This document shows, piece after piece, positions 1 through 36,824 of a DNA stretch of 36,824 nt. The DNA comes from Candidatus Methylacidiphilales bacterium (GTDB taxonomy: Bacteria; Verrucomicrobiota; Verrucomicrobiia; Methylacidiphilales; JANWVL01). The position numbers and the translations under genes were made by a program. Each line of letters starts with the position of its first letter. The stretch's first letter is position 1. The DNA lies in NCBI GenBank assembly GCA_025056655.1, contig JANWVL010000094.1, positions 1 to 36,824 on the forward strand. Reading direction: 5' to 3'. The notes under the pieces were generated by a model. That model saw only the letters and a list, made by a program, of their open reading frames with translations, was not told where the DNA came from and did no database searches.

Positions 1-420
1 GAAAAAATCCGCTCCCTCATCCGCCAAGACTCCCCCTGCGTCCTAATCTGCGGATCCGGCAACCGCGCCCGCCAAGCCGCAGAAAAACTACAATCCGCAG
101 GCATCTCCCAGACGATTATCCTCGAAGGCGGCATCAAAGCCTGCGAAGCCATCTCCCTCCCCCTCAATCGCGGCAAAAAAACTCTCTCTATCGAACGCCA
201 AGTCCGCATCGCCGCCGGCACCCTCGTCCTCCTCGGCGCCATCTTATCCCTCACCGTTCATCCCGCCTTTGCCTACCTCGCAGCCTTCGTCGGAGCTGGC
301 CTCATCTTCGCAGGAGTCACCGACTGGTGCGGCATGGCACTCCTCCTCGCCCGCATGCCCTGGAACCAAGCCTCGCCAAGCTGCGGTTGCGCCTCAGAAA
401 AGAAACCCCTCTCCGCCTAA
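1..420 (+). CDS. Rhodanese-DUF2892 membrane protein (5' truncated by window edge)
   Basis: The frame is open from base 1 to the TAA at 418-420; the start lies outside the window. The first part is the C-terminal half of a rhodanese domain: the loop CGSGNRA carries the expected catalytic Cys and the downstream Arg of the CxxGxR active-site loop. It is followed by a DUF2892 segment with two hydrophobic helices (around TLVLLGAILSLTV and AFVGAGLIFAGVTDW). This order is that of YgaP, an inner-membrane sulfurtransferase with a cytosolic rhodanese domain. The C-terminus carries a CGC pair (SPSCGCASEKK). It converges with the DUF486 gene, overlapping it by 4 bases. The family call is firm; the sulfur acceptor is unknown. 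Confidence 0.85.
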   Translation, partial: EKIRSLIRQDSPCVLICGSGNRARQAAEKLQSAGISQTIILEGGIKACEAISLPLNRGKKTLSIERQVRIAAGTLVLLGAILSLTVHPAFAYLAAFVGAGLIFAGVTDWCGMALLLARMPWNQASPSCGCASEKKPLSA

Positions 421-773
421 TTTCCCAGCCCCTCTCGGAAAATAAAATAAACCGCGCCCACCATGCAGAGCGCCGCCCAGAAATAGTTCCAACTCACCGT
501 CGCCTTCATATAGTAAACCGCAAACGGCACAAACACACCCAGCGTAATCACCTCCTGCAAAATTTTAAGCTGCGCTAACGAAAGCGCTTGATAACCGATC
601 CGATTCGCAGGCACCTGAAAGCAATACTCAAAAAACGCCACACCCCAGCTCACCACAATCGCCACCCACAATGGTTTCGTGCCCAAATCCCGCAAATGCG
701 CATACCAAGCAAACGTCATAAACACATTCGACACCCCTAACAACGCCACACACCACACTACGTTCATATTCAT
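417..773 (-). CDS. DUF486 / DMT-family small membrane protein
   Basis: 118 residues, about the normal length for PF04342 (DUF486). Four hydrophobic segments can be seen, with the conserved family core FQVPANRIGY followed by LKILQEVITLGVF. The family belongs to the drug/metabolite transporter clan by fold, but no substrate is known. It stands alone on the minus strand, with about 100 bases between it and the VIT-type gene upstream, so it may be the last gene of that leftward group or have its own promoter. Confidence 0.85.
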   Translation of the reverse strand: MNMNVVWCVALLGVSNVFMTFAWYAHLRDLGTKPLWVAIVVSWGVAFFEYCFQVPANRIGYQALSLAQLKILQEVITLGVFVPFAVYYMKATVSWNYFWAALCMVGAVYFIFREGLGN

Positions 774-874
774 CGCTTGAACTCCGACTTCAGCTTACAT
801 CCAGACTTCATCGCAGAAATTAACTTTTTACAGCCAGCCTTCTAATTCCCACAATTCCCACACTCGACATCGCA

Positions 875-1591
875 TCACAAACCGACACCCTTAACGCCCA
901 ACCAATGCCCCACCGCCGCCGTCGCCGCCATAGCAAAAGCCCCCCAAACCACCGCCCGCAAGATCCCACGAAGAATCGGCGCACCTCCTGCACGCGCTCC
1001 CAAGCCGCCCAGACACGCCAAGGAAAATAACGACACCCCACCTGTGCCCACAACCAACTGTTGCTCCGGCACAAACCAAAGCGAAATCAATGGCACTGCG
1101 GCACCCGCTGCAAACGCCAATCCAGAAGCCATCGCCGCCTGCATCGGCCGCGCGCTCAAAGCATCCGTAATCCCAATCTCCTCCCGCGCGTGCGTCCCCA
1201 GTGCATCATGCGCCATAAGTTGCCGCGCCACTTCTCTCGCTAATTCAGGCTCCAATCCACGCCCCACATAGATCTGAGCAAGCTCCTCCGTCTCGGCCTC
1301 TTGATGAATCTCCAACTCTCGACTTTCAATAACCAAATCCGCCCGCTCCGTATCCGCTTGAGAACTCACCGAGACATATTCTCCAGCCGCCATCGAGATC
1401 GCACCAGCCACAGTGCCCGCGATTCCAGCAATTTGCACGGCCTGAATCGTCACATCCGCTGAGCCGACCCCCAAAACCAAACTCGCTATCGAGACAATCC
1501 CATCATTCGCCCCTAGCACCGCCGCCCGTATCCACCCCGTGCGATGCGTACGATGTTTCTCCACATGCCGAGAGATAGACTGCTTACTCAT
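875..1591 (-). CDS. VIT1/CCC1-family metal ion transporter
   Basis: 238 residues, the usual size for the VIT family. The N-terminal helix carries the signature GANDGIVSIASLVLGV, followed by GTVAGAISMAAGEYVSVSS, the segment that forms the metal path in plant VIT1. A charged cytosolic stretch (about residues 85-130, with many Glu) matches the metal-binding domain of VIT proteins. Two or three further helices complete the fold. Known members move Fe2+ or Mn2+ out of the cytosol, so detoxification of these ions is the likely role. A good SD (TAGGAG) lies 8 bases before the ATG. It follows the YqaA-like gene by 9 bases, so the two are probably one transcript. Confidence 0.85.
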   Translation of the reverse strand: MSKQSISRHVEKHRTHRTGWIRAAVLGANDGIVSIASLVLGVGSADVTIQAVQIAGIAGTVAGAISMAAGEYVSVSSQADTERADLVIESRELEIHQEAETEELAQIYVGRGLEPELAREVARQLMAHDALGTHAREEIGITDALSARPMQAAMASGLAFAAGAAVPLISLWFVPEQQLVVGTGGVSLFSLACLGGLGARAGGAPILRGILRAVVWGAFAMAATAAVGHWLGVKGVGL

Positions 1592-1600
1592 ACCACGCTC

Positions 1601-2218
1601 CTACCGCAAAAACTTTATCGCTACAAAACCCAAAATTCCGAGCGCCACAAAGACAATCGAAGCCCACTCGAAATTCTTCTCCAAAAAGGCGCGAATGCGT
1701 TCTCCAAAAAATCGAATCAAAAGCGCCACAGCAAAAAATCGAAATCCGCGACCCATCAAGGAAAAAACAAAAAGCAACCAAGGACTATAGCCAAACACCC
1801 CCGACGCAATCGTGAAAACTTTATAAGGAATCGGCGTGATCGCTGCGATCAAAATCGCCCATGCGCCGTGCTCGGCATAAAGCTCGCTCACCCGCTGCAT
1901 CACCTCTTCTCCCCGATAAAAAGCCACGATTGGCTTGCCTACCACTTCATACAAGCCCCACCCAATCCACCAGCCGAAGAGCCCGCCCAGACACGAACCT
2001 ACCGTGCAGACGAGCGCATTTCGCAGCCACTTCTTCGGCGAAGCAAAACAGATCGCCAGCAACAAAACGTCCGGCGGTATCGGAAAAAACGACGACTCTA
2101 TAAATGCAATCACAAAAAGCGCCGGAATCGCTTGCGGTGTATTCGCCCAATGAATCGTCCAGTCATACAACCGCCGCAATAGACCGACTCTCGACTCAGA
2201 AGGCTGGCTGTTTATCAT
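1601..2218 (-). CDS. YqaA/DedA-like VTT-domain membrane protein
   Basis: 205 residues of the YqaA branch of the DedA/VTT (SNARE-associated) superfamily. Visible marks are the N-terminal region with ESSFFPIPPDVLL, the Gly-rich helix GSCLGGLFGWWIGWGLYE and the later ITPIPYKVFTIASGVF, which is the VTT signature (F/Y-x-R/K region with Pro). DedA-family proteins are linked to lipid-carrier flipping and proton-motive-force maintenance; the role of the YqaA branch is not settled. It is the first gene of a leftward pair with the VIT-type transporter. No clear SD is seen before the ATG. Confidence 0.8.
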   Translation of the reverse strand: MINSQPSESRVGLLRRLYDWTIHWANTPQAIPALFVIAFIESSFFPIPPDVLLLAICFASPKKWLRNALVCTVGSCLGGLFGWWIGWGLYEVVGKPIVAFYRGEEVMQRVSELYAEHGAWAILIAAITPIPYKVFTIASGVFGYSPWLLFVFSLMGRGFRFFAVALLIRFFGERIRAFLEKNFEWASIVFVALGILGFVAIKFLR

Positions 2219-2325
2219 AAAAGGCTTATTATGTGTCCACTCGCCGATGGCTAGCTAAAAGCTGTATTCAGTAGAGTGTCGAATTCTGCATACCGATTGC
2301 TGTGCTAGGTTAATCTCCGAAAAGC

Positions 2326-3021
2326 ATGTCTAAATTTTCGCCCAAACTGATCATCATTGAAGATGACCCTAAGACAGGCCAATCGCTGCGAAAAGCTTTT
2401 AATTTGGAGGGCTTTTCTGCCGTGTGGGTTCAACGAGGAGATGAAGCACAAGACCACTTATTTTCTGAGGCCTGGGATTTGATTATTTTGGATTGGATGT
2501 TGCCGGGACAGGACGGCATGCAGATTCTCCGTGCTCTGCGCAGACAAAAAATCCTCACACCCGTGATCGTGCTGACAGCTCGAGACAGCGTCGAGCATCG
2601 GGTGCAGGGATTGGATACAGGCGCAGATGATTATCTCGTCAAACCCTTTGCTTTTGCTGAGCTTTTAGCGCGCACCCGGGCGCTGCTACGGCGTAAGCCG
2701 AGCCTTTCTTCCTCACTGACCATCCACGGGGTAACGGTGAATTTTGTGACTCGCAAAGCTTATCGCGAGGACAAAGCTTTGGAGTTAACCCCAAAGGAAT
2801 TTGATCTGCTAGCTTACTTCATGAGCCATTACGGAGAGGTAGTCAGTCGCGAACAGCTTGCTCACGATCTATGGTCTGAGCCAAACCGCTACACGCCGAT
2901 AGACAATATCATAGACGTGCACATCGCCCACTTAAGAAAGAAGCTTCATGAAGCTGGGCATGCGCCGCTTCTTCACACGATACGTGGGGTCGGTTATGTG
3001 TTCCGAGAAACTGCTCCATGA
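2326..3021 (+). CDS. OmpR/PhoB-family response regulator
   Basis: 231 residues. Receiver domain (about 7-120): acidic pair in IIEDD, phosphoacceptor Asp56 in ILDWMLP, Thr84 and Lys106 in DDYLVKPF. The C-terminal winged-helix DNA-binding domain (about 130-228) shows ELTPKEFDLLAY and the recognition-helix end VDVHIAHLRKKL with RGVGYVF, all typical of OmpR/PhoB. The stop overlaps the kinase start by 4 bases (ATGA), so the two are translationally coupled. Because mgtA- and mgtC-type genes follow directly, a PhoP-like role in Mg2+ homeostasis is likely but inferred from context. No clear SD precedes the ATG. Confidence 0.93.
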   Translation: MSKFSPKLIIIEDDPKTGQSLRKAFNLEGFSAVWVQRGDEAQDHLFSEAWDLIILDWMLPGQDGMQILRALRRQKILTPVIVLTARDSVEHRVQGLDTGADDYLVKPFAFAELLARTRALLRRKPSLSSSLTIHGVTVNFVTRKAYREDKALELTPKEFDLLAYFMSHYGEVVSREQLAHDLWSEPNRYTPIDNIIDVHIAHLRKKLHEAGHAPLLHTIRGVGYVFRETAP

Positions 3022-4040
3022 AAAAAATTCGACAATGGTGGGGACGTCTGTCTTTGCAGTGGCGCTTAGGAATGGCTTTCGGGGTTCTTGGGGCTGGTGT
3101 TTTAGTTTTTCTAGCAGCTTTATTGGCGCGCACGCACGGGGTTGAATTTTTGGCGAAGGGAAAAATTGTCGAGGCATTTATTTTTGCGTTGGTGATTTTT
3201 TTTGTCGGGGGATGGTTAATCGCCGGCTGGAGCCTTGGATTTATCAGTCAATTAGGGATCCGATTTAAACAGAACCCCAATCTTGCGCTTCCTGCAGAGC
3301 TTGAAGGGCTGGCGAACTTATTGCGGAGCGAGATGCAAAAGCATGATAGTCTTTTAGCTGAATTACGGCATTTCACCTCAGATGCGTCGCATGAATTGCG
3401 GACTCCTCTCACTGCGATAAGAACCGTGGGTGAAGTCGCCTTGAGAAACTCTCAAGCCAAGCCTGAAGAGCTACGAGAAGCTATCGAGAGCATACTCGAA
3501 GAATGCCAAAGAATGAACGCGCTAGTCGAGCGGCTGCTCCGACTAGCGCGTGTGGAGAGCGATGAGATTCCCCTTCGTTTGAGACGGATCAACCTGCGCC
3601 TGCATTGTTTCGCCTGGAAAGATGCTATATCGGTCCTGGCTGAAGAAAAAAATCTAAGCTTCGACATTCAATGTCCACAGGATCTATTTTTGGTGACCGA
3701 CGTGGAGATGCTGGGACACGCTGTTGTCAATCTCCTCCACAATGCTATTGAGCATAACCCACCGCAGGGAACAATAACGTTCCGCGTAGAAAAACTCGAC
3801 AATCAAATCATCCTCGAAATATCGGACGAAGGAAGGGGGATTGAGCCTGAGCATATCGATAAAATCTTTCGTCGTTTTTATCGAGCAAATCGATCGCGTT
3901 CTTATGAGAAAGGCAGCGGATTTGGGCTGGGGCTGAGCATAGCTAAGGCAGCAGTAGAGCGTCTTGGAGGGAATATAAGCGTGACGAGTGTGCTGGGGCG
4001 AGGGGCTAGCTTTAAGATTACGCTGCCTGCCAGCGGTTAA
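3018..4040 (+). CDS. Sensor histidine kinase with a very short periplasmic loop
   Basis: 340 residues. Two membrane helices (about 18-37 and 52-72) enclose only about 15 residues, so there is no room for a folded periplasmic sensor such as that of PhoQ. The dimerisation domain has the H box HFTSDASHELRTPLTAIR with the phospho-His at 125. The ATPase domain has the N box NLLHNAIEHN, the G1 box SDEGRGIEP, the F box IFRRFYR and the G2 box GFGLGLSIAKA. All catalytic parts look intact. It is coupled to the response regulator. The signal is probably sensed within or near the membrane (intramembrane-sensing type) or through a partner; that is inference. Confidence 0.93.
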   Translation: MKKIRQWWGRLSLQWRLGMAFGVLGAGVLVFLAALLARTHGVEFLAKGKIVEAFIFALVIFFVGGWLIAGWSLGFISQLGIRFKQNPNLALPAELEGLANLLRSEMQKHDSLLAELRHFTSDASHELRTPLTAIRTVGEVALRNSQAKPEELREAIESILEECQRMNALVERLLRLARVESDEIPLRLRRINLRLHCFAWKDAISVLAEEKNLSFDIQCPQDLFLVTDVEMLGHAVVNLLHNAIEHNPPQGTITFRVEKLDNQIILEISDEGRGIEPEHIDKIFRRFYRANRSRSYEKGSGFGLGLSIAKAAVERLGGNISVTSVLGRGASFKITLPASG

Positions 4041-4116
4041 CCTTAAGAAATCTTCAGACTGAGATACGTGACAGAATCTGCGTTGTCGTGGTAGGCGTTG
4101 ATCAAAAATTGCGCCT

Positions 4117-6711
4117 ATGAAGAATACTGAATTGATTTCGCAAAGTCCAAGCGGTGAGGTCTCTCCTCTGACTTGGGAAGAGGCTGCGGCTCGTTTAAAA
4201 AAATACGGTCCCAACATCGCAGTATCACAAGATCCGGTCCGCTGGTATCGAGTGCTGTGGCGAGCCTTCAATAATCCATTTAACTACGTATTGGTCTTTT
4301 TGGCTGTTATTTCCTACCTCACAGAGGACATGAAAGCGGTGATCGTGATGTCGGTCATGGTCACCGTGGCGACGTTGCTGCGTTTTATTCAAGAATTTCG
4401 ATCGATAGTCAAAGCAGAGAGCTTACGAAGACTGGTGCGAAACAAATGTTCTGTGTTGCGGACAGGCTCAAATCCTGATCGCTGTCCGGACATGCTCGAC
4501 AACCGATATTCAGAAATTTTCATAGAAGAACTCGTGCCAGGTGACATCGTCCGCCTGAGCTCAGGAGATATGATCCCTGCGGATGTGCGGATCCTTGAGT
4601 CGCGAGACTTATTTGTGAGCCAATCTGCTTTGACGGGTGAAGCGATGCCAGTCGAGAAATTCCCGTCCACACAGAGCAGTGCTAATCAGTCTCATGGAGC
4701 CAGCTTGCTTGATCGGCCAGAGCTTTGCTTCCTCGGCAGTAGTGTTGTCAGTGGAAGCGCAAAGGCTGTTGTTTTAGAGACTGGAGCCAACACCCAAATG
4801 GGCAAGCTGGGATCCAAGTTGACCGAGGCACGGCCGCCTACGTCTTTCGATATCGGGGTAAACAAGGTGACTTGGGTATTAATCCGATTTATGCTGACAA
4901 TGGTCCCCTTGGTTTTGTTGATCAATGGTTTCACCAAAGGGGATTGGGTAGACGCGTTTTTCTTCGCGGTAGCGATTGCCGTTGGCCTGACCCCCGAGAT
5001 GCTACCCATGATCGTCAATGCCAATCTCGCTCGCGGAGCCGTCGCTATGGCAAAACAGAAGGTGGTGGTCAAGAATATGAATTCTATCCAGAACCTCGGT
5101 GCCATGGATGTGCTCTGCACAGATAAGACGGGGACCATAACGCAAGACCGAGTGGTGTTGATTAAACATCTCGATGTCGAGAGCAACGACTCGCATGCCG
5201 TTCTCGAAAAAGCATATCTGAACAGCCTTTTTCAGACCGGGCTAAAAAACCTGATAGATCGGGCAATTATCGATCATGCTCACGAGGAGCACGGTATCCG
5301 AGAAATTGCGCGGTCTTATAAACGTATTGATGAACTGCCTTTTGATTTTGAACGCCGCCGAATGTCTGTGGTCTTGAAGCCCAACACCCCTGGCCCAAAT
5401 TTGTTGATCTGCAAGGGAGCCGTCGAAGAAACCTTGTCGGTATGCGCTTACATTCAGATCGGCGAAGAGATTCACCCTCTTACTTCTTCTTGGAGAGAAA
5501 AAATCCTTCATCTAAGGGATCGAGAAAATGAAGATGGATTAAGGCTGATCGCCGTCGCCTATAAAAGCTCTAATAAAGAACAGGGTCAATACACAGTCGA
5601 TGACGAGAATGATTTGATCTTTTGCGGACTAGTGGCGTTGCTCGATCCCCCAAAAGAGACCACAGCAGAGGCCTTGGCCTTACTCAGAGAGCATAACGTC
5701 AAAGTTAAAATTCTCACAGGTGACAATCCACTCGTCGCAAAAAAAGTCTGCAGAGATGTGGGCTTGGAAATAACCGGCATCTTGTTGGGACGCCAGATTG
5801 ACCATTTGTCTGATGAGCAACTCCAGAAAGAAGTCGAAAAGACGACCATTTTCGCAAAGCTCAATCCTCTGCAAAAAGCTCGTGTTGTAAAAGCTTTGAA
5901 AGCTAACCAGCACACCGTCGGCTTCATGGGCGACGGAATCAACGATGCATTGGCTCTTCGAGAGGCAGACGTCGGTATTTCTGTGGACAGCGGCGTTGAT
6001 TTAGCAAAGGAAGCTGCAGATATAATCCTCCTCGAAAAGTCGTTGCTTGTCTTAGAGAAAGGCGTAGTCGAGGGGCGTCGCACTTTTGGCAACATTGTGA
6101 AATACATAAAAATGACAGCCTCATCTAATTTTGGAAATGTGTTCAGCGTGCTCGTGGCAAGTGCATTCCTTCCCTTTCTACCGATGCTGCCGATCCATCT
6201 CCTGATTCAAAACTTGCTATACGACATATCTCAAATCAGCATCCCATGGGATCGGATGGATGAGGACTGGCTGAAAAAGCCCCGCAAATGGTCCTCTGCA
6301 GGTTTGGGGCGATTTATGATCTGCATTGGCCCAATTAGCTCCATTTTCGACATTACCACCTATCTAGCTATGTGGCACATTTTCGGTGCCGATACGGTGG
6401 AGGAAGCTGCCTTGTTCCAGACCGGATGGTTCGTCGTTGGTCTTCTGACACAAACCTTGATTGTGCACATGATTCGTACGGAGAAAGTTCCCTTCATCCA
6501 AAGCCGCGCGGCAACGCCAGTATTAATCCTCACAGGGACAATTATGATCATTGGTTGCTTCATTCCTTTCTCACCTCTTGGCGAAAGCGTGGGCATGGTG
6601 CACTTACCTCCGACCTATTGGCCATTTTTAATCACCGTTCTGACCTGTTACTGCTTGCTTACGCAATTCCTAAAGAAGGTTTACATCCGCAAGTTTAATG
6701 AGTGGCTATAA
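4117..6711 (+). CDS. mgtA: Magnesium-importing P-type ATPase (MgtA/MgtB type)
   Basis: 864 residues, close to MgtA (about 900). P3B-type features in order: N-terminal cation-ATPase segment (TWEEAAARLKKYGPN), actuator motif LTGEAMP, helix-4 segment GLTPEMLPMIV typical of MgtA, phosphorylation motif DKTGTIT with Asp336, nucleotide-domain KGAVEE, hinge GDGINDALALREADVGIS, and a C-terminal block of membrane helices. The protein should hydrolyse ATP to bring Mg2+ into the cytosol at low Mg2+. It lies 76 bases after the two-component pair and 13 bases before the MgtC-type gene. No long structured Mg2+-sensing leader fits in the 76-base gap, unlike enterobacterial mgtA. The family is certain; the ion is by homology. 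Confidence 0.93.
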   Translation: MKNTELISQSPSGEVSPLTWEEAAARLKKYGPNIAVSQDPVRWYRVLWRAFNNPFNYVLVFLAVISYLTEDMKAVIVMSVMVTVATLLRFIQEFRSIVKAESLRRLVRNKCSVLRTGSNPDRCPDMLDNRYSEIFIEELVPGDIVRLSSGDMIPADVRILESRDLFVSQSALTGEAMPVEKFPSTQSSANQSHGASLLDRPELCFLGSSVVSGSAKAVVLETGANTQMGKLGSKLTEARPPTSFDIGVNKVTWVLIRFMLTMVPLVLLINGFTKGDWVDAFFFAVAIAVGLTPEMLPMIVNANLARGAVAMAKQKVVVKNMNSIQNLGAMDVLCTDKTGTITQDRVVLIKHLDVESNDSHAVLEKAYLNSLFQTGLKNLIDRAIIDHAHEEHGIREIARSYKRIDELPFDFERRRMSVVLKPNTPGPNLLICKGAVEETLSVCAYIQIGEEIHPLTSSWREKILHLRDRENEDGLRLIAVAYKSSNKEQGQYTVDDENDLIFCGLVALLDPPKETTAEALALLREHNVKVKILTGDNPLVAKKVCRDVGLEITGILLGRQIDHLSDEQLQKEVEKTTIFAKLNPLQKARVVKALKANQHTVGFMGDGINDALALREADVGISVDSGVDLAKEAADIILLEKSLLVLEKGVVEGRRTFGNIVKYIKMTASSNFGNVFSVLVASAFLPFLPMLPIHLLIQNLLYDISQISIPWDRMDEDWLKKPRKWSSAGLGRFMICIGPISSIFDITTYLAMWHIFGADTVEEAALFQTGWFVVGLLTQTLIVHMIRTEKVPFIQSRAATPVLILTGTIMIIGCFIPFSPLGESVGMVHLPPTYWPFLITVLTCYCLLTQFLKKVYIRKFNEWL

Positions 6712-6724
6712 ATGATCACAGGTT

Positions 6725-7435
6725 ATGGCCGACCTAAATTTTATTTTGCAAATCTGTGTTGCTTTAGTCTGCGGAATCCTGATTGGGCTTGAACGCCAGT
6801 GGCGACAGCGCCACGCCGGGCTGAGGACATGCACACTGGTCACCGTCGGCGCTGCGATATTTTCCACTTTGGATGCAAATGCCGAGCTGGCTTCAACAAA
6901 CCGCGTCGCAGCGCAAATCGTTACCGGGGTTGGATTCCTTGGCGCTGGTTGCATTATGAGAAGCGGATTCAACGTAAGAGGATTGAATACAGCAGGCACT
7001 CTGTGGTGTGCGGCTGCAGTCGGAGTCTTAGCGGGAGCCGGCTTAATCATAGAAGCCTTCCTAAGCACTGTGGCTGTTCTCTTTATTAATTTAGGATTGA
7101 GGCCTGTAGTGAAATTCATCAACCAACTCCCAAATTCCGGCAAAGAGGGTGAAATCCGTTATATGTTGACCCTCTCTTGCCGCGAGAGAAAACAACAACA
7201 TCTCAGACAGCTCCTGGTGCAATATCTTCAGCCTTCCTTACTTCGTCTACAGCAACTCGAAAGCGCTGAAAGCCCTCAAACGGGTCATGTCGCTCTCAAA
7301 GCAGAGTTAGTCTCAGATGAGCGTGCTGACTCTGAAATGGAAAATCTGTGTAATCGTCTGGGCTTAGAAAGCGGCGTGACGGCGATAAGCTGGCAAATGA
7401 TACAACACACGGACTCATCGAAGTGCGGAATTTAG
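6725..7435 (+). CDS. MgtC/SapB-family membrane protein
   Basis: 236 residues. The N-terminal membrane domain (about 1-135) has the family signatures CGILIGLERQWR, GVGFLGAGCIMRSG and VRGLNTAGTLW. The C-terminal soluble part (about 140-230) corresponds to the ACT-like domain of full-length MgtC. MgtC proteins help cells survive low Mg2+ and, in Salmonella, inhibit the F1Fo ATP synthase; they are not Mg2+ pumps themselves. It follows mgtA by 13 bases and is almost surely cotranscribed. The end overlaps the convergent pgeF-type gene by 4 bases. An in-frame test of the upstream ATG at 6712 was not decisive; 6725 gives the normal family N-terminus. Confidence 0.88.
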   Translation: MADLNFILQICVALVCGILIGLERQWRQRHAGLRTCTLVTVGAAIFSTLDANAELASTNRVAAQIVTGVGFLGAGCIMRSGFNVRGLNTAGTLWCAAAVGVLAGAGLIIEAFLSTVAVLFINLGLRPVVKFINQLPNSGKEGEIRYMLTLSCRERKQQHLRQLLVQYLQPSLLRLQQLESAESPQTGHVALKAELVSDERADSEMENLCNRLGLESGVTAISWQMIQHTDSSKCGI

Positions 7436-8070
7436 ATCAGAGCAATCACGGAATAATGCCGCGCTGTATTTCCGCGTTCCATGCGGTAAGAATAAAAGAG
7501 GCTTAGATCTTCAGCAGTATTTAGCCCACAGTCATACAGATGATGGATGCCTGCTTCCCGAGCTTGCTTGCGAATAGTGGCAGCAAAATCTGTCTCATAA
7601 AAAGGCGGCCGAATACAAGGACCAATAGCCACGTGAAGCGAAGAAGGATAAGAACCAAATTCCGCGCGCATTGCATCAACGGTTTTTTGTAGAATATTCA
7701 ACTCCGTCCCTCGACGCCCTGAATGAGCCAAACCGCAGGCGTGAAGCTTTGGATCATAAATAAAAAGCGGCGCGCAATCCGCCGTGCGTATGGCGAGAAC
7801 TATTTGTTTTTCGCGCGTGATCAGGGCATCCACATGCGGGATCAGACTTGGGGAAGAAGGCGTGACTATGGCTACTTGATTGCCGTGTGTTTGCTCACCT
7901 TGCACAATGCAAGAAGTCGTGTGCAACCCAAGGAGGGGGAGCGACTGGCTGAGGAGCGTGCTATTGACGTTCTGAAATGGAATCGTCTCGTCTCGTAAGG
8001 AAAAACCGTGACAGAGAGAGGAAAAGCCCGCGAGAAAAGGGAACTGAAGCCAGGTAAATCTAGGCAGCAT
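7432..8070 (-). CDS. pgeF: PgeF/YfiH laccase-domain protein (purine nucleoside phosphorylase-like)
   Basis: 212 residues, somewhat short for the Cu-oxidase_4/YfiH family (about 240). The three zinc-site residues of the family are present: His62 in QTHG, Cys99 in TADCAP and His116 in LAHSGRRG. GPCIRPPFYE and the C-terminal DLSLFYSYR region also match. Members work as adenosine/purine nucleoside phosphorylases or, in E. coli, in peptidoglycan quality control (removal of L-Ser-containing precursors). The start overlaps the end of the MarR gene by 11 bases, so both form a leftward operon. The choice between the two proposed activities cannot be made from sequence. Confidence 0.85.
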   Translation of the reverse strand: MLPRFTWLQFPFLAGFSSLCHGFSLRDETIPFQNVNSTLLSQSLPLLGLHTTSCIVQGEQTHGNQVAIVTPSSPSLIPHVDALITREKQIVLAIRTADCAPLFIYDPKLHACGLAHSGRRGTELNILQKTVDAMRAEFGSYPSSLHVAIGPCIRPPFYETDFAATIRKQAREAGIHHLYDCGLNTAEDLSLFYSYRMERGNTARHYSVIALI

Positions 8071-8524
8071 GAGGTGAAGGAGCTGCGTGTTCTAATTCAT
8101 GGAGGATCGTCTGGTAGATTCGCACCCACGCTTGAGTGTCTTTCTTCCCGAGTCGCTCGCTGATTCGAGTGATTTTGGCGTAGAGATCTTTTCGCATGTC
8201 ATCCACCATTTTTTCGCCTTTGGAAGTGAGCTTGATCCAAATCTGGCGACGATCCTTTTCATCGTGATGACGTTTGACCAGGCCGAGCTTGATCAGGCGA
8301 TCCACAAGACCCGTCGTGGCGGACGAGGTGTGGTGCATGTAGTGAGAGAGGGTTGACATTTTTTGAGGCCCGAATTGATTGAGTATGCTGAGCAGCGTGA
8401 ATTGAGATATGGAGATGTTTCCCTGGTTGGTGCGGCGATTGAGATCAATTAGGAATATCCTCTGAAGCCGCATGATTAGCGGAATAAGCGTTTCTATTTC
8501 CTGGCTAGTATTCGAAGAAGTCAT
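8060..8524 (-). CDS. MarR-family transcriptional regulator
   Basis: 154 residues with the MarR winged helix-turn-helix: SQFTLLSILNQFG (helices 2-3), MSTLSHYMHHTSSATTGLVD (recognition region), GLVKRHHDEKDRRQ (wing, with the typical DRR) and a C-terminal dimerisation helix. It should bind DNA as a dimer and respond to a small ligand. It is divergent from kamA across a 105-base gap that holds inverted repeats of the size MarR proteins bind, so kamA and its own operon are likely targets. The gene continues into pgeF with an 11-base overlap. Confidence 0.9.
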   Translation of the reverse strand: MTSSNTSQEIETLIPLIMRLQRIFLIDLNRRTNQGNISISQFTLLSILNQFGPQKMSTLSHYMHHTSSATTGLVDRLIKLGLVKRHHDEKDRRQIWIKLTSKGEKMVDDMRKDLYAKITRISERLGKKDTQAWVRIYQTILHELEHAAPSPHAA

Positions 8525-8601
8525 AGCGATATTTTAGCTAAATTAAGTTTTAAGGTGCATTAACTTTTTTACAAGACTCAGATTCCTAAGGTTGCGGTTT
8601 T

Positions 8602-8619
8602 TAAGTTTTATGTAACTTA
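8602..8619. promoter_or_regulatory. Candidate MarR operator upstream of kamA
   Basis: An inverted repeat TAAGTT-N6-AACTTA lies 11 bases before the kamA GTG, in the gap shared with the divergent MarR gene. A 10-base direct copy of its left part (TTAAGTTTTA) occurs at 8543-8552 and at 8601-8610. The size and symmetry fit a MarR-type site, and its position between promoter region and start would block kamA. Binding is inferred only. Confidence 0.4.
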
Positions 8620-8629
8620 GAGGAATCCT

Positions 8630-9838
8630 GTGAAGACATTATCAAGTGACCGTTCTTTTGTAAAAGTAGGGCAAGGGCTGTGGAAAGAGGAAAAACCCTC
8701 TGACTGGAATGATTGGAGTTGGCAACTACGTCATCGCCTGACGAAGCTCGAGGACTTTGAGGCAAGGCTGGATCTGCTTCCAGAGGAGAGACGAGGCATT
8801 GAATTAGCTGAACATAAATTGGCCGTAGCTGTGACGCCCTATTTCTTTAATTTGATCGATCCCGACAATCCTAATGACCCGATCCGAAGACAAGTGATCC
8901 CTCGCGAGGAGGAGTTGCATGAAGCTCCGGAAGAGATGCGCGATCCTTGCGGAGAAGATAAGACCATGGTTGCGCCTGGCTTGGTGCACCGTTATCCCGA
9001 TCGTGTGCTCTTGCTTTTGACGGATCGCTGCGCTTCTTACTGCCGCTACTGCACAAGAAGCCGCATTGTGAGTGGAGTCGGAGAGCAACGACTGGAGACG
9101 AATTTAGCCTTAGCTTTGGCTTATCTGCGAAAGCATACGGAGGTAAGAGATGTGTTGCTATCGGGTGGGGATCCTCTGCTCTTATCTGATCAGCGGCTTG
9201 AGGCTATTATTCAAGCGTTGCGATCGATCGAGCACATTGAGATTGTGCGGATCGGCACTCGTGTGCCGATATTTTTGCCACAAAGGATAACGCCCAAACT
9301 GTGCGCAATGCTGCGACGCTATCATCCCCTGTGGATTAATATTCATTCCAATCACCCTCGTGAGTTGACGTTAGAAGTGTATGAAGCGCTCGCGCGACTC
9401 GCCGATGCTGGGATTCCGATGGGTAATCAAGCGGTGTTGCTAAAGGGCGTGAACGACGATGCGGAGACGTTAAAGGTGTTGTTTCAAAAACTCGTGCGCG
9501 CTCGGGTAAGGCCTTACTACCTCTATCAATGCGATTTAATCATCGGTTCTGCGCATCTCCGTGTGCCGATCGAGCGGGGTCTAGAAATCATGGATGCGAT
9601 ACGGGGCTACACCACAGGGTTTGCCGTTCCGCAATATGTGGTGGATGGGCCAGGGGGCGGAGGGAAAATTCCTTTAAATCCTGATTATATTTTGGCTCGG
9701 ACGTCGGATCGAATTGTGTTGAGAAATTTCAAAGGTGAAATCTATGAATATCCTTTGGGTGAGTCTGGTGAATGGGTTGTAGATTCTGCTCTGCAGCGGC
9801 CCTCTGGATCGAGAGCCTACGTTCACGATCTGGAATAG
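8630..9838 (+). CDS. kamA: Lysine 2,3-aminomutase (radical SAM, PLP-dependent)
   Basis: 402 residues. The radical SAM cluster is Cys134, Cys138 and Cys141 (CASYCRYC). The PLP lysine is Lys346 in the motif DGPGGGGK. The two aspartates that hold the substrate amino group in clostridial lysine aminomutase are kept (Asp302 in YQCD, Asp339 in VDGPGGGG), which argues for lysine rather than glutamate 2,3-aminomutase or EpmB. The enzyme turns L-lysine into L-beta-lysine, used for lysine fermentation, the osmolyte N-epsilon-acetyl-beta-lysine, or natural products. No ablB acetyltransferase is next to it, so the pathway is open. The start is GTG with GAGGA a few bases upstream. It converges on ispH with a 1-base gap. 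Confidence 0.9.
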   Translation: MKTLSSDRSFVKVGQGLWKEEKPSDWNDWSWQLRHRLTKLEDFEARLDLLPEERRGIELAEHKLAVAVTPYFFNLIDPDNPNDPIRRQVIPREEELHEAPEEMRDPCGEDKTMVAPGLVHRYPDRVLLLLTDRCASYCRYCTRSRIVSGVGEQRLETNLALALAYLRKHTEVRDVLLSGGDPLLLSDQRLEAIIQALRSIEHIEIVRIGTRVPIFLPQRITPKLCAMLRRYHPLWINIHSNHPRELTLEVYEALARLADAGIPMGNQAVLLKGVNDDAETLKVLFQKLVRARVRPYYLYQCDLIIGSAHLRVPIERGLEIMDAIRGYTTGFAVPQYVVDGPGGGGKIPLNPDYILARTSDRIVLRNFKGEIYEYPLGESGEWVVDSALQRPSGSRAYVHDLE

Positions 9839-9839
9839 A

Positions 9840-11099
9840 TCAACGCGCTGGTCGTAATGCTTCCGGTGGAAGAAGCGTTTGCACATCCACGTTGCGGAGA
9901 GAGAAGAGTCGCTGTATGGTTTCTTCGATAAGATTATTGGGGCAGGAAGCGCCTGCGGTGATGCCGATGATGACATCGCCATCTGGAAGCCAGCCGTGTG
10001 TTGTTTTTTCTGTGCTGTGGTGAAGATCCCAATGTTGGATTTCTTTATCTGAAAGGATTTTTTCGGCGTTTTTAATGAAATATGTGGGAAGCTGGGCTTC
10101 GCCCATTTCTGCAAGGTGCGAGGTGTTGGAGCTGTTGTAGCCCCCGACAACAATGAGAAGGTCGAGTTTCTCTGTGTCGAGCATTTCGCGGAGGGCGTCT
10201 TGTCGTTCCTGTGTGGCGCCACAAATTGTATCGAATACCCGGAAGTGCTCTAGCAAAGCAGCTTCGCCGTATCGGTCAACGATGGCTTGGCGAATACGTC
10301 TTTGGACTTCTTCAGTCTCGCCGCGCATCATCGTGGTTTGGTTTGCGACACCGACGCGGCGGAGATGCAGATCAGGATCAAAGCCGGGCGAATGCGCACC
10401 TTTAAATTTTTCTAGAAACTTCTGCTTGTCTCCACCATGGCGGATGTAGTCGCAAACGTAATCCGTTTCCTCAAGATTATAAACGACAAGGTAATGCCCT
10501 TTGCGATCTTCTCCAACGGCTCGCGATGCTGTGGCTTTAGTCTCTTCGTGCCAAGCTTTACCGTGGATGATGGAGGTGACTTGCTCTGCGCGGTATTGGC
10601 GGACTCGTTTCCAGACGCTCATGACATCGCCGCAAGTAGTGTCCACAGTCTGGCAACCTATCGTCTTTAGACGATCCATGACTTTGATCTCAGCTCCAAA
10701 TGCAGGAATGATGACGACGTCATCCGGGGTAAGGTGGTTGAGCTTATATTCGCCTTCTTCTTCGCGTAAGGTTTGTATGCCCATAGCGGCAAGTTGATCG
10801 TTGACTTCAGGATTGTGGATAATTTCTCCCAGCAGAAAGATGCGGCGATCTTTGAAGACCTTGGCTGCAGCGTAAGCTAAATCTATGGCGCGCTCAACAC
10901 CATAACAAAATCCAAATGCTTTAGCGAGTTTCACTGTAAGCCCTGCTGCCTTAAGAGGCACACCGCTATACCGCAAATATTCAACAATCGGGCTGCGATA
11001 ATGGCTCTCCACCTCCGCCTGCACTTGATCCATGACTTCTGGAGTGCGAAGGTTGACTTTCGTCTTTGTGGGAGGCGTGGCGTTTGAATGAACTATCAT
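9840..11099 (-). CDS. ispH: 4-hydroxy-3-methylbut-2-enyl diphosphate reductase, long form
   Basis: 419 residues, about 100 longer than E. coli IspH and like the cyanobacterial/plant form, with an extra N-terminal segment of about 50 residues and insertions. The three Fe-S cysteines are present: Cys65 in AFGFCYGVERA, Cys156 in DTTCGDVM and Cys293 in TICGATQERQ. The enzyme makes IPP and DMAPP in the last step of the MEP isoprenoid pathway. An SD-like AAGGTG lies 6 bases before the ATG. No isoprenoid gene is nearby, so it is probably a single transcript starting in the 190-base gap upstream. Confidence 0.95.
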   Translation of the reverse strand: MIVHSNATPPTKTKVNLRTPEVMDQVQAEVESHYRSPIVEYLRYSGVPLKAAGLTVKLAKAFGFCYGVERAIDLAYAAAKVFKDRRIFLLGEIIHNPEVNDQLAAMGIQTLREEEGEYKLNHLTPDDVVIIPAFGAEIKVMDRLKTIGCQTVDTTCGDVMSVWKRVRQYRAEQVTSIIHGKAWHEETKATASRAVGEDRKGHYLVVYNLEETDYVCDYIRHGGDKQKFLEKFKGAHSPGFDPDLHLRRVGVANQTTMMRGETEEVQRRIRQAIVDRYGEAALLEHFRVFDTICGATQERQDALREMLDTEKLDLLIVVGGYNSSNTSHLAEMGEAQLPTYFIKNAEKILSDKEIQHWDLHHSTEKTTHGWLPDGDVIIGITAGASCPNNLIEETIQRLFSLRNVDVQTLLPPEALRPAR

Positions 11100-11290
11100 T
11101 TTAGCACCTTACAACAAGGTGTGCAGTAGGTCAAAAAGATACCACTGGGATGAGTAACTGCGTGCGAAAAATTAGAAACTCATCGAGTGCCAAAGAGAAA
11201 AATGTATGCATTCCACATCTCGTCGTAGTTGTCTTTTTACCAGAACTTGGATTTATCCGGGATGCAATGGCTCAAGGAGAAAGAAGCACC

Positions 11291-13108
11291 CTAGAATAGC
11301 CAACTTACTGTAACACTGTAGCTAGAGTTGCCTTCTTTGGGTAGGCGTTGGAAGAGGGCATTTTTAGTGCCAATGAGTTGGTAACCGTAATCAAAGCGTG
11401 TGGAGAGGTAGCCGCTGATATTGTAACGCACACCGGCACCTATGCTCATCATTTGCACGTGGGGATCGTCGCTGGCGAGTGGGCTGTGAATGGTGGTTTC
11501 TCCTCGATCAAAGAAGGCTACCAACATAAGGGCGTCATTAGGACGCTGGACGCCCGCATACTTCAATGGAGTAAAGGCTGGTGAGCGCAGCTCTGCCGTA
11601 AAGTTGTAGCCTTCGTCGCCATTTGCGCCGCGCTCATCGTAACCCCGGACTGTTCCAAAACCGCCTAGGCCAAAACGCTCACTATACGGAAGGGAACTAT
11701 CAGCAAATTGGTAGGTGCCCCGCAAAAGGAGGGACATACCAAACGGCAAACGGGTGAGGCGGTCAAGACTAAGCTGGCCATAGAAATAGTCCGCATCAAT
11801 GTCAACAATAGGTTGTTGATCGCGTAGATAGATAGTCTTGCTGTTAGGTGCTAAGCCGCCTGGACTGTAGCGCATGCTCAAGCCGAAATTTGTGGAGCCA
11901 AGTTTGTCAAGGAGCTCACCGTGGTATCCGAATACGAGTTGTCCAACCTGAAAATTATCGTTGGGATATTTGCGGTTGGGATTGAGATTAATTTTTTGTC
12001 CGCCAAATTCGAGGTCGGAGCCGTATTCTTTGAAGTCGTAGCCAAGCTCGACTTTGTGGAGATAATTTCCAACTCTCGGAGGGATATCGATGTAGTATCG
12101 GAGACTGGCTTGGTAGGAGTCAGAGGTGACTCGGAAATTATTATCGATAGGAATATCAGTAGAACCAATAGCACCAAAAAGCTTGATGGTGTGAAACTTC
12201 CATAGTGGTGCGGTGTAGACCATCGTGTGGACGTTGAATTCGTCAACCTTGAAATCTGATTTGGTTGTGAACTGGTATTCGAACTGATGGTCAAGTCCCC
12301 AGACATTACCATAGTTGAAGCCAGCAAATGCGCGACCTTCTCCAATCGCCTTGCTACCCGTATTTTCAAAACCGATATAGGGCCTGAAGGGAAAAACGTC
12401 ATTTACCTTTAAGACAATGTCTGTTGTGTAAAGTTCTTGCCCTGGCTCATAAATAACGTCCACTGAACGAAACTGATTGCGATTCATCCAATTGACGTCC
12501 TCTAAAACGTGCTGGGAATTGATTGGTTCTCCAGGCTGGGTGCGAATATGTTTTTTGAATAATTTTTCGTGAAACCAACGCTCCTCTGGTTCCCAAGATG
12601 GCATCGTGTCATTTTCCACTCTTACCGCACCCAGACGGCTTTCGATGACCACCAGGTTGAGAACTCCGTGTGTGACTTCTTGCTCAGGCACTACTGAGGT
12701 AACAATTGGATAATTCCGTTTACGATAATACTTGGCTAGCTCTGCTTTGATTTCGTTTATCGTGGCCAAGCTCACAGGCTTTCCGAGGAATCTACTCATC
12801 GTATCCACAAACTCCACGGTTTCAAGCAGCGGCAAATCTACTGTGCGAATCCCCGTAACTTGTTGCTGAGTCTGACGAGAGATCTGCGTGCCTAGTCGGC
12901 TAAATATTAACCCTCTTAGATTCCTGATCAGCGTCCGATCATCTGTCGGTGTTACTTCTTTTGAGTCATATTCCTTGCCATCATATCTTGAATACTCCGA
13001 GATATTTGGATCCTTAGGACGATACCGTTCAAAATCTTGCGATAGGGAAAATTGTAAAGCTGACCCTAATAAAATTAATGCCACCGGGAGGATTTTTACT
13101 TGCTTCAT
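11291..13108 (-). CDS. TpsB/FhaC/ShlB-type outer-membrane transporter (orphan)
   Basis: 605 residues. N-terminal signal peptide (about 1-23, ALILLGSALQFSLSQ). Two POTRA-like domains follow (about 90-155 and 158-235). The C-terminal half is a beta-barrel of alternating hydrophobic strands, with the Omp85-superfamily loop motif VRGY at 487-490 and a terminal Phe (VTVSWLF). TpsB proteins secrete one large beta-helical exoprotein (TpsA), usually encoded next door. No such gene is here: downstream is ispH, upstream are tRNA-Val and acs. It may serve a distant partner or have another substrate. It has a recognisable promoter of its own (see 13131-13160). Confidence 0.85.
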   Translation of the reverse strand: MKQVKILPVALILLGSALQFSLSQDFERYRPKDPNISEYSRYDGKEYDSKEVTPTDDRTLIRNLRGLIFSRLGTQISRQTQQQVTGIRTVDLPLLETVEFVDTMSRFLGKPVSLATINEIKAELAKYYRKRNYPIVTSVVPEQEVTHGVLNLVVIESRLGAVRVENDTMPSWEPEERWFHEKLFKKHIRTQPGEPINSQHVLEDVNWMNRNQFRSVDVIYEPGQELYTTDIVLKVNDVFPFRPYIGFENTGSKAIGEGRAFAGFNYGNVWGLDHQFEYQFTTKSDFKVDEFNVHTMVYTAPLWKFHTIKLFGAIGSTDIPIDNNFRVTSDSYQASLRYYIDIPPRVGNYLHKVELGYDFKEYGSDLEFGGQKINLNPNRKYPNDNFQVGQLVFGYHGELLDKLGSTNFGLSMRYSPGGLAPNSKTIYLRDQQPIVDIDADYFYGQLSLDRLTRLPFGMSLLLRGTYQFADSSLPYSERFGLGGFGTVRGYDERGANGDEGYNFTAELRSPAFTPLKYAGVQRPNDALMLVAFFDRGETTIHSPLASDDPHVQMMSIGAGVRYNISGYLSTRFDYGYQLIGTKNALFQRLPKEGNSSYSVTVSWLF

Positions 13109-13411
13109 AAATTTACCATTTCAACCTCTAGTTTTAATCCAAAATTATGGATTTTGTCAACATTTTTCTATAATGTTATTAAAAAAGTTGTTTACATTCG
13201 TCCCTCGTTCTGGTGAAAATTTTATACTTGATATAATTAAATTTTCTGTGCTACCTTTTATTCCCGCAATCAATTAATTTCTTCCACCAGGATATTATGT
13301 CCTCACTCACCGTGCACTTTATTTTGCTTTTTCAGAGGCATCAGCCGCACCTAATCTTACCAGTGTATCCAACCAATAAACCTGTTAAAATGCTGTGGGT
13401 AACTCTGTAAT
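13109..13411. other. AT-rich intergenic region between TpsB-like gene and tRNA-Val
   Basis: About 300 bases, visibly richer in A and T than its neighbours. Apart from the leftward promoter and palindrome near 13131-13160, no gene is supported. Short frames exist but lack family features or sensible starts. Confidence 0.6.
13131..13160 (-). promoter_or_regulatory. Putative sigma70-type promoter with palindrome, upstream of the TpsB-like gene
   Basis: On the minus strand a perfect -35 box TTGACA (13160-13155) is followed after 18 bases by TAAAAC (4 of 6 matches to the -10 consensus). The spacer contains the inverted repeat AATCCA-N6-TGGATT (13136-13153), a possible operator. The expected transcript start is a few bases before the ATG region at 13108, leaving a short leader. 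Confidence 0.4.
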
Positions 13412-13483
13412 TGCGCGATACAGGGATTGAACCTGTGACCCCCACCGTGTCAAGGTGGTGCTCTACCACTGAGCTAACCGCGC
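13412..13483 (-). tRNA. tRNA-Val (anticodon GAC)
   Basis: On the minus strand a 72-base cloverleaf can be drawn: acceptor stem GCGCGGT with ATCGCGC, D arm GCTC/GAGC, anticodon stem CCACC/GGTGG around the loop TTGACAC (anticodon GAC), and T arm ACAGG/CCTGT around TTCAATC. The discriminator is A. CCA is not encoded. It lies between acs and the TpsB-like gene in the same direction. Confidence 0.95.
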
Positions 13484-13592
13484 AAGTCTTCCAATTAACA
13501 GATGCACTGCTGCTTACAAAATTACTGCCGCAAATCAAGTATTTTATTCAGTATATTCAGTATTGGAAAAGACGCAGAGCTACCACCACAAA

Positions 13593-15572
13593 TCAGTCCT
13601 CAGTATTCTTTAATTTTGCCAAAAGCGCGAAATCTTCAAGTGTGGTCACATCGCCCTTGACCTCCCCTCCTGCTGCAATTTCTTTCAACAACCGCCTCAT
13701 GATTTTTCCAGAACGAGTCTTGGGAAGCGCCTCAGCAAAACGAATATCATCCGGCTTGGCAATCGGTCCGATCTCCTTTGCGACATGCTGGCGAAGGCTT
13801 GCTTTCAACTCATCACTCGGACTTTGCCCTTGCCTCAGCGTAACAAACGCCACCAGCGCTTGTCCCTTGATTTCATCTGGCCTTCCGACCACAGCGGCCT
13901 CTGCCACAGCTGCATGCGAGACAAGCGCACTTTCCACCTCCGCTGTGCCAATCCGATGCCCCGACACATTCAATACATCATCTATCCGCCCCACGATCCA
14001 AAAATACCCATCTTTGTCGCGACGCGCACCGTCCCCAGTAAAATAGCATCCCGGCACCTCAGACCAATACACCTTCTTATATCGAGCAGGATCGCCATAG
14101 ATCGTCCGCAACATCGAAGGCCAAGGCCTTCGAATCACCAGCTTACCGCCTACATTAGCTGGCAATTCGTTTCCCCTATCATCTACCACTGCCGCATCCA
14201 CCCCGAAGAAAGGCAAAGTCGCAGATCCAGGCTTAGTGGGAATAGCACCAGGAATCGGTGTGATCATATGCGCCCCAGTCTCAGTCTGCCACCAAGTATC
14301 TACTATCGGGCAACGTTTTTTTCCAATCACTGTGTAATACCACATCCAAGCCTCCGGATTGATCGGCTCCCCCACCGTTCCCAAAAGTCGCAACGATGAT
14401 AAATCATGCCGATTCGGCCAATCATCACCCCACTTAATAAAAGAACGAATCGCCGTCGGAGCCGTATAAAATATATTCACCTGATGCCTCTCAATCATCT
14501 CCCAAAACCGATCGGGTTGTGGATAATTCGGAGCCCCTTCATAGATCAACGCCGTCGCGCCGTTAGCCAAAATTCCATAAGCAATATAACTATGCCCCGT
14601 AATCCAGCCCACATCTGCCGTGCAGAAATAAACATCCTCCTCTCGCAGATCGAACACATATTTCGACGTCACCGTCGTGCCCACCAGATAACCTCCCGTC
14701 GTATGCAAGATGCCTTTAGGCTTTCCTGTGCTCCCGCTTGTATAAAGAATAAAAAGCGGATGCTCACTATCCACAGGCACGGGTGGGCAGTGCGGCTTTA
14801 GATCAGCAATCACTTCATGCCACCAAAAGTCGCGTCCCTCTTGCATCTCGACAGCCTGCCCCGTCCGACGATAAACAATTACCCGCCGCACCGTCGTCGT
14901 CTGACGCAGCGCCTCATCTACATTTGCCTTCAGCGTAACCACCGCTCCTCTGCGGTATCCCCCGTCCGCTGTGATGACGGCCACCGCTCCACAATCATTA
15001 ATCCGCTCCGCTACAGCTTGCGCGCTGAACCCGCCAAAAATCACGCTGTGCACCGCCCCAATTCGATTGCAAGCGTGCATGGCAATAATCGCCTGCGGAA
15101 TCATCGGCATATAAATCACAACACGGTCCCCCTTCTTCACCCCGTGAATCTTCAAAGCATTCGCCAACAAAGACACCTCGCGATGCAACTGCCCGTAAGT
15201 CAAAATCTGCACGTCGCCCGGTTCCCCCTCAAAAATAATCGCAGCCTTATTCCGCCGATGAGAAAACGCATGGCGGTCAATACAGTTTTCCGAAGCATTT
15301 AATCTCCCACCGACAAACCACTTCGCAAACGGCAACCTCCACTGGCACACCTCCCGCCATTTCCTCCGCCACAACAAATCCTCCGCCTCTCTCGCCCAGA
15401 ATTTATCAGGATCGCGAAGTGATTGCTTATACAACTTTTGATACTCCGCAAACGACCCAATCCGCGCAGACCTTTGAAACGCCGCAGGCGGATGAAACCG
15501 CCGCGATTCATGCAAAGTGGATTCGATCATAGACGAACCCACACCTTCATCCCTATCATTTCTTTTTTTCAT
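13593..15572 (-). CDS. acs: Acetyl-CoA synthetase (AMP-forming)
   Basis: 659 residues, the standard length for Acs. Visible marks: N-terminal ACAS domain with FPPA-like start region, adenylate core motif [32 protein letters not shown], the hinge [15 protein letters not shown] and the C-terminal [11 protein letters not shown], whose Lys623 is the residue acetylated to switch the enzyme off in other bacteria. It converts acetate, ATP and CoA to acetyl-CoA, AMP and PPi. Met15 ([10 protein letters not shown]) has a weak SD (GAAGGTG) and could be the true start; the first ATG has none. No acetylase/deacetylase partner is nearby. Confidence 0.96.
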
Positions 15573-15666
15573 AAATTCTTAAGTTAATTCAGCCCGAAAT
15601 TATGAACGTTTACTTCAAAGATGGCAATGGATAGAATTGCGTTAATCTAAAAAAACCCTCCTACCC

Positions 15667-16272
15667 ATGATGCTCCCCCACTACACGTCTCCAACTTTAG
15701 CTCTATTATTAACCCTATCACTCCTCACCGAAGGCCTCACACAAAATCTCCTACGCGAAGAAGGCCCCAAAAAAACTATCCCTCCCGAGGCTCTCCTCAA
15801 AGCCGAAACACTGGTCTCCACCCTCAATTACACAGCCCTTTTCAGGGCAATGCTCAACCACTGGCCCTTTGATCCCTTCTCCCACGCCGCCAAAAATCTA
15901 GGCATCGAAAACTTAAGCGACGAAAAACGCCACCACATCGAAAAGTGGATGCAAGAATTCACCCAAAAACGCCTCGAATCCATTGATCTCAAAAAATTCG
16001 AAAAAGCCGTCATCACTGCAATGGCAGAAACTTTCACCGTCGAAGAAATGCAAGCCCTCCTAGATTTTTATAAAACCGAAGCCGGTGCCTCCTACTTAAA
16101 AAAACAACCCGAATTCACTCGCCGCCTCGCCGCAATCCAAGAAGAGCTACTAGCCGAAAGCCTCCGCAGCCTCATCAACAGCGCTGCTGAAAACCTCGAT
16201 ACCCTCAAAAAACTCATCCTTCAAGGCCCAGACAATCCTACTTCTGAAACCCCACCACCTTCACATCGATAA
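15667..16272 (+). CDS. DUF2059-family secreted protein
   Basis: 201 residues. An N-terminal signal peptide (about 1-25, LALLLTLSLLTEGLTQ) is followed by a helical domain. The stretch FTVEEMQALLDFYKTEAG near residues 120-137 is the hallmark of DUF2059 (PF09832), where helices end in a short FY-x-T/S-x-x-G motif. Function of the family is unknown; members are exported. It is divergent from acs across 94 bases, has no obvious operon partner, and ends in a Pro/Thr-rich tail. The family call rests on this motif and overall layout. Confidence 0.7.
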   Translation: MMLPHYTSPTLALLLTLSLLTEGLTQNLLREEGPKKTIPPEALLKAETLVSTLNYTALFRAMLNHWPFDPFSHAAKNLGIENLSDEKRHHIEKWMQEFTQKRLESIDLKKFEKAVITAMAETFTVEEMQALLDFYKTEAGASYLKKQPEFTRRLAAIQEELLAESLRSLINSAAENLDTLKKLILQGPDNPTSETPPPSHR

Positions 16273-16767
16273 TCCTTGCTCATCTGCTCACCCCTCCCAA
16301 TCATAGGAGCCTTCTCTCAGCACCCCACACTGCCAAGCTCACCGACCTTCCCATCACGACCTTTCGCTCACCTGTCCTACAAGCTCCGGTGCTAATTTCT
16401 ATTCTCACAAACTAAGTTGATGATCCGCCCCCAGCAAGACACCACCTCATCACCACCCAACACACCAACATATCTTGCAAAACAAAACTGCCCATAAAAC
16501 CAATCATCAAAATCCCATATCAATCCACAAATAAACGCATCAATACCACCCCCAACCACCAAGCAAAAACACCAAACTCTCGATCCCCGCACTTGCCCCC
16601 ACCACACACGTCCAATCACCTCCTCAATCACAGAAACTATACGCTCATATCCCTTTAAACCCCAGGAGGCAAATACACGGTTAACATACGTAACCAACAC
16701 AAGATTTTCCCTCACATGATAATTAAGTTATTGACAGCAAATTAACCTGTGAATAACTATAACCCCT
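16273..16767. other. Low-complexity C/A-rich intergenic region
   Basis: About 495 bases with many CA, CCA and ACC runs on the plus strand. No gene is supported. A 107-codon minus-strand frame (16392-16715) is rich in Trp, Cys, Gly and Val, as expected from reading the antisense of C-rich DNA, and has no family features. The right end carries a -35-like TTGACA. Confidence 0.55.
16731..16763 (+). promoter_or_regulatory. Possible promoter of the proline-rich protein gene
   Basis: A perfect TTGACA (16731-16736) lies 31 bases before the ATG at 16768. The -10 is poor: TAACTA after 17 bases, or TATAAC after 21. If real, transcription would start almost at the ATG, giving a leaderless or nearly leaderless mRNA, which would fit the absence of an SD. 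Confidence 0.3.
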
Positions 16768-17862
16768 ATGAACGAGGGCGACGCTTCAGCACAAAAACCA
16801 ACCATACCGATACCCGTCAACCCCCAGGCTCCCAGGCCGGCTGTCGCCGTCAACCCATCCACAGCTACCCCAACGGAAGAATCCCCGCTCAAAGTAACAC
16901 CTCCCACGAATCTACCTAAGCCCCCCGTGCCACCAGGCACCCCCACAACACCACCCTCTGTCACAATATCCGCCCCAAAACCAGTGCCTCCTCCGCCCGT
17001 CACACCTACCGTAACAAGCACCCCATCAAATCCCTTAATAGTCAAGCCCCCGATTCCGCCCGGCGCACCACCAATTGCAACCCCGCCTCAAGCCAAACCC
17101 CCAATTGGAGTCTCCCCCACACCCCCCACACCCCCTACCCCTCCCCCCACACCCTCACCTACCGCAGCTACCCCAGCAACCTCACCAACTCCAACACCTC
17201 AGCCCCCAAAACCTCCGGTTTCCACCCCTCCAGTGCCACAACCCCCAGCACGACCAACTGCAACTGTCCCCCCTCCCCCACCTGTAGCTCCCGTTCCCCC
17301 AAAAGAATCTAAAAAAATCAACCTCGCAAAAACCATTGCCGTAAATCCTAAGGTTCCAGCCGGGCTGATAAATCCAGCCGCAAGGCCAGCAACACCACCC
17401 CCACCAGCAATTCCAGCAGGAGCAAAACCTACCACCCCCGGCACTCCTACACCTGTCACAACCCCACCCACACCACCCAAGCCTCAAGGGATCCCTACAC
17501 CCACACCTCCTCCGTCATCACCCTCTGCTAAAACCCCTCCCCCCACGGCCCCACCAAACATCCAGGCCCCGCCCACAGCCAAACCCCAATCTCAACCCCA
17601 GGCCACACCCCCAACTCCCACCGCGACCAAGCCCGCTCCAACCAATGTAAAAGTCGAGCCCGTAAAAGTAGCAGGAGCTGGAGCCATAGTGCCCACAGCA
17701 TCAAAGACCCCAACAATACTCAAGCCCAAAACAGAGACCAAAACAAGCCCCCAAGTCACCGTAGAAGTCCCTCAAAGTTTCGCCTACGTAGTCCTCGCAG
17801 GAGGAATTATCAGCATACTCACGGCTTTCTACCTCGCATTAAGTTATTTCCAAATCATCTAA
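16768..17862 (+). CDS. Proline-rich tail-anchored membrane protein, function unknown
   Basis: 364 residues with no N-terminal signal. About a third of the first 330 residues are Pro, mixed with Thr, Ala, Val and Ser in loose PPTPP/PKPP units with no fixed repeat length. Two islands are not proline-rich: around KESKKINLAKTIAVNPK (about 179-195) and around SKTPTILKPKTETK (about 311-324). One hydrophobic helix (VVLAGGIISILTAFYLALSY) ends the protein, so it is probably inserted by its tail with the Pro-rich part in the cytoplasm. Trx follows after 17 bases and may be cotranscribed. It could be a spacer or adaptor for SH3-like or polyproline binders. I recognise no named family. Confidence 0.75.
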   Translation: MNEGDASAQKPTIPIPVNPQAPRPAVAVNPSTATPTEESPLKVTPPTNLPKPPVPPGTPTTPPSVTISAPKPVPPPPVTPTVTSTPSNPLIVKPPIPPGAPPIATPPQAKPPIGVSPTPPTPPTPPPTPSPTAATPATSPTPTPQPPKPPVSTPPVPQPPARPTATVPPPPPVAPVPPKESKKINLAKTIAVNPKVPAGLINPAARPATPPPPAIPAGAKPTTPGTPTPVTTPPTPPKPQGIPTPTPPPSSPSAKTPPPTAPPNIQAPPTAKPQSQPQATPPTPTATKPAPTNVKVEPVKVAGAGAIVPTASKTPTILKPKTETKTSPQVTVEVPQSFAYVVLAGGIISILTAFYLALSYFQII

Positions 17863-17879
17863 AACCACAGCCCAACCCT

Positions 17880-18203
17880 ATGTCAAAATCCGTTATCGAG
17901 GCCACAAGCCACACCTTTCAATCCGAAGTCATCCAGTCTCCACTCCCTACCGTAGTAGACTTCTGGGCCCCCTGGTGTGGCCCCTGCAAAATGATAGGCC
18001 CCGTCCTCAACGAAATCGCAACAGAAAACGCTGACCGTTACAAAGTCGTCAAAGTTAACATCGATGAAGAACAAGAACTAGCAGCCCAATACGGCATCCA
18101 AGCCATCCCCACACTCATCTTTTTCAAAAATGGCCAACCCGTAACCAAACACGTCGGACTCCTCTCCAAAAAAGAAATATTAGCCAAGCTCCAAGCCCTA
18201 TAA
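17880..18203 (+). CDS. trxA: Thioredoxin
   Basis: 107 residues, the classical single-domain length. Active site WCGPCK with Cys33 and Cys36, the buried Asp27 region (VVDFWAPW), the cis-Pro loop GIQAIPTL and the final Gly-containing strand (KHVGLLSKKE) are all intact. It reduces protein disulfides and supplies electrons to ribonucleotide reductase and others, taking them from thioredoxin reductase (not in the window). It follows the proline-rich protein by 17 bases and precedes nrdR by about 115 bases, a reasonable link to deoxynucleotide supply. No SD is visible before the ATG. Confidence 0.96.
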   Translation: MSKSVIEATSHTFQSEVIQSPLPTVVDFWAPWCGPCKMIGPVLNEIATENADRYKVVKVNIDEEQELAAQYGIQAIPTLIFFKNGQPVTKHVGLLSKKEILAKLQAL

Positions 18204-18319
18204 TCCGCTCCCTCCACACACACCGCCTAATCCAAGGCTACCCCCAGCAAACCCACAAAAGCAAATACGGTTGACACCACCCGTTGAGTCGTGCACACTG
18301 CCCCACACCAACTAATAGT

Positions 18320-18814
18320 ATGCAGTGTCCAAAATGCGGCCACTTAGAAGATCGCGTCATCGATTCACGCCCTCTCGCCGACGGAGCCGCCATCCGCAGA
18401 AGACGTGAATGCCTAAAATGCGGTCATCGCTTCACCACTTACGAAGAAATCGAGCGCGACAACTTACGCGTCCAGAAACGCGACGGCCGCTACGAAGCTT
18501 TTGATCGCAAAAAACTCTTAGCCGGCATGGAAAAAGCCAGCGAAAAACGCCCCATCAGCCGTGCCGTCCTAGAGCGCGCCGCAGAGCGAATCATACAAGA
18601 ACTAACCGAAGAATACGGTGAAGAGTTCCCCAGCGTAGCCATCGGAGAAAAAGTCATGGAAAAACTACGCGTCATCGATGAAGTCGCCTTCGTCCGCTTC
18701 GCATCAGTCTATCGAAAGTTTCGCGACATACGCGAATTCGTCAACGAAATCGAAAACCTCAAGCCGTATGATCGGATTTCAGCAGGGCTTGCCCAGCCTG
18801 ACTTGGTGGAATAA
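18320..18814 (+). CDS. nrdR: NrdR transcriptional repressor of ribonucleotide reductase
   Basis: 164 residues from the ATG at 18320. This start is chosen because NrdR proteins begin with the zinc ribbon M-x-CPxC; here MQCPKCGH is Met1 onward, and the second Cys pair is in ECLKCGHRF. An ATP-cone domain follows (about 48-140; VQKRDGRYEAFDRKKLL through the EEYGEEFPS region), which senses ATP/dATP. NrdR represses nrd genes when dATP is high. A TTGACA at 18271 could be a -35 box, but its -10 is weak. The end overlaps by 47 bases with a gene that itself looks ATP-cone-like. No nrd genes are in the window. Confidence 0.95.
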   Translation: MQCPKCGHLEDRVIDSRPLADGAAIRRRRECLKCGHRFTTYEEIERDNLRVQKRDGRYEAFDRKKLLAGMEKASEKRPISRAVLERAAERIIQELTEEYGEEFPSVAIGEKVMEKLRVIDEVAFVRFASVYRKFRDIREFVNEIENLKPYDRISAGLAQPDLVE

Positions 18815-19316
18815 CGGTCAATTCCCCATCTCACGCGAATGGCTCATCTCCTCCCTGCGACAAGCCGCAAAAAAAGCCGGCCGCCCCAACTGGGGCATGG
18901 AAGAGGATTTCGTAGCCAGCGTCACAAAATACCTAGAAGAAGATTACGGACACAGCACCATCGGCGTATGGCAACTAGAGCAAATGGTCATCACAAGCCT
19001 ACGCACAGTAGGCGAGTATGAAGTGGCCAACTGTTGCAAACTCATCCCACCTCTACTCGTAATCAGCCTCCCCGAAATCGCCGCCTACGCCCACGGTGAA
19101 TTAATGTTCTTCCAAATGCTCCGCGAGCACCTTCAAAAAGCCCTCCACCAAGAAACCGTCAGAATCAAACTCGAAGGCATGCGACAAGCCGTCAAACAAC
19201 TCGCCAAACGCCTACGATGGCGAAAACGCTGCATCGAAATCGAAAAAGAAATTTACAGCTTTCTATCCTTGCTATTCAGCCAGACCTCCAAAGAGATAAA
19301 ACTAATAATCGCCTGA
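18768..19316 (+). CDS. Probable ATP-cone-like protein overlapping nrdR
   Basis: 182 residues from the ATG at 18768, which lies inside the last codons of nrdR in another frame; the next part of the protein reads well and has no nearer in-frame ATG before the conserved region. Residues about 15-92 follow the spacing of an ATP-cone: NNGQFPISREWLISSL, then KYLEEDYG, then VITSLRTVGEYEVAN, which lines up with the cone of NrdR itself (RDGRYEAF, ELTEEYGE, VMEKLR). The rest (about 95-182) is all-helical and basic (LAKRLRWRKRC). No zinc ribbon is present. The overlap suggests coupled translation and a shared job, perhaps tuning NrdR. The cone assignment is by eye and not certain. Confidence 0.65.
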   Translation: MIGFQQGLPSLTWWNNGQFPISREWLISSLRQAAKKAGRPNWGMEEDFVASVTKYLEEDYGHSTIGVWQLEQMVITSLRTVGEYEVANCCKLIPPLLVISLPEIAAYAHGELMFFQMLREHLQKALHQETVRIKLEGMRQAVKQLAKRLRWRKRCIEIEKEIYSFLSLLFSQTSKEIKLIIA

Positions 19317-19343
19317 CCCAACCCACCCTTGAAATCCACCCCC

Positions 19344-20015
19344 TCACACCCCCTCAATCAAAGTAAACAAATACCCCAAATCCCTACGCGGCCGATCCAC
19401 TGCAAACGCAGCACGCCACCCAAGAGCTAACGGCGGCGCCACATCCATCTCCATTTCGTTTCCCACCATAATCGCCTGATCAGCTCGCACATCGGCGCGT
19501 GATAAGGCGACGTCATAAATCCCAGCATGCGGCTTGGCATGACCCACCTCCGCGCTGATAATGTGATCCTCGAAATAATCATAAATCCCAAGCCCACGCA
19601 AAATCGTCCTCAGTCGTGAATCCCAGTTCGACAATACATAACAAGGAATTCCTATTTCCTTCAACCGTTTCAGCACAGGCACAGTATCCGGAAATAGCTC
19701 CCAACAACTCGCCTGCTCATAGTGCCAATACAAAGCCTCAAACACCTCATCCGTCGGCCGCCCCGCTGGCCAGCCCCCTATCTCCAAGCACCGCCGCACC
19801 ACCTCATGCCACCATGCCCGATCATCTCCATTTCTCGGAATACTCCGCGGATCACGAATATGAAGAGAGCGAAACACCCTCGGAAACGCCTCTCGCACCT
19901 TTTCCACATCAAGCTTCACCCCATATCGAGCGGCGAACTCCGCATATGTGATGCCGACAGATTGTCGAACCTTTAACAAAGTCCCTCCTGCGTCAAAAAA
20001 AACCGCAAGAGACAT
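19344..20015 (-). CDS. HAD-superfamily hydrolase (subfamily IA)
   Basis: 223 residues. Motif I is FFDAGGTLL with the nucleophile Asp8; the usual second Asp (DxD) is Gly here, as in some HDHD3- or dehalogenase-like members. Motif II is YVLSNWDSRL, motif III is the Lys in GHAKPHAGIYD, and motif IV is MVGNEMEMDV. The cap domain is helical (about 20-90). Members act on phosphorylated small molecules or haloacids. The missing general acid makes ordinary phosphatase activity less sure. It stands 36 bases downstream of the ribosome hibernation factor gene on the same strand, so cotranscription is possible. The substrate is unknown. Confidence 0.85.
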   Translation of the reverse strand: MSLAVFFDAGGTLLKVRQSVGITYAEFAARYGVKLDVEKVREAFPRVFRSLHIRDPRSIPRNGDDRAWWHEVVRRCLEIGGWPAGRPTDEVFEALYWHYEQASCWELFPDTVPVLKRLKEIGIPCYVLSNWDSRLRTILRGLGIYDYFEDHIISAEVGHAKPHAGIYDVALSRADVRADQAIMVGNEMEMDVAPPLALGWRAAFAVDRPRRDLGYLFTLIEGV

Positions 20016-20050
20016 CTTAACCTCTACCCCTCCCTTTTTACCAAACCAAT

Positions 20051-20404
20051 TTATGGACCGTTTTTACGAAGCGACTCTTTAGTCCGGCGCGCTTCACGAC
20101 GTGTGCGGCTTTGCCGACGAGATTTTCGATGGCGAAGCTGCTCCGCCAACCGATCACATACAATATCAATCGCCGAATACAGATCGTGGCCATGATCCTC
20201 TGCATGAATATCCGGCCCAGGAAGCGCCAGATGGATCTTAACAATAAATGCATGCTTATTAGCCTTATCTTGATCGTGCCAGATCGCAACATGTGCACCA
20301 ATAATTTCACCAGCGTAATGCTCAAGATGACCAACCTTTTGAGCAATGTAAGCATGAATCGCAGGAGTTAATTTTACGTCACGAGGGCTAATGTGAATTT
20401 GCAT
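20051..20404 (-). CDS. hpf: Ribosome hibernation promoting factor, short form (HPF/RaiA/YfiA)
   Basis: 117 residues: one beta-alpha-beta-beta-beta-alpha domain of the S30AE family, beginning MQIHISPRDVKLTP and including the helix IHAYIAQKVGHLEHY and the later DLYSAIDIVCDRLAEQLRHR, which is the conserved second helix. The C-terminal tail is short and very basic (RKSRRQSRTRREARR). It binds the 30S decoding site in stationary phase and either blocks translation or forms 100S particles. The long-form dimerisation domain is absent. Upstream is a 101-base gap shared with the divergent psd gene. The choice between HPF and RaiA activity is not possible from sequence. Confidence 0.9.
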   Translation of the reverse strand: MQIHISPRDVKLTPAIHAYIAQKVGHLEHYAGEIIGAHVAIWHDQDKANKHAFIVKIHLALPGPDIHAEDHGHDLYSAIDIVCDRLAEQLRHRKSRRQSRTRREARRTKESLRKNGP

Positions 20405-20505
20405 GAGTAAATAAAAAGGTAGTCATCTAACCTAGCAAAAGCATGCATCATGTCTATGCGATTTTTCTGTTTCTCCACCATTAAAAGAGCTGGTAGGCTG
20501 CGCGC

Positions 20506-21156
20506 ATGATCAAGCTCGGCCCAGGATGGATCGATGGATTCATCATAGGTGCGCCGATCGCTATCCTCGGCGGCGTGCTCGCCGTCTTTTTACCTCACAT
20601 ATGGGGATGGTCTGTCGGCATGACGCTTTTAATCCTCAGCATCGCAGTCCTCCTTTTCTTCCGTGATCCAGAGCGCAACCCACCAGGAGGCGAAGAAAAC
20701 ATGGTCGCCGCAGCCGATGGCATAATCACAAATATCGAAGAAGTCCACCTGGCAGAGCTCGGCAAAACAAAAGTCAAACGAGTCTCCATTTTCCTCTCCG
20801 TCTTCGATGTGCATGTAAACCGTTATCCACTCTCAGGACGCATAGTTTCCCAAAAGCGAGTAGGAGGCCTCTTCCTTGATGCTCGAAAAACCGAAAGCGC
20901 TACTCGCAACGCTCGCATGGATTGGATCATCGAGACAATTTGGGGACGCATTCTAGTCCGCCAAATTACAGGGCTCATCGCGCGCCGCATCGTAGCCTGG
21001 GGCCGAGAAGGAGATATCGTAGCCCGAGGTGAACGGCTCGGAATGATTCGATTTGGATCTAGAACGGACGTTTTTTTTCCGCTCTCTTGGCCAGTGCAAG
21101 TGAAAATCGGCGATCGCGTCCGTGCTGGAGAGACGGTGATCGCTCGCTGCGTCTAA
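20506..21156 (+). CDS. psd: Phosphatidylserine decarboxylase, short (type II) form
   Basis: 216 residues, matching the short PSD class. A membrane-associating N-terminus has two hydrophobic helices (FIIGAPIAILGGVLAVF, GMTLLILSIAVLLFF), followed by the DPER core (FFRDPERNPP), FLSVFDVHVNRYP, and the self-cleavage site FGSRTDVFFP where the Gly184-Ser185 bond is cut to form the pyruvoyl group. The enzyme makes phosphatidylethanolamine from phosphatidylserine at the inner membrane. pssA, which makes its substrate, starts 18 bases later, so the pair is an operon for PE synthesis. Confidence 0.95.
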   Translation: MIKLGPGWIDGFIIGAPIAILGGVLAVFLPHIWGWSVGMTLLILSIAVLLFFRDPERNPPGGEENMVAAADGIITNIEEVHLAELGKTKVKRVSIFLSVFDVHVNRYPLSGRIVSQKRVGGLFLDARKTESATRNARMDWIIETIWGRILVRQITGLIARRIVAWGREGDIVARGERLGMIRFGSRTDVFFPLSWPVQVKIGDRVRAGETVIARCV

Positions 21157-21174
21157 CCAAAGATAACTCAAACC

Positions 21175-22068
21175 ATGGCCGAGGACTTAGAAAATAAAGA
21201 GCTCCAGCAATGCGACGAAAGCCTACGCCCCGAAGAGGTCGAGCCTGCCGATACACGTATCTATCTGTTACCCAATCTCATGACCGCTGGCAATTTGCTT
21301 TGCGGTTTTGGAGCCGTGCTAAAAATTTTCGAAGGAGCCTCCCTACGGCGAATGGGTGAAGAATCTTGGGTAGAAAGTATCGAAATGGCGCTCTTTTTGA
21401 TTTTAGGAGCATGCATATTTGACGTCCTCGATGGCCGATTGGCGCGACTTGGAGGAAAGGATAGTCTTTTTGGCCGGGAATTTGACTCCCTCGCCGATGT
21501 AGTCAGCTTTGGTGTGGCGCCAGCTCTCCTGGTTTATCACATCGTATTGTATGAGTTTCCAATGAGGCTTGGATGGCTCGTGGCCTCATTTTACCTTCTC
21601 TGTGGAGCCCTCAGGCTCGCTCGATTTAATTCCTACGCTTCCTCGATACAAGGGACAGAGAGCGCTAAAGAATTTAAGGGATTTCCCATACCCGCTGCTG
21701 CAGGTCTGATCGCATCGATTGTGATGGTGATGCTCGCATTTTATGAAAAAGGAAGTGCCTTCGTAGAAGGATGGTGGCGCTACTGCCTCGTGCTCTTGTT
21801 AGTGCTGCTCTCTTTTATGATGTTCAGCAAAATGCGCTACCCGAGCTTTAAAGGACTTGGATGGGGCACAAAGCCAAAGTTGACCTGGTTTATCGCTATT
21901 GTCTTGGGAGTCGTGCTGTTGGTTTTCTTTTTCCCTTGGGCAGTAGCGATAGTTTTTTTGCTCTATTTTGTATACGGATTCATCCGTCCGCTGCTATCTC
22001 TCGGTATGCGACGAGAGATCGAGCAGGGAGAGTGGGATGCTGAAAACGACCAAAATCCACGTCAGTAA
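21175..22068 (+). CDS. pssA: CDP-diacylglycerol-serine O-phosphatidyltransferase
   Basis: 297 residues, multi-spanning. The CDP-alcohol phosphotransferase signature DGxxAR-x8-G-x3-D-x3-D is complete (DGRLARLGGKDSLFGREFD, then SLAD). Six to eight hydrophobic helices run through the protein, starting with YLLPNLMTAGNLLCGF, typical of bacterial type II PssA. It joins serine to CDP-diacylglycerol to give phosphatidylserine, the substrate for the psd product encoded just upstream. The N-terminus has a charged extension of about 25 residues. No clear SD is seen before the ATG. Confidence 0.95.
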   Translation: MAEDLENKELQQCDESLRPEEVEPADTRIYLLPNLMTAGNLLCGFGAVLKIFEGASLRRMGEESWVESIEMALFLILGACIFDVLDGRLARLGGKDSLFGREFDSLADVVSFGVAPALLVYHIVLYEFPMRLGWLVASFYLLCGALRLARFNSYASSIQGTESAKEFKGFPIPAAAGLIASIVMVMLAFYEKGSAFVEGWWRYCLVLLLVLLSFMMFSKMRYPSFKGLGWGTKPKLTWFIAIVLGVVLLVFFFPWAVAIVFLLYFVYGFIRPLLSLGMRREIEQGEWDAENDQNPRQ

Positions 22069-22711
22069 AATTCTAAAAGCCCATGTTTTCATCCTCTGCT
22101 TTTAACCCAGCAGAATAATACCAAGCTTTTAGCTAAGCCTTTCTAGTGGTTTATCTCTTACGAGGGTTGAGACGCTCTACGTTTCCCCTGCACAGCAAGC
22201 ACTATGAAGCAAAGATCGGCTCCTTAGTGGGACGCTCGAGAATGTCTCGAATCTTCACCTCACTGTGCATGGGAGCTGTTGTGCCATGTAGAGGCGAAGT
22301 AGCTTTGTATGTCTCTGAATCTACTTCTTGAGCCATATCCCTAATTTGCTTCCACTCTCCCATCGCAAACGAGATAAACATATGTGTAACGAATTCACTC
22401 ATACCCTTACAAATGAAGAAAAATGCGTGCCAACAGCGATACTAATTTCTAAAGAACCCAAGATCCGAAGTAGTTATCTATTGCAAGCGCATTATAATCA
22501 AGACGATAGGTAAATTAAATTAAGGGCCTCTCCCCCCAATCGTTTGCTCAGAGAAAAATAACATAAAGTAATGCCAAAAAAACAAAGGCATTTTTGGTGC
22601 GACGCAGGGAAGTTTTGTGCTAGGCTTGCTCGGAAAACGAACTTCACTCAGAGCCAGCCACACAGCGACTGAAGTCGAGATTCGAAATTATTCCAAAAAG
22701 CCGCCTGTTTT
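22069..22711. other. Long intergenic region without a convincing gene
   Basis: About 640 bases. Two short frames exist: minus 22202-22402 (66 codons, begins MSEFVTHMF) and plus 22328-22513 (61 codons). Neither has a clear SD, a family motif or a partner, although the minus one has an ordinary amino-acid mix and cannot be ruled out. A weak hairpin with a short T run lies at 22570-22595. No RNA gene was recognised. Confidence 0.5.
22570..22595 (+). terminator. Weak terminator-like hairpin
   Basis: AATGCC and GGCATT form a 6-base stem (22570-22575 with 22587-22592) around an A-rich loop of 11 bases, followed by a short run of T. It could end a transcript reading in from psd-pssA, or be chance. 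Confidence 0.25.
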
Positions 22712-23866
22712 ATGAATAAAAACCCACGCGACGTGACCGAACTGTTATGTGAGCTGATACAAATCCCGAGCGTCAATCCTACAGGGACCCCTGGCACAGA
22801 GGGCGTTAACGAAGACTCGATTGCGCATTACTTGGCTGATTACCTAAAAAGGATCGGCGCAGATGAAGTCGAACTGATGCCCGTCTATCCTCATCGTCCC
22901 AACGTCCGCGCACGATTTCTAGGAGGCCGAGCGCAAACATCAAATGGACATGTCGAGCGAATTGCCTTTGCTCCCCATACCGACACAGTGAGTGTGCTCG
23001 GCATGACCATTGAACCCTTCAAGCCGCGAGTAGCCGACGGGCGCATATACGGCCGCGGCAGCACTGATACGAAAGGGCCCATGGCCGCTATGTTATGGGC
23101 TTTGAAAACTTGGGCCTCGAGCCCACAGCGAGCCCAATCACAAAACGAAGTCTATTTCCTCGGCTTAATGGGCGAAGAAGCCGGTAACGAGGGCGCACAA
23201 GCCATCGCTCGCGATGGCTCTGTGCCGTTAGATTTTGTCTTGGTAGGGGAACCCACAGAATTTCGCGTAGTATATGCCCACAAGGGTGCGATTTGGATTG
23301 AGGTCGAGACTCGTGGAAAAGCTTGCCACGCTTCTACTCCGGATCGAGGCAAAAATGCAATCAATGAAATGGCGCGCTTTTTGGTATGGTTCCAGAGCGC
23401 ATTTCCGAAATTCCTCGCGAAGTTCAAGTCTTCAACACTTGGAAGTCCTACGTTCAACATCGGCACGATCTCAGGTGGCAGCAAGGTGAACATTGTCCCG
23501 GATCGTTGCCGCATCGAAATAGACTGCCGCAGTGTGCCGGGATTGACACACACAGCGGTGCTTCGTTTTATCCAAAAACAAGCCAGACAAGAAGGCTGGA
23601 CAATTCGCACTAGATTAATCGGCTACCGTCCTCCCATGGAGGTGTCACCGCAGAATCCGTGGGTGCAAAAATTAGCGCGAGTCTCAAGGGGATTGCAGAC
23701 AGCGCCATGGTTTTGCGATGCCGCAATCTTCGCCCAACGCGGCATCCCCGCCGTCGCCTTTGGCCCCGGCAGTATTCGTCAAGCTCACACAGTGGATGAA
23801 TTTATTCGCCAAAAAGATCTCGAGGAAGGCGTGAAGCGGTATGAGCGTTTTCTGGCCAACGTCTGA
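22712..23866 (+). CDS. M20-family metallopeptidase (ArgE/DapE/CPG2-like)
   Basis: 384 residues. The co-catalytic zinc-site residues are in place: His in FAPHTDTVSV, bridging Asp in GRGSTDTKGPMAAML, the Glu-Glu pair in LMGEEAGNEGA, Glu in LVGEPTEF and the late His in RQAHTVDEF. The central dimerisation (lid) domain runs from about residue 190 to 300 (HKGAIWIEVETRGKACHAS to the CRIEIDCR strand). Members remove N-acyl groups or split short peptides; acetylornithine deacetylase, succinyl-diaminopimelate desuccinylase or a peptidase all fit. Neighbours do not help. It appears to be a single gene after a long gap. Confidence 0.9.
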   Translation: MNKNPRDVTELLCELIQIPSVNPTGTPGTEGVNEDSIAHYLADYLKRIGADEVELMPVYPHRPNVRARFLGGRAQTSNGHVERIAFAPHTDTVSVLGMTIEPFKPRVADGRIYGRGSTDTKGPMAAMLWALKTWASSPQRAQSQNEVYFLGLMGEEAGNEGAQAIARDGSVPLDFVLVGEPTEFRVVYAHKGAIWIEVETRGKACHASTPDRGKNAINEMARFLVWFQSAFPKFLAKFKSSTLGSPTFNIGTISGGSKVNIVPDRCRIEIDCRSVPGLTHTAVLRFIQKQARQEGWTIRTRLIGYRPPMEVSPQNPWVQKLARVSRGLQTAPWFCDAAIFAQRGIPAVAFGPGSIRQAHTVDEFIRQKDLEEGVKRYERFLANV

Positions 23867-23919
23867 AAAGTTTTTTTCGTTGCCTCACTTGCCTCATTAA
23901 GGCTTAAACTATTTGACTT

Positions 23920-24306
23920 ATGGTTGGGATTAACCACATCCTGAGTTTCTTCACCAAGCTTGACTTGATCTCATCAGCATGGAATCCCATCGCATACCTA
24001 AAGATTGCTTCCATAGTAGCCTTTATAGCCGGAATCTTTACTTGTCCCAGTAACGAAGCCGCATCTTGGGCTAGCGCCCCTTGTTCCCACGAGCAGGCTT
24101 GCACGCCCGATCCCGCCGACCATTCCTCCCCCGTATCTTCAGAACCCTGCCCTCACTCTCTATGCCCTCACGGACAGATGTTCATTCAATCACGCCCCAC
24201 TTTTTCACCTCATTTAGTATCTTCTGAAGTTCACTACGTTATCATTCAAAAACATCCACCTGAGCCGCCTATCCTTGAGATAGAGCACCCTCCTCAGCTT
24301 CCGTAG
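23920..24306 (+). CDS. Small secreted Cys/His-rich protein, possible metal-binding partner of the efflux pump
   Basis: 128 residues, no family recognised. An N-terminal hydrophobic segment (about 25-42, YLKIASIVAFIAGIFTC) followed by ASWASAPC looks like a signal peptide. The mature part has two similar patches, PCSHEQAC and PCPHSLCPHG, that is Cys-x-His with further Cys and His, and ends Pro/Glu-rich. It lies 168 bases before the TolC-type gene of a CzcA-like system, in the same direction and within a gap free of other genes. A role as periplasmic metal carrier or sensor is suggested only by these residues and this position. The start is not proven. Confidence 0.55.
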   Translation: MVGINHILSFFTKLDLISSAWNPIAYLKIASIVAFIAGIFTCPSNEAASWASAPCSHEQACTPDPADHSSPVSSEPCPHSLCPHGQMFIQSRPTFSPHLVSSEVHYVIIQKHPPEPPILEIEHPPQLP

Positions 24307-24474
24307 TGCGATTTAAGCCCGTCGCGAGACGCTCGCGATGAACGCAAATTAGCGTGCTGGGCCCACTCCTCTGTGGGAAGATAAGCCCATACAGCTCGCT
24401 AGTGCTCCCACCGCTCTCGTGTGCTCAGCATGCTCCGTGCTCCTCTGTTGAAACCATCCTCTTCTCCCTCAATT
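24307..24474 (+). other. Possibly structured leader before the metal-efflux operon
   Basis: 168 bases with two foldable parts. TCGCGAG-ACG-CTCGCGA (24322-24338) is a perfect 7-base stem with a 3-base loop. Next, TGGGC (24358-24362) can pair with GCCCA (24385-24389), enclosing a CCAC/GTGG hairpin (24363-24376). The second part faintly recalls the P7/GGGAAG area of cobalamin riboswitches, but the other conserved boxes are missing. A cis-regulatory RNA is possible, not shown. Confidence 0.3.
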
Positions 24475-25860
24475 ATGAAAATAAACTTCCTTCATCCCAC
24501 CCACCTCCGACCGCTTGTCTTTCCGGCTATCGGAGCATTTCCCCAACTACACTGCTTCCATTCCATTTGTTTATCAGCTTCGAATGAGTTCCACAGCTTA
24601 AAAGTTTTTTGTTTAACTTTCACCTTAACCCTTGCGCCAGCTCTCACGTCACATGCCCTCACGCCAGAAGAAATCGCTCGTCAAGCCATTACTCATAATC
24701 CAGCGCTTCAAATGGCAGCTGCAGAGATTGCGGCTGCTAAAGGCGCACGTTCTGCAGCTCTAGCCTGGCCAAGGCCAGAGCTCTCCACACAACTCGGCGC
24801 AAAAAGAAACAAACCCGAAGACTCCTCCCCCAAAGATGGCCTCTCTTTCAGCGCCGCGCTTACTCTCAATATTGAATGGCCCGGGAAGCGCATCCTCCGT
24901 CGCGCCATCGCCGACCGAAATATCTCTCTCGCTGAGCTTGCCTACGACCAATTCAAACACGAACTCAAGACTCGCGCCTACGAGCAAGCCGTCAGACTTG
25001 CCGCTCTTCAAGAAATCTCACGCCGCGCCAAAGCTGTCACGGATCAAGTTCGAGAAGTCATCACGGCCCTAGCACAGCGACCGCGAATCACTCCACCTGC
25101 CCAAATCGAATATCAACTCCTCGAATCCGCAGCCACTGCCTTCTTTCAGCAAATGCTAGAAATTGAAAACCGCGCACAAGAATTGCAGTTCGAGCTCAAC
25201 CTCCTTCGCCAGGCTCCCAGTGATGCACATCTACAAGTCTCACTTCCCACGACCATACCGCCCCCACCGCGTCCGCTCAAAACACTTCTGCAATCCGCAT
25301 CCCATCATCATCCACGAGTAAAGCTTCGCGCCCTGGAGCTTGAAACTGCACTTTTACGTCTGCATCTCGCTCGCCAAGGTGCCGCGCCCGATCTTACGCT
25401 CGGCCCATACTACAGCCGAGAAGAAGCTGAGGAGCTTGAGAGCACTCTTGGAATCACCTTCTCGCTACCGCTCCCACTATGGGATTTCAACAAAGGAGAA
25501 ATCGCTCAAGCACAGGCTCAACACGAGCTCAGCAAAGCCGCGCTAGCCCTTGCTCAATACGAAGCCCAAATCGAAATCGCCAAACTTCATCGCGAGTGGC
25601 ATCGCTCAAAGCGCCTCCTAGAGGAGATAACTGAAAGCCGGTTAAAGACTGCGGAAGAAACGGCGAACCTCGCTGCCAGTCAATTTGCAGCCGGAGCTAT
25701 CCCAGTCCAGCTCTACCTCGACATGCAGCGAGAATATCTCTCTCTAGCACAGACGCGCCTTGATGCACTCGCTCAAGCTTTAGCTTCAACAACGAGGATG
25801 AACATGTTGACCGCCCCTCAACAACTGCCCGCCTCAAAAACCAAAAAATCACGATCATGA
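24475..25860 (+). CDS. TolC-family outer-membrane efflux protein (CzcC/CusC-like)
   Basis: Read from the ATG at 24475, the protein has 461 residues; a longer frame from a GTG at 24421 is possible. The signal-like segment is LKVFCLTFTLTLAPALTSHA, more than 40 residues in, so the true start may be further inside. Mature protein: two repeats of the TolC fold rich in Ala, Glu and Gln helices, with the paired GxxxxP/L-type strand turns around TLGPYYSREEAEE and GITFSLPLPLWDFNKG. It forms the outer-membrane duct for the RND pump. The stop overlaps the adaptor start by 4 bases. Confidence 0.88.
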   Translation: MKINFLHPTHLRPLVFPAIGAFPQLHCFHSICLSASNEFHSLKVFCLTFTLTLAPALTSHALTPEEIARQAITHNPALQMAAAEIAAAKGARSAALAWPRPELSTQLGAKRNKPEDSSPKDGLSFSAALTLNIEWPGKRILRRAIADRNISLAELAYDQFKHELKTRAYEQAVRLAALQEISRRAKAVTDQVREVITALAQRPRITPPAQIEYQLLESAATAFFQQMLEIENRAQELQFELNLLRQAPSDAHLQVSLPTTIPPPPRPLKTLLQSASHHHPRVKLRALELETALLRLHLARQGAAPDLTLGPYYSREEAEELESTLGITFSLPLPLWDFNKGEIAQAQAQHELSKAALALAQYEAQIEIAKLHREWHRSKRLLEEITESRLKTAEETANLAASQFAAGAIPVQLYLDMQREYLSLAQTRLDALAQALASTTRMNMLTAPQQLPASKTKKSRS

Positions 25861-26627
25861 AAAAACAAACTCACGACTGGAGAAAACTCTTTATAGCCAC
25901 ACTTCTGACTCCGCACCTCTTCTTGAGCCATACTTCGGAAACGATACACGCCCATGAACAACACACGCACCATGATCAAGAGGAGCCTTGGCATATCAAT
26001 GATGAACACGGCATCGTTTTGAGCTGTGCCACCCGTGAAGCCCTTAATATCAAGCTCGAGACGGTAAAACCTGTTACGAGCGGAGCATCACCCGTCGCTT
26101 TTACTGCGCAAGTGCGAGAGATCAAAAAAGAAATGCCAACAGCAGATACCGTTTGGTTATCCGCAAAATTCCCATCAAACAAAACCATGAACCTCAGGCA
26201 AGCCACCTCTTTTTCTGTGAAGCATCTACAAGCCACATGGCCAGCAGTCCCTGTTGAAAACCGTTTGCAAGCGCAAACGACAGTGACCTCGGAAATAATC
26301 CTCAAAACTCACGTCCCCCCTTCTACACTCCGCATCGGAGATTTCGTCGAAGGTCAGGCTTATTTCTCTTCTGACGATGCGCCCTTATCAGTCCAGATTC
26401 CCTCGAAGGCTATAATTCAAACGGTTCGCGGAGCTTTTGTTTACGTGCTTCAAGAAGATGCCTTTTATCGAAGACAAATTCTTACCCGTGCAGTGACGGA
26501 GGACACATTTCAAGTCATCGAAGGCCTGGGTGAAGGTGATGTCGTCGTCACAGAAGGCGCTTTTGCTCTCTGGATGATTGAACTTCATGCCACGAATCAA
26601 GGCAAAGGCTGCATCCACGCACACTAA
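25857..26627 (+). CDS. Unusually short RND periplasmic adaptor (CzcB/CusB-like)
   Basis: 256 residues, where adaptors usually have 370-500. N-terminal signal region, then a His-rich patch (HAHEQHTHHDQEEPWH), then the usual adaptor opening (EALNIKLETVKPV). The lipoyl/barrel-sandwich halves and the long alpha-hairpin cannot be found; the sequence passes straight to what look like beta-barrel and membrane-proximal parts (LRIGDFVEGQAYF, VQIPSKAIIQTVRGAFVYVL, IEGLGEGDVVVTEGAF). It is coupled by ATGA to the TolC-type gene and is 4 bases before the pump gene. The His patch and context support the heavy-metal class. How it bridges the channel without a hairpin is unclear. Confidence 0.8.
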   Translation: MKKQTHDWRKLFIATLLTPHLFLSHTSETIHAHEQHTHHDQEEPWHINDEHGIVLSCATREALNIKLETVKPVTSGASPVAFTAQVREIKKEMPTADTVWLSAKFPSNKTMNLRQATSFSVKHLQATWPAVPVENRLQAQTTVTSEIILKTHVPPSTLRIGDFVEGQAYFSSDDAPLSVQIPSKAIIQTVRGAFVYVLQEDAFYRRQILTRAVTEDTFQVIEGLGEGDVVVTEGAFALWMIELHATNQGKGCIHAH

Positions 26628-26631
26628 AATT

Positions 26632-29600
26632 ATGCTTGAACGTATCGTTGCTTTATCCATCCGGCACCCTTGGGAGGTAATCTTTGTATCGGTAGCTGCA
26701 GCGCTCATCGGCATCGCGGCTGCTTTTCACATTCCTATTGATGCCGTGCCCGACATCACGCCGGTGCAAGTGCAAATCAACACCGAAGTCCCCACACTTG
26801 CTCCGGAGGAAATTGAACGTCTGGTCACCACCCCTATCGAAACCGCAATGGCAGGGCTTCCGCATTTGACGGAGCTGCGCTCTATCTCGAAATTTGGCCT
26901 ATCACAAGTTGTCCTCAACTTCAAAGATGGAACGGACATTTATCGCGCTCGGCAACTCGTTGCGGAGCGCATCGCAGGCCTTGGAGAAACGATTCCTGAT
27001 GGACTCACTCCCACGCTAGCTCCTATCGCCACAGGCTTAGGAGAAATCTTCTACTACATCGTCGCTTACCGTGCGGATGCTCCGCATAAGCCTGCAGAGC
27101 AATATCAGCAGCTTCAAGAGCTATCGCTTGTGCAGGAATACATGATTAAACCTCTCTTGCGTCAAACGCCGGGAATTGCCGAAGTCAACACCTCCGGCGG
27201 ATATACACGCCAAATTCTTATTGCCCCTGATCCAGAAAAATTAAGTCACCACAGCATTGGCTTTGAGGAGTTGATCCATGTGATTCGTAAAAATATGCAA
27301 AACTCCGGAGGAGGTCATGTAGAGATCGGGCACGAGCAAATCGTCATTCGCGCGCGCACTCAAGCAGCAGGGATAGAGGAAATTTCAAAAATTCCGATCC
27401 GCTATGCAGCCGGGGTGCGACCTATTCTTCTTGGGGATCTGGCCGAGATCTCGATCTCGCACGCGTTTCGTTACGGTGCTTCGACTGAAAATGGAGAAGA
27501 AGCCGTTGTCGGGATCGCGGTTATGCTCGCAGGTGAAAACAGTCGAGTTGTAGCCCAAGCCGTAAAAAAGCGTCTTCGCGAAATTCAAAAACAACTTCCC
27601 GAGGGGATAGAAATTCGAGAGGGCTATGATCGCTCTGTGTTGGTGAATAAGACGATCCGCACTGTCGAACAAAATCTCTTCCACGGTGCTGTTCTTGTAG
27701 TCGCTGTCCTTCTTCTCCTACTTGGGAATTGGCGCGGCGCGATTATCGTCACGCTTGCGATACCGCTTTCATTTCTCTTGGCGATCACGGGCATGGTCTC
27801 CTGTGGGTTGAGCGCCAATCTCATGAGCCTTGGCGCGATAGATTTTGGGCTGATCGTGGATGGAGCGGTAGTGATGATTGAAAATATCGTTCGTCGAATT
27901 GGAGAGCGACGGCGCGCTTTAGGACGCGAGCTAAGCGCTGGTGAACGTTTTGACATCGCGATACAGGCAGGTGCAGAGGTAGCAAAGCCGATGTTTTTCG
28001 GCGTGTTAATCATCACTGTGGTTTATGTTCCGATTCTGAGTTTAACGGGTATCGAAGGAAAAATGTTTCAGCCGATGGCTGTAGCAGTGATGTTTTGTTT
28101 AATCGGTGCACTCATTTTATCGCTGACGTTGATGCCGGCATTGGGAGCGCTTTTTTTGAAGGGGAAGTTTGCAGAAGAAGAAAGTCTGCTGGTGCGGCTG
28201 TGCAAGGCGATCTACAGGCCTATATTGAAAATGGCATTCGCACATCGCGGCGGTGTCGTCGGGGCAGCGGTTATTCTTTTTATTTTTTCGTGGTTAATTT
28301 TTAAGCAGCTTGGAGCGGAATTTGTGCCGCAGCTTGATGAAGGGGATCTTTCGTTGCAGATGATTCGCGGGGCGAGCGTAGGATTAGAAGCATCGTTAAC
28401 GATGCAGAAACGCACGGAGGAGTTGTTGCTTAAGCACTTTCCTGAGATTCGCCACATCTTTTCACGCATCGGGACTGCTGAGATTGCAATGGATCCGATG
28501 GGACCGAATGTGGCTGATACATACATTATGTTGAATCCACGCGAAACATGGCGGAAAGAGAACGGGCGAACGATTTCCAAAGAACGGCTTATCGAGCTGA
28601 TGCGGGAAATGCTCGAGGTAAAAGCGCCAGGACAGGCGTTTCTTTTTACGCAGCCTATTCAATTGCGATTTAACGAGATTATGGCTGGAGCGCGGGCTAA
28701 TTTGGCTTTGAAAATCTATGGGGACGATTTTGAAACGCTCGAAGAGCTTGCTGCTCAGGCGCGTGAAATTCTCGTTGATATTTCGGGGGCAGGTGATGTG
28801 GAGGTGGATCCGATTGGTCGTCAACCTATGGTGGAAATAATTCCTAAGCCTGAGGCTTTATCACGATACGGTGTGCAGGGAGAGGAGATTGGCCGTGTCG
28901 TCGCACAAGCATTGGGCGGAGAGGAAGTGGGCCAATTTATAGAAGGCAATCGGCGATTAGATATTGTGGTGCGGCTAAAAGAGGGCTTAAGGAGAGAGAT
29001 TTCGGAATATGAGCGGCTCCCGCTGCAAACGGAGCGCGGGGAAATCCTTCCTTTGGGTGAAGTGGCAGAGGTGAAAGTGATCGATGCTGTGGGAACAATC
29101 TTTCGCGAGTGGAATCAGCGGCGCGTTGTGATTATGATTAATCCTAGAGGGCGAGACATGGAAAGTTTCGTGCGAGAGGCGCAGATGCGCCTTCAGAGGG
29201 AGATGAACTGGCCTTCGGGCTATTTTTATGAGTTTGGCGGGCAGTTTAAAAATTTGATTGAAGCGCGGCAGCGATTGAGTGTGGTGGTGCCGGTGGCTTT
29301 AGCGATGATTTTAGGTCTGCTTTTTTTGAGCTTCAGATCGTGGCGGCAAGCGACGTTGGTGATGCTGTGTGTGCCGTTGGCGATGACGGGGGGCGTGTGG
29401 GCACTATGGTGGCGAGGGATGCCTTTTACGATTTCTGCGGGGATCGGTTTTATTGCGTTGTCGGGGATTGCGGTGTTAAACGGGGTGATGTTGGTGAGTT
29501 TTATCAATCAGCTCCGTCAGTCTGGGATGTCTTTGCGCGAAGCGGTGTGGGTGGGGACTTTGACGCGGCTGCGGCCGAAACTTATGACGGCTCTTACCAC

Positions 29601-29772
29601 GGCTATAGGCTTTGTGCCGATGGCGATAGCGACGGGGACAGGTGCCGAAGTGCAGCGTCCTTTAGCGACTGTGGTGATCGGAGGTGTGTTGAGCGCGACT
29701 TTTCTGACGTTGGTTGTTCTCCCTGTGCTTTATGATTGGGTGGAGAGTTTCTCGGATGGCTCGAGAGAGTAG
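26632..29772 (+). CDS. Heavy-metal RND efflux pump, CzcA/CnrA-like
   Basis: 1046 residues from the ATG at 26632, 4 bases after the adaptor stop; this start gives the family N-terminus LERIVALSIRHPW. Twelve membrane helices in the RND pattern and two large periplasmic loops are present. In helix 4, DFGLIVDGAVVMIEN carries Asp404, Asp410 and Glu417 with the spacing of CzcA Asp402, Asp408 and Glu415, the proton-relay set of divalent-cation (Zn, Co, Cd, Ni) pumps. CusA-type Cu/Ag pumps lack the first Asp. It therefore most likely exports divalent cations. Base composition changes sharply near 27.8 kb inside the gene, with no break in frame. Confidence 0.95.
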   Translation: MLERIVALSIRHPWEVIFVSVAAALIGIAAAFHIPIDAVPDITPVQVQINTEVPTLAPEEIERLVTTPIETAMAGLPHLTELRSISKFGLSQVVLNFKDGTDIYRARQLVAERIAGLGETIPDGLTPTLAPIATGLGEIFYYIVAYRADAPHKPAEQYQQLQELSLVQEYMIKPLLRQTPGIAEVNTSGGYTRQILIAPDPEKLSHHSIGFEELIHVIRKNMQNSGGGHVEIGHEQIVIRARTQAAGIEEISKIPIRYAAGVRPILLGDLAEISISHAFRYGASTENGEEAVVGIAVMLAGENSRVVAQAVKKRLREIQKQLPEGIEIREGYDRSVLVNKTIRTVEQNLFHGAVLVVAVLLLLLGNWRGAIIVTLAIPLSFLLAITGMVSCGLSANLMSLGAIDFGLIVDGAVVMIENIVRRIGERRRALGRELSAGERFDIAIQAGAEVAKPMFFGVLIITVVYVPILSLTGIEGKMFQPMAVAVMFCLIGALILSLTLMPALGALFLKGKFAEEESLLVRLCKAIYRPILKMAFAHRGGVVGAAVILFIFSWLIFKQLGAEFVPQLDEGDLSLQMIRGASVGLEASLTMQKRTEELLLKHFPEIRHIFSRIGTAEIAMDPMGPNVADTYIMLNPRETWRKENGRTISKERLIELMREMLEVKAPGQAFLFTQPIQLRFNEIMAGARANLALKIYGDDFETLEELAAQAREILVDISGAGDVEVDPIGRQPMVEIIPKPEALSRYGVQGEEIGRVVAQALGGEEVGQFIEGNRRLDIVVRLKEGLRREISEYERLPLQTERGEILPLGEVAEVKVIDAVGTIFREWNQRRVVIMINPRGRDMESFVREAQMRLQREMNWPSGYFYEFGGQFKNLIEARQRLSVVVPVALAMILGLLFLSFRSWRQATLVMLCVPLAMTGGVWALWWRGMPFTISAGIGFIALSGIAVLNGVMLVSFINQLRQSGMSLREAVWVGTLTRLRPKLMTALTTAIGFVPMAIATGTGAEVQRPLATVVIGGVLSATFLTLVVLPVLYDWVESFSDGSRE

Positions 29773-29829
29773 ATGGGAGTGGATCCTGGAGAATGAAGCG
29801 GGTTACTATGGGTATTTTCTGGTCGATAG

Positions 29830-30126
29830 TTAGGATGGTTTATTGCGGTTTTTTTCTGAACGATGTATTTTTTGTTTGGCTTGGTATTCACAGAGGAGGC
29901 CGCGAGCGATGAGGAGTTCTTTGTGTGTGCAGCGGCCGCGAGGGTAGTAACGTTCTAAGGTTTCGACGAGTTGCTCGATATCTTCCAGGGATGGCTCGCG
30001 GTCGTAGTCCCAACGATCGCTTCCTTCGTCTTTGAATTGGAATTTGAATTTTCCGCCGAAGAAGGTGACGCGCACGGCGTAGGTGCCGGAGGTGGTTGTT
30101 TGGTGCCAGTTTATGTCACGACGCAT
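29830..30126 (-). CDS. Small conserved-looking protein, unknown function
   Basis: 98 residues with a compact, well-mixed sequence: an N-terminal beta-rich part (GTYAVRVTFFGGKFKFQFK), a charged middle (DRWDYDREPSLEDIEQLVETL) and a basic tail. I know no family for it. It follows the exonuclease gene by 18 bases on the same strand and its frame has ordinary codon use, so it is likely real and cotranscribed. No membrane segment or signal is seen. Confidence 0.65.
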   Translation of the reverse strand: MRRDINWHQTTTSGTYAVRVTFFGGKFKFQFKDEGSDRWDYDREPSLEDIEQLVETLERYYPRGRCTHKELLIARGLLCEYQAKQKIHRSEKNRNKPS

Positions 30127-30144
30127 AGAGGGGGGGTGTGAGGT

Positions 30145-30732
30145 TTAGTTGAAATTGGAAGTGGTGGCTAAGGTGCGGTTTTTTGCGAGGATGTCTTGGG
30201 GTTTCCAGGAGACTAGGGCCTGTTCCATTTTGAGGGTGCGTTTATTCATGTAGTGGATTTTGCCGTGGTAGGCGCCGTATTCATGGAGGAGGCGTGTGAG
30301 TTTTACGTCGTAACAGCAGTATTCGGCGACTTGGCGGTATTGTTTTGCTTGCCAGAGGCGGATGGCTTCGAGGCCGTCACTGGTTTTTCCGATGCCTAGG
30401 GTGGCTTGGGCGACTGCGGTGAGGCCGATACGATTGCCGATGGAGCGTTCGAGATCTTTCATTAAGTCGAGCGTGGGGATGTGGGAGAGATCGAAGAGGG
30501 TGTAGTTGGATAGGACGCGAAAGTCGAAATCGAGGATGTTGTAACCGATGACGGCATCGGCACGTTGTAGGGTGTCGAGGAGTTGGGGGATTTCGTTTTC
30601 GGTGTAGATGGTGTAGGTGCGGTGAGCGGTTGTGTAGGTGACGGCGATGGAGATTTTGAGTTGGGAGGGGTCTCGAAGTGCGCCACGGAAGGCATTTTGC
30701 GTTTCGAGGTCGAAGTAGACGAGGTTGTGCAT
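30145..30732 (-). CDS. DEDDy-type 3'-5' exonuclease (RNase H-like, DnaQ/YprB-like)
   Basis: 195 residues. Acidic motifs in order: Exo I YFDLETQ (Asp, Glu), Exo II region VIGYNILDFDFRVL (Asp), and Exo III YCCYDVKLTRLL in the Tyr-x3-Asp form. This is the DEDDy nuclease layout seen in DnaQ-like and YprB-type RNase H domains. Length covers one catalytic domain and nothing else. It should remove nucleotides from single-stranded DNA or RNA ends, in repair or RNA processing. It lies 59 bases after the M48 gene and 18 before a small unknown gene. Confidence 0.8.
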   Translation of the reverse strand: MHNLVYFDLETQNAFRGALRDPSQLKISIAVTYTTAHRTYTIYTENEIPQLLDTLQRADAVIGYNILDFDFRVLSNYTLFDLSHIPTLDLMKDLERSIGNRIGLTAVAQATLGIGKTSDGLEAIRLWQAKQYRQVAEYCCYDVKLTRLLHEYGAYHGKIHYMNKRTLKMEQALVSWKPQDILAKNRTLATTSNFN

Positions 30733-30791
30733 GAGGTTGTTGGGTGTTTATAGCAAAGGGGTGACGTTTTCGACAAGTATGTGGCGTTTAT

Positions 30792-32624
30792 TTAATCGAG
30801 TTCCAGAGGGAGTGGGCAGTCCCAGATCAAGGCGATCATGCGGAGGAGGTCTTTTTCGGCTTCGTAGATTTTTTGGTCGTGGGTGACGATCGTTACGCAT
30901 GCTGTGAGGAGTAGCTCTTTTGTTTCTGCTTCTGTGGCGTCGAGGGAGAGGAGGGATTCGCGAAGATCGCGGTAGGTGACTTCTTTGTGCTCTGGAGGGG
31001 GAGTGTTGAGGAAGAGGAGTTGCCAGCCTGAGTGGAGGGCTTGGGCGAGGGCTTCGGGATTGTCGCGGTAGCTGGTTTTGGCTAGTGCTAGGAGGAGGTT
31101 GGCTGTGGCAGAGATGAATGTGGGGTTGGAGCGGGAGAGGGGGCGTCGTTGAGGGGGGATGGCTTGGAGCCATTTTTCCAGGAGGATTTCTATGGTGAAT
31201 TCAAAGAGGTTGAGGCGGCCATCAGCGAGGGTGAGCTTGCGTGTGAGGTGGAGGAATTTTTCACGTTGTGGGGAGGGGGTTTCGCGGAGAGCAGGTGTGG
31301 CGGCTTGAAGGATGAGCCAGCGGAGTGAGTTTTTTGAAGGGAGAAGGGAATGGAGGGTGGTGACTTTGTGGCAGAGGTCTTCGTCGTAGTCATGTTGGAT
31401 GAATTTTAGTTGAGTGTCTTGCACGGTTTTATTTCCTGAGAGTAGCAAGGCGAGGATGATGGCTTGGACTTGAGAGGGGTGGTGGCAGGACTGCCAAATG
31501 TCGGGGTGGATTTGAGGGATGATATGGTTGGCGATTTGACCGGGGTTTTGTGTGACTTGGCCAATGGAGTGGATGAAGTGATTGATGAGGTGAGGTTGTC
31601 CGAATGCGGTGTGAGGGGTAGAGGGAGTGGCTTTGGGGATGGATTTTATGGGGACTTGTTTGATGGCGGCGATGCGTTTTTCCAAAGGGGGGTGGGTGGC
31701 GAAAAGTCTGGCTAGGGAATAAGTTATTGCTTGTGCGAAAAACATATGGCTGGTCTCTACAGCCATGGGGTTGTGGATTTCTGCTCCGTGTTTCCATTTC
31801 ATGATTTTGGTGAGGGCGCCGGCGATGCCGTTGGGATTGCGGGTGAATTGGACAGCTGAGGCGTCGGCGAGATATTCTCGTTGTCGGGAGACGGCAGCTT
31901 GTATAAGTCGACCGAAGAAGACGCCGATGTAACCTATGAGGATAAGACCGAGACCGCCGAGGATTAAGAGGATTGAGGGGGTGTTTCGGTCACTGCGAGA
32001 GCGTCCACCAATCTCGATCAGGACGCGTCCGATGAAAGTGAGGAATAGGATGCCTGCGAGGATGGCGATGAGGCGGATGTTGAGGCGCATGTCGCCGTTT
32101 AAGATGTGACTGAATTCATGAGCGACGACGCCTTGTAATTCGTCGCGGGTAAGTTGCTCGAGACAGCCTCTGGATACGGCGATGGCGGCATCTTGGATGC
32201 TGTAGCCTGCGGCGAAGGCGTTGATGCCATTTTCTTGATCGAGGATGAAGATGCGTGGGATGGGTGTGCCGGAGGCGATGGCCATTTCTTCGACGACGTT
32301 GTAGAGGCGTTTTTCTGCGAGGCCGGAGAGGTGACCGGGCTTGATTTCTCGGCCTCCGAGGGCGCGGGCTATGGCAGCTCCTCCGCCTTTAAGGGTTTGT
32401 AAACGGTGTAAGGCGCCGATTAGAATGATGATGGATACGGCAATGCTGATGTAGAGGGCGGCTTCGGGATTCCAGAGGATCCATGTGGGGGAGTCGGGAG
32501 GTTGCCAGAGTGGCGAGCAAAGAAGGTAGACGCCTGCGATGGTGCCTAGGACTGCGAGGAAGAAGAGGAATAGGAGCTTGCGGGTGTTTCTGCGGCGAAC
32601 GGCTTGGTGTTCAAAAAAATTCAT
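30792..32624 (-). CDS. M48 metalloprotease (HtpX-like) with long C-terminal extension, TerB-like in part
   Basis: 610 residues. Two N-terminal membrane helices (about 17-37 and 49-67), then the peptidase: zinc motif HEFSH at 169-173 and the third-ligand Glu in QREYLADASAVQFTR, with two more helices between them. About 270 residues extend beyond the protease. Two parts of it, LTRKLTLADGRLNLFEF and a region ending in VTHDQKIYEAEKDLLRM, have the acidic helical pattern of TerB-like domains (ADG, E). HtpX-type enzymes trim damaged membrane proteins. The gene follows lemA by about 60 bases, a common pairing. Confidence 0.88.
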   Translation of the reverse strand: MNFFEHQAVRRRNTRKLLFLFFLAVLGTIAGVYLLCSPLWQPPDSPTWILWNPEAALYISIAVSIIILIGALHRLQTLKGGGAAIARALGGREIKPGHLSGLAEKRLYNVVEEMAIASGTPIPRIFILDQENGINAFAAGYSIQDAAIAVSRGCLEQLTRDELQGVVAHEFSHILNGDMRLNIRLIAILAGILFLTFIGRVLIEIGGRSRSDRNTPSILLILGGLGLILIGYIGVFFGRLIQAAVSRQREYLADASAVQFTRNPNGIAGALTKIMKWKHGAEIHNPMAVETSHMFFAQAITYSLARLFATHPPLEKRIAAIKQVPIKSIPKATPSTPHTAFGQPHLINHFIHSIGQVTQNPGQIANHIIPQIHPDIWQSCHHPSQVQAIILALLLSGNKTVQDTQLKFIQHDYDEDLCHKVTTLHSLLPSKNSLRWLILQAATPALRETPSPQREKFLHLTRKLTLADGRLNLFEFTIEILLEKWLQAIPPQRRPLSRSNPTFISATANLLLALAKTSYRDNPEALAQALHSGWQLLFLNTPPPEHKEVTYRDLRESLLSLDATEAETKELLLTACVTIVTHDQKIYEAEKDLLRMIALIWDCPLPLELD

Positions 32625-32684
32625 TTGGCCTTTCTGTGAGGTGAGGGGAGAAAGGGGGGGAACGCCGTGCTGTGGAGCGAGTGG

Positions 32685-33287
32685 TTATGTGAATTTGACT
32701 TGTGGGGCTTGTCTTTCGGCTTCGTTTTCGATTTCGAAGAGGCGTGCTTCGGAGAAGTTGAAGAGGGCGGCGATGAGGTTGTTGGGGAAAATTTCGCGTT
32801 GAGTGTTGTAGAGCATGACGGCGTCGTTGAAAGCTTGACGGGCGAAGGAGATTTTGTTTTCGGTGGAGGTGAGTTCTTCGGAGAGTTGAGCCATGGTTTG
32901 ATTGGCTTTGAGGTCTGGATAGGCTTCGGCGAGGGCGAAGAGGCGGCCTAGGGCCGAGGCAAGGCCACCTTCGGCGGCAGCGAGTTGGGCAATGGCAGCG
33001 GAGTCGGCAGGGTTGGCGGCAGCTTTGTTATTGGCGGAGACGGCGCGTGAACGGGCTGCGATGACGGCTTCAAGGGTTTCGCGTTCGTGTTTAAGGTAGG
33101 CTTTTGCGGTTTCGACGAGGTTGGGGATGAGGTCGTAGCGGCGTTTGAGTTGGACGTCGATTTGTGCGAAGGCATTTTTGAATTGGTTGCGGAGATTGAT
33201 AAGGCGGTTGTAGACGCCGACTGCCCAAATAGCTAGAATAAGGATGACTGCAATGATTGCTATGGAGAGGAGGGTGATGAGGCTCAT
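32685..33287 (-). CDS. LemA family protein
   Basis: 200 residues, the standard length. One N-terminal membrane helix (LLSIAIIAVILILAIWAVGVY), followed by the typical LemA start YNRLINLRNQFKNAFAQIDV and RRYDLIPNLVETAKAYL, then long coiled-coil helices with the NKISFARQAFNDAVMLYN signature. The core reads as a four-helix bundle facing the periplasm or cytosol. Function is unknown; neighbouring genes are often M48 proteases, as here, which suggests a role in membrane-protein quality control. Confidence 0.92.
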   Translation of the reverse strand: MSLITLLSIAIIAVILILAIWAVGVYNRLINLRNQFKNAFAQIDVQLKRRYDLIPNLVETAKAYLKHERETLEAVIAARSRAVSANNKAAANPADSAAIAQLAAAEGGLASALGRLFALAEAYPDLKANQTMAQLSEELTSTENKISFARQAFNDAVMLYNTQREIFPNNLIAALFNFSEARLFEIENEAERQAPQVKFT

Positions 33288-33424
33288 GGGAATGTCTTAG
33301 CCTTAGAGATGGGGACTGACAAAGCATTTTTGTGAGGGTGAGTTGATGAGTGAGGGCGGACTGGTGGATTGGTTTCTGGAGGGGAGGGTGGGGTAAAATT
33401 ATCGGGGGTTTGGTTTTACCGAAT

Positions 33425-34297
33425 TTATTCTTTGACTCCACCGGCGGTAAGGCCTGAGACGAGGAAGCGGGAGACGAGGAGAAAAACGGTGACGGCTGGG
33501 ACGGAAACGATCAAGGCGCCTGCCGCGTAGAGGCCCCACTCGGTATTCATGTTGCCCATGAAACTGCGCAAGCCCATGGGTAGTGTGAAGAGGTGGGTTT
33601 CTTGGAGGACGAGGGCGGCGACGACGTATTCGTTCCAAGCCGTCATGAAGGAAAAGAGCGCGGTGATTGCCAGGCCGGGGGCGGCGAGCGGGAGGACGAT
33701 TTTGCGGAAGGTTTGCCAAGGGGTGCAGCCATCAATGAGGGCGGCTTCTTCGAGGGAGGTGGGGATGGTGTCGTAGTAGCCTTTGAGTTGCCATACGCAA
33801 AAGGGCAGTGCTGTGGCAAGGTAGATGACGATGACGCCGAGGTAGGAGTTGATGAGGCCTAGCTGGATGAGCATTAAATATAGGGGGAGAAGGAGCATTG
33901 TGGCTGGGAACATTTGTGTGATTAGGAGTCCAGAGAGGATGGCGTTGCGTCCCCAAAAACGGAAGCGGGATAAGCCGTAGGCTGCTGTGGAGGCGATTGC
34001 GACGCCGGTGACGGTGACTGTTAGTGCAATTAGGGTTGAGTTGAGGAGCCAGCGTAGGTAGTCGGTTTCAAAGAGGAGTTTGACGTAACTTTCAAATGTG
34101 GCGCCTTGTGGAATGAGGGCGAGTGAGGTAGAGAGCAGTTGATTGCTCGGGCGGAGGGAGATGGTGATGATCTGAGTGAGCGGGTAGAGAGCAAAGATGG
34201 AAAATACTACTAGGAGGGCATAAGCCGCGAGAACTTGGCCAAGAGAATGGCGGCGGGGTGAGCTAGGGGTGGAGTAGGTGTCGGGAGGAGTAGTCAT
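33425..34297 (-). CDS. MalG-type ABC sugar transporter permease, solitary
   Basis: 290 residues, six predicted membrane helices. The EAA loop that docks the ATPase is intact (EEAALIDGCTPWQTFRKIVLP, residues near 205-225, with the conserved Gly). It resembles the second permease (MalG/UgpE class) of carbohydrate importers. No MalF-type permease, binding protein or ATPase gene is in the window: the next gene upstream runs the other way and the next downstream is lemA. It may have been separated from its operon, or partner with subunits elsewhere. Confidence 0.9.
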   Translation of the reverse strand: MTTPPDTYSTPSSPRRHSLGQVLAAYALLVVFSIFALYPLTQIITISLRPSNQLLSTSLALIPQGATFESYVKLLFETDYLRWLLNSTLIALTVTVTGVAIASTAAYGLSRFRFWGRNAILSGLLITQMFPATMLLLPLYLMLIQLGLINSYLGVIVIYLATALPFCVWQLKGYYDTIPTSLEEAALIDGCTPWQTFRKIVLPLAAPGLAITALFSFMTAWNEYVVAALVLQETHLFTLPMGLRSFMGNMNTEWGLYAAGALIVSVPAVTVFLLVSRFLVSGLTAGGVKE

Positions 34298-34380
34298 TTT
34301 GATGCAGGGGAGATTAATGCAGAGCTTTTTTTTGGCAAAGCTTGCTTTTGGATTGTAGGGTGTTTAGTTTTTAGGATGGT

Positions 34381-34857
34381 ATGCGTTATCTGACTGTGTT
34401 TTGGTATGCTCTAGTAGTTTGGTGTTGTGTTTTGACGTGTTTGGTTGCTCAGCTGGAGTTACCCAGAAAGGTAATGCGGCTAGATCAGCTTGAGGAGGCG
34501 AAGGCAAAAGCCCAAGAGCGCGGCAAGCTTCTTGCGCTTTTGTATTATGATCCGGAGGCGCGACGCCGTGAAGTGGGGGAGACGCTCAATTTGTTGGATA
34601 TGGTTGATGGACGTTGTGTCGTGGTAGGCGTGGAGAAAGAGCACCTTCGGAATTTGCCGAAGGAATTGCAGGTGGGACTTAATCCGAATTTAGTCGGAGG
34701 GAAACCGCCTGCTGTTGCGGCCTATACTGCGGACGGATTGACTCACATAGCGTCGCTTTCTTCGCGAATTGTTAAAGCTTTAGGAGACACTGCGGTGCGG
34801 GATTTTAAGCGGAAACTCAAGGCGCATCTGAATGAATCTACGGATTCGCTTGAGTAA
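34381..34857 (+). CDS. Small secreted protein, unknown, possibly thioredoxin-like
   Basis: 158 residues. N-terminal signal-like helix (about 4-23, VFWYALVVWCCVLTCLVA). The mature part begins with a helix (LDQLEEAKAKAQERGKLLALLYYD) that resembles the first helix and strand of thioredoxin-like proteins acting on exported substrates, but there is no CxxC. Its end is 25 bases before the DUF1573 gene, so the two are probably cotranscribed. A reasonable SD (AGGAT) is present. The fold suggestion is weak. Confidence 0.65.
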   Translation: MRYLTVFWYALVVWCCVLTCLVAQLELPRKVMRLDQLEEAKAKAQERGKLLALLYYDPEARRREVGETLNLLDMVDGRCVVVGVEKEHLRNLPKELQVGLNPNLVGGKPPAVAAYTADGLTHIASLSSRIVKALGDTAVRDFKRKLKAHLNESTDSLE

Positions 34858-34882
34858 AAAATGATTAAGCTTTTATGAACTT

Positions 34883-35593
34883 ATGAAAACTATCAGGAAC
34901 ATTAGCATTGCCATGGTGGCGATAGTTGCCAGCCATGCTAGATTGCACGCTGAGCTCTTTTGGCCGGTGAAGGAGATTGATTTCAAAGCTAAGCCGGAGC
35001 ATATCCGGACGGTTGCCCGATTTCCTTTTATCAATGATGGTAAAGAGACGATCACGATTACAAGTATCCAATCTTCTTGTGGTTGCACAGCGGCTTTGCC
35101 AAATGGCAACAAGCGTGATTATGCTCCCGGCGAGAAAGGAGAGATCGAGGTCGTCTTCGACCACGGCGATCGCATAGGTCAGCAAACGAAAACCGTTACC
35201 ATTACGACCTCCGATAAACCTAATGAGCCTACAATTTTGACTCTGAGGGTTGAAATTCCTGTTATTTTAAAGATTGAGCCGAATTTTATCTTTTGGACGC
35301 CGCAAGACACAGTCTCTCCGAAAATTTCTCGGATTTCAGTCGGCGTAAATGAGCCTGTCCGAATTTTGCAAGTGCACTCGGATAATGAAAATTTCTCTGC
35401 TGAACTTAAAACTATTGAGGAGGGGAAAAACTACGAAGTCCACGTTTCAGCTAGAAAAACTGATGCTGATATTTTCGGTTCCATCTGGATCCAGACAGAC
35501 TATCCACGAACTAATCCTCGCACTTTTCGTATCAGCGCGCGTGTTATTCCGCCGCCGTCTCCTCCGACGGCTTCGACGGCAACGTCTCAGTGA
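34883..35593 (+). CDS. DUF1573 domain protein (secreted)
   Basis: 236 residues. Signal peptide about 1-21 (ISIAMVAIVASHARLHA). DUF1573 (about 35-125) is recognised by RFPFINDGKETITITSIQ followed by SSCGCTAA, the family Cys-Gly-Cys turn, and YAPGEKGEIEVVFD. A second immunoglobulin-like beta-domain fills the rest, ending in a Pro/Thr tail. The family is common in Bacteroidetes and PVC bacteria and of unknown function. It follows the small secreted protein by 25 bases and precedes tRNA-Ser. Confidence 0.88.
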   Translation: MKTIRNISIAMVAIVASHARLHAELFWPVKEIDFKAKPEHIRTVARFPFINDGKETITITSIQSSCGCTAALPNGNKRDYAPGEKGEIEVVFDHGDRIGQQTKTVTITTSDKPNEPTILTLRVEIPVILKIEPNFIFWTPQDTVSPKISRISVGVNEPVRILQVHSDNENFSAELKTIEEGKNYEVHVSARKTDADIFGSIWIQTDYPRTNPRTFRISARVIPPPSPPTASTATSQ

Positions 35594-35650
35594 GCCGCTG
35601 CTTGTAAAATTGTCTAGCGCGGAGGTGTGGGCTTAGTTAAAAAATTTTAA

Positions 35651-35737
35651 GGACAGGTGCCTGAGTGGTTTAAAGGGCACGCCTGGAGAGCGTGTAACGG
35701 CTAAAACCGTTCGAGGGTTCGAATCCCTCCCTGTCCG
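35651..35737 (+). tRNA. tRNA-Ser (anticodon GGA)
   Basis: An 87-base cloverleaf with acceptor GGACAGG/CCTGTCC, anticodon stem CACGC/GCGTG around loop CTGGAGA (anticodon GGA), a long variable arm (AACGGCTAAAACCGTT) typical of tRNA-Ser, and T arm GAGGG/CCCTC around TTCGAAT. The discriminator is G. CCA is not encoded. It converges on the rRNA operon. Confidence 0.97.
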
Positions 35738-35953
35738 TTAAAGTTGGGTGTGAAGGCTTTTTTGAGGTCGATTGGAAAAAGGAAACGGCTTTATTACTGC
35801 AGCCAAGCACAGGTAATGCGACGTGATGGGCGAGAATACTCGACAATGCGTCTAGTCTAGGCCTCAGAAGCTAGACTTTCACCATCGAGTTGTAATTTTT
35901 TGTCTTGGAGTAGGTGTGTTTGTGATGTCGCGGATGATTAGGTGAGCATAACG
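35738..35953. other. Intergenic region between tRNA-Ser and rRNA terminator
   Basis: About 215 bases. No gene or clear signal is seen; the minus-strand frame reaching in from 36161 is a shadow of 5S rRNA. Confidence 0.5.
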
Positions 35954-35987
35954 AAAAGCCCCGCTCAGATTGGCCCGAGCGGGGCTT
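35954..35987 (-). terminator. Rho-independent terminator of the rRNA operon
   Basis: The arms AGCCCCGCTC (35957-35966) and GAGCGGGGCT (35977-35986) form a perfect 10-base GC-rich stem around a 10-base loop. Read leftward it is followed by a T run (complement of AAAA at 35954-35957). It lies 6 bases past the 5S 3' end. Confidence 0.9.
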
Positions 35988-35992
35988 GGAGT

Positions 35993-36107
35993 TCTGGCAA
36001 CGACCTACTTTCGCGCAACCTATCGTTGCACTATCATCGGCGATGACGCGTTTCACTTCCGGGTTCGGGATGGGACCGGGTGGGGCCACGTCTCTATGAT
36101 CACCAGA
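35993..36107 (-). rRNA. rrf: 5S ribosomal RNA
   Basis: On the minus strand 115 bases run from TCTGGTGATCAT to GGTCGTTGCCAGA; the ends pair as TCTGG/CCAGA. The internal segment CCCATCCCGAACCCGGAAG is the conserved loop B/C region. It is downstream of 23S with a spacer of about 150 bases and no tRNA in the spacer. Confidence 0.95.
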
Positions 36108-36257
36108 GGGGATGTCTTGTCGGAGCTTAGATAAGCCAAGGCATCTGGCTCTGGTTATCATGTGGTGAGACGGTGCGGATGAGAAAAGAACGCGAGTTCT
36201 TTGAAAACTACCGATAGAGCTATGGACAACGCAGCTTTGGCAAGAAGTTGTGGATTA

Positions 36258-36824
<567 letters not shown>

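Follow-up and report, generated by a model that had tools for sequence, protein, structure and literature searches.

An nrdR-linked ATP-cone protein without a nucleotide-binding pocket in Verrucomicrobiota

In the 36,824-nucleotide stretch of Candidatus Methylacidiphilales DNA analysed here (the window), the gene that overlaps the end of nrdR encodes a protein, called X below (open reading frame 18768-19316, + strand), that is made up of an ATP-cone lacking the nucleotide-binding pocket and a C-terminal alpha/beta domain, and that is encoded in the nrdR operon. We are highly confident that X represents a real, conserved, nrdR-linked family of degenerate ATP-cones, and the nrdR-linked family spans much of the phylum Verrucomicrobiota. 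ATP-cones are known already; what appears to be new is a family of pseudo-cones encoded phylum-wide in the nrdR operon. The features on which the analysis rests are listed in Table 1.

Table 1. Coordinates of nrdR, X, the parts of X, and the nrdA box pair of the same genome
Feature	Position	Strand	Description and basis
nrdR	18320..18814	+	164-aa NrdR with zinc ribbon and ATP-cone; TIGR00244 E 2e-53, PF22811, PF03477 4e-19
X gene	18768..19316	+	182 aa; orthologs in the order share ~33% identity along most or all of the protein; class-wide profile matches
nrdR/X overlap	18768..18814	+	47 bases
Degenerate ATP-cone domain of X	18795..19049	+	residues ~10-94; AF2 model, Foldseek to NrdR/RNR cones, PF03477
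C-terminal b-a-a-b-a-a-b domain of X	19050..19313	+	residues 95-182; AF2 model, conservation, no convincing Pfam/NCBIfam hit
nrdA box pair	L157 about 1795-1843 (G000 contig C171 about 20394-20442)		NrdR-box-like motif score

The X gene and the domains of its product

The 47-base overlap with nrdR that the first-pass annotation had noticed is exact. Among X relatives the two genes mostly overlap by 4 bases or are separated by a short gap (348 bases in one case), and the overlap is long in the window because its NrdR has a longer C-terminus (164 versus ~150 aa). The orthologs start M-I-A/G at the same place, and because M1 and I2 are nearly invariant in the family the ATG at 18768 is taken as correct. 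Changes between close X pairs fall mostly at third codon positions (one such pair has 10 changes at the first position, 6 at the second and 77 at the third), so X is a protein under selection. Could the frame nevertheless be spurious, or its likeness to an ATP-cone due to chance? The weak Pfam score of the window X by itself and the lack of a significant direct BLASTP match to the window's NrdR (E 0.43) would fit such a reading, but orthologs in several dozen families, the third-position codon variation, and structure and profile matches with shuffled controls included (below) all oppose it; its probability is close to nil, and it is already refuted by the conservation data.

The only Pfam match of the window X is to the ATP-cone model PF03477, at 13.5 bits (E 0.11; curated cut-off 25.8). 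The same model matches 20 of 53 class-wide short X sequences (this set, A2, also served as a profile) with a best E of 3.2e-10, and a genome scan found one X relative at 40.9 bits, above the cut-off. The reverse search, with the A2 profile, picks up NrdA and NrdD cones at E 5.9e-6 to 1e-2. The AF2 model of X has a mean pLDDT of 86.1 (residues 21-90 average about 90 or higher) and follows the bb-aa-b-aa order of the ATP-cone fold as follows: a hairpin (strands 10-12 and 18-20), two helices (23-36 and 45-58), a strand (64-66) and two further helices (67-80 and 84-88). The top Foldseek matches of this model in the PDB are all NrdR or RNR ATP-cones at a probability of 1.00, among them 9fxk with an rmsd of 2.8 over 83 columns, although the E-values are modest (1.4e-3). 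The first-pass reading of X as a degenerate ATP-cone is thus borne out by the relatives' profile matches, with the window protein itself below the cut-off, by the reciprocal profiles, and by a predicted structure that gives no different fold. It was also right that X lacks a zinc ribbon: neither TIGR00244 nor PF22811 matches, and CxxC occurs in just 2 of the 53 family members. Nor is there an RNR reductase domain among the Pfam/NCBIfam matches of the 182-aa protein. The likeness drawn between LTEEYG of one cone and LEEDYG of the other places the two in the right register, but the family does not keep the motif (LEEDYG in 1/53).

Where did this cone come from? When the X cone profile is scored against cones taken from the same set of genomes, it gives 63.4 with NrdD, 50.4 with NrdA and 22.7 with NrdR, the respective shuffled-control maxima being 17.7, 18.5 and 17.2. 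Because the NrdD and NrdA scores are the higher ones, the earlier proposal that X arose by duplication of the NrdR cone is not supported, and these profile scores make descent from a cone of the RNR type more likely.

The inner ATP bound by NrdR is contacted by K50, R51 and E56 of the Streptomyces protein (E. coli K53, R54 and E59) and the outer nucleotide by K62 (E. coli K65), and mutants of V48, K50, E56 or K62 lose nucleotide and DNA binding (PMC9110341, PMC12176259). The window's own NrdR has V51, K53, R54, E59, K65, K76 and Y131 all intact, and in the NrdRs encoded at 49 X loci K53, E59 and K65 are present in 49, 48 and 49 cases, respectively. The window X has W13, F19 and W25 at the positions of K53, E59 and K65, with W14 beside W13, and the nucleotide-binding residues of the VxKRDG...E..F...K pattern are kept neither in it nor in the family. 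Among the 53 X proteins position 53 is mostly hydrophobic, position 59 mostly V, T or A, and position 65 is W in 46; no conserved charge occurs at any of the three, and in the long forms (below) nothing charged is conserved at the NrdR-contact positions. Since these contacts are gone, nucleotide sensing by X, as the first-pass annotation had suggested, is unlikely, and X is read as a pseudo-cone, for which the absence of the hairpin in one form (below) argues likewise.

The C-terminal domain contains the best-conserved residues of the family, E111, F114, L118, L145, W151 and C155 being nearly invariant, and has no Pfam, NCBIfam or PDB sequence match. Its Foldseek matches, to AAA ATPases such as p97, are weak, with an rmsd of ~8-9, and not meaningful. 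The earlier description of this part as a basic helical tail was correct in that X carries an extra C-terminal portion, but the AF2 model makes it a folded alpha/beta domain, and basicity is not general in the family (pI 9.8 in the window protein; median 8.4, range 4.9-11.4).

Distribution, operon context and variant forms

X orthologs are present in 46 of the 62 genomes of the order and in 273 of 384 genomes of the class (about 70%). A few weak matches within the class count belong to RNR cones; in G260, for example, the weak A2-profile match is the cone of the genome's own RNR and not X. The nrdR gene lies directly upstream on the same strand at all 30 order loci and all 40 class-wide loci, so the linkage seen at the window's locus holds tightly over the whole class (70/70). 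A named-genome scan returned 103 relatives, of which 80 were kept. These all come from Verrucomicrobia, the cultured Chthoniobacter flavus Ellin428 among them, and they identify the phylum as Verrucomicrobiota. In the named Chthoniobacterales nrdR is the upstream neighbor at 79/79 loci, and a HIT-family (HinT-like, PF01230) gene is adjacent downstream in 72/72 named loci. Among the loci first examined, hinT directly follows X in 49/68; these neighbour counts come from targeted searches, clustering of neighboring ORFs being confounded by shadow frames. The usual operon order is nrdR-X-hinT. The window's genome departs from it, with hinT unlinked to X and the HIT genes on other contigs. A scan of the genome collection with the window X sequence alone gave no match, and A2 was too diverse as a scan query. 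Elsewhere in the window, a 364-aa ORF rich in proline and threonine (16768-17862) sits just upstream of the thioredoxin gene; its product has a hydrophobic stretch at the C-terminus and no Pfam match.

X is present in 269 of 360 genomes with NrdR versus 4 of 20 listed without it (p 1e-6, uncorrected for phylogeny), and two of these four look like contig-edge effects. Five genomes with X, namely G289 (one contig), G181, G410, G418 and G534, have no detectable NrdR, and in G163 an intact X adjoins a frame-broken nrdR. Within one genus nrdR is either frame-broken (G163, L098) or not found (G289, L100), with X and hinT intact. Three lineages (f7, f34 and f31) have nrdR-hinT with nothing recognizable in between.

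Searches with the A2 profile in other Verrucomicrobiota classes yield a longer protein of ~320-350 aa (A3), nearly always with nrdR directly upstream where the stretch examined includes nrdR. PF03477 matches 19/19 of these long forms (best 4e-10), and the A2 and A3 cones align at 8e-20. The AF2 model of a long form has the same cone, and its end repeats the strand/helix order of the short form's second domain; the profile score of 18.2 between the two C-terminal domains (shuffled maximum 17.4) is only suggestive of homology. The idea that the middle part of the long form is a second cone found no profile support. In a few other-class genomes (L140, L149, L146) the long form directly follows ymdB without nrdR, two of these loci being rny-ymdB-X-cysS, and at two further loci ymdB precedes nrdR-X; a link of the long form to RNA turnover genes is possible. 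At ten loci seemingly without X (L255, L256, L258, L260, L261 and others) the gene after nrdR encodes a protein of ~155 aa. It can be aligned with A2 across 137 columns (score 57.6, shuffled maximum 17.6), lacks the cone hairpin, and precedes hinT wherever hinT was found. This variant may correspond to the smallest functional unit of the family.

Possible roles of X

Upstream of nrdA, the window's genome carries two NrdR-box-like motifs in tandem, ACACTATTTGCTGTGT and ACACAACATATTGTGG, spaced 33 bases apart; the pair scores 37/44 over a 2100-base region (maximum 29 among 200 shuffled 1200-base controls), so NrdR is probably active there. Box pairs at p <= 0.02 also occur upstream of nrdR at 15/49 loci, where about 1 would be expected; none was found upstream of the window's own nrdR. 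The NrdA of this genome has two ATP-cones in tandem, and its PF02867 RNR gene is on another contig than X. RNR was found in 45 of the 46 other genomes sampled for it, and X accompanies NrdR whatever the RNR, be it a cone-bearing NrdA or a class II enzyme without a detectable cone. X was also considered as a stand-in for a missing RNR cone, which was rejected as a general rule, since the window's NrdA has its tandem cones and X co-occurs with RNRs with and without cones.

ATP-cones act by pairing with other cones to form nucleotide-dependent oligomers. In NrdR, cone-cone contacts underlie a switch from one assembly state to another: with ATP an inactive dodecamer or filament, with dATP/ATP a tetramer that binds DNA (PMC9110341, PMC12176259). 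The first-pass suggestion that X is a partner or antagonist of NrdR is a plausible hypothesis, although a few genomes retain X and lack NrdR. We tentatively favor, at somewhat less than even confidence, X as a pseudo-cone that senses no nucleotide and acts as a partner in the control circuit of NrdR and RNR, with NrdR as its most likely binding target. The more specific proposal, possible but held more loosely, is that X is a dedicated NrdR modulator, a nucleotide-silent pseudo-cone that joins or caps oligomers by cone-cone contacts and is kept across Verrucomicrobiota in nrdR-X-hinT. The pocket-less cone, made in step with NrdR, could pair with the NrdR cone and cap NrdR oligomers or bias them between the tetramer and the dodecamer or filament, perhaps with the C-terminal domain providing the main contact; repression by NrdR could thereby be either relieved or strengthened. 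Fold and homology, the linkage to nrdR, the loss of the pocket, the NrdR-box pairs and the co-occurrence of X with NrdR count for the partner reading. Against it count the five genomes that keep X with no NrdR found, the frame-broken nrdR of G163, the three lineages in which NrdR works without X, as it does in E. coli and Streptomyces, and the little cone surface that the hairpin-less variant retains.

Because hinT is third in the operon, the partner of X could also lie elsewhere than NrdR. X may be an operon mate with another role, for instance alongside the downstream HIT hydrolase HinT or in the general housekeeping of nucleotides or RNA, its cone being a mere scaffold; we consider this rather unlikely. 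It would account for the frequent hinT neighbor (above), for four loci that have X-hinT with a broken, missing or unlinked nrdR, for hinT following nrdR where X has been lost, and for the long forms near rny-ymdB and cysS. On the other hand, hinT is unlinked in the window's genome and is not adjacent in 19/68 loci, with nrdR just upstream in all of these, and we know of no link between HinT and cone proteins. Direct action on RNR, in which X as a pseudo-cone would bind in trans to the catalytic subunit or to its cones and adjust the enzyme's activity, would explain the linkage to nrdR by both genes serving dNTP control, and it draws on the closeness of the X cone to those of NrdD and NrdA and on the genomes that keep X and lack a detected NrdR, and on the presence of RNR in nearly all of the other genomes sampled for it. 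We judge it unlikely: X is linked to nrdR instead of RNR genes, it is found alongside RNRs of classes I, II and III, coned or not, so that a single conserved docking site is hard to envisage, and the pocket needed for the switch is gone. Much less probable still is that X remains a nucleotide sensor with a rebuilt pocket or non-canonical binding and reports to NrdR. The cone fold and hairpin turn (D/N-G) are partly retained, and NrdR recognizes adenine via main-chain atoms of the hairpin loop (PMC9110341), but the phosphate-binding K53, R54 and K65, together with E59, have no conserved charged substitutes, and the hairpin is wholly absent from the variant in further lineages.

Relation to known ATP-cone proteins

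NrdR is regarded as an autonomous sensor of ATP and dATP, and if the partner reading of X is true, RNR control in Verrucomicrobiota has an extra protein layer and an ATP-cone has been turned from a nucleotide switch into an interaction module, much as pseudokinases were from kinases. The analysis also gives a hint of function, a handle and a testable operon, in the cultured C. flavus Ellin428, for a gene that Pfam and NCBIfam leave unnamed. No whole-protein model for X exists in either collection, and in the literature searched on NrdR with ATP-cones, Akkermansia, Verrucomicrobia, HinT, standalone cones and partners (subscription papers lay outside its coverage) X is undescribed, in agreement with the first-pass statement that no named family is known for it; no protein co-regulator or partner of NrdR is described there.

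How does X compare with its known relatives? Phage ATP-cone domain-containing proteins (Aeromonas phage 4_4572, 88 aa; BFVD) are, like X, free of a reductase domain and match it structurally at a probability of 1.00, but they are viral and too short for the C-terminal domain of X, and the record gives no function. The ATP-cones of RNRs (NrdD and NrdA, also the Leeuwenhoekiella blandensis NrdB, 5olk) are the closest by profile (NrdD above NrdA, scores above), but X has neither the reductase domain nor the pocket residues and is encoded beside nrdR and not beside RNR genes. With NrdR itself (TIGR00244) X has in common the ATP-cone fold (Foldseek, above), the operon and a similar size, whereas its cone sequence is not closest to that of NrdR, and it lacks the zinc ribbon and nucleotide contacts and adds the C-terminal alpha/beta domain.
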